From positions 1 through 64,000 of the forward strand of contig RPGO01000035.1 of NCBI GenBank assembly GCA_004193545.1: a stretch of DNA of 64,000 nucleotides, in the 5' to 3' direction. The notes beneath the pieces were generated by a model. That model was not told the DNA's origin. It did not search any database and saw nothing but the letters and a program-made list of their open reading frames with translations. This stretch comes from Candidatus Argoarchaeum ethanivorans (GTDB lineage: Archaea; Halobacteriota; Methanosarcinia; Methanosarcinales; EX4572-44). Positions 1-64,000 of this stretch are shown in pieces; position 1 is the stretch's first letter, and every line of letters begins with the position of its first letter. The position numbers and the translations under genes were made by a program.

Positions 1-108
1 CGGGAAGTGGCTGCATGGACCAGGAAACGGAATGACGATGAAAAGAAAATCAACTGGGGGTTTACGAGTGAGAATGCTAACGAGAAATTGTCCAAGCATT
101 ATGTATAA
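1..108 (+). pseudogene. C-terminal end of an IS630-like DDE transposase (cut by window edge)
   Basis: Frame 1 reads REVAAWTRKRNDDEKKINWGFTSENANEKLSKHYV*, resembling IS630 transposase C-termini (W..RN....I.W.FT...A..KL). Confidence 0.55.
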
Positions 109-131
109 GAACTAAATTGTCGAGACACTAG

Positions 132-266
132 CCCCGTGCCAGGTGCATTGAACTTGCTGTAAACATGATAATCATCGCCGGGAGCTCCTGCACATGGCAC
201 CACTCCCGCAAACATCGACCCAACTACAATCAAACAACTCAATATTTTCATCATATTCTTTCGCAT
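132..266 (-). pseudogene. N-terminal fragment of a secreted protein (signal peptide), truncated by the adjacent IS end
   Basis: MRKNMMKILSCLIVVGSMFAGVVPCAGAPGDDYHVYSKFNAPGTG, then reading frame runs into IS-end sequence (ctaaattgtcgagacacta). Confidence 0.5.
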
Positions 267-420
267 GATTTTACCTCCCATTTTTTGTTTCTCCTTTGTA
301 ATTCTGAGCCGATAGATACTTCTCCACGACCCCCCTATCCATGACCAACAGATCCATGATAGCGCCATTGAGGTCAAAATGATGTAGAAGATTCCTCTAT
401 AGATATAATCGGTCTTTACC

Positions 421-822
421 CTATGCTATCTGCTTTCCTGCTTCAGGACCAATAGATACTACATAAACTTCTTCTACTTTTATTATTCCAGCGCTTCTTA
501 TATCCAGATCCAGTTTATCCTTCACCATCTTCTTTTTCTTTTCAAAAATAGGACCTGATGTCTGGAATTCCTTAAAAGTCCCCTTTATTTGATACCCTTC
601 GGTTTTCTTAAAAACAGTAACTGCTGTTTTCTTTGTTGTTTCTAAATTCTTTTTTGTTTTCAGTAAAAAAACATCTGCAAAAGCCAATGTTTCTTCATCC
701 ACTGCTGAAAAAGTTCCCATTGGAACAACATCTGGTATTCCCTCTGTACTAACAGTTGCAAGAATACTTGGTGCGTTTGGATCATTGACCATATCCATAA
801 CTTCTTTTGACATCTTTACCAT
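421..822 (-). CDS. Pyridoxamine 5'-phosphate oxidase-like flavin-binding protein
   Basis: MVKMSKEVMDMVNDPNAPSILATVSTEGIPDVVPMGTFSAVDEETLAFAD; internal Met preferred over the ORF-track start, whose N-terminus is not protein-like. Confidence 0.7.
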   Translation of the reverse strand: MVKMSKEVMDMVNDPNAPSILATVSTEGIPDVVPMGTFSAVDEETLAFADVFLLKTKKNLETTKKTAVTVFKKTEGYQIKGTFKEFQTSGPIFEKKKKMVKDKLDLDIRSAGIIKVEEVYVVSIGPEAGKQIA

Positions 823-979
823 TTTTAATCTCCTCCATTTTAATACATTACACTGTTTGTTCAGTTTTGCAATATAAAGGTTATGATTTCTCAAGCTTTG
901 TTCGATTCCAGAGAGCCATAATTTTTTGACAGGCATGCCGCAGGTCGTTATTCTCCTTAATGTCCAGTATTCCAAAAAC

Positions 980-1247
980 ACGCCTTAATCTCGCAACCCC
1001 ACAAGCGATACTTGTTCGAGGCTGGTCTGCTCCCTTCCGGGCCTTGACCGCTTTCCACGATTAAGCTATAAAAAGCCGCCTTCAGGCAACCTTACATAAC
1101 AACAGCATCCCTGCAGGACGAAATTTCATTGTTGTGTTTATGGGCTGTTACATTAACGAGTAATATCTTCCCTTGGCTTCGCCCCCTGCATATCGACGGT
1201 TTCAGGTGACAGATAACGCCGAATTATCCAGGCTAGCCTGTCACAGC
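980..1247 (-). ncRNA. ffs: Archaeal 7S SRP RNA
   Basis: Reverse complement holds the domain IV signature GGTCAAGGCCCGGAAGGGAGCAGACC and the archaeal 5' domain (GGCTAGCC..TTCGGCG..CCTGAAACCGTCGATATGCAGGGGGCGAAGCC); ends approximate. Confidence 0.92.
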
Positions 1248-1281
1248 TATTATAGTTCTTTACACGAAATAAACTTAACCC

Positions 1282-1554
1282 ATGAAAGACAATAATGATG
1301 TGGTGAATATTATGGACAAACTGATTGGTTTTGTGACCGGAAACCCAAAACGTGAAAAAATCCTCTGTGCATTAGATTCAAAACAAGCTGTCAGCAGTTC
1401 AAGAGTAGCGAAGACTGCTCATATCATTGAAGCTTCAACAGAGAAAATCCTTTTGGAACTGGTTGAAAATGGGCTTGCTAAATCAGTGGAGGATGCATAT
1501 TCTTTAACCGAGACAGGCAGAGAAATAAAAGGAAGAATTGAGGGGTTTCGCTGA
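1282..1554 (+). CDS. Small winged-helix transcriptional regulator
   Basis: 90 aa, PKREKILCALDSKQAVSSSRVAKTAHI..LVENGLAKSVEDAYSLTETGREIKG. Confidence 0.6.
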   Translation: MKDNNDVVNIMDKLIGFVTGNPKREKILCALDSKQAVSSSRVAKTAHIIEASTEKILLELVENGLAKSVEDAYSLTETGREIKGRIEGFR

Positions 1555-1560
1555 GTATCT

Positions 1561-2724
1561 ATGGAATCACTAAGAATTGGAATATTCTCCTGGGAAAGTT
1601 TATATTCGGTTAAAGTTGGAGGCATAGCACCGCACGTATCAGAATTATCCGAATCTATTGCAAAAGCAGGACATGAAGTTCATGTTTTTACCAGAATGGG
1701 CAATAGATCATCGTACGATGAAATCAATGGTGTGCACTACCAGCGCGTTGGTCATGATGAATTTGGTCGTGTGACAAGGCAAATGGAACACATGTGCAAT
1801 ACCATGTACGACCGTTTTTTTGCTGTCGAGGAGCTTTTTGGAAAATTTGATGTTTTACACGGCCACGATTGGCATCCGGTAAGAGCATTAAACCGACTCA
1901 AGATGCACAACAACCGGGATTATCTACTTACTTATCACAGCACAGAATGGGGGCGAAATGGAAACAAGCATGCAGGATGGCCGGAGGCTCGCGAAATATC
2001 ACACTGGGAATGGTCAGGAGGCTATGAATCAAAAGAAATCATTGTAACCTCTCAACACTTAAAAAATGAGATTCAAAGTATCTACCAGATTCCTGAATCA
2101 GAGATAAACATCATTCCAAACGGCATATTTCCAAATAAGATAAAAAGAAACATCAACCCCCAAGAGGTAAAAGCCACTCTTGGCATCGATGCGAGCGCTC
2201 ACGTGGTGCTTTTCATAGGCAGGATGTGCCATCAGAAAGGTGTTGACATGCTGGTTGAAGCTGTGCCGGCAGTCTTGTCCCAGCACCCAGACATTCATTT
2301 CGTGTTCATAGGAGAAGGCGAGATGCGCGCTCACTGCCAGTGGCTGGCACATGAAAATGGCAGTGCACATGCATGTCATTTTCTTGGATATGCTCCAAGT
2401 GAAGTGTTTTTTAACTGGATGAATGCATGCGATCTCGTTGTAGTGCCAAGCCGTAATGAACCGTTTGGAATCGTGGTGCTTGAGGCATGGGATGCAGAAA
2501 AGCCAGTTATTGGTACGGATGCTGTGCAATTGATCAATAACTTTCATGATGGGATCCTTGCAGATCAAACGCCTGAATCCCTTGCATGGTGCATCAACTA
2601 TGCTTTTGGCGACATTACAAAGACGGCTCTGATGGGCATTACCGGCAAGAAGCGTTTGATGAAAAATTATACCTGGAAGAAGATTGCGAAAGATACCTGT
2701 AATGTATATAAGAAACTTTTATAG
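1561..2724 (+). CDS. Glycosyltransferase family 4 (glycogen synthase-like)
   Basis: SVKVGGIAPHVSELSESIAKAGHEVHVFTR; VVLFIGRMCHQKGVDMLVEAV; VPSRNEPFGIVVLEAWDAEKPVIGTDA. Confidence 0.88.
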   Translation: MESLRIGIFSWESLYSVKVGGIAPHVSELSESIAKAGHEVHVFTRMGNRSSYDEINGVHYQRVGHDEFGRVTRQMEHMCNTMYDRFFAVEELFGKFDVLHGHDWHPVRALNRLKMHNNRDYLLTYHSTEWGRNGNKHAGWPEAREISHWEWSGGYESKEIIVTSQHLKNEIQSIYQIPESEINIIPNGIFPNKIKRNINPQEVKATLGIDASAHVVLFIGRMCHQKGVDMLVEAVPAVLSQHPDIHFVFIGEGEMRAHCQWLAHENGSAHACHFLGYAPSEVFFNWMNACDLVVVPSRNEPFGIVVLEAWDAEKPVIGTDAVQLINNFHDGILADQTPESLAWCINYAFGDITKTALMGITGKKRLMKNYTWKKIAKDTCNVYKKLL

Positions 2725-2731
2725 CCCAAGT

Positions 2732-3391
2732 TTATCGTACCTGTACCAGTCCATCTTTATTCAGTGCAATCATGCCATCTGATTTCATTTCATTAAGGAT
2801 TATATCAAAGAGCTTTCTCTCGATCTCAAGGTTGAAAGACGCGCCAAGCTGGTGATAGATTTGTTCTGCTGTATGGGGTTGTGCGGTGATTTTTTTGATA
2901 AAATCCGAAGTATCTTCATATATTGACCATGGATACACTATCCACTGCCATTCATCCATCTGTTCGATAAAGAAATCTGGCTTGAATATGGATGTTTTTT
3001 TATAATGCAGGGCTGCAGTAACTATTGAAGCAGCACCCCTCTCTTTCAGATATTTAACCATTTCAAAAAGCGTGTCACCACTATCTGCCACATCATCGAC
3101 AACCAGTACATTCTTTGATTCGAGATTTGTTGTACTGCCTGTGATTTTAACCTTCTTATGTTTTGTACCAACACCCCAGTGTTCAGCTCGAAGACACAAC
3201 AATTTTCTCTCAAGCATAAAATCTGCAATCACTCTTGCAGGCACAAGCCCACCACGGGAGATAGCAATAATAATATCAGGCACGTATTTGGCTTCTTTTA
3301 TCTTCACAGCCAACCCTGCTGACAAATAAAACGAATCTTCCCAGCTTACATTATAGCAAACAATAGAAGGGTTTTCTGTGGTTGTGGTCAT
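2732..3391 (-). CDS. Phosphoribosyltransferase family protein
   Basis: PRPP motif VLVVDDVADSGDTLFEMV; IIAISRGGLVPARVIADFM. Confidence 0.85.
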   Translation of the reverse strand: MTTTTENPSIVCYNVSWEDSFYLSAGLAVKIKEAKYVPDIIIAISRGGLVPARVIADFMLERKLLCLRAEHWGVGTKHKKVKITGSTTNLESKNVLVVDDVADSGDTLFEMVKYLKERGAASIVTAALHYKKTSIFKPDFFIEQMDEWQWIVYPWSIYEDTSDFIKKITAQPHTAEQIYHQLGASFNLEIERKLFDIILNEMKSDGMIALNKDGLVQVR

Positions 3392-3402
3392 CGCATCTTT
3401 TG

Positions 3403-4263
3403 TTATACTAACTTTGATCGTTGGAGTGCCATGAGTGCGTCAGTATCAAGCTTCTCTCCCCGTTTGAATTTGTCATAGATATCTTCTGCTTCTTTCTTGG
3501 CAGCATCTCTAACAACAGTGATGTAATCATCTTTCTTCTTTCGTTTGATGCTGAGAATAATTTTATTGAAATCACGAATCTCCTTTTGTGCCCGGATGAA
3601 CATTTTGTGCTGTTCATCAGCAGCATCCTGCACACCAATAAATTGCTTGTGGATTACATCAGAGTCGGCACGCACAGAATCTGCTTGTTTGAATAAACCA
3701 ATCATTTTATCGTGATACTGCTGTGCAAGGTCAGCATATTCCTTAAGCTTGTTGTGATATATTAATGCATTGTCTCGTAGTTCCTGTGCCTCTACAAACA
3801 AAGATTTAAGCTCTTCGTTTCCTTCGAGTTCGTCTTTCTTTTTCTTTAATTCATCTCTTAGATTAGATATATTATCTACCAGTTCGCGTTCTTTCGCTGA
3901 AGACATGACTTCGGTTTGCTGTTTAAATTCTAACCGATCGATTTCCCGACTCATTTCTTTAAGGGATGAACCGTCAGCAAGATTCAAATCTTTGCGTATC
4001 TTATCTATTTTAGCATAAACTTTGTTTGCGCTTTCATTGAATGGATCTCTTTTCTTCTTGTTTTCACTGACTTGTTTGTTGTGCTCATCCCTCTGCTCTT
4101 TGAGTTTTTGTGCTTCCTCGACGATCTCTTTTGTTTTGATATTCAGTTCATTTCGCTCTGTAGCGAGTTTGCTTGCTTCGATATTCAGTTCATTTCTCTT
4201 GTTCTTGCATTTCTCTGACTGATCTTTTAGTTCGTTTTTACGTGACTGCATTTCTTCTAACAT
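3403..4263 (-). CDS. Coiled-coil protein, conserved next to serB in methanogenic archaea
   Basis: Lys/Glu-rich heptads over most of 286 aa, downstream of serB. Confidence 0.65.
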   Translation of the reverse strand: MLEEMQSRKNELKDQSEKCKNKRNELNIEASKLATERNELNIKTKEIVEEAQKLKEQRDEHNKQVSENKKKRDPFNESANKVYAKIDKIRKDLNLADGSSLKEMSREIDRLEFKQQTEVMSSAKERELVDNISNLRDELKKKKDELEGNEELKSLFVEAQELRDNALIYHNKLKEYADLAQQYHDKMIGLFKQADSVRADSDVIHKQFIGVQDAADEQHKMFIRAQKEIRDFNKIILSIKRKKKDDYITVVRDAAKKEAEDIYDKFKRGEKLDTDALMALQRSKLV

Positions 4264-4289
4264 TCTTCTGGTATCCTCCCAGTTTCCAA

Positions 4290-4964
4290 CTATAGTAAAT
4301 CATTATTCAGTGCTTCAATGACCGGGATTACTTTGCGCAAATCATTGCCATCAACCACCACATCTGCATACTGCTGCAGTACTGGTTTTGAATTAAAGGC
4401 AATCCTGTATCCTGCTTTTTTAAAAAGTTGAATATCATTTGCCCCGTCTCCTATCACAACACACTTCCCAGGATTAACACTTTCCTGTGATGCAATCTGA
4501 GTAAGTACCTGTTCTTTTGAATCGTGCTCTGTGAGAGGGCCTGTTACTTTGCCTGCCAGCACGCCATCTTCAATTACGAGCGTGTTGGAATACACATAAT
4601 CCATGCCAAGCTCTCTTCCAATTCGATCCGCTGATATGGTAAATCCTCCTGATATCATAGCAGTTCGGTAGCCAAAGGCTCTAATTTGCTCCATAAGTTC
4701 ACCAACGCCTCGATTATATGGCATTTTATCAGATGCTTCAAGTGCTTTTTTCACACTCAAACCCTGAAGCATGGCTACTCTTTTGCGTAGAGCATCTCCG
4801 TAATCCATCATTCCATTCATAGCATAGTTAGTGATATTGGCAACTTCATCACCAACCCCGGCTGCTTTTGCAAGTTCATCGATGGTTTCAGCATTAATAA
4901 GAGTACTGTCCATATCGAAAATAATTAATTTTGCATACTTGCCGTTACGTGACTGCAAGTTCAT
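4290..4964 (-). CDS. serB: Phosphoserine phosphatase
   Basis: HAD motifs IIFDMDSTLI, MISGGFTISADRIGRELGMDYVYSN, VVIGDGANDIQLFKKAGYRIAFNSKP. Confidence 0.9.
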   Translation of the reverse strand: MNLQSRNGKYAKLIIFDMDSTLINAETIDELAKAAGVGDEVANITNYAMNGMMDYGDALRKRVAMLQGLSVKKALEASDKMPYNRGVGELMEQIRAFGYRTAMISGGFTISADRIGRELGMDYVYSNTLVIEDGVLAGKVTGPLTEHDSKEQVLTQIASQESVNPGKCVVIGDGANDIQLFKKAGYRIAFNSKPVLQQYADVVVDGNDLRKVIPVIEALNNDLL

Positions 4965-5097
4965 TAAAACACCTGAATTAAATAAATATGGTAACTTTAC
5001 TTACATCCTTTTTAACCTTTTCGGGAGTGACCAGAATTCAGAATTGGATAAATATATGTAGAAACGATGCGTATGCAAAATATAGAAGGAAAAATCC

Positions 5098-6204
5098 ATG
5101 AGGTTTGCTGAAAATGGTACGATAATAGATTTGGAATCAAAGGTTATATATAATAATATCTGCTGCTACTGTGGTGCATGTGGTGCGTTTTGTCCGGAGT
5201 ACATAACTTATGAGAATCAAATTCCTGTGACAAAAAAGAAGTGTTTTGAGATACACGGTGCATGCTTTGATTTCTGCCCACGAAGCTTCCTGCCACTTTT
5301 TGAAATGGAAAAAGAGATTTTTGGGGCTATTCGAAGTGATGTGGAATTAGGATATTATACCAGAATACTTTCAGTAAAAGCATCTGGTGACACGGTTATT
5401 AAAACCGGGCAGGATGGCGGTGTGGCAACCGCACTTCTGGCATACCTGATGGATAAAGGTAAGATCGATGCCGCATGCGTCTGTAAGAAATCTGATGATG
5501 AAGTGTGGAAGCCAGAGCCCTGTGTTGCAGCTACTACAGAAGAAATTCTTAGCTCTTCAGGCTCCAAGTATGAGCAGACCCCTATGATTGTTGCGGTTGC
5601 AGATGCAATTAATAATTACGAGACGATTGCAATGGTTGGTCTTCCATGTCATATACAGGCGATGAGAAAGATTCAGCTTTCAAAAGCATTTGATGTTTGT
5701 GCAGGTAAGGTGAAATATGTCATTGGACTCTTCTGCACTGAAACCTTTGATCGTGATCTTCTGCTTGCAAAACTTGCAGAGATCGGTGTTGACATCGACA
5801 AGGTAAACAAGTTTGATATTTCTGCGGAAAAGTTCAAAATATATACGGACGATGGCGTGATTACAGAAAACATTAAAGCGATGAAATCATGTGTTAGGGA
5901 AGGATGTAATGTTTGTTATGATTTTGCAGCAGAACTTGCTGACATTTCTATAGGTTCCGCAGGTTCGGAAGATGGTTGGAATACGGTTATTGTGCGAAGC
6001 AAAGTTGGAGAGAAGCTTATTAATGATGCAAAAAAAGCAGGCGCTATTAAAGTAAAATCGATGGACGAAAAATCAATAAAGCTGGTGAGAACTCTTGCAT
6101 CAGGGAAGAAAAAAGAAAACATGAAGAAAATCATGCAGATTGCTGATCCAGTAAAGATTCTAAACCTTGTCGTAGAGCCACAGCATCTACAGATGCTTCT
6201 TTAA
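5098..6204 (+). CDS. Coenzyme F420 hydrogenase/dehydrogenase beta-subunit family protein (FrhB-like)
   Basis: ICCYCGACGAFCPEYI cluster motif; TGQDGGVATALLAYL; VGLPCHIQAMRKIQ; VKYVIGLFCTETF. Confidence 0.88.
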   Translation: MRFAENGTIIDLESKVIYNNICCYCGACGAFCPEYITYENQIPVTKKKCFEIHGACFDFCPRSFLPLFEMEKEIFGAIRSDVELGYYTRILSVKASGDTVIKTGQDGGVATALLAYLMDKGKIDAACVCKKSDDEVWKPEPCVAATTEEILSSSGSKYEQTPMIVAVADAINNYETIAMVGLPCHIQAMRKIQLSKAFDVCAGKVKYVIGLFCTETFDRDLLLAKLAEIGVDIDKVNKFDISAEKFKIYTDDGVITENIKAMKSCVREGCNVCYDFAAELADISIGSAGSEDGWNTVIVRSKVGEKLINDAKKAGAIKVKSMDEKSIKLVRTLASGKKKENMKKIMQIADPVKILNLVVEPQHLQMLL

Positions 6205-6207
6205 AGA

Positions 6208-6353
6208 CTGCACAACTTCGTTGTGCAGAGTGCGAAAATAATTCTCGATTACGCAAGTACTGCACAACTTCGTTGTACAGAAATACAAAACAACGTGTCT
6301 TGATTGCGAAGCAATCAAGTGCACCAGTAACTCTCGATTACGAAGTAATCGAG
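6208..6353. repeat. Cluster of intergenic palindromic hairpins
   Basis: CTGCACAACTTCGTTGTGCAG (6208-6228), CTGCACAACTTCGTTGTACAG (6260-6280), CTTGATTGCGAAGCAATCAAG (6299-6319), CTCGATTACGAAGTAATCGAG (6333-6353). Confidence 0.9.
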
Positions 6354-6363
6354 GTGATAAAAA

Positions 6364-7734
6364 ATGGTAGAAGAGTTTCCGTTTGAAATATCCCCCATGT
6401 TTGAGGGAGAACGAATTAGAAAAGATGGGTTGCATGTGGAGCTTGCAGGTCCGAAATCAAAAGGATTTGAGCTTGTACAGGCAGCAAAGATGAGTGAAGT
6501 TGAAGATGGCAAAGTAACACTTATAGGTCCAGACATAAGCGAGATGGAAGAAGGTAAAACCTATCCTTATGCAATGATCTACTACATTGCAGGCGAACAT
6601 GTGGAGAGAGATGTTGAATCCATTGTAGAACGTCGAAACCATGATTTTCAGAACTATATTCATGGATACATGCACTTAAACCAGAGATATGACATCTGGA
6701 TTAGAATTGGAAAGGAAGCAATAAGTAAGGGACTTAGCTCACTGGAACAGATCGCACAAGCAACGATGATGCTGTTTAAAAACGAGCTTCCATTTATAGA
6801 GAGAATCGAGGCTGTTTATATAACGGACATTGCAGAAATAGAAAAACGAATGGAAGAAGCAAAGAAAACATACAATCTGAGAGATGCAAGAACCAGAGAT
6901 CTGCACGAAGAGGATGTGGACACCTTCTACGGCTGCACCCTCTGTCAATCTTTTGCTCCAACGAATGTCTGTGTAATTACCCCGGATCGTGTATCGCTCT
7001 GTGGAGCAATCAACTGGTTTGATGGGAGAGCAGCAGCCATGACAGACCCGGAAGGTCCGCAGTTTGCAATTAAAAAAGGCGAAGTACTTGACCCGGTTGG
7101 TGGAGAGTACAGCGGGGTTAATGAACTTGCAGCAAAGCTTTCAGGTGGTGCGTACAATAGAATCAAACTCCACTCGTTCTTTGAATATCCGCACACATCC
7201 TGCGGTTGTTTTGAAGTGGTGGGATTCTTTATGCCTGAAGTGGATGGAATAGGCTGGGTCGACCGGGATTTTAATGGCACTGCCCCAAACGGGCTGCCCT
7301 TTTCTACCATGGCAGGCCAGACAGGCGGCGGAAAACAGGTAGTTGGATTTCTTGGAATAGGCATCAACTATTTCAGGTCCCCCAAATTTATACAGGCAGA
7401 TGGCGGATGGAATAGAACGGTCTGGATGCCAAAGGTTCTGAAAGATCGGGTAAGTGGGAGCATACCACAAGAGATAATCGATGCCATTGCTACAGAAGAA
7501 GATGCTACTAATATTGGTAAACTAAAAGCATTCTTAGTTGAACACAAGCATCCTGTAGTCGCTCGATTGCAAAACAAAAAAGAAGTGGTAACAAGTAAAG
7601 AAGTTGTGGCAGAAACTGCACAAGCGCAGGCTCAGGATGTATTACATCTATCAGATGGTACTGGCGGCGGTCTAAAAATTGTCCTCTCCAATGCGAAAAT
7701 CACGATAGACAAAATAATAGTGAAGAGGAAATAG
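6364..7734 (+). CDS. cdhC: Acetyl-CoA decarbonylase/synthase beta subunit
   Basis: FYGCTLCQSFAPTNVCVITPDRVSLCGAINWFDGRAAA; PHTSCGCFEVVGFFMPEVDGIGWVDRD A-cluster ligands. Confidence 0.95.
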   Translation: MVEEFPFEISPMFEGERIRKDGLHVELAGPKSKGFELVQAAKMSEVEDGKVTLIGPDISEMEEGKTYPYAMIYYIAGEHVERDVESIVERRNHDFQNYIHGYMHLNQRYDIWIRIGKEAISKGLSSLEQIAQATMMLFKNELPFIERIEAVYITDIAEIEKRMEEAKKTYNLRDARTRDLHEEDVDTFYGCTLCQSFAPTNVCVITPDRVSLCGAINWFDGRAAAMTDPEGPQFAIKKGEVLDPVGGEYSGVNELAAKLSGGAYNRIKLHSFFEYPHTSCGCFEVVGFFMPEVDGIGWVDRDFNGTAPNGLPFSTMAGQTGGGKQVVGFLGIGINYFRSPKFIQADGGWNRTVWMPKVLKDRVSGSIPQEIIDAIATEEDATNIGKLKAFLVEHKHPVVARLQNKKEVVTSKEVVAETAQAQAQDVLHLSDGTGGGLKIVLSNAKITIDKIIVKRK

Positions 7735-7843
7735 TATTTACTATACAAAAATGTCTGTAACGGCTGTTGCGTCAGTAATTGAGTAATAAAGTGCTATGTT
7801 ACCAGGATTACACATTACTGATTGTACGATTGCGGCACCATCT

Positions 7844-7864
7844 GTTGATTACATCGTAATCAAC
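7844..7864. repeat. Single palindromic hairpin of the same style
   Basis: GTTGATTACATCGTAATCAAC. Confidence 0.6.
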
Positions 7865-7939
7865 GGACACAACAAACAAAAGAATATAAAATTGTAAAAA
7901 AGGAGAAAAAAACATAAGAAAAAACAATGGAGGAATGGG

Positions 7940-10003
7940 ATGATGGATAAAAAAATAATTACAACAACTGCAATTGCAGGAATATTGCTGCTTCTGTTAG
8001 CAGTACTGCCGGCAAGTGCAGCAATACAGGCAAATAGCGTTGAGATACGCGGGACTGTATACAATGACGCCGTTGGTGAAAGAACCACTTACTGGGATGC
8101 AAACAACTTCGCTGGTTTCTGGTACGATCTCAAGAACAACTTGAAATCAGAAGAACTTAACATAACCGACGCCGGAGTTATAGCCGGTGGCGACAGAACA
8201 ATTGATGAAGGTGACTTAGCCTATACAACAACGAGAAAATTAAAGAAATACAAAGTCAATTCAATGGAAGGCAAGTTTGTAACAGATGGACTTGACCATA
8301 CTGGTGTTGTTACAGATTATGGAACTCACTATGCTGTTGTGGGCTGGCAAGCTGAAAAGTACATTGCACTAAAAGGCGATGCAAGGAAGATTGTTAAACA
8401 GGTTCTTGAACAGGGATCTACTGACAAGAAAACGATGACAATTGGCGAGACATGGGATATTGGAGACGGCTGGACATTGATGGCACAGTCGATTGATGCC
8501 AAAGCATCTCCAAGACAGGCATGGCTTGTTCTAAGCAAGGATGGCGTAAAGCTCGAAGATGAAGTCGTAGAAAATGGAAATGTGTTTTTATACAGAAAGG
8601 ATATAGGCGGCAAAAGTGATGTCCCTCTCTTTGTAACTTATGTAGACAGTGTGTTTGCAGGTGCAACCAGTGATATGGTGCAGCTTAAGTACACATGGGC
8701 TGTTTCCGATGATGTACTTGAAATCAATTGTGGTGACACATTTGGAGTAATGGAAGTAACATGTGCTTGTATGGATTATATAACACTTGAAAACAATGAC
8801 TCAATAACACTTGATTCAGATAGCACCGTGGATATTATGGGTGAGGTGAAATTCAAGGTAGCAGACTCTGACACACTAAGATTCTACCCGATGGTTACTC
8901 GTACAGAGCCGGGAACGTATGAAGTCCGCGGGACTATATACAACGACACCGCTTCCGAAAGAACAACCTACTGGGATGCAAGCAATTTCGCTTCTTTCTG
9001 GTACGATCTCAAGAACAATCTGAAATCAGAATCCCTTAACATAACTGACACAGGAGTTATGACTGGTGGTGACAGAACAATTGGTGAAGGTAACTTAACC
9101 TATACAACAATAAGACAATTGAAGAGATACAAAGTTAATTCAGAGGAAAGTAAGTTTGTAAAAGATGGACTTGACAGCACTGGTTCTGTTACAGATTATG
9201 GGACACACTATGCTGTTGTGGGTTGGCAGACTGAAAAGTATATTGCACTAAAAGGCGATGCAAAGAAGCTCGTTAAACATGTTCTTGAACATGGAACTTC
9301 CAGTGCTGACAGGAAAACCCTGACCATTGGCGAGACATGGGATATTGGAGACGGCTGGACATTAATGGCACAGGCGATCGATGCCAAAGCATCTCCAAGA
9401 CTGGCATGGCTTGTTCTGAGCAAGGATGGCGTAAAGCTTGATGACGTAGTTGCAGTTGATGGAGAGGTGTTTACATATAGTAAGGATATAGGTGGCAAAA
9501 GTGATGTCCCTCTCTTTGTAACTTATGTAGACAGTGTGTTTGCAGGTGCAACCAGTGATATGGTGCAGCTTAAGTACACATGGGCTGTTTCCACTGATGT
9601 ACTTGAGATTAATTGTGGTGACACATTTGGAGTAATGGAAGTAACATGTGCTTGTATGGATCATATAACCCTTAAAAACAAAGACACACCAATAACACTT
9701 GATCTGGACAGCACCGTAGATATCATGGGTAGTATGAAATTCAAGGTAGCAGACAGTGACACTTTGAGATTTTACCCGTTTGTCGAATACGTGATCGGCG
9801 AAGAGCCAGAGCCAAAACCACCATACACAGACACTGATGGTGATGGAGTGCCTGACAGTTGGGATTTAGATAACAGCACCCCTGCCGGATACTGGACTGA
9901 CTCTCGCGGGCGTGGACGAATGTTTGGCGATATGAATGGAGATGGGAAGTACAGCTCTGTGGATGCTCTAATAATTTTACAGTATGCGGTTGGTAAGATT
10001 TGA
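7940..10003 (+). CDS. S-layer protein with two S-layer family (DUF1608-type) domains and a C-terminal dockerin/EF-hand-like segment
   Basis: Signal peptide; two about 280-aa repeats starting EVRGT(I/V)YND; C-term [36 protein letters not shown]. Confidence 0.9.
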   Translation: MMDKKIITTTAIAGILLLLLAVLPASAAIQANSVEIRGTVYNDAVGERTTYWDANNFAGFWYDLKNNLKSEELNITDAGVIAGGDRTIDEGDLAYTTTRKLKKYKVNSMEGKFVTDGLDHTGVVTDYGTHYAVVGWQAEKYIALKGDARKIVKQVLEQGSTDKKTMTIGETWDIGDGWTLMAQSIDAKASPRQAWLVLSKDGVKLEDEVVENGNVFLYRKDIGGKSDVPLFVTYVDSVFAGATSDMVQLKYTWAVSDDVLEINCGDTFGVMEVTCACMDYITLENNDSITLDSDSTVDIMGEVKFKVADSDTLRFYPMVTRTEPGTYEVRGTIYNDTASERTTYWDASNFASFWYDLKNNLKSESLNITDTGVMTGGDRTIGEGNLTYTTIRQLKRYKVNSEESKFVKDGLDSTGSVTDYGTHYAVVGWQTEKYIALKGDAKKLVKHVLEHGTSSADRKTLTIGETWDIGDGWTLMAQAIDAKASPRLAWLVLSKDGVKLDDVVAVDGEVFTYSKDIGGKSDVPLFVTYVDSVFAGATSDMVQLKYTWAVSTDVLEINCGDTFGVMEVTCACMDHITLKNKDTPITLDLDSTVDIMGSMKFKVADSDTLRFYPFVEYVIGEEPEPKPPYTDTDGDGVPDSWDLDNSTPAGYWTDSRGRGRMFGDMNGDGKYSSVDALIILQYAVGKI

Positions 10004-10755
10004 AAGTCATTGCAATAACCGGAAAAGGCGGTACAGGTAAAACGGCAGTAGCTGCTATGTTAATACAGCTTGCGAAAAAAAAGAGTCCTGTACTTGCAAT
10101 CGATGCAGACCCTGACACGAACCTGCCAACAACACTTGGTGATAAAGTGGAGTGCACGGTTGGTCAGATGAGGGAATCAATGCTTGAGCAGAAAGATAAT
10201 CTTCCTTCGGATATAAACAAAGAAAGCATACTTGAAGGCAGAATCTATAATGCCCTGCTTGAAAAACCAGGTTACGATTTACTTGTGATGGGAAGACCGG
10301 ATGGGCTTGGCTGCTATTGTTATGCTAATAACCTGTTAAAAGGGATTATGGATAGAATTATAAAAAACTATGAAGTTGTCATCATAGATACGGCAGCAGG
10401 GCTTGAACATTTCAGTCGTGGAATCATCAGGGATATAACAGACCTTTTGATAGTAACCGATGCTTCAAAAAACGGCTTTGAAACAGCACAGCGCATCAGA
10501 GACCTGATCGTTGAACTTAATCTAAACATCAAACACGTGTGGATCGTGCCAAACAAGGTTACAGAGAAAAACCGCAAACAGGTAGAGGAATACATAAAAG
10601 AGCTAAACATAACGCCAGCAGGTATCATTCCATTTGATGAGACTCTTGCACAGCTCAACCTTGAAGGAAAACCATTGACAGATCTGCCAGATGATTCGGC
10701 AGCAGCCATCCGGATTACAGATATAGCAAGAAAAATCGAACTGGTGCGCGTGTAA
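10000..10755 (+). CDS. cooC: CO dehydrogenase nickel-insertion accessory ATPase
   Basis: [26 protein letters not shown]-loop; [15 protein letters not shown] start overlaps the preceding stop by 4 nt. Confidence 0.9.
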
Positions 10756-10756
10756 T

Positions 10757-11938
10757 ATGTCTAAAGAATTAACCCTTGCAGAAGTAATTGAATTGCTGAA
10801 CAATGTAGAAGTAGAAGCACTGGAAGGAGTAACATTTGAAGGCGATATCGAGATTGAAATCGACGAAAGCGTGATGAATTTTAGAGAAGAAGCAAACAAA
10901 CTCATAGAGTCGAGATTTGCTGTTGGAACAGTAAATGAGTGGACAACAGCAATAGAAGAAGTTACCATAGGGGCTACACCAGCCAATGGCGGAAGTCGTG
11001 GACACGCTGTTACTGTTGGGGGTGAAAAGGCACTGCCGTACTACTTTGATTCCGAAATGAAAAATCCGACTTGTGTTGTTGCAATTGATGTTTTTGATAT
11101 GCCAATCCAGCTTGCGAAGTCAGTAAGAACCAGCTACGAGGATGTTATGGAAAGCCCTTCTGACTGGGCAAAAAAAGTGGTTAGTGAGTATCATGCGGAT
11201 ATGATTGCCTTACATCTGATCAGTACAGACCCAAAGCGTAAAGATGCATCTGCAAGTGAGGCTTCAAAAACAGTTGAAGACGTTTTGCAGGCAGTGGATG
11301 TGCCGATTATAATCAGCGGCTCAGGAACGCACAAGAAAGACCCGGAAGTCCTGGAAAAGGCTGCCGAGGTTTCAGAGGGTGAGAGATGCCTGATTGCATC
11401 AGCAAATCCGGACAATGATTATGAGCGTGTCGCAGCAGCAGCCAATAAATACGGGCATGTGTTACTCTCGTGGACACAACTTGAAATCAATGCACAAAAA
11501 GAACTCAATCGTAAACTCATCAAACACTGTGGGGTATCAAGGGATAGAATTGTTATGGATCCAACAACAGCAGCTCTTGGATATGGTCTTGATTATGCCT
11601 ATTCCAATGTGGAGAGAATCAGGCTTGCTGGACTTACTGGCGACAAGGAACTAAACTTCCCGACACTATCAGTTAGCAGCAATGCATGGAATGCAAGAGA
11701 AGCATGGATGATTTCGTCACCCTTAAAAGAAGACAGCAACTGGGGAGAAAGAGAGCACCGCGGTCTAATCTGGGAAGCAGCCACCGGATTTGCTCTTGCA
11801 CTTGCAGGATGTGAATTGTTTATGATGATGCACCCTGGTTCAGCACAATTGTTAAAAAAAATAACACGTATGCTTGGTGGCTCAATAAACGAAGAGAAGA
11901 CAGATCTATCCAACTGGATAACAAAATTAATAATATAA
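10757..11938 (+). CDS. cdhD: Acetyl-CoA decarbonylase/synthase delta subunit
   Basis: Position before cdh[53 protein letters not shown]. Confidence 0.93.
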
Positions 11939-11982
11939 GATGAAACATATTTGTATAGAAAAAGAAACTCGAAACAACTACG

Positions 11983-13377
11983 ATGAAACTAAATAGCCCA
12001 CTCCAGGTGTACAAATACCTGCCTAAAATAAACTGCGGTAAATGCGGAGAAAAAACATGTATGGCATTTGCCTCGCGCCTCGTTGATCGTTCAAAAAAGA
12101 TCGAGGACTGCCAGATACTGCTTCAGGACAAGGAGAAGTTTCTTCAGCTTGCAGAGCTTCTTGCACCGGAAATTAGAGAAATTACTGCTGGAGTGGGAGA
12201 CCGCAAAGTGAGAATCGGGGGGGATGACGTATTACACAGGCACCAGCTAACTTTTTTTAACCCTACAGTCCTTGCGTATGATGTATGGGATACGATGGAA
12301 GAGGTAGCACTCATCGAACGCGTCAAAAAAATAAGTGAATTTAAAAAATTCTACGTGGGGCACTATCTCAAACTCGATATGATAGCAGTGCGCTCGACTG
12401 GAGAAAGTGCAGCCAAATTCAAAAGTTGTGTGGAAAAAGTAACAGAGGTGAGCACACTTCCGGTGATGCTCTGCTCTTTTGATCCAACAGTTCTCAAAGC
12501 TGGACTTGAAGTATGTGCTGACAAAAAACCAGTACTGTATGCAGCAACAAAAGATAACTGGGAACAGGTCTCAAAACTTGCTCTCGAGTATCACGTGCCA
12601 GTGGTGTTGTTTTCCGAAGGCGATCTTGACTCTTTAAAAACACTTGCGGTAAGCTTCAACAGGCTTGGCATAAACGATATAATCCTTGATCCGGGTACGT
12701 ATCCAGAAGGAGCGCAGCTCAAATCAACGTTTGAAAACTTTATTAAACTGCGGCGAGCAGGCATCAAGGAATCACAGAAAGAGATAGCATACCCGATAAT
12801 GGCAGCACCGATCACTGCATGGATGATCGATAATGATCCTACCCCCACATCTTACCTTGAAGCAGCGCTTGCATCCATATTTATGATCAAATATGCTGAT
12901 ATTATGCTTCTTCACAGCATAGAACCACACGCACTGTTAAGCGAGGTGTACATGAGGGAAACCATGTACACAGACCCGCGAACACCGCTCAAGGTTGATT
13001 CCGGTGTATATAAAATTGGAAACCCGACAAAAGATTCGCCAGTGATTACAACTTCCAATTTTGCCCTAACTTATTATACAGTCGAAAGTGATCTTTCATC
13101 TGGCAGGATTGACTGCTACCTTGCCTCAGTAAACACGGACGGAATTGGAGTTGAGGCAGCGGTTGCAGGAAGACAATTTACAGCAGCCAAAATCAAAGAA
13201 ACCTTTGACGAGGCAGGTTTTGATTTTAAAGAAAAAACCAGCCACAACACCATCATCCTCCCAGGGCTTGCTGCTCGATTGCAGGGGGATCTGGAAGATG
13301 TAATGGGAATTAAGGTGTTAATCGGTCCAGTTGATTCAAACCAGATACCAGGCTGGATGGATAAAAACTGGCTGTAA
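11983..13377 (+). CDS. cdhE: Acetyl-CoA decarbonylase/synthase gamma subunit (corrinoid/iron-sulfur protein)
   Basis: YLPKINCGKCGEKTCMAFASRLVDRSKKIEDC; GGDDVLHRHQLTFFNPTVLAYDVWD. Confidence 0.95.
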   Translation: MKLNSPLQVYKYLPKINCGKCGEKTCMAFASRLVDRSKKIEDCQILLQDKEKFLQLAELLAPEIREITAGVGDRKVRIGGDDVLHRHQLTFFNPTVLAYDVWDTMEEVALIERVKKISEFKKFYVGHYLKLDMIAVRSTGESAAKFKSCVEKVTEVSTLPVMLCSFDPTVLKAGLEVCADKKPVLYAATKDNWEQVSKLALEYHVPVVLFSEGDLDSLKTLAVSFNRLGINDIILDPGTYPEGAQLKSTFENFIKLRRAGIKESQKEIAYPIMAAPITAWMIDNDPTPTSYLEAALASIFMIKYADIMLLHSIEPHALLSEVYMRETMYTDPRTPLKVDSGVYKIGNPTKDSPVITTSNFALTYYTVESDLSSGRIDCYLASVNTDGIGVEAAVAGRQFTAAKIKETFDEAGFDFKEKTSHNTIILPGLAARLQGDLEDVMGIKVLIGPVDSNQIPGWMDKNWL

Positions 13378-13588
13378 AGAATTTGGGTAAAGGACCTCGA
13401 AACACACATATTATCACGGCTCGGTAGGACATGGTTGGGAGGTAGTTGAGAGATATATCTCTACACAGAACAAATAAAAACGAAACCTTTATACACCAAA
13501 AACGCTAACAAGCCCAGTATCCATTAAGTACGGGGTATAGTGACTTAATATAACAATTACAATTTAGAAGTTACAAAGGAGGAAAAAT

Positions 13589-13906
13589 ATGAATAATCAC
13601 GAATTTTTTTTACATGCAATCAACGAGAAAAAATTGGTACAAGTAAAATTTGACTCACAAGAAAAGGGAATAATTCAAAGACTTTGTGTCCCATTTGATT
13701 TTGGACCATGGAGAAGGGAAATGAATCCAAATCCTGATCGTTATCACTTTTACGACCTTGATAGTCCTGATGGAAAACATAATCTTTCTATTTTGCCAGA
13801 ACAAATTATTTCAATTGATGTTACAGAACAATCATTTGATCCTGCTGTTTATATAAAGTGGAATCCAAATTGGTTCATCAAAAGAGATTGGGGTATTCAC
13901 TCATAA
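13589..13906 (+). CDS. Conserved hypothetical protein
   Basis: 105-aa ORF after an AGGAGG ribosome-binding site. Confidence 0.5.
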   Translation: MNNHEFFLHAINEKKLVQVKFDSQEKGIIQRLCVPFDFGPWRREMNPNPDRYHFYDLDSPDGKHNLSILPEQIISIDVTEQSFDPAVYIKWNPNWFIKRDWGIHS

Positions 13907-13943
13907 TCAAAAATTTTTAAAAGCACACAAAAGAGGTAGAAAT

Positions 13944-14498
13944 ATGTTATGTCCAAGATGTGGAGCGGAGATGAAAGAAGGCGACAGATTTTGTAGTTCC
14001 TGTGGAGCTGTTATAGAACATATCGAAAAGGTAGAAGTTGGAAAAAAATTTTGTCCCAAGTGTGGAGCGGAATTAGTAGAAAGCGTAACGGTTTGTAGTT
14101 CTTGCGGAGCAAGAATAAGTGAGATAAGCATGGAAAAGGCAAGTGCTGGAGCGAGGTTCGGAGCGTATATCCTTGATTCGATTATCGTTGGTGTAATGGG
14201 GTTTATTCTTGGTTTTGTTCTTGAGCCCATAGCATCTTTTTTGGGTTTATTGATCTCGGTGGGATATTATACCTACTTCTTTGGAAACGGACAGACTCTC
14301 GGTATGAAAGCAGCGAAGATAAAACTATGCGGAACTGATGGGACATATCCAATAGGATATGCAAAGGGATTTCTTAGATGGATAGGAATGATTATATCGG
14401 GTTTGGTAATAGGTTTGGGTTACCTTTGGATATTAATAGATGAAAATAAACAAGGATGGCATGATAAAATAGCTGGTACGTATGTTGTAGTTGAATAA
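13944..14498 (+). CDS. Double zinc-ribbon plus RDD-family membrane protein
   Basis: MLCPRCGAEMKEGDRFCSSCGA..KFCPKCGAELVESVTVCSSCGA; GARFGAYILDSIIVGVMGF RDD start. Confidence 0.82.
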   Translation: MLCPRCGAEMKEGDRFCSSCGAVIEHIEKVEVGKKFCPKCGAELVESVTVCSSCGARISEISMEKASAGARFGAYILDSIIVGVMGFILGFVLEPIASFLGLLISVGYYTYFFGNGQTLGMKAAKIKLCGTDGTYPIGYAKGFLRWIGMIISGLVIGLGYLWILIDENKQGWHDKIAGTYVVVE

Positions 14499-14623
14499 AG
14501 CTCAACAAGCTACCACGGATGCCCCACAATTCATTCTGATGGTGGAGATGCTGGAGCTCAGAGAAATGAATATGCGAGAGCATAAATATTTATATGCGTC
14601 TCATAGAAATGTAAAATAGGAAA

Positions 14624-14839
14624 ATGAAAACAATTATCCAAATCCATAAAGAAGGTAAATATTTCGTAGCCGTGGATATGACAACAAACGTGGCGGACCA
14701 AGGACTGACGGAAGAAGAGGCGATTAAAAATCTAAAAAAAGGGCTTGAAGAACACTATCAAATTCTTACGGAGTTAGCCCCTAAGGACTATAAATTTTTC
14801 TATTTATCGAGACTGTCACACCATCTGGTGTTGGATTAA
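14624..14839 (+). CDS. HicB-like antitoxin
   Basis: MKTIIQIHKEGKYFVAVDMTTNVADQGLTEEEAIKNLKKGLEEH. Confidence 0.6.
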   Translation: MKTIIQIHKEGKYFVAVDMTTNVADQGLTEEEAIKNLKKGLEEHYQILTELAPKDYKFFYLSRLSHHLVLD

Positions 14840-15059
14840 AATTCCGGTTCTTCCAAATGTCCAAACCCGAAGCAACAGACACAAGACTTAAATCAACAAC
14901 ATGTTCGAAACAACGCCAACACCACGCAACGTGACAGTCTCGTTTCTAATTGTTCATTATCCATTTGTTTCTGAGCTTCCATCTCCACAGCCAGAACAAA
15001 AAAGACGGGTTTTTATGTAGGGAGGTTTCATAGTTCTATGCGATGTATACATTAAAGTT

Positions 15060-15130
15060 CTTGATTGCGATAGCAATCAAGTGCAGAAAATAACCTGTAA
15101 CCTTCAATTCTTGATTGCGAAGCAATCAAG
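15060..15130. repeat. Composite palindromic element
   Basis: CTTGATTGCGATAGCAATCAAG (15060-15081), linker TGCAGAAAATAACCTGTAACCTTCAATT, CTTGATTGCGAAGCAATCAAG (15110-15130). Confidence 0.9.
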
Positions 15131-15162
15131 GTTCTACACGATGTGTATATTAAGGTGTTACT

Positions 15163-15543
15163 ATGAAGTGTGATGTAAATATAATTACTGGCAGAACGAT
15201 TGACCAGGGTGCCAATATTGATAGCAAATTATCTTCTGACTATTTTAATGCCTGTGCCCGCTGTGAAATAGGTGCGGAAGATCTAAAAACACTTGGCCTT
15301 TCGGAAGGAAGCCACGTAAAAGTCTCAACAAGGTTTGGCAGTGTGGTGGTCTCTCTTGCACTCTGTGATGGAAACCCGGAGGGTGTAGCATTTATCCCGA
15401 TGGGCCCCTGGGCTAATACAGTAGTGAACCCTGATACACATGGCTGCGGCATGCCGGGATTTAAAGGTATATTGGGCAGCCTTGAGCCTACTGATGAAAA
15501 ACCTCTTGATTTGAAAGCGCTTATGAGTTTGTATAGGGAGTGA
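15163..15543 (+). CDS. fwdD: Formylmethanofuran dehydrogenase subunit D
   Basis: Molybdopterin-dinucleotide-binding fold; TGRTIDQGANIDSKLSSDYFNACA; FIPMGPWANTVV. Confidence 0.9.
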   Translation: MKCDVNIITGRTIDQGANIDSKLSSDYFNACARCEIGAEDLKTLGLSEGSHVKVSTRFGSVVVSLALCDGNPEGVAFIPMGPWANTVVNPDTHGCGMPGFKGILGSLEPTDEKPLDLKALMSLYRE

Positions 15544-16841
15544 TATGTATGGAGATTACTGATGCGATCTGTTCATTCTGTGGCTCTCTCTGTGATGATC
15601 TGACCGTGAAAGTCGAGGACAACAAAATAATAGATGTGAAAAGAGCTTGCAGGCTCGGTGCAAGTAAAATGCTTGGACACGAGAGGATTAACTCACCAAT
15701 GATTAGAAACGAAGCTGGAATATTGGAGGAAGCATCCTTTGATTCGGCAATCGACAAGGCTTCACAGATTCTTCTTCATGCGAAGCGTCCACTCCTGTAC
15801 GGCTGGGCTTCCACGTCATGTGAAGCCCAGAGCAAGGGAGTTCTGCTTGGCGAAATTCTTGGTGCAGTGGTCGACAGCACTGCATCGGTCTGCCACGGAC
15901 CAACCACGCTTGGAGTGCAGGAAAAAGGTCTCCCCACTGCCAGTCTCGGTCAGATTAAAAACCGTGCTGATCTGATCATCTTCTGGGGATGCAACCCGAT
16001 TCATGCACACCCGCGACATATGAGCAGGTACTCAGGGTATCTACCTGGTTTTTTCCTTGATCGTGGTCGTCAGAATCGCAAGTTTGTAACAGTGGATGTT
16101 CGGATGACTGAAACCGCTGCTATTTCTGATGAGTTTTTACAGATAGAGCAGGGCAGTGATTATGTGGTGCTCTCTGCTTTGAGAGCGCTTGTAAATGGCA
16201 AAGACGATCTTGTGCCAGACGTGGTTTGTGGCGTCTCAAAAGAAGACTTGGTGCGTCTTTCTGGTATGATGCGCTCATGCAGGTTCGGAGCATTCTTTTT
16301 TGGTATGGGTTTAACCCAGAGCAAAGGCAGGTATAAAAATATTGACTGCGCTCTTTCCCTGACAAATGATCTTAACACACAGACCAAGTTTGTTATAACA
16401 CCTTTACGCGGGCACTATAATGTTACAGGTTTTGGTCAGGTATGCTCATGGCAGACTGGTTTTCCAGCAGTTGACCTATCACGGGGAGCACCATATTATA
16501 ATCCTGGTGAGATGTCAGCGAATGACCTGTTGATGCGGGATGAGGTGGATGCTTCACTTATTGTAGCATCAGACCCTGCTGCTCATTTCCCGAGTACTTC
16601 GGTGCGTAATCTTGCAAAGATGCCTCTCATCCAGATTGATCCTTATGCGAATGCAACTACTGAGATTGCTGATGTGGTCATTCCAACTGCAATCGTTGGA
16701 GTGGAAACCGAAGGAACGGCTTATCGGATGGATGGCCTCTCCTTGCGGCTGAGGAAACTGGTGGATTCTGATTATCCAAGTGATGAAGAAATTCTTGATA
16801 AAATAATAAAAAAAGTTAGCAGGAAGGGTGATGTCTGTTGA
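15540..16841 (+). CDS. fwdB: Formylmethanofuran dehydrogenase subunit B (Cys form)
   Basis: CSFCGSLCDDLTVKVEDN; TASVCHGPTTLG; LIIFWGCNPIHAHPRHMSRY. Confidence 0.93.
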   Translation: MICMEITDAICSFCGSLCDDLTVKVEDNKIIDVKRACRLGASKMLGHERINSPMIRNEAGILEEASFDSAIDKASQILLHAKRPLLYGWASTSCEAQSKGVLLGEILGAVVDSTASVCHGPTTLGVQEKGLPTASLGQIKNRADLIIFWGCNPIHAHPRHMSRYSGYLPGFFLDRGRQNRKFVTVDVRMTETAAISDEFLQIEQGSDYVVLSALRALVNGKDDLVPDVVCGVSKEDLVRLSGMMRSCRFGAFFFGMGLTQSKGRYKNIDCALSLTNDLNTQTKFVITPLRGHYNVTGFGQVCSWQTGFPAVDLSRGAPYYNPGEMSANDLLMRDEVDASLIVASDPAAHFPSTSVRNLAKMPLIQIDPYANATTEIADVVIPTAIVGVETEGTAYRMDGLSLRLRKLVDSDYPSDEEILDKIIKKVSRKGDVC

Positions 16842-18547
16842 GTGAATTACTGATTAAGAATGGTAGGGTGTTTGATCCTATAAATAGTATTAACGGCGAT
16901 ATAATGGATATTGCTATAAAAAATGGAAAAATTGTAGATGATATTCCTCTATCACCGGATACAAAAGTGATTGATGCTTCTTCAATGATTGTTATGCCAG
17001 GAGGTGTGGATGCACACTCTCATATTGCAGGCAGCAAGGTCAATTCCGGGAGAATCATGTGTCCGAATGACGGCAGGTCCGGTATCGAGAAACGCACAAA
17101 GATTACTCGACCATGCAGTGGCTATACCGTGCCTAACACCTTTGCTATGGGCTATAGATATGCCAAACTTGGGTACACCACTGTCTTTGAAGCAGCCATT
17201 CCAATCCTTCATGCTCGCCACACTCACGAAGAATTTGGAGATATTCCAATCATTGATAAAGGAGGGTTGGTTCTTTTTGGCAGCAACTGGCAGGTAATGG
17301 AAGCTGTGCGCGAGAATGATATTGAAAAACTTGCAGCTTATGTCGCATGGGGACTCTCTGCAAGTCGCGGGTATGGTGTAAAAATTGTCAACCCTGGTGG
17401 AGGCGAAGCATGGGGTTTTGGCAAAAACGTTTCTGGCTTACATGACACAGTGCCAAACTTTGATGTTACGCCTGCTGAAATAATAACAGGTCTTGCAAAA
17501 GCAAACGAGATGCTGCACCTTCCCCATTCGATACACCTTCACTGCAATCTTCTTGGAAAACCTGGAAACTATAAAACAACTATTGAGACGATGAAACTTC
17601 TTGAGCACATCAAACCAAGCATGGATAGACAGGTAGTTCACATCACACACCTAACCTTTAACGCGTGGGGGGGCACAAACTGGGGTGATTTCGAATCAAA
17701 GGCTGATGCAGTAGCAGACTATCTTAACCAGCATGACCATGTTACTGTTGATATGGGACAATTAATATTTGGAAATGCCACCACCATGACCGCGGATGGG
17801 CCAATGCAATATGCCAATGCCCGCCTTCTCGCGACCAAGTGGACCAATGGAGATGTGGAACTGGAGGATGCAAGCGGCGTAGTACCGCTTTCCTATATTC
17901 GAAAAATGTATATACATGACATTATGTGGGCAGTTGGGCTTGAGGTTGCATTATTAACCAAGAATCCCTGGCAGGTATTACTCACCACAGACCATCCAAA
18001 CGGTGGGCCATTCGTCAATTACCCGGAAGTGATAGCACTGTTGATGAGTGCACGAAAAAGGGAGGAAGAGATGTCAAAGCTCTCTAATAAAATGAGAGAC
18101 CGCACAACGCTTTCCGGAATTGGACGGGAGCTTGACTGGTATGATATTGCCATAAAAACACGTGCATCACACGCAAAAATACTTGGTTTAACAGATCATG
18201 GAAAAGGCCATCTTGGAGCTTACGCTGATGCAGATGTTACTATTTATCACATCAACCCTGATCAGGTGGATGCAGGTCGTGAGCACGCAACCGTTAAGAA
18301 AGCCTTTGAAAAACCGGCATACACGATAAAAGATGGAAAAGTGGTCGCAATGAATGGAGAAATAACAGCAACACCAGAAGGCAGAACATTCTGGGTGAAT
18401 GCAAGTGTGCCAGAAGAAGACAATACGAGGTTAATGAAGGACCTTCGCTTGAAGTTCAGGAAGTATTACTCAATTAACTTAGCAAACTACATGGTGCAGG
18501 ATAGCTACGTGAAGCATCCGGTGGTAATTAAGGCAGGGGGAAGTTAA
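16838..18547 (+). CDS. fwdA: Formylmethanofuran dehydrogenase subunit A
   Basis: Amidohydrolase GGVDAHSHIAGSKVNSGRIMCPNDG; LLTTDHPNGGPFVNYPEVIALLMS. Confidence 0.95.
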   Translation: MSELLIKNGRVFDPINSINGDIMDIAIKNGKIVDDIPLSPDTKVIDASSMIVMPGGVDAHSHIAGSKVNSGRIMCPNDGRSGIEKRTKITRPCSGYTVPNTFAMGYRYAKLGYTTVFEAAIPILHARHTHEEFGDIPIIDKGGLVLFGSNWQVMEAVRENDIEKLAAYVAWGLSASRGYGVKIVNPGGGEAWGFGKNVSGLHDTVPNFDVTPAEIITGLAKANEMLHLPHSIHLHCNLLGKPGNYKTTIETMKLLEHIKPSMDRQVVHITHLTFNAWGGTNWGDFESKADAVADYLNQHDHVTVDMGQLIFGNATTMTADGPMQYANARLLATKWTNGDVELEDASGVVPLSYIRKMYIHDIMWAVGLEVALLTKNPWQVLLTTDHPNGGPFVNYPEVIALLMSARKREEEMSKLSNKMRDRTTLSGIGRELDWYDIAIKTRASHAKILGLTDHGKGHLGAYADADVTIYHINPDQVDAGREHATVKKAFEKPAYTIKDGKVVAMNGEITATPEGRTFWVNASVPEEDNTRLMKDLRLKFRKYYSINLANYMVQDSYVKHPVVIKAGGS

Positions 18548-18550
18548 GAG

Positions 18551-19312
18551 ATGCAGACAGTAACACTCACTCCAATCATACAGAGTAAAATCTCAATTGA
18601 GGCAGAAACCATCACCCCAGACAACTTTGCAGGCAAAACAAGAGAGGAAATAGAAAATATCACAATATGGGAAGGCAACCACAAGACCAGGCTCTTTGAA
18701 TTCTTTAAGATCGCTCTGGAAGGAAAAGACAGTCCGGAAAATACCAAAATCATCATTAACGGAAGTATACCGAGAGTGAAACGAGTTGGTGAAGGCATGA
18801 CCGATGGAATGATTCTAATCAATGGTGATGTCGACATGCATGTTGGTGCAAAAATGCAGGGCGGTGTAATCACAGTTAAAGGAAATGCAGACTCGTGGGC
18901 AGGACGTGAAATGAAAGGTGGTGAGATTATTATCGGGGGTGATGCAGGCTACTATCTTGGTGCAGGTTATCGCGGAGAATCCTGCGGCATGCGCGGCGGG
19001 AAAATCATCGTCTTTGGCGATGTAAAAGACTATGCAGGAGAACATATATGTGGTGGAGAGATACTCATAAAAGGAAGTGCCGGACTAATGCCCGGAATAT
19101 CTAACAATGGCGGTATTATTACTATTGAAGGAAATACCGAGATGCCGGGAGCTGAAATGAAGAAAGGGACAATTAAAATAAACGGTGTGGTGGAAACACT
19201 TGTGCCTTCATATAAACAGGAAGACGATGAAGAGATAGACGGCATAGTCTACAATAAATACACAGGCGATGTTGTGGCAGGCGGTAAAGGGAGTTTGTAC
19301 ATAAAAAAATGA
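18551..19312 (+). CDS. fwdC: Formylmethanofuran dehydrogenase subunit C
   Basis: Glycine-rich beta-helix repeats (GDVDMHVGAKMQGGVITVKGNADSWAGREMKGGEIIIGGDAG). Confidence 0.93.
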   Translation: MQTVTLTPIIQSKISIEAETITPDNFAGKTREEIENITIWEGNHKTRLFEFFKIALEGKDSPENTKIIINGSIPRVKRVGEGMTDGMILINGDVDMHVGAKMQGGVITVKGNADSWAGREMKGGEIIIGGDAGYYLGAGYRGESCGMRGGKIIVFGDVKDYAGEHICGGEILIKGSAGLMPGISNNGGIITIEGNTEMPGAEMKKGTIKINGVVETLVPSYKQEDDEEIDGIVYNKYTGDVVAGGKGSLYIKK

Positions 19313-19992
19313 ATTATAAGACAGTACCCCTGATAGATAACCTGTACTTGCTTTATAATGGAAAAAAACAGCAGCTTGTAACAAGAAATAAAACAGCACT
19401 GAAACCACTCAATGATGAAGAAACGGTGCAGTTGCGGGACTTTGAAGCACGGGTATGGAATCCTCGCAGAAGTAAGCTCGCCTCTGCCATCCACAAAAAA
19501 ACACCACTACACATTAAGAAAACAGATCGAATACTATATCTTGGTGCAGCATCCGGCACAACAGTAAGCTATCTCTCGGACATCCTCACAGAGGGCGTAA
19601 TCTATGCTGTAGAAATATCTCCAGTGAGTATGCACAAGCTTTTACTGCTGTGTGAAGAACGGGATAACATCATACCTATTTTTGATGACGCCAATAAACC
19701 GCAAAACTACCAGCATATCGTTGGAGAAGTGGATCTGATATACCAGGATATAGCACAGAGAAACCAGGCAGAAATAGCCATGAAAAATAGAAAACTCTTT
19801 CTAAAAGAGGATGGTTTGCTAATTCTTGTTATCAAGGTTAGAAGTATTGATGTATCTAAAGATGCGAAAGAGATACTAAAAAAAGAACTGCAAATACTTG
19901 AAACAGAACTGCATACCTGCCATATTACAAACTTGGCACCCTATCATAAGGATCACTACATGATAACAGCAGAAGTGAAAACCTGTGGTTGA
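19309..19992 (+). CDS. flpA: Fibrillarin-like rRNA/tRNA 2'-O-methyltransferase
   Basis: DFEARVWNPRRSKLASAI; ILYLGAASGTTVSYLSDI; VYAVEISP. Confidence 0.92.
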   Translation: MNYKTVPLIDNLYLLYNGKKQQLVTRNKTALKPLNDEETVQLRDFEARVWNPRRSKLASAIHKKTPLHIKKTDRILYLGAASGTTVSYLSDILTEGVIYAVEISPVSMHKLLLLCEERDNIIPIFDDANKPQNYQHIVGEVDLIYQDIAQRNQAEIAMKNRKLFLKEDGLLILVIKVRSIDVSKDAKEILKKELQILETELHTCHITNLAPYHKDHYMITAEVKTCG

Positions 19993-20334
19993 CAAAAGAT
20001 TGAGCTAAAGCTATTACAGTGTTGGGTGTGCAGGGGACCCCGCCCCGCCTCTCCGTTATGAATCAAAAGACTTAAGTGAAATGCCATCTTCACCGAAAAA
20101 TGATAACTGTGAGCCTTTAGGTAGTAGTAACCGGGGCATGGCGGTCCCGATGTGGATTCCCGCGAATCCGCATAAGATTCCTCGCAATGATGAAGATGGC
20201 TATTACAACACTTGTCGATGTATGAAGAGTGAAGACCCAAGTCCCAGAGCTTCCAACGATAATACTGTTCTCAATTGGATTGCTTGTGCTTACGGGACAT
20301 GTTTATATTGAAAGAAGAAAGAAATAATAATACC

Positions 20335-20580
20335 ATGCAAGAACAAATAGAAATAAAAAACGAAGTGGATATACAGGGGAAATTGATATTACCAAAAGAA
20401 TGGCGGAAGAGATACCTGAAAAGTAGGGAGGTCGTTATGCGTCTCAAAGGTGCGGTAATAGAAATAATGCCCTATGAGAAGGTTGACCTGACAAAGTATT
20501 TCGATTCGGTTGAGGCGGATATAAAGTCAGATTTATCAGAGTGGAAATCGGTAAGAAGGGAATTATATGAGATTCGTTGA
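20335..20580 (+). CDS. vapB: AbrB/VapB-type antitoxin
   Basis: VDIQGKLILPKEWRKRYLKSREVVMRLKGAVIEIMP; overlaps the downstream PIN gene. Confidence 0.75.
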   Translation: MQEQIEIKNEVDIQGKLILPKEWRKRYLKSREVVMRLKGAVIEIMPYEKVDLTKYFDSVEADIKSDLSEWKSVRRELYEIR

Positions 20581-20983
20581 TGCAAGCGTATTTGTTCACG
20601 CCTTCATAAAGCCGAAGAGAAAACTGAAGGAGCACGAAGTCAGGATCAAAGAAGCGGCTAAGAAAATTGTAAAGAGGATAAATGAGGGTGAGGAAATGGC
20701 AATTTCTACTGTTCAAGTCGCTGAAATAGCAAATTTATTGGAGCATTACATGCCGATAGATGATGCTTTGTCGATTGAAATGTTCCTGCTTACGGCAAGG
20801 AACGTGAGGGTGCATGGTGTTGAGAAAGCGGACTGTGTCAATGCGTTGGAGGTGGCAAAAGATACAAAAGTCGGATTGAGTGACGCCATAGCCTTCGTAA
20901 TTATGAAGGAGAACGGGTTAAAAGAAGCATATTCTTTTGACCATGATTTTGATAGGTTAAACGTGAAGAGGATTACTGAATAA
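20567..20983 (+). CDS. vapC: PIN-domain toxin (VapC-like)
   Basis: MRFVDASVFVHAFI; VGLSDAIAFVIMKENGLKEAYSFDHDFDRL. Confidence 0.88.
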   Translation: MRFVDASVFVHAFIKPKRKLKEHEVRIKEAAKKIVKRINEGEEMAISTVQVAEIANLLEHYMPIDDALSIEMFLLTARNVRVHGVEKADCVNALEVAKDTKVGLSDAIAFVIMKENGLKEAYSFDHDFDRLNVKRITE

Positions 20984-21140
20984 ATACATTCTAATGATAC
21001 GAGGGGGGAAACGGTGGACTACACATCATTTATGTATGAGGGGAAAGTAAGAGATAGAGGTATAAAGAAGGGGATCCAAATAACTACCCGGGACGCCTCG
21101 GAATTTATTCCGAGTGTGGTGCAGATGGGGCATTCTTCCA

Positions 21141-23951
21141 ATGTTGATTAAGAGTATCATTATCAAAGGGGCAAGGGAGCATAATCTAAAAAATATAGAT
21201 ATTGAGCTTCCAAGGGATCGGTTCATAGTGATAACAGGTCTCTCTGGTAGTGGTAAGTCAACCCTTGCATTTGATACGCTTTATGCTGAAGGGCAGAGGA
21301 GATACGTTGAGTCGCTCTCTTCTTATGCGAGGCAGTTTTTGGGGGTTATGAATAAGCCGGATCTCGATAGTATCGAGGGAATCTCTCCTGCTATCGCAAT
21401 TGAGCAGAGGACAACGAGCAAGAACCCGAGAAGCACGGTTGGGACTGTTACAGAGATCTACGATTACCTGAGACTGCTCTTTGCAAGAATAGGGATACCA
21501 CACTGCCCAACACATGGTATCGATATTGTTGCACAATCGCCTGAGAAGATAGCCCGGAGGATTGCCGATGAGACCAGCGGATCGATAGTCGTACTTTCTC
21601 CAATTATCAGGCAGAAGAAAGGGACGTATGAGAAACTCATATCTGACCTCTATAAAGAGGGATTTGCAAGGGTGCGGGTCAACAAAGAGGTACACAGAAC
21701 CGATGAGAAAATAGAGCTTGAACGGTACAAGAAACACGATATAGAGATCGTTATCGACAGACTGGATACTCTTGACAGATCGCGGCTGTCTGAGGCAGTC
21801 GAGAATGCAATAAAGAGATCGGATGGAGGGCTGGTAATCGTTCTTGACGAAGACAAAAAAGAGCATATCTATTCAGCCAGTATGGCTTGCCCGGTCTGCG
21901 GCATGTCATTTGAAGAGTTGCAGCCGAGAATGTTCTCTTTCAACAGCCCGTTTGGTGCGTGCCAGGTATGCCACGGGCTTGGCATCAAAATGGACTTTGA
22001 CCCTGACCTGATTATCCCCAATAAGAGTGAATGCATCGCTGATGGAGCGCTTGCAATCTATAGAAACGCGATTGATGGGTGGAGGGGACAGCATGTTGCT
22101 GCTGTTGCAAAGCACTTCGGGTTTGATGTTTTTACGCCGATAAAAGACCTTACCAGGGAACAGTACAGTGCTTTGATGTACGGGTCAGATGAACAGATCA
22201 GGTTTAGCATGACCATGAGAAACGGAGATACAAGATGGTCTCACACCAGTTACTGGGAAGGGCTCCTGCCACAATCCGAACGGCTATATCGGGAAACTAA
22301 ATCCGAGTACAGGCGACATGAATTGGAACGATTTATGAGAATCTCCCAATGCCCTGGCTGCAATGGAAAACGATTGAAAGAGAAGATTCTGGCGGTTACA
22401 GTCGGGGGAAAATCGATCATTGATATCACAGACATGTCGATTGACCGATGCATAAAATTCATAAGAAACATCGATTTAACAGAGAAAGAGCTTGAAATTG
22501 CCGAGCAGATTTTAAAAGAGATACGGGACAGGTTTGATTTCCTTCAGAAAGTCGGTCTTGGCTATCTCACACTTTCGAGAGCGTCGGGCACGCTTTCAGG
22601 AGGCGAGGCCCAGAGGATACGACTTGCAACCCAGATAGGATCAAACCTGATGGGCGTGCTCTATATTCTGGATGAGCCATCAATCGGTCTTCACCAGAAG
22701 GACAACCAGAAGTTAATCGATACGCTGCACCGACTGCGTGATATCGGTAATACGCTTGTTGTTGTGGAGCATGACGAGGAGACAATACGACGAGCAGATT
22801 ATGTTGTTGACATGGGTCCTGGTGCAGGACTTGAAGGGGGGGAAGTGGTTGCAGAGGGGACACCGGAAGAAATTGAAGAGAACCGGAAGTCGCTCACAGG
22901 AAGATACCTTTCAGGAGAGTTGAAGATACCAGTTCCAGAGAAGAGGAGAAAATCCAGCAGGTTTATCCAGCTTAAAGGATGCCGGGAGAACAATCTCAGG
23001 AACATAGACGTGAATATTCCTACAGGAGTTCTTACGCTTGTTACAGGCGTCTCCGGAAGTGGAAAATCTACTCTTATCTATGAAATATTGTACAGGGGGA
23101 TGATGCGGAAGCTCTATGGTTCAAAGGAGAGGGTTGGGCTCCACGATGAGATTGTATCAGGAGGCGAGCTTGACAGGGTGATTGTGATTAACCAGAGCCC
23201 AATAGGAAAGACCCCGAGAAGCAATCCTGCAACGTACACAAAAGTCTTTGATGAAATACGAAAGATCTTTTCAGAGACGAAAGAGGCGAAGATAATGGGT
23301 TTTAAGCCTGGTAGATTCTCGTTCAATGTTAGAGGTGGGAGGTGCGAAGCATGCAGCGGAGATGGTGTCATTAAAATCGAGATGAACTTCCTGCCTGACG
23401 TGTACGTGGAATGCGAGGAGTGCAGCGGGAGACGGTACAACCGCGAGACTCTTGAAATCAAGTATAAAGGAAAATCGATTGCTGATGTCCTTGATATGAC
23501 TACCACCGAAGCACTGGATCTCTTTATGAATATTCCAGCAATCAGACAGAAGCTTGAAACACTGGTCAGGGTTGGACTTGGGTATATCAAGCTTGGGCAG
23601 AGGTCCACTACGCTCTCGGGCGGGGAGGCGCAGAGAATCAAGCTCACAAAGGAACTCTCGAAAAAAGCTACTGGAAAGACGCTATACCTCCTAGACGAGC
23701 CAACAACAGGGCTTCATTTCCATGATGTAAAAAAGCTGATAGCAGTGTTAAACGATCTCGTGGACAAAGGCAACACCGTTGTTGTTATTGAGCATAATCT
23801 GGATGTGGTCAAATCAGCAGACTATATCATTGATCTTGGTCCGGAAGGAGGCGACGATGGCGGACTCGTGGTTTCATGTGGGACACCTGATGAGATTGCT
23901 ATAAACGAGAAGAGTTACACCGGAAAATTCCTGAAGAATGTTCTTGGTTAA
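21141..23951 (+). CDS. uvrA: Excinuclease ABC subunit A
   Basis: ITGLSGSGKSTLAFDTLYAEGQRRYVESLSSYARQFLG; LSGGEAQRIRLATQIGS; CEACSGDGVIKIEMNFLPDVYVECEEC. Confidence 0.97.
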   Translation: MLIKSIIIKGAREHNLKNIDIELPRDRFIVITGLSGSGKSTLAFDTLYAEGQRRYVESLSSYARQFLGVMNKPDLDSIEGISPAIAIEQRTTSKNPRSTVGTVTEIYDYLRLLFARIGIPHCPTHGIDIVAQSPEKIARRIADETSGSIVVLSPIIRQKKGTYEKLISDLYKEGFARVRVNKEVHRTDEKIELERYKKHDIEIVIDRLDTLDRSRLSEAVENAIKRSDGGLVIVLDEDKKEHIYSASMACPVCGMSFEELQPRMFSFNSPFGACQVCHGLGIKMDFDPDLIIPNKSECIADGALAIYRNAIDGWRGQHVAAVAKHFGFDVFTPIKDLTREQYSALMYGSDEQIRFSMTMRNGDTRWSHTSYWEGLLPQSERLYRETKSEYRRHELERFMRISQCPGCNGKRLKEKILAVTVGGKSIIDITDMSIDRCIKFIRNIDLTEKELEIAEQILKEIRDRFDFLQKVGLGYLTLSRASGTLSGGEAQRIRLATQIGSNLMGVLYILDEPSIGLHQKDNQKLIDTLHRLRDIGNTLVVVEHDEETIRRADYVVDMGPGAGLEGGEVVAEGTPEEIEENRKSLTGRYLSGELKIPVPEKRRKSSRFIQLKGCRENNLRNIDVNIPTGVLTLVTGVSGSGKSTLIYEILYRGMMRKLYGSKERVGLHDEIVSGGELDRVIVINQSPIGKTPRSNPATYTKVFDEIRKIFSETKEAKIMGFKPGRFSFNVRGGRCEACSGDGVIKIEMNFLPDVYVECEECSGRRYNRETLEIKYKGKSIADVLDMTTTEALDLFMNIPAIRQKLETLVRVGLGYIKLGQRSTTLSGGEAQRIKLTKELSKKATGKTLYLLDEPTTGLHFHDVKKLIAVLNDLVDKGNTVVVIEHNLDVVKSADYIIDLGPEGGDDGGLVVSCGTPDEIAINEKSYTGKFLKNVLG

Positions 23952-23958
23952 GGGCTGC

Positions 23959-24495
23959 TTATTGGGAAGACTGTTTTACTAAACTCGACTGTTTAGCTAT
24001 GCAAAACCTGCAAACAGCCTCAAACACATACTTATTCTTATCTTTCACCGGGCAAAAATATTCGTCTCCAATCTTTTGAACCTTGAACCCGCCCGGGAAA
24101 GGAGTGCCAACCGGATGCACGGGAGTTCTGGTTATAAACAAATTATATGCAGCGCATAGATTATATAACACACAGGAATCCACTTCCGGTTTATCAGTTA
24201 AATTTCTCATCACATATTCGAATCGCTTCAAAAAATCATAATAATTCTCAAGATCCAGTGGCTCATTACACGACAAATCAACACAGCGTATCTCTCTAAT
24301 CGTGGAAAATAATTGTTCATTCCACTTCTTTCTGCATATCTCTTTGTAAGGAGATGGAAGGTATTTTATTTCGTCTGCAATAAAACCCTGAACACGCACA
24401 AGGTCAAAAATATTATATTTACCTGTTTTCTCACGCAGTACAGAAAGCAGTGATTGCTGATCCATCACGCGATATAAATCCTCAACCACTACCAT
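23959..24495 (-). CDS. DUF2115 / UPF0305-like archaeal protein
   Basis: C-terminal VHPVGTPFPGGFKVQKIGDEYFCPVKDKN..VCRFCIAKQ. Confidence 0.6.
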   Translation of the reverse strand: MVVVEDLYRVMDQQSLLSVLREKTGKYNIFDLVRVQGFIADEIKYLPSPYKEICRKKWNEQLFSTIREIRCVDLSCNEPLDLENYYDFLKRFEYVMRNLTDKPEVDSCVLYNLCAAYNLFITRTPVHPVGTPFPGGFKVQKIGDEYFCPVKDKNKYVFEAVCRFCIAKQSSLVKQSSQ

Positions 24496-24511
24496 AACAA
24501 TAAACTCTTTG

Positions 24512-27500
24512 TTATTTTTTAACTTTCGTCTTCAACTGTGACAGTTTCGATGCAAGCCGACCCTTTGCAGCTACAACTTTTGAGCCTATTGGTGCGATGA
24601 TTGGTGCGATGGCTTCACGGCGCATGGTTACTAAATATATCACAATTAATCCAATCGCAGTTATAATACTTGCATACACTAACCACCCGATCGATTTCTT
24701 GACAACCTGGAACTCTCCGCCCATGTTTTCAATCTCAGCAAAATAGCTGCCAGGCTCTGATTCTGTGTATGTGAAATTTAGAGTGGTCACTTCACCAGGA
24801 TTGAGTGTTGTATTCTGCGATGCGACAACACTGCCGTTAATTCGTAACTCAACAACATGCTCACCTTTTATGTTGCCTGTATTCTTAATATCTGCTATGA
24901 CAAACACAGGTTGTTTATGCGTAACATGTACAGGTGTTATGTTAAATGCAACAGCTTTAAACTCTGCTGACGGCTTTATCACATTTACTGTTTTTTCAGC
25001 AGCATCGTACCCTTCCTTTTCAACTTTTACCGTACGAGTGCCGCTTGTATCAAACATATAAGAAAATATTCCATCAGTACCAGTTACACCTACCTTGCTG
25101 TCGTCTACAAACACATCAACTCCAGATAAGGGAGTTTCACCAGCAGTTACTGTAAGCTCAAACGTATCGGTTTGCAGAAGTTCACTTACCGACTCGATCC
25201 TCAGTTGCGTCTCGCTGTATTCCTCAACAGTTATCGTTTTTGATGCAGATTCATACCCTAATTTGGTAGCATTAATGATAAAGTTTCCAGCACTGGTAAG
25301 TTCATAGAGCACCTCACCGTTTGTATCTGTGATTCCGATATTTTCGCCATTAAACTCCACATCAGAACCAGCTATTAATTCGCCACCGGCAGTAATTCCT
25401 ATCGTTATCGTGTCACGCTCAGAAGCAGTATCCGGTGCAGTGATGTCAAGCTTGCTGGCAGCTTCGGCTTCAACATCCACTGTGATGAATGGGCGAAATC
25501 GCAGAGTGTTAGAATCATCAGCTACTTCAAATTTAATCTTACCCATCACATCGATCGTGTTACCGGCATCGAGGGATATTGATTCATGGTTTTTCATCTC
25601 TATGCCACTGCTGCTTCGCTTCGTCACTTCCATTTTTTCACCATACGAACTACCAGTTTTGATGTATTCTGGCATATCTGATATCTGAAAGACGCCTTCG
25701 ATCTGTGCCATATCTGTTTCTCTGCCATGGAATACTGTGAAAATATGTACCATAATAATCGGGACGTTTTTCACGCTTCCAACTTTTGTTTTATACACAT
25801 AATCCTCACCACCTTTCACGATAGTATCACTGTCTGAGACCTCTTCGCCATCCTTCAACAGTATAAAGCGCACTTGATTATCCTCTTTACTGATGTCGAT
25901 AGGCTTCAACGCATAACCATCTCCAAGTGTGTATGGGCTGCCAATGTTGACTGTGTGTTTTTTATCTTCATCGATTAACACTTCAGAAATGTACCCTTTT
26001 GAGAGAATGTTAGCATCTGCATCGTCCACATTGGTATTGTTGTAGCCTGCAAAGTAGTTCTTAGCCATAAAACCAACAAGGTCATACTTACCCCACTCCT
26101 CATGTTTAAAGTTGATATTCACAGGCTTAGACTCATACACCAAATTGTCTTCAGCAATACTGCAACCGTTCACGTCAACAGTGGCATTTAGGGTCTCGCT
26201 CCAAAAGCCAGTCTCAAAATCATAGTACAGTCCCTCGAAATTGAGCGGTGTCCACTCAAAACTGGCATCACCACGTGAAACTGTGCCGTACAGCTTCTCA
26301 AGTCCGTCAACAAAAGGTGCAAAGCGCAGAGTGTTAGAATCATCAGCTACTTCAAATTTAATCTTACCCATCACATCGATCGTGTTACCGGCATCGAGGG
26401 ATATTGATTCATGGTTTTTCATCTCTATGCCACTGCTGCTTCGCTTCGTCACTTCCATTTTTTCACCATACGAACTACCAGTTTTGATGTATTCTGGCAT
26501 ATCTGATATCTGAAAGACGCCTTCGATCTGTGCCATATCTGTTTCTCTGCCATGGAATACTGTGAAAATATGTACCATAATAATCGGGACGTTTTTCACG
26601 CTTCCAACTTTTGTTTTATACACATAATCCTCACCACCTTTCACGATAGTATCACTGTCTGAGACCTCTTCGCCATCCTTCAACAGTATAAAGCGCACTT
26701 GATTATCCTCTTTACTGATGTCGATAGGCTTCAACGCATAACCACCTCCAAGTGTATATGGGCTGCCAATGTTGACTGTGTGTGTATTATCTTCATCGAT
26801 CAACACTTCAGAAATGTACCCTTTTGAGAGAATGCTATCATCTGCATCGTACACATTGGTGTTATTGTAGCCTGCAAAGTAGTTCTCCTTAGCCATAAAA
26901 CCAACAATGTCATACTTACCCCACTCCTCATGTTTAAAGTTGATATTCACAGGCTTAGACTCATACACCAGATCACCCTCTTCAATGCTTCGATCATTCC
27001 TCGAATCAAGATAAATTGTCAGATTCTCGCTTCCCACATCCTCATGAATGTCATAAAAAAACCCTGAGAAACTCTGCGATGTCCATGTATACGTAGTACT
27101 CATCTCCTCGCTAGCATCCCAGATACGATTGCCAGTGTAGTAGAACTTGGGAAGTGCTGGTGCTTGCACTGAATCGGTAATGTTGCCTGTTGAGAGTGTT
27201 CCTGTGCCAGAGATATTGTAGGCATAAACTGTGATGTTCGCCCATCCGCTTGGATCAACACTTGCATTCCAGAATGTGTTAGTAGTATTATAATCTGTGC
27301 CGTTCAAGTTCACATTGTAAGAATCTGTTATATTACCAGAGCCTGCATCCCATGTGTAATTAACCCAATACTTACCAGCGACATTCGCAAGACCTGTTGG
27401 ATCTAGTGGGAGATAAGTTGGTGCTGCTGGTGCCTGCACCGAATCATTAATCTCGCCTGTTGAGGGCGTTCCCGTGCCAGAGTTGTTATAAGCATAGACC

Positions 27501-27945
27501 GTGATGTTCGCCCATCCGCTTGGATCAACACTTGCATTCCAGAATGTGTTAGTAGTATTATAATCTGTGCCGTTCAAGTTCACATTGTAAGAATCTGTTA
27601 TATTACCAGAGCCTGCATCCCATGTGTAATTAACCCAATACTTACCAGCGACATTCGCAAGACCTGTTGGATCTAGTGGGAGATAAGTTGGTGCTGCTGG
27701 TGCCTGCACCGAATCATTAATCTCGCCTGTTGAGGGCGTTCCCGTGCCAGAGTTGTTATAAGCATAGACCGTGATGTTCGCCCATCCGCTTGGATCAACA
27801 CTTGCATTCCAGAATGTGTTAGTAGTATTATAATCTGTGCCGTTCAAGTTCACATTGTAAGAATCTGTTATATTACCAGAGCCTGCATCCCATGTGTAAT
27901 TAACCCAATACTTACCAGCGGTATTCTGGAGATTTAATGGATCTG
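24512..27945 (-). CDS. Large S-layer/surface protein with tandem 90-aa repeats, two S-layer domains, Ig-like segments and a C-terminal TM; 5' end lost at a junction
   Basis: Open frame continues upstream of the ORF-track start into the next repeat unit; DNA-level repeats; TM IGWLVYASIITAIGLIVIYLVTMRR. Confidence 0.8.
27157..27930. repeat. Tandem 270-bp repeat array (near-identical units, last unit diverging)
   Basis: cccatccgcttggatcaacacttgcattcc recurs at 27241, 27511 and 27781, exact 270-bp spacing. Confidence 0.92.
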
Positions 27946-27949
27946 GTGA

Positions 27950-29783
27950 GTGTTGTTGAAAAGGCAGTGTGGAATGCAGTTCACAGCTTTGAAGACCTTG
28001 GTGTGAAATATAAGGAGGGTTTCAATGCCCCACACAAAAGTATAGCCTTGCTGCTTACCATATTATAGCTAAGGAAAGGAAGCTTCAAGCAATTCCACCC
28101 GGGCTCTGGATGGCTTTGCGTTATGGGTATCAATATTGAAGAAGGCGACCGCCACACGAGTTTTCAAAACGCGTGCAGAAGGATTTGAGACGAAGTGAAA
28201 CGACGCATTACCATTAGAAGCTATGCCTCGGCAGGCTACCGATAAATACTCATCTAAAACTCCTTTAAAGTGAGAACCCTGGTAAAAAGACTCTCTTTGA
28301 AGCCGCGTTTAAAACGTATGATATGCTGCTTGCACCAAACTTCATGCCTTACCCTGCTTTTAAACTCGGGGAGAAAATAAAAGACCCGTTGAGTTTATAC
28401 TTCTCTAGCAGATGTATCACTGCGCCAATTAATCTCGCTGGCGTTCCCAAGCTGCTCTTCAGTTCCTTGCGGTTTTGAAAATAAACTCCCTGATTGGTCT
28501 TCAACTGATAGGAAACTTCTTTGATGAGAAAACCATACTACAGGCAGCTCACAACTTTGAAAAATAGTACTGATTTTCATAACAGGCGGCCGGGTGGTGA
28601 ATAAAATGGTGTATGAAAACAAGGATCAGGTAAAAAATCGGGCTCTGAAATACACATTCACTAAAACAAGCTCAACACCAAGATGTTCTGTGGGTGCCGT
28701 ACAGACTATCAACTGATGAGCCTAATACACATACCTGTCCGATATGTCTCGACTTCCTGGTGCTTTCTTTACCAGTGGTGAATAAAAAGCAGTGGAGTGC
28801 CATTAAAGTGGACTTGCATTAAACTGCAAGATCAGCGAGTACACACAGTTCTACAGAAAAACTACAATACCATCCTTGACTCCGCTAAAAGGATTTGATA
28901 ACACAACAATATGATTACCCACAGCACACGATGGCTCAATAATTATAGAAGGAGAAGACGGTAAACGCCGTGTTCGTATTAATCGGTTACCACATGGAAG
29001 ACATTGACATCCTGAAGATTAGTGCAGCACGAAGGAAGCATTGAACACTCCAAATACACGCTTGTAGATTATAATCGCTCAGGAATAAAGCACCGCTTGA
29101 AGTGGTAACAGAACCAGACCTTCAAAAGTCCAAAAGAAGCCCGGCGGTTCCTTGATAAATTGCGGAAACATTGAATATCTTGATGTGAGTGATGTGAACC
29201 TTTGAGGGAGCGGTAAGGGTGGATGCCAATAGTCCATCATGGGCGGACAAGCTGCAGCGAGACAAAAATATCTCATCATCCCCACAAAGCATCTGAAAAG
29301 CCCTCTATGAGATTTCCAGCCAGAAAAACGTGCTTCGCTTCGCGGTAAACTGTAGTGCAGGAAACGCCACTTTGATGAGGCACGTGAGATCATTGCAAGC
29401 CTTCGAACCAAAGAAGAAGCTCATGATTACCGGTATTTCCCTGAACCAGACCTTGTACCGCTTCGAATCGCAGATTTGCAGCGCCAGTGATAAAAGAGAC
29501 GCTGCCAGAACTGCCGGATGCCCAGAGAGAGCGTTTCATCGCACAATATGGCATATTGGTGGACATGCAAAAACCCTGACCGCCGAATTAAAGCTTGCGA
29601 CATTCTCGGTAAGAGGTGCTTTTTAAAGGTGCTTTCGACGATGCTTGCCTCCACATGGATATTGACATGCTCAAGGCGAACTTAACTATCGGGGCAAGAC
29701 TCTCACTGACTCTTCAAAACAGGATTTGTTAGAGATACTTCTACTGGAAAAATGAGATCACTGAGAAAGCGGGATTGGAAATC
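27950..29783 (+). pseudogene. Indel-rich second copy of the 3' part of gatA plus most of gatB
   Basis: Collinear with the reverse complement of about 31.67-33.50 kb; numerous 1-3 nt indels; no intact frame. Confidence 0.9.
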
Positions 29784-29786
29784 CCT

Positions 29787-29809
29787 GCCACACCACATTC
29801 TTCTTGCAA
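29787..29809 (-). pseudogene. N-terminal stub of amidophosphoribosyltransferase, cut by the gatAB-copy junction
   Basis: After an SD-like GGTGA: TTG CAA GAA GAA TGT GGT GTG GCA GGG = (M)QEECGVAG, PurF-type N-terminus. Confidence 0.6.
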
Positions 29810-29860
29810 TATGATTCACCAATCTTATCACACAGAATTTTCAGGGTGCTAAACAACGAT

Positions 29861-30031
29861 TTAATGTCCTGCTCTTCGCTGCCATTTATAGTTTCGCATT
29901 CGCTTTGTTCGTCCAAAACCACAAGATGAACAGGCTTTTTTGCTTGTATGAAAAGCTACCTTGCCGCACCGCCGACATTTGATGTGTGTGCGCTTTTGTC
30001 TTTTTCCCTGTGAAGTAGTTCCTTTAGTCAT
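29861..30031 (-). CDS. rpl37e: 50S ribosomal protein L37e (missed by ORF track)
   Basis: [56 protein letters not shown]. Confidence 0.96.
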
Positions 30032-30049
30032 GCTATTACCTTTTTTTAA

Positions 30050-30268
30050 TCAAGGGGAGATGAATATAATATTATCTCCACGAACCACTATAGTCCCAAA
30101 TTTTTTTGTGGAGTTATCAGCTAATATCTCCTCGGCATTGTCCATCACCAGATTCATGTGCATGTCATATCCCTGAAGCTGTCCACGGAACTCTCGTTGT
30201 CCTTTGAGTCTTATAAGCACATTTGAATCAAGAGCGTCATTTAGGATGTCCAGTGGTCTTTTGGCCAT
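30050..30268 (-). CDS. Sm-like RNA-binding protein (LSm)
   Basis: [48 protein letters not shown]; upstream of rpl37e. Confidence 0.93.
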
Positions 30269-30771
30269 ATTGCATAATTCTCCTTTCATTATATAACTTT
30301 AACTCTGCATCAATCAGGAAATGTGTTCAACCCGGGTTTTTCCCATAGATTCCTTACAATCTTTGGAACCTCGGTTACCATATCATAATTCTCCAGATCG
30401 ATATGATAGGCCTTGCCACACTTGAATAACAGATCAACCGGAGTCATCTTGCGATCTTAACTCACCATTTTTCAGGATCTGCTCCAACTTACAGTAAATG
30501 TAGAGTGCTATTAAGCGATATGAACATAAGTCTGGAGACAATCTCATCACCCTGTATGAAGAGAGTATTATCACAGGAATCAATGAAACTTATAAATCTA
30601 CACAGCAAGCCGAAGAACAGAAATCCTTGGTTCCAAATGAAGAAGATGTTACATCAGTTGGAGCATAGGAGATTAAAATGGTAATTTTAACTTTATCCAA
30701 AGGAAGAAATACAAAATTGATACTGTTATATTACAAACTTATATATACTTTTAACTTTATACGTTAACTTT

Positions 30772-31095
30772 ATGCAAAAGAAAAAATACAAAATTGATAG
30801 TTCCAAGCGATTTATCAAAAAAGATGCAGAGAAACTTAAGAAATCTTTTACCATTAAAATCAAAGAGTCTGCAGAGAAAAGATTGCGAAAGTGCGATAAA
30901 GAAATTCAAAGGCGTTTTGCTGCCAAAATCAGAAAATTAAAAGAAAATCCTGGCGTACATGGCAAACCGTTGCGAGGCGATCTCCACGGTTACTGGGAGT
31001 TATATTTCGAAAACAAATTTAGAATTATCTATGTGATAAATTACAATGAGAAAACGGTTATAATTGAGGCTATTAAGCACAAAGACGAATTTTAA
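30772..31095 (+). CDS. RelE/ParE-family toxin
   Basis: NPGVHGKPLRGDLHGYWELYFENKFRIIYVINYNEKTVIIEAIKHKDEF; TATA-like ttatatatac upstream. Confidence 0.82.
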   Translation: MQKKKYKIDSSKRFIKKDAEKLKKSFTIKIKESAEKRLRKCDKEIQRRFAAKIRKLKENPGVHGKPLRGDLHGYWELYFENKFRIIYVINYNEKTVIIEAIKHKDEF

Positions 31096-31316
31096 ATCCC
31101 AAGTTCACTCGCAAGTTCCTCGAAATCGATAACTTCGACGCTGTCCCTTTTCCCATCTTCGATCTGCTCCATAAGGTCTCTATCAGACAAAATCTCTATA
31201 GTCAGTCTCATGGATTCGTATTCATCTGTAGAAATGGTTATCCACTTGGCCTTATGCGCTCCGTATGTTACAGCAGCATTAGATGCTTCCATAGTTAAGT
31301 AATATGGTTTATTCAC
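31092..31316 (-). CDS. Possible small antitoxin, convergent with the RelE-like gene
   Basis: WITISTDEYESMRLTIEILSDRDLMEQIEDGKRDSVEVIDFEELASELGI. Confidence 0.55.
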   Translation of the reverse strand: MNKPYYLTMEASNAAVTYGAHKAKWITISTDEYESMRLTIEILSDRDLMEQIEDGKRDSVEVIDFEELASELGI

Positions 31317-31392
31317 TACTTAAAAATTGTGATAAGAAGTGGCGGTAAAATCTTCTGGTGTTGAGGTTATTTTAACATTGTTTGTTCACGTA

Positions 31393-31441
31393 CTCGATTG
31401 CTACGCAATCAAGAGTTAATTTCTGCTTGCGTTGTATGCAG
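31393..31441. repeat. Composite palindromic element at the 3' end of gatB
   Basis: CTCGATTGCTACGCAATCAAG (31393-31413), linker AGTTAATTT, CTGCTTGCGTTGTATGCAG. Confidence 0.8.
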
Positions 31442-32857
31442 TTGCTGTATTATAAGCTCTCTAACTTTTTTTGGATCTGCTCTGCCCCTTGTTTTTTTCA
31501 TTACTGCTCCAACGATAAAGTTCAGTGCCTCGTTTTTACCATTTTTGTAATCTGCTACAGCATCCTTGTTTCCCTCTACTGCCTGTTTCACCATTTCTGT
31601 AACCTCATCGCCCTCTATTCTAAGCAAACCTTTCTCCTTTACTATATGAGAAACGCTCTGGTTTTGTGTATCAAGCAGTGTTCTTACGATCTCAATCCCG
31701 CTTTTCTCAGTGATCTTATTTTTTTCCAGTAGAGAGAGTATCTCTAACAAATCTGTTTTACTGAAAGAGTCGATGGTCTTACCCCGATAGTTAAGTTCGC
31801 CTTTGAGCATGTCAGCTATCCACGTGGAGGCAAGCATCACGTCAGCACCTTTAAAAAGCACCTCTTCAAAGAATGTCGCAAGCTTTAATTCGGCGGTCAG
31901 GGTTTTTGCATGTTCCTCCTGTATGCCATATTGCACGATGAAACGCTCTCTCTGGGCATCCGGCAGTTCTGGCAGCGTTTCTTTTATCACTGGCGCTAAA
32001 TCTGCGATTCGAAGCGGTACAAGGTCTGGTTCAGGGAAATACCGGTAATCATGAGCTTCTTCTTTGGTTCGAAGGCTTACTGTGATCTCACGTGCCTCAT
32101 CAAAGTGGCGCGTTTCCTGCACTACGGTTTTACCGCGGCGAAGCACGTTTTTCTGGCGTACAATCTCATAGAGGAGGGCTTTTTCAGATGCTTTGTGAGA
32201 GGAGATATTTTTTGTCTCACTGCGCTGTCCGCCCATTATGGATATATTGGCATCCACCCTTACCGCTCCCTCAAGGTTCACATCACTCACATCAAGATAT
32301 TCAATAATGTTTCGCAATTTATCAAGGAACCGCCGGGCTTCTTTTGGACTTTGAAGGTCTGGTTCTGTTACCACTTCAAGCAGTGCTATTCCTGAGCGAT
32401 TATAATCTACAAGCGTGTATTTGGAGTGTTCAATGCTTCCTTCGTGCACTAATCTTCCAGGATCTTCTTCCATGTGTGCTCGATTAATACGAACACAGCG
32501 TTCACCATCTTCTCCTTCTATAATTATTGAGCCATCGTGTGCTATTGGGTAATCATATTGTGTTATCTGAAATCCTTTTGGCAGGTCCGGATAGTAGTAG
32601 TTTTTTCTGTAGAACTGTGTGTACTCGCTGATCTTGCAGTTTAATGCAAGTCCCACTTTAATGGCACACTCCACTGCTTTTTTATTCACCACTGGTAAAG
32701 CACCAGGAAGTCCGAGACATATCGGACAGGTATGTGTATTAGGCTCATCAGATTGATAGTCTGTACGGCACCCACAGAACATCTTGGTGTTGAGCTTGTT
32801 TAATTGAATGTGTATTTCAAGCCCGATTTTTACCTGATCCTTGTTTTCATACACCAT
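31409..32857 (-). CDS. gatB: Aspartyl/glutamyl-tRNA amidotransferase subunit B
   Basis: MVYENKDQVKIGLEIHIQLNKLNTKMFCGC; FYRKNYYYPDLPKGFQITQYDYPIA. Confidence 0.97.
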   Translation of the reverse strand: MVYENKDQVKIGLEIHIQLNKLNTKMFCGCRTDYQSDEPNTHTCPICLGLPGALPVVNKKAVECAIKVGLALNCKISEYTQFYRKNYYYPDLPKGFQITQYDYPIAHDGSIIIEGEDGERCVRINRAHMEEDPGRLVHEGSIEHSKYTLVDYNRSGIALLEVVTEPDLQSPKEARRFLDKLRNIIEYLDVSDVNLEGAVRVDANISIMGGQRSETKNISSHKASEKALLYEIVRQKNVLRRGKTVVQETRHFDEAREITVSLRTKEEAHDYRYFPEPDLVPLRIADLAPVIKETLPELPDAQRERFIVQYGIQEEHAKTLTAELKLATFFEEVLFKGADVMLASTWIADMLKGELNYRGKTIDSFSKTDLLEILSLLEKNKITEKSGIEIVRTLLDTQNQSVSHIVKEKGLLRIEGDEVTEMVKQAVEGNKDAVADYKNGKNEALNFIVGAVMKKTRGRADPKKVRELIIQQLHTTQAEINS

Positions 32858-32858
32858 T

Positions 32859-34268
32859 TTATTCACCACCCGGCCGCCTGTTATGAAAATCCGTACTATT
32901 TTCAAAGTTGTGAGCTGCCTGTAGTATGGTTTTCTCATCAAAGAAGTTTCCTATCAGTTGAAGACCAATCGGGAGTTTATTTTCAAAACCGCAAGGAACT
33001 GAAACAGCAGGAACGCCAGCGAGATTAATTGGCACAGTATTCACATCTGCTAAGTATAAACTCAACGGGTCTTTTATTTTCTCCCCGAGTTTAAAAGCAG
33101 GGTAAGGCATGGTTGGTGCAAGCAGCATATCATACGTTTTAAACGCGGCTTCAAAGTCTTTTTTTACCAGGGTTCTCACTTTAAGGGATTTTAGATAGTA
33201 TTTATCGTGGTAGCCTGCCGAGAGCGCATAGCTTCCTAATAGTATGCGTCGTTTCACTTCGTCTCCAAATCCTTCTGCACGCGTTTTTGAAAAACTCGTG
33301 TGGCAGTCGCCTTCTTCAGCATGATACCCATAACGCAAGCCATCGAAGCGGGCAAGATTGCTTGAAGCTTCACTCATAGCTATAATATAGTAAGCAGCAA
33401 GGCTATACTTTGTGTGGGGCATTGAAACCTCCTTATATTCCACACCAAGGTCTTCAAAGCTGTGAACTGCATTCCACACTGCCTTTTCAACAACACTACT
33501 CATACCCTCGCCAAAGTATTCTTCAGGTACTCCAATCTTCATGCCCTTCATATCAAGTGGTTCTGTGGTGTCAAACTGCTTATTTACTGACGTTGAATCT
33601 CTCTGGTCGTATCCTGCAACAATATTAAAAAGAAGGGCTGTGTCAGCCACGGTTGTTGCCATGGGCCCTATCTGCTCAAGGCTGTTGGCATAAGAAATGA
33701 GCCCATAACGGGATACTGCACCATAGGTTGGTTTCAAGCCAACAACACCACAGAAGGATGCAGGACACCTTACTGATCCCCCTGTGTCAGAACCAAGTGC
33801 AAGAGGTACTTCCCCGCCGGCAAGTGCTGTTGCACTGCCGCCTGATGAGCCGCCTGGTACGCATCCAGCATCCCATGGGTTTTCTACTGCACCATAGTAA
33901 CTCGTCTCAGTGCTTGTTCCCATGGCAAACTCATCCATATTTGTCTTGCCGATGATAACAGCACCCTCTCTTTTCAGACGTTCGATAACAGTAGCGTTGT
34001 ATGGTGGGATGTATCCGGTAAGTATCTTTGATGCACAGGTAGTTTGTATTCCACGAGTGGAGATATTATCTTTGATTGCGATAGGAACTCCACATAGCCT
34101 GCCACCGGACGCGCGTTCTGCCATCGAGAGTGCATCCTCTATATTTAGTGTGATAAAAGAATTGAAATCGTTTTGTTTTATCCTTTCAAAACAACGGTGA
34201 ACCGCTTCTGCTGCGCCATCTGTCTCTATGAAACGTTTTGTCTCCAGAACGCTTTGCCATGTTATCAT
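32859..34268 (-). CDS. gatA: Aspartyl/glutamyl-tRNA amidotransferase subunit A
   Basis: CVPGGSSGGSATALAGGEVPLALGSDTGGSVRCPASFCGVVGLKPTYG. Confidence 0.97.
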   Translation of the reverse strand: MITWQSVLETKRFIETDGAAEAVHRCFERIKQNDFNSFITLNIEDALSMAERASGGRLCGVPIAIKDNISTRGIQTTCASKILTGYIPPYNATVIERLKREGAVIIGKTNMDEFAMGTSTETSYYGAVENPWDAGCVPGGSSGGSATALAGGEVPLALGSDTGGSVRCPASFCGVVGLKPTYGAVSRYGLISYANSLEQIGPMATTVADTALLFNIVAGYDQRDSTSVNKQFDTTEPLDMKGMKIGVPEEYFGEGMSSVVEKAVWNAVHSFEDLGVEYKEVSMPHTKYSLAAYYIIAMSEASSNLARFDGLRYGYHAEEGDCHTSFSKTRAEGFGDEVKRRILLGSYALSAGYHDKYYLKSLKVRTLVKKDFEAAFKTYDMLLAPTMPYPAFKLGEKIKDPLSLYLADVNTVPINLAGVPAVSVPCGFENKLPIGLQLIGNFFDEKTILQAAHNFENSTDFHNRRPGGE

Positions 34269-34271
34269 TGT

Positions 34272-34550
34272 TCAGAGTATCCTCGCTGCTTTAAAGTGTC
34301 CATCTTTTATTTCTTTAGCGTTTGAAAGTGCTTCTTCCTGGCTTAACATCTCAGATGGCACATCGTCCCTCCATACATTGTACAGATCAAGTACATGGTG
34401 TGCAGCATCCACATCTTCCTCAACTTCATCGAGAGTGCCGAAGTATTCCAGTATCGGGTTTATTTTTTCGCTGTATTCCTCTATTTCGGAATCTGTGAGC
34501 CGTACATGTGCAAGCCAGCTGATGTGTTCAATATCACTCGTTGTAATCAT
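34272..34550 (-). CDS. gatC: Aspartyl/glutamyl-tRNA amidotransferase subunit C
   Basis: HISWLAHVRLTDSEIEEYSEKINPILEYFGTLDEV; upstream of gatA. Confidence 0.92.
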   Translation of the reverse strand: MITTSDIEHISWLAHVRLTDSEIEEYSEKINPILEYFGTLDEVEEDVDAAHHVLDLYNVWRDDVPSEMLSQEEALSNAKEIKDGHFKAARIL

Positions 34551-34593
34551 TATAATCTACGAAAGATAACAGCATGTATAGAATATAGTTTTT

Positions 34594-34697
34594 GCCTTCC
34601 GTAAACACTAAATGGTGAAACACTCTCTGGTAGTTAAAGTTGTCTCTGCAAAGCGCCAAGCTTTGCAGCCTTCCGTAAACACTAAATGGTGAAACAC
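34594..34697. repeat. Pair of 30-bp direct repeats flanking a hairpin in a divergent promoter region
   Basis: GCCTTCCGTAAACACTAAATGGTGAAACAC at 34594-34623 and 34668-34697; CTGCAAAGCGCCAAGCTTTGCAG between them. Confidence 0.88.
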
Positions 34698-34711
34698 CTT
34701 TCTGATAGGTT

Positions 34712-35911
34712 ATGCAGATTAATGTTGATCTTCACATTCATTCAAGATATTCTATGGCAACCTCAAATAATATGAAACTCTCTGTTATTGCAGAACAAGC
34801 TTATAAAAAAGGTATTCAGCTCGTTGGAAGCGGTGATTGTTTGCATCCTAAATGGCGTGGCGAGCTCAGACAACTGGAGAGGGTTGATGATGCGTTCAGG
34901 TACGATCGTACATATTTTGTGCCGACAGTGGAAGTAGAGGATGCAAGTCGTGTGCACCACCTGATTCTTGTCCCCTCACTCTCAAAAGCAGAGGAGCTAT
35001 ACGAGACATTTAAAAAACATTCTTTAAATATTGATACTGATGGGCGTCCAACTGTCAAACTGACAGGAGAAGAGATTGCATCTGCTGCAAAGGAAAGCGA
35101 GAGTCTGATCGGTCCGGCACACGCATTTACGCCATGGACAGGAGTGTACGCTTATTACAACTCCCTGTCTGAGTGTTATGGCAGTCTTGTTTCGTATATT
35201 AGTTTTGTAGAACTTGGCTTGAGCGCTGACACATCCTATGCAGACCCCATTTCTGATCTACGCAGGCTCACGTTTTTAACCAACTCTGATGCTCATTCGC
35301 CATGGCCAAACAAATTTGCACGGGAGTTTACACGTGTCGAAGTTGAAAACATCGGTTTTGATGAACTGAAAAAAGCAATCCTCCAGACAGAGGGGCGCCG
35401 CCCGGTCTTAAATGTTGGATTATTCCCGGGGGAGGGTAAATACAACGAGAGTGCATGTATCAGATGTGCCAAACACTACACTCTGAAAGAAGCAATCGCA
35501 CTAAGCTGGCGATGTAAATGTGGTGGAAGAATAAAGAAAGGCGTGAAAGACAGAGCAGCAGAGCTTGCAGATGTAGAAACACCATCACACCGCCCACCCT
35601 ATCTGCACACAATTCCACTTTCAGAAATCATCGCTCTCTCGCTTGGATATTCAAGTTCAAATAACAAAACCGTGCAGGGTGCATGGGAAAAACTTATTAC
35701 AGCATTCGGAAGCGAGGTGAACGTGCTTGTTGACGTTGATCTTGACAAGATCGATTTCGTGGATGAGCGTATTACCAAGGCGATCAAAGCGTTTCGAGAT
35801 GGAGAAGTGATTCTGCACCCTGGTGGCGGTGGAAAATATGGGCGCATCGAACTGCCACCTGCTTCACAAACAAATAAAAGCGGCGGACAATCTTCACTTG
35901 GCGATTTTTAA
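34712..35911 (+). CDS. Endonuclease Q-like PHP-domain protein
   Basis: NVDLHIHSRYSMATS; LIGPAHAFTPWTGVYAYYNSL; FLTNSDAHSPWPNKFAREF; ACIRCAKHYTL..SWRCKCGGRIKKGVKDRAAEL. Confidence 0.9.
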   Translation: MQINVDLHIHSRYSMATSNNMKLSVIAEQAYKKGIQLVGSGDCLHPKWRGELRQLERVDDAFRYDRTYFVPTVEVEDASRVHHLILVPSLSKAEELYETFKKHSLNIDTDGRPTVKLTGEEIASAAKESESLIGPAHAFTPWTGVYAYYNSLSECYGSLVSYISFVELGLSADTSYADPISDLRRLTFLTNSDAHSPWPNKFAREFTRVEVENIGFDELKKAILQTEGRRPVLNVGLFPGEGKYNESACIRCAKHYTLKEAIALSWRCKCGGRIKKGVKDRAAELADVETPSHRPPYLHTIPLSEIIALSLGYSSSNNKTVQGAWEKLITAFGSEVNVLVDVDLDKIDFVDERITKAIKAFRDGEVILHPGGGGKYGRIELPPASQTNKSGGQSSLGDF

Positions 35912-35976
35912 TTGATGAATTAAAAAGACTTTGAAGGATGACGATTTTAGTGTAAATTTTGAAGCAAAAGTGAAAA

Positions 35977-36870
35977 ATGAAACAAAACAAATTGTATGGA
36001 ATAATATTAATGGCGGTGTTGGCGGTATTGTTTTTTACCGCGGTCGTGAGTGCAACAGATATTTACGTACCTGAAGGTGGGAATCAGACAATCCAACAAG
36101 CGGTGAACAATGCATCTGGAGGCGACACTATTATCGTGCGCGATGGGATATACCACGAGAACGTGAATGTGGACGTGGCTCATTTGACGATTCGCTCGGA
36201 GAACGGCTCTGCGAACTGCATCGTGAACGCATCAGGCCCAAATGACTACGTCTTCAATGTGGCTGCGGATTACGTGAACATCACCGGGTTCACGGTCGAA
36301 AATGCGACTGGAAACCATAATGCTGGAATATATCTTGAAAGCATGGAACATTGCAACATCTCTTATAACAATGCGAGGAACAACAACTACGGCATCTACC
36401 TGTATTCTTCGTGCAACAACACGCTCACAGAGAACACCGCTAACTCGAACAACTACTGTGGCATCCACCTCAACGATGCAGACAACAACAACAACGTCTC
36501 CTGCAACTGGGTGCAGAACAACAGTGTGAATGGTTTCCGACTATACAGTGGAAGTACAGGAAATACGATCGAGCGCAACAATATCATCGCAAACGGTGCG
36601 TTGCAAGCCGACGGCAGCTACCACTGGAATTTCTATAACGACCAGGGCAATGCCGTGGATGCGAAGAACAATTACTGGGTGGCAACGGACAACGAAACGA
36701 TAGATAAGAGCATCTACGATGACGAAGAAGGAAACGGTAAAGTGACGTTCTATCCGCCTTTGAAAGGTGCATCTCCATGCGCACCGATTCCGGAAGCAGC
36801 GACGATAATACTGTTCTCGGTGGGATTGGTCGTGCTTGCGGGGTATGTTGTATTGAGGGGAAGAAAATGA
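35977..36870 (+). CDS. NosD-like parallel beta-helix surface protein with PEF-CTERM tail
   Basis: GGNQTIQQAVNNASGGDTIIVRDGIYHENV; tail PIPEAATIILFSVGLVVLAGYVVLRGRK. Confidence 0.85.
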   Translation: MKQNKLYGIILMAVLAVLFFTAVVSATDIYVPEGGNQTIQQAVNNASGGDTIIVRDGIYHENVNVDVAHLTIRSENGSANCIVNASGPNDYVFNVAADYVNITGFTVENATGNHNAGIYLESMEHCNISYNNARNNNYGIYLYSSCNNTLTENTANSNNYCGIHLNDADNNNNVSCNWVQNNSVNGFRLYSGSTGNTIERNNIIANGALQADGSYHWNFYNDQGNAVDAKNNYWVATDNETIDKSIYDDEEGNGKVTFYPPLKGASPCAPIPEAATIILFSVGLVVLAGYVVLRGRK

Positions 36871-37123
36871 TTGGAAAAAGTTTGACCAAAAACAATCGAG
36901 AAAAACGTGGTTGTAAAGTTGTTGGGTGTTGACATTGTTTCGACCTGGTTATATATTCAGGTATAATGTCTACTGTTCTGGGTTTGAACGTATGAAAGAA
37001 ATTAGAGTTCTGGTATAACACCCAACAAGTTGACAGCCCCGGAAAAACGAAAAGTTTTTAAATACCTATGTTTACACTCGCTGATGAAAATAAATTAAAA
37101 AAATATGAGGTGCTAGAAAAAAA

Positions 37124-38608
37124 ATGAAAAGCGGAAAAGTTAAGGGAAAAAACATAAAAGTTCGTAGACATATCTTCGCAATCGTGGGCATTGCTTTGCT
37201 TGTCACCCTAATTATGCCTGCCACCGTTCTTGCGGATATTGAAGAACACCCATATTTGGTGAAGACATTCATTGACGAAGAGGGACGGAAGATAGCTGAA
37301 ATCATTGTTCCAGGACTGCCCCCAGAAAAAAGAATATCAGAGGCAGTCGTCTCCGACATCGAAATTAGGCAAGCGGACGCTACTCTTTCCGATGTACCTG
37401 CTTTTGACTGGTGCTATGGGTGTTCCGCAACCTCTGCGGCGATGATGTTTGGCTATTATGATAGAACTGGCTATTCGAACATGTACGCAGGTCCCGCCAA
37501 TGGTGGAGTGTGCCCCTTGACCAATTCAGTCTGGGGTGTTGAGGAGTGTCCGCTCAGCGCAACGCATCAGGGCTATGATGGACTTGCAGTGAAAGGGCAT
37601 GTGGATGACTACTGGTCCTTCTTTGGTAGTAATATTGACCCCTACTGCAACTATGTACCGCCATGGTCGGAGCACATGTACGCGGACTGCACCGCTGACT
37701 ACATGGGAACCAACCAGCATTATAACTGGCAAAACAGCGATGGTGGCACTACCTTTTGCTATTATGTAAGTGGCGCTCCTCTCTATGATTACTCCGAATG
37801 TGAACCGGGTAAGCGAGATGGCTGTCACGGCATTAGACTGTTTGTTGAGTCACGCGGCTATAACGTGCACCACGACGGAAGTAACCACCAAAACTACAAC
37901 CAGTGTATAGACCCATATGTTGCAGGGGGATTTACTTTTGATGATTTCAAAGCTGAGATCGACGCCGGGCGTCCGGTGATCATTCATGTCGATGGGCATT
38001 CGATGCTCGGTTATGGATACGATGACCCTATCACAATCCATATACACGATACATGGGGCCATAGTAGCCATTCGATGACGTGGGGTGGGTATTATGACGG
38101 TAGGCAACACTACGGGGTCACGGTCATCCAGCTACAATCGCTGCCAGTAATAACCTCCTGCGATCCCTCCAGTACTGAGACGAGCCAATTCACCCCCAGC
38201 CAAAGCGTCTATGTCAAGGGCAGCGGGCTTGAACCAAATACAGATTACAATATCTGGATTCAGAATGACCCGGTAGCTGAAGGGAAAACGCTGGCAATCG
38301 GAGAAGACCCCTCTGGAGCGCAAGAAGCAGTAACTACTGGCCCAGGCAATGGCAATCCATCGGGTGGCTTTCCTGCCACGGAGATTTGGCCCATCCCTCA
38401 GAGCGAACCGGTCACTCACCACCCATACGACATTGTAGTGGATAAAGTGGGAGGTGGCGAAGGCACGTACAACTCTAACGATGATGGTATAGATTCCGTC
38501 GCCGTGGTGGGCTTTGTAGCGCCGGTGCCGGAGCTTCCAACGATAATACTATTCTCGATGGGATTGGTCGTGCTTGTGGGGTATGTTGTGTTGAGAAGGA
38601 GAAAATGA
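37124..38608 (+). CDS. Secreted C39-like cysteine peptidase-type protein with PEF-CTERM tail
   Basis: DWCYGCSATSAAMMFGYYDRTGY; GRPVIIHVDGHSMLGYGYDD; tail VPELPTIILFSMGLVVLVGYVVLRRRK. Confidence 0.78.
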   Translation: MKSGKVKGKNIKVRRHIFAIVGIALLVTLIMPATVLADIEEHPYLVKTFIDEEGRKIAEIIVPGLPPEKRISEAVVSDIEIRQADATLSDVPAFDWCYGCSATSAAMMFGYYDRTGYSNMYAGPANGGVCPLTNSVWGVEECPLSATHQGYDGLAVKGHVDDYWSFFGSNIDPYCNYVPPWSEHMYADCTADYMGTNQHYNWQNSDGGTTFCYYVSGAPLYDYSECEPGKRDGCHGIRLFVESRGYNVHHDGSNHQNYNQCIDPYVAGGFTFDDFKAEIDAGRPVIIHVDGHSMLGYGYDDPITIHIHDTWGHSSHSMTWGGYYDGRQHYGVTVIQLQSLPVITSCDPSSTETSQFTPSQSVYVKGSGLEPNTDYNIWIQNDPVAEGKTLAIGEDPSGAQEAVTTGPGNGNPSGGFPATEIWPIPQSEPVTHHPYDIVVDKVGGGEGTYNSNDDGIDSVAVVGFVAPVPELPTIILFSMGLVVLVGYVVLRRRK

Positions 38609-38706
38609 TTGGAAAAGGTCTGACCAAAAATAATCGGAAAAGGAAAAACGAAAATCTTTTATATACCTATGTTTATATTCATTGACAGAAATAAAAACAA
38701 AATGAA

Positions 38707-40293
38707 GTGAAAAAAAATATGAGAGTAAAAGAAAGTAAGCAAAAACGTAACCTAAAGATGTTTTTAGCCCTTTTAGTTGCGGCAATACTTCTCGCTTCAA
38801 TCGTTCCGACTGTAAGCGCGTCCGAATGGTGGGATTCATGCTGGAGTCATCTGAAAGCAATAACTGTAACCGAGAACACAGGTTCAACCCTGACTAACTA
38901 TCAGGTTGAACTGACGGTAACTTATGACTCTGATATGAAAAACAATTTCGATGACCTGCGGTTCACCAATGCAAACGGGACTGAACTTGACTACTGGATT
39001 GAATCCAAGACAGACGGCGACTCGGCTGCTGTTTGGGTCGAGGTCGATTCTCTGACTGCTTCCAGCGACACCACTATTTATATGTATTATGGAAATTCTG
39101 AGGCGAGCAGTGAGTGTAACGGGAGCGCTGTGTTTGAGTTCTTCGATGATTTTGATGCTGGGCTTGGGAAGTGGAACAATTTTGGCACTCCTACTCCAGT
39201 GACCTTCGAGAGCATAGAGTTCCACGACGGCTGGGGCTACTCCACGAAGGGCGATAGTTGGTATAGGTCAGGCAGTTATTCAAAAGCATTGTTGGATGTT
39301 ACCAGTGGAACAACAGTAGATTTCAGGGTCAAACAAGGGACTGGACATGCCTCCTGGGATAGGTTTAATGATATCGGCATTGGCAGTCTACAATACGGAT
39401 ATACCGAGAGCAGTCATCCGGAGTATTTCACTATTGCTTTAAGGGATGGTTCTCTGAACGATATTACCTATCAGGCTTACAACGGTAAAACCTATACTAA
39501 AGAGGGTACAGACGATCATCAATTTCATAGATATTCTATGAAGTACAATAGCTCCAACGATCAAATAGCCTACTACAGAGATGAACAACTCAACACCACT
39601 TTGACGGCAGATTCCAGACCCTACGATACATTACCTTTTCTATTGGCTGGTCGTGATTACGGGAGCACTGGTACTACAAATTATTTGGATTGGGTTTTAG
39701 TCCGTAAATACGCGGACCTTGAGCCAGGTGCTATTTTTGGGAATGAAGAGGATAATCCTTCACAGGGCTGGTATTTGAGCAGCACCGATAGTGGTCTTAA
39801 TAAGGGGATGTACAAAGGAAGTCAGAGTGGGGCGGCGGATTCTGTCTTTGTAGAGGGGTTTGAGGAAGTTGTCTGGATTGCAGATGAACCAGCAAGCGCA
39901 GATGTTGGCTTTCCCGCGGGAGACTGGACCGGACATTTGAGGAAAACAGGCGATGGAGACGAGTTTGAGGTTGAAATCGGCGTATGGGATGGAATTGGCT
40001 TTGACTCATGAGGGTATTATGACGAAGGTAATTTTGGAGCTGGTAACGATGCGGATTTTACGATAAGTGCTGATTCATTTACCGTATTGGCAGACGAATG
40101 GCTGGCTTTTCGTGTAACGAACTGGGACTTGGATGAATATGATTTCTACATTGTTACTGCTGACGGTCCGAGTTATGTCTCATCTCCACCAACCGACCCC
40201 AGCTACCCCGTTCCGGAACTCCCGACCGTCCTGCTCTTTGCGGTCGGGCTGCTCATGCTTGCAGGATACGTGTGGATCCGACGGAAGACGTGA
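38707..40293 (+). pseudogene. DUF2341-type surface protein with PEF-CTERM tail, interrupted by an in-frame TGA at 40009-40011
   Basis: 38707-40011 and 40087-40293 share a frame with no other stop between; tail VPELPTVLLFAVGLLMLAGYVWIRRKT. Confidence 0.8.
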
Positions 40294-40459
40294 ATGGGGC
40301 TGCCACGGGGCAATTCTCCCGCTATCTTTTTTTACTGACCGTTTGGAAGCCGCATCGTTCATGGATATTAAGGAACAGCGCCAGGCGGTGCGAAATGTCT
40401 GGAATCCGTATCTAAAATATGGGAAAACATAAAATCTTTATGCTGTCAGTCAACGAACA

Positions 40460-40890
40460 ACAGGAATAAAGTCGTCGAGTGAGGGGTATAAGCCCCCTGC
40501 TGTTTCGCACTAAGCCATTATAGGCTTTCGTCATGCTTTAACGGCGTTCAGCTAAGCGCCATACTTCCAAAGGCTATATGTCCAAAAAACATATGATATA
40601 GCCTTTATTCTGGCTTGCACACACGAGTATTCACGCGTTCCATCCGAACACTGCACGACCTCAGCTTCACAGCATCATCGCTTTTGTGCGTGTAGTGCTT
40701 ACAAGGTAAGCAGGACACCAGGCAAATCTACTATACAGGAAACTTACCTGAGGTCGGTATCGTTTCTGTGCCATTGACATGGTTCTCACCATTACACCCT
40801 TACAGGCTTTCGTGTTTTTGGAATGTGGGGGGACTTTCCTCAGCAACATTTGTTACCGGCAGCCGCTCAGCCTCTCTCAACAACAATCCT
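40460..40890 (-). ncRNA. rnpB: RNase P RNA (archaeal)
   Basis: Reverse complement: GTTGTTGAGAGAGGCTGAGCGGCTGCCGGTAACAAATGTTGCTGAGGAAAGTCCCCCCAC near 5' end, ACAGAAACGATACCGACCTCAGGTAAG; P1 pairs GTTGTTGAG with CTCGACGAC; ends approximate. Confidence 0.88.
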
Positions 40891-40940
40891 ACTGTGATTA
40901 AATCCATATAAAAACCTGGTGGTCGAGTTTGGAACGAATG

Positions 40941-41228
40941 TCAGGATCTGTTTTTCTTGATGATTTTTCCTATCTGTTGAATAATCCTTGATTTGGGTGC
41001 TTTTCTGTCGATGAGCACCCGTCCCGACACATTCCACCATGATTTTGGGTATGCTTTACCAGCCTCTACAACAGGGTTAAGCCCCAGTTCTGAAGCTGCT
41101 ATTTGTATTTCCTTCAGTGCTGGCTCTTTTACTGAATGTTTTTTTGGTGCTAATCGTCCTTCTCCTCGAGATTTCGTAGTGTCAAGGTACACAGGCCATA
41201 TTACAAGTTTATCTCTTTTACGCAGCAT
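40941..41228 (-). CDS. srp19: Signal recognition particle 19 kDa protein
   Basis: MLRKRDKLVIWPVYLDTTKSRGEGRLAPKKHSVKEPALKEIQIAASELG; NVSGRVLID. Confidence 0.93.
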   Translation of the reverse strand: MLRKRDKLVIWPVYLDTTKSRGEGRLAPKKHSVKEPALKEIQIAASELGLNPVVEAGKAYPKSWWNVSGRVLIDRKAPKSRIIQQIGKIIKKNRS

Positions 41229-41254
41229 AGTACCATATATTATTGTTTCATTGG

Positions 41255-42613
41255 TTAAGAATCTTGTTTATGGGTTAGTAAGTGATAGAGGAATGTTCTG
41301 AACTCCGGATGCTCTATTGCGAATAGTTCGTGGTCTGAAAGGGTTGAAAATCCATCCTGTTTGATTATTTGTGTTATGTGTTTTCCAAGTCCGCATGTTA
41401 GTAGTTCTGATTGGAATAGTGAGGTTGGTGTCGTGTAGACTCTCTGTATGTTTAGAGTATATTTACCGTCTTTGATGTATATATACGATAGATTGCCTGA
41501 CTTTTTATGGTATTTCGCTTTGAATTTTTCAGCATTGTCTTTTAACCATACTGGTGGTCCAATGTGTTTTTTGACCATTGGAAGCTTCGTTTCAAACAGT
41601 TCAAAGATAAGATAAATATCTGCATTTAACACGATGTAGTTGCTGTTTATAATTCGAAAATCATGCCTTGTTAATAGTTTTTCTACTGCATTTCGCATTT
41701 TTTCAAGCTGCGGATACAATGTGTCCTCCACTATGCAGGGCTTATGAAATGTAATACCTATTAACTCGGTGCCTCTTCTGTGAAACAGTTGTTCTATCTC
41801 CTCCTGATACACGAGCTTGCGTGCTGGTTTAGAGAAATATTCTGTGCACGGGTTTTTCAGGAAATTTCGAGCAATGTCAATGAAACGACACATGTTATCA
41901 AGGCTGAGTGCTGCTGCCACGTTTCGTTTAGGATCGGTTGGGTCAATCACCACAAGTGGATCACCATGCTTATGTGTTGCATGTTTTTTTATATCGATTG
42001 TTGTGCAGGGTTTCCATCTCAAGGAGGCTTTGAGTAATGCTTCAAACGAGCCGTAGTGTATGATCAGCAGTTCTGTCAGGTAGCCAGAAAAGCCATGTGT
42101 TCTCAGTTCTGAGCCATAGATTCCTGCTGCTTTAAGGAATTGTTTTGCAAGGCGCACATCCTTCTCACACGTTTTTATATATTTTTTTACAAAGTTGTTG
42201 TGGTGGGGAGTTCTATCCACTGCCGATTTGATGTTTTTTGTGTCTTTGATGTTAAAGCACGGCACAACGTCTATCTTGTAACTATTCATCATTCCATGCA
42301 GATATGGGTGCTCTGCATATCGCTCTTCTATTTTATCTGCATCGAAGAGTACTTTTCTTGCAATGTCAAGACCTGTTGTTTCAAGAGTTTTGCGATTCGC
42401 AGTTTCTGGAAACAGGATAAACAGATCGATGTCGTGTTCACCTGAAATCCATGTGTCTCTTGCTGCAGAACCGACAAGAACACCTTTGACCTGAAACTGT
42501 TTTGCAAAGCTGTTGATGCGTTCTAACAGCAAGTCGGCGATTATTTTTAGCTCTCTCCGCTCTTTCTCAATAGGCGTTATGCCCGGGAGTATTCTTTTGA
42601 AGATTTCCTGCAT
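41255..42613 (-). CDS. cca: CCA-adding tRNA nucleotidyltransferase (archaeal class I)
   Basis: VKGVLVGSAARDTWISGEHDIDLFILFP; LRTHGFSGYLTELLIIHYGSF; VVIDPTDPKRNVAAALS. Confidence 0.95.
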   Translation of the reverse strand: MQEIFKRILPGITPIEKERRELKIIADLLLERINSFAKQFQVKGVLVGSAARDTWISGEHDIDLFILFPETANRKTLETTGLDIARKVLFDADKIEERYAEHPYLHGMMNSYKIDVVPCFNIKDTKNIKSAVDRTPHHNNFVKKYIKTCEKDVRLAKQFLKAAGIYGSELRTHGFSGYLTELLIIHYGSFEALLKASLRWKPCTTIDIKKHATHKHGDPLVVIDPTDPKRNVAAALSLDNMCRFIDIARNFLKNPCTEYFSKPARKLVYQEEIEQLFHRRGTELIGITFHKPCIVEDTLYPQLEKMRNAVEKLLTRHDFRIINSNYIVLNADIYLIFELFETKLPMVKKHIGPPVWLKDNAEKFKAKYHKKSGNLSYIYIKDGKYTLNIQRVYTTPTSLFQSELLTCGLGKHITQIIKQDGFSTLSDHELFAIEHPEFRTFLYHLLTHKQDS

Positions 42614-42803
42614 CTGTTCCTGTTTGAATGTCCTGTTCTACAGTTGTTTCAAGCTTATTTTATAACCACAAGATTACACAAACCTGCAACATTTGGATAG
42701 CCCCGCCCTTCTCCATGCAATTACTGTCTTGCGGGTTTGTTAGCTGAGTAGGCGTTGCTTGGAAGCCTTTGTTCTGGATATAAAAGTTCATTTGGTTCCA
42801 TAG

Positions 42804-43184
42804 TTATATTGTCTCCATTTGTCGTAATTTTTCTAAAGTCCTTTTAGATAAGTCAAGTGCAGTTTTTGCCCTCGAAACATTAATATCTGTATCATTTTCG
42901 TAATCAGCATCTTTTCTTTCCTTCCACAGGCGGCGTAAGTTCTTTCCTATCTTCTTCTCTACGTTACGTGGTGATCTTTGGTATTGCTCCCTTACAAATT
43001 TGTGAGTATCAACTCTTGGAATGGATGTGTTTTTAACAAAAAGGTGATTCCTTGCGATACAAAATATACCATAATAACAGCGGCTCATTGCCGAACGTAG
43101 ATGAGCTTCTCGTAAATCTGCATTTTCCTGATAAGATATAAATTCGTCAGCCAATTGGACATACAACTCCCAGTTAAAACTCAT
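42804..43184 (-). CDS. HEPN-domain protein (UPF0332-like)
   Basis: EAHLRSAMSRCYYGIFCIARNHL; ERKDADYENDTDINVSRAKTALDLSK (R-x-D-ADY motif). Confidence 0.75.
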   Translation of the reverse strand: MSFNWELYVQLADEFISYQENADLREAHLRSAMSRCYYGIFCIARNHLFVKNTSIPRVDTHKFVREQYQRSPRNVEKKIGKNLRRLWKERKDADYENDTDINVSRAKTALDLSKRTLEKLRQMETI

Positions 43185-43627
43185 GTTGGTCTCACCATTA
43201 TTTCAAGTATATTACCAATATCATCATCTACATCAAGCCACCACTCCTCATCGAATCTATCTAAAAGATTCAAGGACTCTTCAGGTGATGAGTTGGTTTT
43301 TATGATAATGAAAAGCCCTTCAAAATCTTCCTCGTAGTCTCTGTTCAATTCCAAGTATAGAAAAACATTCTTACCAAAGATAGAGAAAATATGCCTTGGA
43401 GCTTCAAATAGAATGCCTAAGCACCAGGGATGGTTGTTGATGAATTGAATCACTTCTGTTTTACTATTTTCATCAGAAAAGGCATAGAATTGGGATAAGG
43501 CAGCAAATTCCTCCTTTTTTCCAAGAATTTTTATATATTTGATTGCTTGCTTATAGATATTGAGAGAATAATCATAAGCGTTAAATGTTTGGAATCCCAT
43601 AACAATTGGCAGGTATTCACTGCTCAT
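43181..43627 (-). CDS. Hypothetical protein, HEPN-operon gene 3
   Basis: 148 aa, 4-nt overlap with HEPN gene. Confidence 0.6.
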   Translation of the reverse strand: MSSEYLPIVMGFQTFNAYDYSLNIYKQAIKYIKILGKKEEFAALSQFYAFSDENSKTEVIQFINNHPWCLGILFEAPRHIFSIFGKNVFLYLELNRDYEEDFEGLFIIIKTNSSPEESLNLLDRFDEEWWLDVDDDIGNILEIMVRPT

Positions 43628-43628
43628 T

Positions 43629-44693
43629 TTAGCCTACTGCCTCCATTTCTCTGTGTAGTTTCTCCACAAATTCAATAAAATCATCTCTTGCCTGTTCAAT
43701 AAGTTCCTTACTGGCAAAAATTGGTTCCTCTGGTGGGACTTTATCGAAGTTTAACACAGTCATATCATATTTTGAATGAATAATTTCATGTCTCAGATCA
43801 ATATATTTTTGAATACTTTTTAAAATTCCACCCTTCAAATTGGGAATTTCACCGAATTTTATTTCATAGGCTTTTTTATATGCCGTTTTACAATCTTCCC
43901 AATTTTGAAAATTTATTAAACCTTTCCCTTTTCTTACCTCGAGCATGCTCTCTAAAATGCTCTTCTCCATTGATTTTGCATAATTTTCTATTTCCTCTTT
44001 TACAGATCCCTTTCTGTCAAATTCCTTCATTAGACCTTCAATATTTGGTTTTCTCCCTTCTTTTTCCAGTTCCACAAATCTGGTTCTGGTGTAAACCTCA
44101 AACCCTGTCACCAGCATTATCAAACATTGTTGAACGAGCGTGGACTCAAAAAGGAAATCTTTCAACTTACACCCTTCAATTAAAATATTAACCTTGGTAA
44201 CAGTAAAATCCCATATTTCCTTTGCAGATGGTTCAAGAACATCGCGACCAGCCTCTCTTACACGGTACCCCCCTACTTCTATATCCTCATCTCCTATTTG
44301 ATATAGTGCACCATTTTTGCCTATCCTTATCTCTCCACCTCTTTGTTCTGCTTTACTGGATTTTAAATTTAAGCCACCTTCTTCACCGACATAGAGATAA
44401 TTTTCTTTTTCCGACCAGGTTAAAGCAATAAATAATCCCCTATCGGAATTAAATTCTTTAATGTTCACCTTTGCCACGCGTATTCCCGTTTTTGTATTCC
44501 AGTGAGTAAAAACAAGATCGATGTTTTTATCCCGATGAAGTGCAAACCTTGAGTCCAAAACTTGAATATCAAAGAACAAAATATTCTCTAAAGAGGCATC
44601 CATCAAGTTACCCTTTGCTATCCTAAATTCTAAAGTTCCTTCTTTTTCCTCAACTTTCTCAAAAGGTATATTCAATGGGTTATAACCTCTCAT
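43629..44693 (-). CDS. Large hypothetical protein with a C-terminal HEPN-like R-x4-H motif
   Basis: KYIDLRHEIIHSKYDM near C-term after a long helical segment. Confidence 0.6.
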   Translation of the reverse strand: MRGYNPLNIPFEKVEEKEGTLEFRIAKGNLMDASLENILFFDIQVLDSRFALHRDKNIDLVFTHWNTKTGIRVAKVNIKEFNSDRGLFIALTWSEKENYLYVGEEGGLNLKSSKAEQRGGEIRIGKNGALYQIGDEDIEVGGYRVREAGRDVLEPSAKEIWDFTVTKVNILIEGCKLKDFLFESTLVQQCLIMLVTGFEVYTRTRFVELEKEGRKPNIEGLMKEFDRKGSVKEEIENYAKSMEKSILESMLEVRKGKGLINFQNWEDCKTAYKKAYEIKFGEIPNLKGGILKSIQKYIDLRHEIIHSKYDMTVLNFDKVPPEEPIFASKELIEQARDDFIEFVEKLHREMEAVG

Positions 44694-45046
44694 CCAACCT
44701 TCCCTCCTAACATCTTATTCGTATCATTTTCGAACACATCCACCACCTTAACTGCTCTATCGCCTTTTCTGCCATGCAAATATCTGAAGCCGGTTAAAGA
44801 CTGAGTTTGATAGAGTTTGAGCATAAAGGCAAGATATTCATTCCCTGGGGAGAGTAAAGCGGTATATCCACCTTTAATTCTGGGCTTGTTTACTATTTCC
44901 ACTACCTGAAAAGGGGGGGTTGGCTTTTCTGTTGGCATCTTTTCACCCTTCTCGTATCTGTCATATTTTTCAGCCCGGATTAGTTCAGCATACTTTTTAT
45001 TATCTGCCATATTCACCACACTTTTAACATATATACCGCCATTCAT
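44690..45046 (-). CDS. Hypothetical protein, HEPN-operon gene 1
   Basis: MADNKKYAELIRAEKYDRYEKGEKMPTEKPTPPFQVVEIVNKPRIKGGY; 4-nt overlap with next gene. Confidence 0.6.
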   Translation of the reverse strand: MNGGIYVKSVVNMADNKKYAELIRAEKYDRYEKGEKMPTEKPTPPFQVVEIVNKPRIKGGYTALLSPGNEYLAFMLKLYQTQSLTGFRYLHGRKGDRAVKVVDVFENDTNKMLGGKVG

Positions 45047-45144
45047 ATAACTTCTTCTTACCGAAATTAATAATAAACCAACACGTATTTTTGTCGCTTT
45101 TAGATAGTTTGTACGTGTTTAGAGTCTATACAAATACGATTTTT

Positions 45145-45684
45145 TTATTTAAGCAAAATCTCACACACGGTTTCGTAGATTGGCCCTTTTGCTGTGAGTG
45201 TGCTTTTTTTAACCTTCAATGAATTAACTGTGAAGCTGCCAAGTGTAATATCTGCAAGGCTGGATACCTTTTCTTTCAACTGCCTTTCTTTTTTGCTGTC
45301 TATTCTTTTTACTCGTGCAATGGTTGCATGGGCTGTAAAATCATTACTTGATGCAAAACCAAAACCAGATAAAACCTTATCCACTTCTCTTTGCAGTGCA
45401 TCGAAATTTCCCTTTGCTCCAAGCCATATCACTTTTATGCGATCCGATTTTGGAAAAACCCCAACACCCCCAAGCTCTGCCTCAAAAGGTGGAAACGACA
45501 CCTGCGATAGTGCCGTGCAAATCCTTGATACCCCGGACTCGTCAACCTCACCCAAAAATTTCATCGTTATGTGAACAAGCTCCGGTCTAACAAGTTTTAT
45601 GTCAGGAAGATCGAAGTTTGATCCAACATCTTCAATAGATTCCGCAAACGAGGCAGGGAAATCAACAGCAATAAAAGTTCTCAT
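45145..45684 (-). CDS. thpR: RNA 2',3'-cyclic phosphodiesterase
   Basis: MRTFIAVDFPASF; ELVHITMKFLGEV (HxTxKFLG); FTAHATIARVKR (second HxT). Confidence 0.93.
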   Translation of the reverse strand: MRTFIAVDFPASFAESIEDVGSNFDLPDIKLVRPELVHITMKFLGEVDESGVSRICTALSQVSFPPFEAELGGVGVFPKSDRIKVIWLGAKGNFDALQREVDKVLSGFGFASSNDFTAHATIARVKRIDSKKERQLKEKVSSLADITLGSFTVNSLKVKKSTLTAKGPIYETVCEILLK

Positions 45685-46160
45685 TTATTTTCTAAGATGT
45701 GGTCGAATTTACCTTCATCAACGGCTTTTGATGCATCTTTTGTTGTCATGTTCTCAACAGTTATACCGAGTGTTGTGCAGCTCCCGATTACTTCTTTCAC
45801 CCTGTTTTTGAGTGTATACGAGAGCATGTTTTCATGTTTTGCTCCTGCGACTTTAATAAGCTGTTCCATGTTTATGTTGCCAACAGTTTCGCTTCCTGCG
45901 TTGCCTGATCCTTTTTCAAGTTTAAGTTCTGTAAGCACCAGTGCCGATGTTGGCGGTGTTCCGACTTCGATAGTGAACTTTTTTTTGTCATCGACGATTA
46001 TTTTGACCGGAACCTGTATCCCATTATAAGTACTGGTTATTTTATTTATTTCATCAACTACTGCTTTTATGTTTATTCCCAAAGGACCAAGTGCCGGACC
46101 TAATGGCGGCCCAGGGGTTGCATGCCCTCCGGAAACAAGTAATTCCACAATGCTTGTCAT
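45681..46160 (-). CDS. rpl11: 50S ribosomal protein L11
   Basis: VSGGHATPGPPLGPALGPLGINIKAVVDEINK. Confidence 0.96.
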   Translation of the reverse strand: MTSIVELLVSGGHATPGPPLGPALGPLGINIKAVVDEINKITSTYNGIQVPVKIIVDDKKKFTIEVGTPPTSALVLTELKLEKGSGNAGSETVGNINMEQLIKVAGAKHENMLSYTLKNRVKEVIGSCTTLGITVENMTTKDASKAVDEGKFDHILENK

Positions 46161-46173
46161 ATTTTATCACCTT

Positions 46174-46650
46174 TTATTCTGTTTCTTCTCTTTTCAAAAT
46201 TCGAACATTATCTCCTCGTACTGTTATTGGTATCGGGACGACTGATTCAAAAAGTTCCATCGTTATCTCATCATGCACTTCATCTACATGTTTGACACGT
46301 GCCTTTTCACCTTTGAAAGGGCCTGTAATAAGTTCGATAATAGAGCCTTCTGTAATGCCGGTCACTGTAGGTTTAGGTGAAAGAAAATGCTCGACTTCTG
46401 CAAAACTGGATTCCCCCTTTATCACCACACGAGCGTGTGGCACTCTTTGAACTGCTTGATCGACTTCCTCTGGCACAGCTGCTTCTACCAATACATAACC
46501 TTTCAACTCATCCGGAACAAGAATAGCCCGGATATCAAATCGATCTTTTTTTGCTACCTGAGCTAATAGCCCTGCTACAGATCGTTCCTGGTTAACAGTA
46601 GTTTTGACTATGTATACAGCTGCATTCTCTGGTTTTGCAGGTTCGTCCAT
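46174..46650 (-). CDS. spt5: Transcription elongation factor Spt5
   Basis: NGN-like KTTVNQERSVAGLLAQVAKK; KOW ITEGSIIELITGPFKGEKARVKHVDE. Confidence 0.93.
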   Translation of the reverse strand: MDEPAKPENAAVYIVKTTVNQERSVAGLLAQVAKKDRFDIRAILVPDELKGYVLVEAAVPEEVDQAVQRVPHARVVIKGESSFAEVEHFLSPKPTVTGITEGSIIELITGPFKGEKARVKHVDEVHDEITMELFESVVPIPITVRGDNVRILKREETE

Positions 46651-46893
46651 ATTAAAATTCCTCCACTCAAAGCTTCTTTTCAATGAAAGCCATGTTTGTT
46701 GGTAGAGGACTAATCAATATATAAACTTTTCGAGGCTTCTGGTTTTTAAGGTTTTGTTTAATAAACGCTGCTCTTGATATGGAAAACATTCGCGATTCCA
46801 TCACTAAAAAATTAGATCGTGTCGACCAAAACTAAAACTATAAATAACACAATGTTATAGGATAATATATTACTAAAAATTGAGGAAAATAAT

Positions 46894-48507
46894 ATGACAG
46901 AAAAATTAATTGATTTGATAGACGTGTCCCTCAATATCAGAGGCAGAGAGTTGTTAGGTAACATTAATCTTAGTGTAGGTGAAGGTGAATCACTTGGAAT
47001 TCTTGGAAAAAGCGGTTCTGGAAAAAGCGCGCTGCTTTCTATGATTCGCGGGGATGAGACATACAAACCAACTAAAGGAAAAATGGTTTACCATGTAGCA
47101 ATATGTCCCTCCTGTGAAAAAATCGAACCACCAGGCAAAGCAGGACAAACCTGTACGTGCGGGGACACATTCATAAAAAAAGATATTGACTTCTGGTCAG
47201 ATAAAAACAAACATTATGTGAACCTGATCAAGCAGCGAATAGCAATAATGCTTCAACGCACATTCAATTTGTATGGCAGCGACACGGTACTTGAAAACAT
47301 AATGAAACCACTGCTTGAACGCAATTACACATCAGCGGACGCCGTCAACAAATCAGTTGAGCTTTTGACTGCACTGAACATGGTTCACCGTACACTATAT
47401 ATAGCAAATGACTTAAGTGGTGGTGAAAAACAGCGGGTAGTATTGGCACGACAACTTGCAATGGAACCAGTATTACTCCTTGCAGACGAGCCAACAGGAA
47501 CTCTTGATCCAAAAACAGCAATGCAGGTAGAATCTACCATCCAGGCCAATGTTAAAGATGGTCACAGGACAATGATACTTACCTCACACTGGTATGAAAC
47601 AGTAAAAAGACTTACAACAAGAGCGATACTACTTGATAAAGGAAAGATTGTTGCAGAAGGTAGTCCAGAGGATGTTATCAAAAACTATCTTGAAACAGGT
47701 GAAGAATTAGAAAAAAGAGAAGTGGAACATATTGGATCTCCAATAATAGATGCAAAAGATATTAAGAAATACTATTACTCGCTTACCCGCGGAATTGTAA
47801 AAGCCGTTGATGGCGTCAGCTTCGCAGTAAACGAAAACGAAATTTTTGGCATCGTTGGCATGAGTGGTGCAGGAAAAACAACACTTAGCAAAATACTTGC
47901 AGGACTTGCCCCGGAATATGCTGGTTATAAAGGCTACTGCCAGATGCGTGTGGGGGAAGATTGGGTAAACATGGGTGTGTCAAGCCCCGGACGTGGTCGT
48001 GCCAAAGAGCACATGGCAGTTCTTCACCAGGAATATGGTTTATTCAGCTTCAAGACAGTACGTGAAAACCTGACAGGGGCAGTTCCCGACCTTCCGGATG
48101 AACTTGCAAAATTCTCAGCAGAACAAACGATGGAAGCTGTTGGCTTTGAACCTGATGAAATCGATGGAGTGCTTGACCGGATGCCTGCAGACCTTAGCGA
48201 GGGAGAACGGCAGCGCGCAATCTTTGCTCTCGCACTGATACAGGAGCCGCGAATCCTGATCCTTGACGAGCCCACTGGCACGATGGACCCTATCACACGA
48301 GCAACAGTAGCAAACACAGTAAAACGAGTGAGGACAGAGCTTGATACAACAATCATTGTAGTCTCTCATGACATCGACTTTGTAAAAACGGTGTGTGACC
48401 GTGTAGCATTCATGTCACTAGGAAAAATAGAGAAGATTGGCACACCGGAAGAGGCGATTGAGGCACTATATGAAAAAGAAGGAATAGGAGGTGAAAAAAA
48501 TGAATGA
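46894..48507 (+). CDS. atwA: Methyl-coenzyme M reductase activation ATPase, component A2
   Basis: Two ABC ATPase domains ([41 protein letters not shown]), Cys-rich [20 protein letters not shown] insert in NBD1. Confidence 0.92.
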
Positions 48508-48994
48508 TGAAATCAGCGATTATGAAGTTAGATATTCAAGGGCAGGAGAAGCATATATCCTCAGGGGACTTGCTGATGAAATAATCAATGAATTTGGAGA
48601 GGAGGCTGCAAGGAAAATATTCTACAACACAGGTAGAAAACTCGGCGAGGCTTTTGCATCCAAAAAAGGAACCGGGTATGACCCTGTGCAAGCTTTGGAA
48701 ATACTTAAAAAGCACACCATCAGGGGCGACAACTACACTATCGGCATCCTCGAAGGATTTGTTGGAAAGGAGGGTGAAACAGTTACAAATATCCAGATTG
48801 TAAACTGTGTGCTCCAGAGGATAGTAGGAATTGAATTTACAAAGCGGCCAATATTATGCAAAGTTACGAAAGGGTATATCGAGGGCGCCCTTGGTAAACT
48901 CACCGGGCTTGACGTAAAAGAGGAAGTATCCAGATCAGAAAAAGATCCTTTTCCAACATGTTACGGGAAAATAACATTCTCCAAAAAAAACTGA
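48491..48994 (+). CDS. Hypothetical protein, possibly V4R-like, overlapping atwA
   Basis: DYEVRYSRAGEAYILRGLADEIINEFGEEAARKIFYNTGRKLGEAFA; 17-nt overlap with atwA. Confidence 0.55.
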   Translation: MKKMNDEISDYEVRYSRAGEAYILRGLADEIINEFGEEAARKIFYNTGRKLGEAFASKKGTGYDPVQALEILKKHTIRGDNYTIGILEGFVGKEGETVTNIQIVNCVLQRIVGIEFTKRPILCKVTKGYIEGALGKLTGLDVKEEVSRSEKDPFPTCYGKITFSKKN

Positions 48995-49033
48995 ATAACA
49001 AAACACGGCAAAAAATTCTAACGGTGAGTTCCT

Positions 49034-49780
49034 GTGGATCAGTCTCATGTCCGCGTTTCACAACTTGTAAGTTATTATATCTGCCCTCGTAAGATATATT
49101 TTGAGCAAACACGAGAAACAGAAGTAAAACCAGGTTTGAAGTCATTATTATTAAAAGAGCTTTCACATCTACTTCTGGATATAATAACAGACGAGTTGTC
49201 AGAGGAGGATATCAGGCAAGCCTTCTGTGATATTTCACAGGAGCTACCGCACATCTATCCACAGATTGTTGAAAAGACCACCTCACGGGAACTGACTGCA
49301 TGCCTGGATGAACTCGATATAAAAACAATTGCACAAGGGTTGTCTGATCACATCAGGGAAGACAAGAAAAAGCTGCTGTTAAGCATTACACCATACACAA
49401 CAGAACCTACTCTGCGTTCAGCAAAACACAATCTCACAGGCACACCAAACAAGATTATAAAAATGGGGGACGAGCTTGCACCAAGCCTTATTCGAACTGG
49501 AAAACCGCCCGAGAATGGGGTGTGGTGGTCTGAACGGCTGAGTCTTGCAGGTTATGCCCTGTTAATAGAAGACGCTTACGATACCGTTGTAAATCGAGGC
49601 TTTGTTGAATATTTGGGATACGGCAGGCTGCGTGAAATAAAAATACATACGAGAGAGCGAAGGATGGCACTGCAAATACTGCATAAGATACAAAAGATAT
49701 ACCGCAAGCAGGTACTACCTGAAAAAAACCTTCGGATGCACCCTGTGAACGATGTGAGAATAAAGAAGTGTGCAGCATGA
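49034..49780 (+). CDS. Cas4/Dna2-like PD-(D/E)XK-fold protein (stand-alone)
   Basis: RVSQLVSYYICPRKIYFEQTRE; GTPNKIIKMGDELAPSLIRTGKPPENGVWWSERLSLAGYALLIED. Confidence 0.75.
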   Translation: MDQSHVRVSQLVSYYICPRKIYFEQTRETEVKPGLKSLLLKELSHLLLDIITDELSEEDIRQAFCDISQELPHIYPQIVEKTTSRELTACLDELDIKTIAQGLSDHIREDKKKLLLSITPYTTEPTLRSAKHNLTGTPNKIIKMGDELAPSLIRTGKPPENGVWWSERLSLAGYALLIEDAYDTVVNRGFVEYLGYGRLREIKIHTRERRMALQILHKIQKIYRKQVLPEKNLRMHPVNDVRIKKCAA

Positions 49781-49835
49781 CTCCATGCACACTTTCATCA
49801 AAATTTTTTTAAATGTGTGGAAAAGTATAAACGCA

Positions 49836-49906
49836 CTTGATTACTTCGTAGTCGAGAGTTATTCCTGCACACTCCGTGTGCGGTTCTGCACAACTTCGTT
49901 GTGTAG
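49836..49906. repeat. Composite palindromic element
   Basis: CTTGATTACTTCGTAGTCGAG (49836-49856), GCACACTCCGTGTGC (49867-49881), CTGCACAACTTCGTTGTGTAG (49886-49906). Confidence 0.85.
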
Positions 49907-49919
49907 TGTTTATGACCAC

Positions 49920-51383
49920 TCATGTTACCATCTGTAGAATCATAAGAGCGTCAAGTGATGAAACCCTGCCGTCGCCACTAACATCAGCAATAGCGAGGGT
50001 TTCAGGAGTGCAGGGGCGGCTGCCAACTGCGATTTCAAGCACGATTGCAGCATCTGTTGAAGTGATCTGGAAATCGCCGTCAAGGTCGCCTTTTAGTGGT
50101 GGTATTTCTTTCCATGGATGCATCAGAGGGAAGCAATCAATGCTGCTTCCACCTGGAATCGGATACGAAGTCTCGCCGATACCGTCGCTGTTGTTGTCGC
50201 TTCCTGTGTAGTCTGAGTAATAGTTGCCAACGGTTGAGGTGTTCCACTGGTTGGTGCCTGTGTCATAAGCGTTGTGGTTGGGGTTGTTGATGAGATTGTT
50301 GTGGTAGAAGAGATTATTGTTGCTCGAATAATACAGGTGGATGTTGTAGCGGGTGTTCGAGCTTGCAGTGTTGTTTGTGAGCATATTGTTGTTGCTCGAA
50401 GATTGCAGGTAGATGCCGTAGATGTTGTTCGATGCAGTGTTGTTCGTGAGCGTGTTGTTGCTCGAGGAATACAGCAAGATGCCTGCCCAGTTGTTGTTCG
50501 ATGCGTTGATGCGTTCTATCCTCGAATTCTTTGTGTATGCGAGTAACACTCCCTGTTGGTTATTTGTCAGTGTGAGGTCTTTAACCGTTATATTTGTGGA
50601 GTTCACAAGTCCAACAAAGCCTGCATCACCAGGAACTTCCTTGTTCTGTTGGTCGATCCAGTAATAGATCGGTTCTCCATCTACCAGGTTGCTTGTGTCT
50701 ATGCTATGAGTGTAGTGAGAGAGTATGGAGCCATCAACGTCAAAGTTGTAATTGTTTTCAGACATTATATTGTTCGTGAGTGTGTTGTTGCTTGAAGAAG
50801 ACAGGCAGATGCCGCCGTTGTTGTTCGATGCAGTGTTATTTGTGAGTGTGTTGTTGCTTGAAGAAGACAGGTAGATGCCATTTCTGGTGTTCGAGTTGGC
50901 GGTATTGTTCGTGAGTATATTGTTGCTCGAATAATACAGCCAGATGCCGCAGCCGTTGTTCGAGGCGTTAGTATAAGAGATGTTGCAGTGCTCCACGCTG
51001 TCAAGATGTATTCCAGCCTTATCGTTTTTAGTCGCATTTTCGACCGTGAACCCGGTGACGTTCACGTAATTTTGCTGCACATCAAAGACGTGGTCATTTG
51101 AATTCAATGCGTTCACTATGCAGTTTGCTGATCCGTTCTCTGACTGAATCGTCAAATAAGCTACAGTCACGTCAATATTCTCTTTCGTTCCGGTGTATGC
51201 ATCGCGCACGATTATCGTATCTCCTTCTGAGGCGTTATTAACTGCCTGCTGGATTGTCTGATTTCCCTCTTCTGGCACATAAATCGTATCAGCGGATGCG
51301 CATCCAATGCTTATAACTGCCAGTGCTGCGAAAAGAAGTGCAAACACCGATACATTCCAGAATATGTTTCTTTTGTTTTTCAT
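49920..51383 (-). CDS. NosD-like parallel beta-helix surface protein with C-terminal dockerin-like module
   Basis: Signal peptide; repeated SSNNTLTNNTASNN; C-term LKGDLDGDFQITSTDAAIVLEIAVG..IADVSGDGRVSSLDALMILQMVT. Confidence 0.88.
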   Translation of the reverse strand: MKNKRNIFWNVSVFALLFAALAVISIGCASADTIYVPEEGNQTIQQAVNNASEGDTIIVRDAYTGTKENIDVTVAYLTIQSENGSANCIVNALNSNDHVFDVQQNYVNVTGFTVENATKNDKAGIHLDSVEHCNISYTNASNNGCGIWLYYSSNNILTNNTANSNTRNGIYLSSSSNNTLTNNTASNNNGGICLSSSSNNTLTNNIMSENNYNFDVDGSILSHYTHSIDTSNLVDGEPIYYWIDQQNKEVPGDAGFVGLVNSTNITVKDLTLTNNQQGVLLAYTKNSRIERINASNNNWAGILLYSSSNNTLTNNTASNNIYGIYLQSSSNNNMLTNNTASSNTRYNIHLYYSSNNNLFYHNNLINNPNHNAYDTGTNQWNTSTVGNYYSDYTGSDNNSDGIGETSYPIPGGSSIDCFPLMHPWKEIPPLKGDLDGDFQITSTDAAIVLEIAVGSRPCTPETLAIADVSGDGRVSSLDALMILQMVT

Positions 51384-51467
51384 TCTTTCATCTCCATTTT
51401 TTAGTTACTTTGACTATTTCTATTACTATTTATAAAATTTTCGATAATGTTCGTTGTTTTCTATGCA

Positions 51468-51536
51468 CTCGATTACTGCGTAATCGAGAATTAAAGGTTA
51501 CCGATATTTCTGCACTTGATTGCTATCGCAATCAAG
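51468..51536. repeat. Composite palindromic element
   Basis: CTCGATTACTGCGTAATCGAG (51468-51488), linker AATTAAAGGTTACCGATATTTCTGCA, CTTGATTGCTATCGCAATCAAG (51515-51536). Confidence 0.9.
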
Positions 51537-51542
51537 TACGAT

Positions 51543-52559
51543 CTATTTTATATTTTTTATAATCTCTCTTGTCATTTCACTGGACTTTGCACTGCCTCCA
51601 AGATCGTAGGTTAGCACACTGCCTTCTGCAATCACCTGGTCAACAGCAGTGAAAATGTTTTCTGATGCTTTTTTCTCACCAAGATACTCAAGCATCAAGG
51701 CTCCGGCAAGAATGGTTGCCACAGGATTGACCTTGTCCATACCTGCATACTTTGGTGCAGACCCGTGAGCAGGCTCAAACATTGCATAATTGTCCCCGAT
51801 ATTGGAGGAATAGATTAAACCGATACTTCCAACAAGCCCGGAACACTCCTCACTGATCACATCCATGAACAGGTTGGTTGAAAGTAGAATTGACTGGTTG
51901 AATATCTGCGGATTTTTAATTAACTGCTGAGCAATATTATCAATATGGTATTCCCAGACTTCAATTTCTGGATACTCAACCGATACATTGTTTACTTCTT
52001 CAAGGAAAGCCCCACATGTCTGCTTCAAAATGTTACTCTTGTGAATTGCAACAACAGTCTTCCAGCAACGACGATCTGCCTCTTCAAAAGCATAGCGTGC
52101 TACGCGATTACAGGCATCTCGTGTAATCAAACGCAGGGCAATATGCATATTATCATTAAGCTGCATTTCTTTTCCGGCATACAAACCTTCTGTTCCTTCC
52201 CGTACACACACAAAGTCCACATCACCAAGAGGCGGATTTGTGTTTGGAAAAGTCTTAATCGGGCGCACATTGGAATAGAGATTGAACTGCTGGCGGATGG
52301 ACACAGCTACACTCTTTGGAGAACCAATACCTCCCGGGGTAGTGGTGGGAGACTTGAAACACGCATCTGCGGAATCGAGTACATCCCAGCTTTCATCAGG
52401 AATAAGGCTTGTACCTCCATGTTTTTTCCACCATAGAGCGCCTGCTTCAATTTGAATAAATTCAATATTCACAGAAGTAGCATCAACAACATCCAGCATG
52501 CATTTGACAAGCTCAGGTCCAACACCGTCACCGCCAATAGTAGCAACTTTTTTACTCAT
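51543..52559 (-). CDS. Isocitrate/isopropylmalate dehydrogenase family protein
   Basis: IGGDGVGPELVKCMLDVVDA; DFVCVREGTEGLYAGKE; GLIYSSNIGDNYAMFEPAHGSAPKYAGMDKVNPVATILAGALMLEYLGE. Confidence 0.92.
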   Translation of the reverse strand: MSKKVATIGGDGVGPELVKCMLDVVDATSVNIEFIQIEAGALWWKKHGGTSLIPDESWDVLDSADACFKSPTTTPGGIGSPKSVAVSIRQQFNLYSNVRPIKTFPNTNPPLGDVDFVCVREGTEGLYAGKEMQLNDNMHIALRLITRDACNRVARYAFEEADRRCWKTVVAIHKSNILKQTCGAFLEEVNNVSVEYPEIEVWEYHIDNIAQQLIKNPQIFNQSILLSTNLFMDVISEECSGLVGSIGLIYSSNIGDNYAMFEPAHGSAPKYAGMDKVNPVATILAGALMLEYLGEKKASENIFTAVDQVIAEGSVLTYDLGGSAKSSEMTREIIKNIK

Positions 52560-52622
52560 AAGCCTTTATAATAAAAAGACAACTGCAATAAAGTTATCCT
52601 TTTTATTTGGGCAGTGTCATGG

Positions 52623-53384
52623 TTAGTAGCTGGTGTTATCTCGAGTCTTCAAACTCAAGGTTTTAGTGATTTTATTTGTGATCCTCCAGTAACCTTCAAC
52701 CCATTTTTTCAGTTTTAGCACGTATTTTTTGGTCTTTTTGGAGAGGTCCACCTGGCTGTCATGAGTCGATGCAGTGGTCGTTTCGAGCTCGCGAATGAGG
52801 CCGTGCTCCATGTCCATCTTAGTGTGGAACTTGTAGCCAAAATAGGATTTGCTGCCCTTCTTTGTCCACGTGCCCTTCCTTACTTCGACGCGTCTCCGCT
52901 TCCTCACCACGGGGCTTATCCGCCTTCGCATGCCCGGGATCCGCGGTGATAAAAGTCGCATCCTGAGCAACTCCTTGTTTTACCTTTAGGCCAAAAGCAT
53001 CGAGTTGTCGCTGGAGTTCCGTCCAGATTGCCCAATCCTTACCGGTCTTCGCCAACCGCTCTCTGAAATACCATACGGTCGTAAAATCCGGAATGCCCTC
53101 TGGGAAAATCCGAGAAAGTTCATGAACGAGAGCCTATCCACAGCCTGCCTCTCGGGTTCTGGATCGGAGAGCCCTTACCACTGCTGGAGCACGAGCAGCT
53201 TGACCATTACCACCTCATCGATGTTTGGTCTTCCGCCTCGTTCGCTCCTGTTATCGTACATATCACCCACGATCGGGCGAAACGCTCCCCAATCCACCAG
53301 CGATTTAATCTCCGCCAGTCGATCGCCAAGCTGTTCCACTCGCTTGTACGCCTCCTTCTGCCCAAAGCCTATTAAAGTTTTCAT
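52623..53384 (-). pseudogene. IS5-family transposase remnant with in-frame stop and frameshifts
   Basis: KLLVLQQW*GLSDPEPERQAVDRLSFMNFLG; KSYFGYKFHTKMDMEHGLIRELETTTASTHDSQ. Confidence 0.85.
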
Positions 53385-53822
53385 AATATATGATTATATG
53401 TATGAACATATAAAAAAAGTTGTATATCCAAAGGGTTTTTCAAAATTCTCTAAGGTCTTTAGAGTACGGAAATATCTGGCTGGGTCAATAGTCATACAAT
53501 CACCAGATATACTGTGCGACCAAGGTACTCTTTTGGACAATCGACTTTGGCACTGTTTCCGAATTTTGTTACTTTACGAATGAAAAAACCATGAATGTCA
53601 TCAATTTCTATATGATTTTGCAGTTGTATTTCTACTTTCTTCATAGGATATCTTATGGATATCCCTTATATATAAAGATTATGATAAAATCTGCTTGGGA
53701 TCCAATCGAATAGAAATGACTAATTTCAAACCAGAGGACATTTGAATGAAAATTTAAAAGTTTTTCGGGGATACTGTCTTCATAGCAATACTTATATACT
53801 ATGTATCTAAAGAATGTTAGTA

Positions 53823-54080
53823 TGAGTCTGTAAATATCCCTTAAGTGATTCAAAATCAACTATCTCAACTTCAACAGACACAGCAGCAAGCACAGATGTT
53901 GATTGGACAAAAAAGCCAGATCGAGTTAAGCTTGCGTGATGTAGACCGTGCACTGGAGGTTGCTTTTGGAGGCTAAGCAACTGGCGTAGCACCGTCCGCG
54001 TCCGAAACCCACGATTTTGGTTTGAACAACAAGAAAAATTGAAAGAGGCACTAGATACAGCAGGACTTACAGCACAATAG
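53823..54080 (+). pseudogene. Degenerate prefoldin beta subunit gene
   Basis: Open segment 53845-53976 VIQNQLSQLQQTQQQAQMLIGQKSQIELSLRDVDRALEVAFGG*; out-of-frame upstream piece resembling MSVNIP and downstream FEQQEKLKEALDTAGLTAQ*. Confidence 0.75.
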
Positions 54081-54111
54081 AAATATAATTTTATTAATTT
54101 ATAGATATTTC

Positions 54112-55071
54112 ATGGATAACAGTGTCTCACGCAATGAATTTTATTCTCTATTAACAGAGTTTAAAAACCCACTTTTTTTATGCCATCGAAATGCAGATCC
54201 GGATGCTATTGGAAGTGCTTACTCTCTTAAAGAGGTATTTGGCGGAAGCATTGGCGTAATCGATAGTGTTGACCGCATAAGTTCTACCCTCATCAATCGC
54301 CTCGACATGAAGGTGCTCTACAACCCTGATATATCAATGTATGATATCACTGTTGTGGTCGATACATCTACTGATGTTCAACTAAACAATATCAAACTTG
54401 AAAAATACTGCATTATTGACCATCATACGACAAATACCATGCTGGAGGGAGCAGAGTTCCATCTCATAGAACATAGAACCTCGACAGCAGAAATCGTTTA
54501 CACAATGCTTCATGAAACCGGGCATTCATTCTCTACAGAAATGGGCATAGCACTGATAACAGGAATCATCACAGACACAGGACATTTTAAACACGCTACA
54601 GCAGATTCACTATATACCACCGCCAGTCTGCTTGAAGAAAGCAGGGTCAGCTATGGCGAAGTTCTTGAACTTCTTTCTTCCACGCCGCATGATATATCCA
54701 TGCGCATCGCCATGCTAAAGGCAGCCATGCGCACAAAGATCGAACGGGCGAATGACTGGATTATCGCAACTTCTTATGTCAGCTCATTCAATGGCACGGC
54801 AGCATCCACCCTGGTGAATATTGGAGCAGACGTTTCATTTGTAGCAACTCCTATTGGGGAGATGGTCAGGATCAGCAGCAGAGCCCGGCGCACCGCCATT
54901 GAAAGGGGTGTGACACTTGGAAAAATTCTTGAGGAGATTGGAAAAACACATGGCGGGACAGGGGGAGGACATAACGGTGCAGCAGGACTTGAAGTAATAG
55001 GCGACAAAGATCAGATACTATCGGAATGTGTAAAACGTGTGAAAAAAATATTGCTCAAGCGAAACCTTTGA
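54112..55071 (+). CDS. DHH/DHHA1-family phosphoesterase
   Basis: LCHRNADPDAIGSAYSLKEVF; CIIDHHTTNTM; TDTGHFKHA; GTGGGHNGAAGLEV. Confidence 0.92.
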   Translation: MDNSVSRNEFYSLLTEFKNPLFLCHRNADPDAIGSAYSLKEVFGGSIGVIDSVDRISSTLINRLDMKVLYNPDISMYDITVVVDTSTDVQLNNIKLEKYCIIDHHTTNTMLEGAEFHLIEHRTSTAEIVYTMLHETGHSFSTEMGIALITGIITDTGHFKHATADSLYTTASLLEESRVSYGEVLELLSSTPHDISMRIAMLKAAMRTKIERANDWIIATSYVSSFNGTAASTLVNIGADVSFVATPIGEMVRISSRARRTAIERGVTLGKILEEIGKTHGGTGGGHNGAAGLEVIGDKDQILSECVKRVKKILLKRNL

Positions 55072-55168
55072 GATCTGGATGTTTGTAGAATGAGAAGGTT
55101 TGGATAATAGAGCAAGCGTTTACTAAGTACACAAAGCATATAAGCATTGTACTGTATTAAAGTCGTTC

Positions 55169-56038
55169 GTGATGTTAGTTTACGTTAATGGAGAATATGT
55201 TCCACAAAACATGGCAAAGACATCATTGTACGATCATGGTTTTCTTTATGGTGACGGTGTTTTTGAAGGGATTCGTGCTTATAATGGCAGAGTCTTTCGA
55301 TTAAATGAACATGTTGATAGATTATACGACTCCGCACACGCAATTACTCTTAAAATCCCGATTACGCCTGATAAAATGTTGGAAGCCATTCTTGAGACAC
55401 TTCGTTGCAATAATTTAACTGATGCATATATCAGACCTATTGTAACACGTGGTATTGGAGATCTTGGTCTTGATCCACTTAAATGTCCACGACCCAATGT
55501 ATTTATCATTACCGAGGAATGGGGTGCAATGTATGGCGACCTTTACGAAAAAGGGCTTACTGCAGTAACTGTAGGTATTAAACGAAATAGAATTGATACG
55601 CTACCCCCTAACATCAAGTCTCTTAACTACCTTAATAATATTCTTGCCAAGATAGAAGCAAATGAAAAGGGTGGGAATGAAGCAATTATTCTTGATACCA
55701 ATGGATATATTTCTGAAGGTTCTGGAGATAACATATTCATCGTAAAAAAAGGCATTATCTACACACCACCACCGCTTAACAACCTGAAAGGTATTACACG
55801 TGCGGCAGCTATTATGCTTGCAGAGAAAAATAATTATTCCTTAATTGAAACAAACATAGGACTCTTTGATTTATATACAGCAGATGAAGTATTTGTCACT
55901 GGAACAGCAGCAGAAATAGCACCTGTAACCAAAGCTGATGGCAGAATAATCGGGGACGGTAAACCGGGTAATATTACCAGGTGCCTGATGAAAGATTTTG
56001 TAAAACTGCGAAACAGCGAGGGTGTACCGATATATTAG
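55169..56038 (+). CDS. ilvE: Branched-chain amino acid aminotransferase
   Basis: [63 protein letters not shown]. Confidence 0.95.
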
Positions 56039-56371
56039 TCGCGAGCACTTACATTTCAGGGTTTAAAACACGAAATTATTTTCTATTTGTTTCATGAACT
56101 TTACACAATCGGAAACATATATCTTATCTAGTTCAATCATCCTTCTCGCCCATTCTTTTTTACAGATGTTGATATAAATGATTTTTCAGTAAGCCACGCT
56201 ATAACTACACTTCGCACAACATCTGAATCTTATGATTTTAACGAAGGCAACAACAAGAGAAATCTCGGTAGCAACCTTGTAGAGACGAACTCGTAATTGG
56301 GTATAACGATGGGATATGTGCAACGCAAATTACAGAGAGAGTCAATTTTTTAGGAGAAGATATTAATAAGT

Positions 56372-57283
56372 GTGTTGAACAACTGGTATACACCTAAGAA
56401 TATGAAATACATTGAGCCAATTATCAAAGCCTGTATTGATATCGCCAAAAGCATCAATGCACCTATCATCTGCCTGAGCGATCTCCCCATCAAAACAGAT
56501 GATGTGCCGGTTATTATTGCTGAGAATAGCACACTGAAGATCAATAAACTGATGCCGGTGGTAGAATCAGACTCTGAAGGTGGACAATTCATACAAATTC
56601 TAAAAAATATAGAATCTCATAGTAAAACGTCCTCGGAACAGATTTCAGATGCTGCGGTTCTCTCCTATATCGGCGGGTTGTTAAAAGGAGACTATGTAGT
56701 TGGTATTGTAGAGATACAAGACTCCGTCTCTATCGTGGTTCATGATTTAACAGAAAATAAGATTATAAATGAACTTCTGGATTGCGGTGAAAGAGTGGAT
56801 ATGCGCCTGTTGCTCTCTGTAATGAATGTTGCCTTTGATATTGCTACTTTTGGCAGAGAAGGTGTGCCAATCGGATGTGCCTTTGTTATTGGGGATGCGG
56901 ATGAGGTGATGCGCAGATCCCACCAGCTTGTACTCAATCCTTATTATGGTCATAAGAGTGAAGAGCGCGATGTACTTGATCCATATACATGGGAGGCTCT
57001 CAAAGAGTTTGTGCAGCTTGATGGTGTAATTGTTATTGATGATGAGGGGCTCGTTGTTGCAGCAGGCAGATATCTCGATGTTGATGCAAGGGAAATATCA
57101 ATCAAACAGGGGCTTGGTGCACGACACGCCGCTATTGCAGCCATTACCAGGGATACCCAGGCAGTAGGCGTTGCAGTCTCGCAGACCGGTGGAGTTGTTC
57201 GTGTTTTCAAGGATGGCATAGCAGTTGTTGAAATAAATTCTACCACAAAGATTATAAATAAATATGGAATCGATAAGACATAA
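56372..57283 (+). CDS. dacZ: Diadenylate cyclase (DAC domain, DacZ-like)
   Basis: LDGVIVIDDEGLVVAAGRYLDVDAREISIKQGLGARHAAIAAITRDTQAVGVAVSQTGGVVRVFKDG. Confidence 0.92.
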   Translation: MLNNWYTPKNMKYIEPIIKACIDIAKSINAPIICLSDLPIKTDDVPVIIAENSTLKINKLMPVVESDSEGGQFIQILKNIESHSKTSSEQISDAAVLSYIGGLLKGDYVVGIVEIQDSVSIVVHDLTENKIINELLDCGERVDMRLLLSVMNVAFDIATFGREGVPIGCAFVIGDADEVMRRSHQLVLNPYYGHKSEERDVLDPYTWEALKEFVQLDGVIVIDDEGLVVAAGRYLDVDAREISIKQGLGARHAAIAAITRDTQAVGVAVSQTGGVVRVFKDGIAVVEINSTTKIINKYGIDKT

Positions 57284-57977
57284 CAAAAAAATTATAATAT
57301 CAGTTCTCTTGTTGTTTATTTTTACATCTCTTGGATGTATACAACAGGCTGACATTACTCCTGACTCCACTGAATATGTTTTTAATTACACTCCTTACAA
57401 TTCTATAGCTTATTATATTATGGAAGATGGTGTAAAAACCGTTTATGTAATACATAATGCCACTCAACTGGATCTTATATATATGACTTCGGCATCATCT
57501 AGATCAAATTTCGGAATGTCCAATATAGTAGCAGTGAACAGGGGAAATACAGCAAATTCTTATTCGTATACTATTTCGTCTCGTGTTATAAAAGGTAGAA
57601 AACATGTGTTTATTGAGTTCCCACCATCTACAGACTTTGTTGCATACACTGAAAAACTCGAAGGAAATACGCTTGCACGAGAAATAAAAGGTAATAACCA
57701 GATAAAAGTTGTGCTTTTGCCTGATTATACTACTGGAAGTCGTTTTTTAGGAATGCCGATACCAAAACCAGATAAGATGTATGAAGATGACTCTGGCAGA
57801 ACGATTATGGAATGGACTGGCTTGGATATAAAAGGTTTCTCTGTCAAATACTACAAAAGGTCAGCGCCCATCACATTGACCTACTTTTTCACGATCCTTG
57901 CTGTAGCAGCAATGCTGGTACTAACCTATTATCGGTTAAAAATACAGGTGCTTCGAAAAAGAAGAGAGGGGGAATAA
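57264..57977 (+). CDS. Archaeal lipoprotein/membrane protein (DUF5803-like)
   Basis: N-term lipobox-like FTSLGCIQQ; C-terminal TM TYFFTILAVAAMLVLTYYRL. Confidence 0.65.
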   Translation: MESIRHNKKIIISVLLLFIFTSLGCIQQADITPDSTEYVFNYTPYNSIAYYIMEDGVKTVYVIHNATQLDLIYMTSASSRSNFGMSNIVAVNRGNTANSYSYTISSRVIKGRKHVFIEFPPSTDFVAYTEKLEGNTLAREIKGNNQIKVVLLPDYTTGSRFLGMPIPKPDKMYEDDSGRTIMEWTGLDIKGFSVKYYKRSAPITLTYFFTILAVAAMLVLTYYRLKIQVLRKRREGE

Positions 57978-58007
57978 AAACTGGTGTTTGCATAACACGA
58001 ACGGCAT

Positions 58008-58166
58008 TCATGCATCAACACGATAAGATAAACCACATTCCTGACATGAATAAATAATATATTCAAAGCCAGACTCATTTTTCCCTCTGGTGGTACGCAT
58101 CCAGCTTCCACAGGTGGGGCACTTGTGGTCAACAAGACTTCGATTTTTAGAACTCACATCAGGCAT
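58008..58166 (-). CDS. Small zinc-ribbon protein (missed by ORF track)
   Basis: MPDVSSKNRSLVDHKCPTCGSWMRTTRGKNESGFEYIIYSCQECGLSYRVDA*: two CxxC pairs. Confidence 0.75.
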   Translation of the reverse strand: MPDVSSKNRSLVDHKCPTCGSWMRTTRGKNESGFEYIIYSCQECGLSYRVDA

Positions 58167-58341
58167 ACTTTGTTGCCATAGCAAGGATGCTGTAAATAGG
58201 TTGTGGTGTGCCGCAACTTGAGCTTTTCAAGTGCTGCTTACCGTATTTGGGTTTGAAATGAAGGTAGGGCACGCGAACGTCACCAAAAAACAGCCCAGGT
58301 TCAGATATACTTTTCTTTGTTAAAATCCATGCTGTGGTATT

Positions 58342-58995
58342 GTGAACATCCTGTTACAATCTGCAGAAGATATTAGATATCTATTAAAGGTGGGTTATCC
58401 CCGCAACAGTGTTATCAGGTTTGTATGTGATCGCCATCGTATCATTAAAGCACAACGAATGCTACTTTCACGCGTTGTCTTTGATATTACAACTGTTCTG
58501 ACGCGTAAATCAAAAATGGTTGACTGTAGTGCTATTGATGGAGCATACGTGTGGGTTGATGGCTTCAATGTCCTCTTTGGTGTGGAATGTATTTTTTTAA
58601 ATGAACCTGTGTTTGTATGCGATGACGGATTTTTCAGGGATTTACGTGGTGGTGTTCGAAATTATAGGTTAACGGACACCTCTTTTCAAGCCATTGATGC
58701 AATACTTTCTTTTTTTTCTGACCACAATCCTTCACGGGTAGAGTTTTTGTTTGATGCCCAGATTAGCAGAAGTGGTGAGCTTTCAGCAGTGTGTGGGAAA
58801 AAATTAAAGTCCTTTGGGATTAATGGTATTTCAAGAACATCGAAGCGTGTTGATTTTGAACTCAAACAGTGCAGAGACATCGTTGCAACATCGGATGGTA
58901 TCATTATAGACAAGGTGGATCGTGTGTTAAATCTTGTTTGCTGCATTTTCAAAAAGATGGGTAAAACTGCAAAAACTCTTGATGAGGTTACATGA
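58342..58995 (+). CDS. DUF434-family protein
   Basis: YLLKVGYPRNSVIRFVCDRHRI; WVDGFNVLFGVEC; FLFDAQISRSGELS. Confidence 0.78.
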   Translation: MNILLQSAEDIRYLLKVGYPRNSVIRFVCDRHRIIKAQRMLLSRVVFDITTVLTRKSKMVDCSAIDGAYVWVDGFNVLFGVECIFLNEPVFVCDDGFFRDLRGGVRNYRLTDTSFQAIDAILSFFSDHNPSRVEFLFDAQISRSGELSAVCGKKLKSFGINGISRTSKRVDFELKQCRDIVATSDGIIIDKVDRVLNLVCCIFKKMGKTAKTLDEVT

Positions 58996-59861
58996 AGAAC
59001 ATAGGCATTGTAGTAACCGATCCTTCTGACTGGACCGCCTTATCCTTTATCAGCAATGTGAAAGCACAGGGCATGCATCCAGTGATTATTCAGCTTAGTA
59101 AAGCCATATCTGATATTGACCACATAAATTGTGATGGCAGGAATCTTGCTGATCTAGACGGGTTGCTGGTGCGGGATGTTGGATCTGGTGGGCTTGAATC
59201 AACAGCTTTTCGCTTTGATCTCTTGCTTGAGCTTGAACGTTCTGGCATGCCTGTCATCAACTCTCCATCTGCCATCCAGCTTGCAGCAAACAAACATCTC
59301 TCATACTGGAAATTAAAACGTGCTGGCCTTCCGCTTCCGAAAACCTGTGTGACCTCAAGTGTTGGGGAAGCTGCATCCTTTGTCAGGGAAGCTGGATGTG
59401 CTGTGGCAAAACCAATCTTTGGATACAAAGGGTACGATGTTGAGTTAATCAAAGAACAGCAACTGCATCGTATCGAGGAGATCATTCGAGAGCGTGGTGT
59501 TATATATCTCCAGGAGTTTATCACTCATGGTGGAAAAGATACCAGGGTCTTTGTTGTCGAGGGTATGGCGATTGGTGCAATCTATCGAGTAGCTCAAAAA
59601 GGAAGCTGGATAAACAATCTCAGTCGTGGCGGTATTCCACAGTCATGTACGCTCACGACAGCACAACAGGATATTGCTGTAAAAGCAGCATCTGCACTTG
59701 GTTCCGTATACGCGGGAGTTGACCTCGTTGAAGATGAAGAGGGAACTTTTGTGCTTGAAGTGAATGGCACCCCATCTGGATACGGTTTGTACCAAACTCT
59801 TGGCATCAATGCTGCTCAATATATTGTCGAAGCACTGCTCAGAAGCTTGATTGTGCCTTGA
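58992..59861 (+). CDS. ATP-grasp RimK/MptN-type alpha-L-glutamate ligase
   Basis: VINSPSAIQLAANKHLSYWKLKRAGLPLPKTCVT; AKPIFGYKGYDVELI; YAGVDLVEDEEGTFVLEVNGTPSGYGLYQT. Confidence 0.88.
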   Translation: MKNIGIVVTDPSDWTALSFISNVKAQGMHPVIIQLSKAISDIDHINCDGRNLADLDGLLVRDVGSGGLESTAFRFDLLLELERSGMPVINSPSAIQLAANKHLSYWKLKRAGLPLPKTCVTSSVGEAASFVREAGCAVAKPIFGYKGYDVELIKEQQLHRIEEIIRERGVIYLQEFITHGGKDTRVFVVEGMAIGAIYRVAQKGSWINNLSRGGIPQSCTLTTAQQDIAVKAASALGSVYAGVDLVEDEEGTFVLEVNGTPSGYGLYQTLGINAAQYIVEALLRSLIVP

Positions 59862-59936
59862 TTGCTAGCGCACTTGATTGCTAGCGCAATCGAGAATTAG
59901 CCGTTAACCGTTATTTTCTGCATACGGAGTATGCAG
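59857..59936. repeat. Composite palindromic element at the convergent ends of two genes
   Basis: CTTGATTGCTAGCG half-unit, CTTGATTGCTAGCGCAATCGAG (59873-59894), linker AATTAGCCGTTAACCGTTATTTT, CTGCATACGGAGTATGCAG (59918-59936). Confidence 0.9.
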
Positions 59937-60380
59937 TGGCACGCCATTTACATCAATCTCACCGTTTGCAATGCGGGAGGAAGAAATTGGCTTTCCATCA
60001 TGTGCAAGTGCATAATCTACACATATTATTTTAATCTCTGGCAGACATCTCTCCTTTCGCTTTTTATTAAGCTCAACAACCACTGAAAAGGTTTCAGGCG
60101 AGACCACAATATAATCAAAGTCATCGCTCAGTGCAGGACCAAGAGCATCATTTAGCTGCACAACTGTCACGTTCACATAAAAACCTGAAACAAAATTGAG
60201 CACCTGCTGACATCGCACATCAAAATCTGCAACATGGTGACTCTTCGAGGAAGCAAACCTGTTTGAAGTAATGCCAATAACCACTTCTCCAGCTTTTGCA
60301 ATCTCACATGCACGGGCAAGCACCTTACGATGCCCTGGATGCAAAAACTCGAATGTTCCGCCAACAGCAACCCGAATCAT
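59904..60380 (-). CDS. coaD: Phosphopantetheine adenylyltransferase (archaeal)
   Basis: MIRVAVGGTFEFLHPGHRKVLARACEIA; SSSRIANGEID. Confidence 0.9.
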   Translation of the reverse strand: MIRVAVGGTFEFLHPGHRKVLARACEIAKAGEVVIGITSNRFASSKSHHVADFDVRCQQVLNFVSGFYVNVTVVQLNDALGPALSDDFDYIVVSPETFSVVVELNKKRKERCLPEIKIICVDYALAHDGKPISSSRIANGEIDVNGVPLHTPYAENNG

Positions 60381-60582
60381 ACGAACAGCACATTACCACT
60401 ATCAAATAAAACCTTACTGCAAACACACTGTCTGCATAAGTTACAAAGAAAGGAGTATCACTTTTGCTGCCTATACCATTTCCATATAGGTACAGTTCTG
60501 TTTATCGAGTGAACAAGGGTTAAATAGTTTTAAACTTGACTTTCAAACATACCCCAAAAAACACCATCATCCGACCCAATCG

Positions 60583-62278
60583 ATGTATGACCTATCAAAA
60601 CATAAACCCCCTTGCCACCGATTTCCCCAACTTACCATAAATTTTTCCATATCCAGCAGAGAAAATAATCGAGCTTGTTTTACATCCATCTCTTCAACCA
60701 TCATCACAATGTCCCCACCAGTCTTCTCCTGCACAAGAGCAAGACGTATCCCCCCAACTCATCAACAAGCCGCACAATGCTCAATCGAAGATGTTTGCAT
60801 TTCCATGCCAGATACCTGTAGAAAATCATACCCACAACACATAAGAAAATGTGCGCCCGGATGTTGAAATCCTTATGATGGTTAACCGGTCCAACCGGAA
60901 CAAGAAGTACATCATTTAGCAGCTTGAAATCGTCCTCAACAAGATACTTCTGGTTGTACGTCTTCGCAATCTTTTTGGAATGCCATGCATGTAGATCAGT
61001 AAAAACAATAGTCTTTCCAAAACCCGCATAACGCTTCTTTTCCACATCATCCAGGGTCCACACCGCCAGAGTCGGCTTTTTCTTGCCAGGTGGCACCGCG
61101 CCAATTTTATACCCAAACACCGATCTGAAATCCTTGTAAATGATCCCACTCACCTCCTGCTCCACGCTGCCATAATCCCGCTCCTTCCCCCTGTTGCTCC
61201 CAAGCCTTCTTTGCAGATCGGTAAGTTTCGCCAGCATCTTTGCTTTTCTTTTTTCATAGCTTTCCATCTGTTTTTTATGCGAGGCAGCACTGTAGAGGAC
61301 AACAGTAGTGAATTCCTTCCCGAAGAATTCGTGCTTTGTTCGATAACCATATATCTTATTGCCCTTTGAATTTGTATACAAATATTTGTAATCATCAACC
61401 GATATTTCCAAAAGTTGTTCCGCTTGATTATGTTTCGCAGAAGCTACAACATTCATCCGGGACGTCACATCTTCGATATTTACTGTGGAATTGTTGCCCT
61501 TGTCAAAGACCAGTATCATGTCGTCAGTCTCTATCTTCAGATTGGTCAGCCGCTCCGTGAGTGCATCCAGCAGTTCCGGGAATATCCTGGAATCATGTCT
61601 ATTCCCTTCGTAGACTTCGTGCATGAATGGCACATTATCTTCGGATACGGTAAGCCCCATACATATCTGTTTCATATGGTTTCTGTATTGTTTGTTCTTC
61701 CCGTTCTGCGGCAGTTCTTCTCCTTTTGTGATGTAATTGAACCAGTTGGTTTCATCGAGGAAAAGTATCCGGGGCGTCATGCCTTTCTCGATAAGCGCCT
61801 TGCACAGGTCGTCTTCGATTTTCTTGCTGGTTTCGTGGTCTACGTATTTGTAGTGGTTCAGGAAGTTCTGGAAGGTCAGTTTGTGCGGAAACTTCCATAT
61901 TAGACTCAATGCGGATTTATCGAACCATTTCTGCATGGCATTCTCTGATAACGCTCCGTCGCACCTTCCGATGATGTTCAAGAGGAGATACTCGCCAACT
62001 GTTAAGCCTTCTATCTTCTTCTTGTTGGTATGTCGGTTTACAGTCTCTATAAAGTTCAGTTCCTCGGATATGGCAAGGAGCGCGGCGGTTTTTCCGTATT
62101 GGAATGATGTTAGCTTGATGTGTGGTAGTTCTGTTGCCCGTTCCTTCAGTTCGACGATCTTTTTCGCAGTTCCGAGGTACTTTTGCCACACCTGCTTGGG
62201 CTTGCCATCGACTCTTGCCATTTCAACGGCGTACCAATAGAGGTGACCTTTGATCTTCTTCTTTCTCAATGACACCAT
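60583..62278 (-). mobile_element. IS1634-like transposase, C-terminus out of frame at a G tract
   Basis: 524-aa ORF (60704-62278) MVSLRKKKIKGHLYWYAVEMARVDGKPKQVWQKYLG; FLDETNWFNYIT; downstream +1 frame reads GIRLALVQEKTGGDIVMMVEEMDVKQARLFSLLDMEKFM. Confidence 0.85.
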
Positions 62279-62422
62279 GTGGGTATATTAGGTCATACTG
62301 CTATCTATAGTTATTTGTTATAATCGATATGTATCGTGGCATTATACTAATATCAAAAGTTAGGTCATACAGCTTGAGAGACGGCATGAGGAAAGTTTAG
62401 GGGTCAATCTACGCTTCTTTGA

Positions 62423-62614
62423 AAGTCGAGTTTGAATCCGAGCTGTCCGGACTACCGAAAGAAGAACACAGGACACATCATTAAGAAGGGATTCAACGCC
62501 AAAGGTAACCAGATGTTCAAATGCAAGACTTGCGGTGTGAGATTTCCTGAGACCAAACTGTTGGAAATCGCAGATTCACTGCATTTAGCAATTAAAAAAA
62601 GTACAAATATCTAA
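62423..62614 (+). pseudogene. N-terminal zinc-ribbon fragment of an IS1/IS1595-like transposase
   Basis: NPSCPDYRKKNTGHIIKKGFNAKGNQMFKCKTCGVRFPETK. Confidence 0.6.
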
Positions 62615-62845
62615 TATATATTGGGAACTTTTGGAATCGTAGAGATATTAGGGACAATGATTTGAATTGATGTTACGTTGTATTGGCTTTGATTATACTG
62701 ATGAGGATTTTTATGTGACTCATTGGTGGGATTTTGATTTATGGATGGACAGGACAAAACGCAAGTGACTGGAAAAATTTAAATTCTATCATGTGCAATA
62801 GTTAATTCAAATATTCCTCAAAAAATCCCATTAATATCAATACCA

Positions 62846-63338
62846 GTGAGAATGGGACATAATATGGCACATGCTGTAACATGGTGTTTGTCTGTGATAA
62901 AACCATTGGTAAATTCAATATCACTTATTCTATTTGACAGAGGATTTTATAGTAAGGAACTTATGCTAACATTCTCGAAAGCCATTTACCCATATCTCAT
63001 TTTTGTCCCAAAAAATTCTAAAATTCGGAAAGAACCTGCTCAAACGGAAGAAACGGAAAAGAAAACTGTTTAGTATAAGTTCAAACTAAATATAAATAAA
63101 ACAGTTCTGAGGGGGGAGACCACTCTTGCATTATTAAAACAAATATTCGACAAAAGAAGTGATAAATCATACGACTGGGCATTCGCTACCAACCAATCTT
63201 CAATTGATCCGGATCACATTATTGCTTCATATAAAAGGAGATGGAGAATTGAAACAGGTTTCCGTGTCCAGGATGAAGCTTGTATAATGTCAAAGTCAAA
63301 AGATGTCAGTATCCGATTTTTTTATTTTGCTTTATGAA
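62846..63338 (+). pseudogene. Decayed DDE transposase (ISH3/IS4-like)
   Basis: LILFDRGFYSKELMLTF; YDWAFATNQSSIDPDHIIASYKRRWRIETGFRVQDEACIMSKSKDVSIRFFYFAL across in-frame stops. Confidence 0.75.
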
Positions 63339-63593
63339 CAAGTGCTGCAACTGCTATGGGTTGTGCTTCGTACAAAAATGAGGTAAGTTTTGTGCGTTCA
63401 TGTTGGATATGTACGAAGAGTGTACTAAGCGAGGATATAAGAATATATGATAAGCAGTACACCCCCACGACACAGCAACATGGGGGTGCAGGTTGATGAA
63501 GCATCAGGGTGCCATCGATAAGATATCCACATCTTATAGCAAAATTAAATGGACGGTGTAGTTGAGACTATGAGAGATGGATATATTATTCGA

Positions 63594-63708
63594 AGATACT
63601 GTACTTTCTCCTCACACATAAATGATGTGTAGTCCACCGTCCCCCACCTCGTATCATTAGAATGCATTTTATTCAGTAATCCTCATCACGTTTAACCTAT
63701 CAAAATCA
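63594..63708 (-). pseudogene. 3' end and downstream flank of a second vapC copy, truncated by an IS end
   Basis: Reverse complement GATTTTGATAGGTTAAACGTGATGAGGATTACTGAATAA (DFDRLNVMRITE*) and following about 70 nt match 20945-21056. Confidence 0.88.
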
Positions 63709-63711
63709 GGT

Positions 63712-63994
63712 AGTGTCCTAAATTTCATGATCCACCCTTAAACATCAAAAATTCCCTCCACGTCCATGAATGATTGGTGATCCCTTTAGCCATACACGGA
63801 GTCCTCTCGATGTTTCTGACCCCTTTGGGAGTTTCAATCGCAAGTGACAAATGGGGTCTGATAAGATTGGTGTAGCACTGGTAGAGGTCAAGGTGGTCGT
63901 CCAGCATATTCTTGCATTTCGAAAAACAGAGACTTTTCCAGACCAATCTCGAGATTCTATGCCGCAGGGTAAGGTTATATCGTTCTACATACAC
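63712..63994 (-). mobile_element. C-terminal part of an IS1-like transposase and IS end
   Basis: VERYNLTLRHRISRLVWKSLCFSKCKNMLDDHLDLYQCYTNLIRPHLSL; tagtgtcctaaatttcatgatccaccc at the boundary. Confidence 0.7.
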
Positions 63995-64000
63995 CGTTTC

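Follow-up and report, generated by a model that had tools for sequence, protein, structure and literature searches.

A Type III restriction-modification operon decayed to three cargo genes, including a candidate HEPN toxin-antitoxin pair, between thpR and cca of Candidatus Argoarchaeum ethanivorans

The linkage of HEPN toxins to restriction-modification (R-M) operons is a described theme (PMC3710099), of which PrrC/EcoprrI, a Type Ic system with a HEPN RNase gene nested in the R-M operon and proposed to encode a second-line suicide effector, offers a close parallel to the locus considered here. However, the R-M genes of our locus belonged to Type III (mod/res) rather than Type I and are gone, and its small HEPN protein, P0004, lacks the ABC-ATPase of PrrC and is paired with a further protein, P0003. 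Another parallel is found in the HEPN/MNT systems (HepT-MntA; PADLOC PDC-M05), which likewise form an overlapping two-gene operon with a small basic HEPN protein encoded downstream of its partner, but P0003 has neither the MNT motif nor detectable MNT similarity, and P0004 lacks the R-x4-H-x-Y signature. In the type IX retron Kva2 (PDB: 36ht), defence depends on H64, R122 and Y40-42, and degradation of tRNA has been reported (PMC13405049). P0004 is similarly a non-canonical HEPN protein with a Tyr motif, a His and an Arg, whereas no reverse transcriptase or winged-helix gene occurs among the flanking ORFs (cca, thpR, rpl11, nusG and SRP19). Finally, P0003-type and then P0004-type genes follow a first gene in triads headed by TIGR04255; unlike these, the present locus has no TIGR04255 gene, and P0002 occupies that slot. 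A predicted HEPN RNase whose acidic partner is not an MNT protein would add to both the toxin-antitoxin and the R-M-linked suicide modules.

Scars and open frames between thpR and cca

The window is a stretch of 64,000 nucleotides of Candidatus Argoarchaeum ethanivorans (contig RPGO01000035.1, positions 1 to 64,000). Its nearest loci place the host among the ethane-oxidising archaea of Ca. Ethanoperedens/GoM-Arc1. An ORF check of the window confirmed the coordinates, strand and junctions of four ORFs that a sequence-only reading had proposed as an undescribed four-gene, two-HEPN toxin or defence system inserted between two housekeeping genes. All lie on the minus strand, namely P0001 (44690..45046, 118 aa), P0002 (43629..44693, 354 aa), P0003 (43181..43627, 148 aa) and P0004 (42804..43184, 126 aa). 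Read from 5' to 3', neighbouring frames overlap by 4 nt at the first and third junctions and stand 1 nt apart at the second. The host flanks, also on the minus strand, are thpR, of the LigT/2'-5' RNA ligase family (45145..45684; PF02834, E 1e-28), and cca, encoding the CCA-adding enzyme (41255..42613; PF09249, E 7e-45). These two genes are adjacent in many relatives, an adjacency that is also common in other families, and in the sister species G024 only some 100 bp separate them and the cassette is missing. The insertion is therefore upheld.

The four-gene composition did not survive comparison with intact Type III systems. Judged from its sequence, P0001, though open, is what remains of a Type III Mod methylase rather than a gene of the system, and we do not count it as a working gene. 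When aligned with the intact 634-aa Mod of the archaeon G283, it gives three collinear matches: its residues 13-71 correspond to Mod 1-61 (74% identity, E 2e-26), residues 42-101 to Mod 375-429 (E 9e-16), and residues 88-117 to the Mod C-terminus, 604-633 (E 6e-8), the stretches between these pieces being deleted in the window. Mod is reduced differently in each relative, with 19 C-terminal codons remaining in Ca. Ethanoperedens thermophilum (L006) and approximately 32 N-terminal codons in L008. Downstream of the last HEPN gene, and absent from the sequence-only account, is a scar of the N-terminus of Res, the Type III helicase/nuclease (42691..42801, minus strand), which begins 2 nt past the stop codon of P0004 and is 43% identical over 37 aa to the Res of L007 (E 2e-7 in a single-pair search). 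Its counterpart in L006 spans 48 codons, and 38 aa of it align with residues 1-38 of the G156 Res at 68% identity (E 4e-14). Only scars of mod and res are present in the window, and its genome, which is 82% complete, yielded no Res homologue at E 1e-40.

The two scars enclose P0002, P0003 and P0004 in operon order and with operon spacing. Taken together with the intact operon of the Dehalococcoidia genome G781 (see below), they identify these genes as the cargo that survives from a Type III R-M operon, three genes whose frames stayed open while mod and res decayed to scars. The cassette or its remains are found in the window, in G009/L008 and in E. thermophilum, and not in G024. As G024 is the nearest of these to the window by the dS of cca (0.13, against 0.24 for G009/L008 and 0.33 for E. 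thermophilum) and yet lacks the cassette, the simplest reading is a single gain followed by loss in G024. A palindromic element, TGCACAACTTCGTTGTGCAG, occurs at window positions 6208-6280 and 49887-49906 (4 matches against 0 expected by chance), and is present too in the thpR-cca spacer of G024 and of L006.

Predicted properties of the three cargo proteins

The sequence-only reading had assigned HEPN domains to P0004 and P0002, and both assignments proved right. P0004, a basic protein (pI 9.5) and predicted RNase toxin, matches the Pfam HEPN family PF05168 (E 1.7e-4, 22.2 bits; cut-off 22) and the PADLOC HEPN_IX profile (E 7e-6), and its relatives in the PDB are the HEPN protein 9xbd (E 1.1e-8) and the retron-Kva2 HEPN 36ht (E 0.044). 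The canonical HEPN motif R-x4-6-H does not occur in the P0004 family. Its place in the sequence signature is held by R90-x4-Y95 (R90-K-D-A-D-Y95 in P0004), and R30, S34, R35, Y37, H61, R90 and Y95 are invariant in all 27 family sequences. In the alignment with retron-Kva2, Y40-42 and R122 of the latter fall on P0004 equivalents, and H61 lies about two columns from Kva2 H64 in what is a weak alignment (E 0.044). The Tyr/His/Arg site of P0004 thus appears to resemble that of the type IX retron HEPN tRNase.

P0002 is predicted to combine an N-terminal β-rich domain with a C-terminal RNase domain resembling HEPN_RiboL-PSP (PF18735). The match covers residues 186-351 (E 8.1e-6) and, at 26.3 bits, falls below the Pfam cut-off of 28.4, as does that of the homologue in the Dehalococcoidia genome G477 (27.2 bits). 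An R-x4-H motif, R301-x4-H306 (43776..43793, minus strand), is kept among 11 homologues, with R301 invariant and H306 nearly so; in the L006 protein H306 is replaced by Tyr. Despite the likeness to PF18735, the N-terminus is β-rich, and no RiboL or PSP domain was detected. The AF2 model, built from three sequences, places strands at residues 19-132 and helices from residue 157 at low confidence (pLDDT 43.6-44); it was too poor for a fold search, and its secondary structure alone was used. Matches of the P0002 profile to ribosomal uL23 were judged to be due to chance. We consider P0002 to be probably a second RNase. In other Halobacteriota its homologues mostly stand alone. In one locus (L046, G168:C1, 8832-10377) the gene upstream of a P0002 homologue, and overlapping it, is of the DUF4062 type, and genes resembling those of CRISPR type III lie close by.

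P0001 and P0003 had not been recognised in the sequence-only reading, and neither gave a convincing match in Pfam, NCBIfam, PADLOC or PHROGs. For P0003 the sole hit was a weak one to BrxB in PADLOC (E 0.0014), which is not seen in its homologues and was treated as chance, as were the matches of its profile to G-proteins. The absence of an MNT partner, also remarked upon earlier, was supported. A model of P0003 (mean pLDDT 65) has an α-β-β-α-β order suggestive of an MNT-like fold, but Foldseek returned nothing below E 0.001, hhalign to three MNTs gave a probability of 0.1%, and neither an NTP_transf match nor a GSx..DxD motif was found in P0003 or in its family alignment (A4). Foldseek did not recover a known antitoxin fold either. 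P0003 is acidic (pI 4.4), and this holds for its family (median pI 4.7) just as basicity does for the P0004 family (median pI 9.4). Fusions of family members to defence-type partners are seen in L122 (an XRE HTH domain) and L120 (a methyltransferase-like protein). We infer that P0003 restrains or inhibits P0004, acting as its antitoxin or adaptor.

The P0003-P0004 pair and the intact operons

A P0003-based search gathered 28 loci, in 26 of which the P0003-family gene is immediately followed by a P0004-type HEPN gene, a proportion that describes the neighbours of P0003 and is no census of HEPN genes. One of the two remaining loci is cut off by the end of its contig. The pairs span Halobacteriota, Chloroflexota and cyanobacterial plasmids, and the P0003 family is present in 10 of 397 Halobacteriota genomes and 17 of 301 genomes of the phylum to which G477 belongs; most genomes compared are MAGs, and E-values from our local scripts refer to small sets. 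A tblastn search for P0002 and P0003 in plasmids found nothing. The pair shows gene features of a type II toxin-antitoxin system, namely a two-gene unit, an upstream, overlapping gene for an acidic partner, a basic toxin and a mobile distribution. It is missing from the family libraries searched, and to this extent the locus was rightly called undescribed; the theme of R-M-linked HEPN toxins had been described before (PMC3710099). In the gene neighbourhoods the pair recurs, P0002 is mostly solo elsewhere and the first ORF is not conserved.

What precedes the pair varies. The first gene is TIGR04255 in 6 of 14 Chloroflexota loci and in a Thermus plasmid triad, a gene for a 205-aa archaeal protein in six loci, a SIR2-TPR gene in one (L021), and P0002 in Ethanoperedens and G477; some loci have no first gene, and bare pairs occur on Gloeothece plasmids and in L123. 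Similarity between TIGR04255 and the 205-aa protein is undetectable (hhalign probability 0.6%). No mention of TIGR04255 was found in open-access text, and absence of TIGR04255 or the pair from such text is no proof that they are undescribed. A divergent TIGR04255/P0003/HEPN triad is present in a methanogen virus (L126; BK063677, 51298-52942), and in an Enterococcus phage (L127; OP745419) a three-gene cassette near the phage integrase ends in a P0004-type HEPN gene.

An intact operon is found in G781, in the order lysS, modN, a 71-aa ORF, modC, P0003 homologue (60% aa identity to that of the window), P0004 homologue (77%) and a complete 855-aa Res. Here a HEPN gene lies inside an intact R-M operon, as in the PrrC-like arrangement, and the 4-nt overlap of the pair and the start of Res 2 nt after P0004 are common to G781 and the window. 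P0002 is absent from the G781 operon, and its ancestral operon position is therefore known only from decayed copies. In G477 (also Dehalococcoidia; L007/L078) Type III Mod and Res are encoded beside homologues of P0002 (83% identity) and P0003 (72%). This P0002 homologue sits in an island of 39% GC beside a Dehalococcoidia lysS of 57% GC, a site that is empty in the close relative G779 and that harbours a related island in G781. The LysS of the contig is 98% and 86% identical to those of the Dehalococcoidia relatives G779 and G781, respectively; together with the independent related island beside LysS in G781, this makes misbinning or chimerism of the G477 contig unlikely, and the 83% identity of its P0002 to that of the window opens a probable archaea-bacteria transfer to examination.

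Related Type III mod/res operons hold IetA-IetS in G283, P0003-P0004 in G781 and nothing in G156 in the cargo slot, a concrete case of exchangeable defence cargo in one slot; G477 possesses both IetA-IetS and an MNT-HEPN pair, the latter inside mod. In L078 (G477:C91) separate polypeptides make up the N and C parts of Mod, and this MNT-HEPN pair is encoded between them; in G781 the 71-aa ORF lies there, and in L107 (G156:C7:50000-67000) an MNT gene separates the two. The archaeal operon of L109 (G283:C229, 2833-9907) has the order mod-IetA-IetS-res, with IetAS in the slot held by P0003-P0004 in G781, and its IetS and res genes are broken by stops or frameshifts.

Function and fate of the locus

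On balance we favour, with some reserve, the reading in which the locus is what is left of a mod-P0002-P0003-P0004-res operon acquired by horizontal transfer, with a P0003-P0004 toxin-antitoxin or abortive-infection module as its functional core; the role of toxin or abortive-infection effector suggested earlier is supported as a probable one. Under this reading the Type III operon would have inserted between thpR and cca in an ancestor of Ca. Ethanoperedens. P0004 would be a basic, probably dimeric HEPN RNase, likely directed against tRNA or other RNA, and P0003 the acidic inhibitor dedicated to it, whose gene overlaps that of P0004 on the upstream side and whose product would be made first. 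Where the system is intact, the toxin might be silenced by P0003 along with the R-M complex or a variable first protein acting as sensor, and a virus that disabled or triggered the sensor could release it and cause growth arrest, by analogy with PrrC/EcoprrI. P0002, which stands in the first-gene slot and is solo in other archaea, might serve there as a second HEPN RNase effector. The trio may have persisted after loss of the R-M genes because the toxin opposes its removal, or as an abortive-infection unit in its own right. More tentatively, and with a chance that we would put somewhat short of even, P0003-P0004 could form the effector part of a modular family of defence systems, as yet undescribed and spread over archaea and bacteria, plasmids and one methanogen virus, in which an acidic adaptor/antitoxin and a non-canonical HEPN RNase are coupled to exchangeable sensors. 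Such sensors, present as first gene or fusion, would include TIGR04255, the 205-aa archaeal protein, SIR2-TPR, P0002, methyltransferases or the enclosing Type III mod/res. This variable-sensor/fixed-effector pattern makes the question of the trigger testable by first-gene swaps.

The position of the G781 pair between mod and res, with operon spacing, and the L120 fusion of a P0003 domain with a methyltransferase-like protein would also suit a role for P0003 and P0004 as accessory or regulatory components of the Type III complex, concerned with specificity, assembly or control of methylation, instead of a toxin-antitoxin pair. We regard this as unlikely, given that most homologous pairs have no adjoining mod/res (the Gloeothece plasmids, L123, the Chloroflexota TIGR04255 triads and the SIR2 operon of L021), that mod-res operons of the same lineage have other cargo or none at that place (IetA-IetS in G283, none in G156), and that P0004 has invariant RNase-like residues. 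The self-contained four-gene, two-HEPN system originally proposed accounts for the tight packing of the four frames and for the presence of two HEPN domains, but it is very improbable, with an unconserved Mod scar as its first frame, P0002 homologues that are mostly solo, and P0003-P0004 pairs that elsewhere occur without P0002.

P0002, P0003 and P0004 are open in both the window and L006 (86, 76 and 86% aa identity), at about 10% DNA divergence and with a single in-frame indel, and dN/dS values of 0.21 for P0002 and 0.44 for P0003 indicate constraint over much of the divergence time. These observations make it improbable that the locus is a decaying relic devoid of present function in its archaeon, despite the reduction of Mod and Res to scars, the damage to the L008 and L006 copies and the loss of the cassette in G024. 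The dN/dS of P0004 (0.66) is not clearly distinct from neutral, and this, with the loss of the catalytic His of P0002 in L006, means that the module may be in decay. The L008 copy has lost P0003, and its P0004 survives truncated at the N-terminus and fused to the start of P0002. Survival of P0004 without P0003 is unexpected for a strict toxin-antitoxin pair, unless that P0004 is inactive, and argues against the favoured reading.

Some further observations concern these copies and the neighbourhood. The L008 fusion (7192-7761) joins the first ~55 residues of P0002 in-frame with the truncated P0004 as one 189-aa ORF. The dS of P0004 between the window and L006 is 0.095, about a third of the 0.25-0.33 of the flanking genes, possibly reflecting gene conversion or constraint. 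Elsewhere in the window, a surface-protein-like ORF (38707-40011) is followed by a separate frame (40087-40293) ending in a PEP/PEF-CTERM-like sorting segment, and the two may be one interrupted gene.
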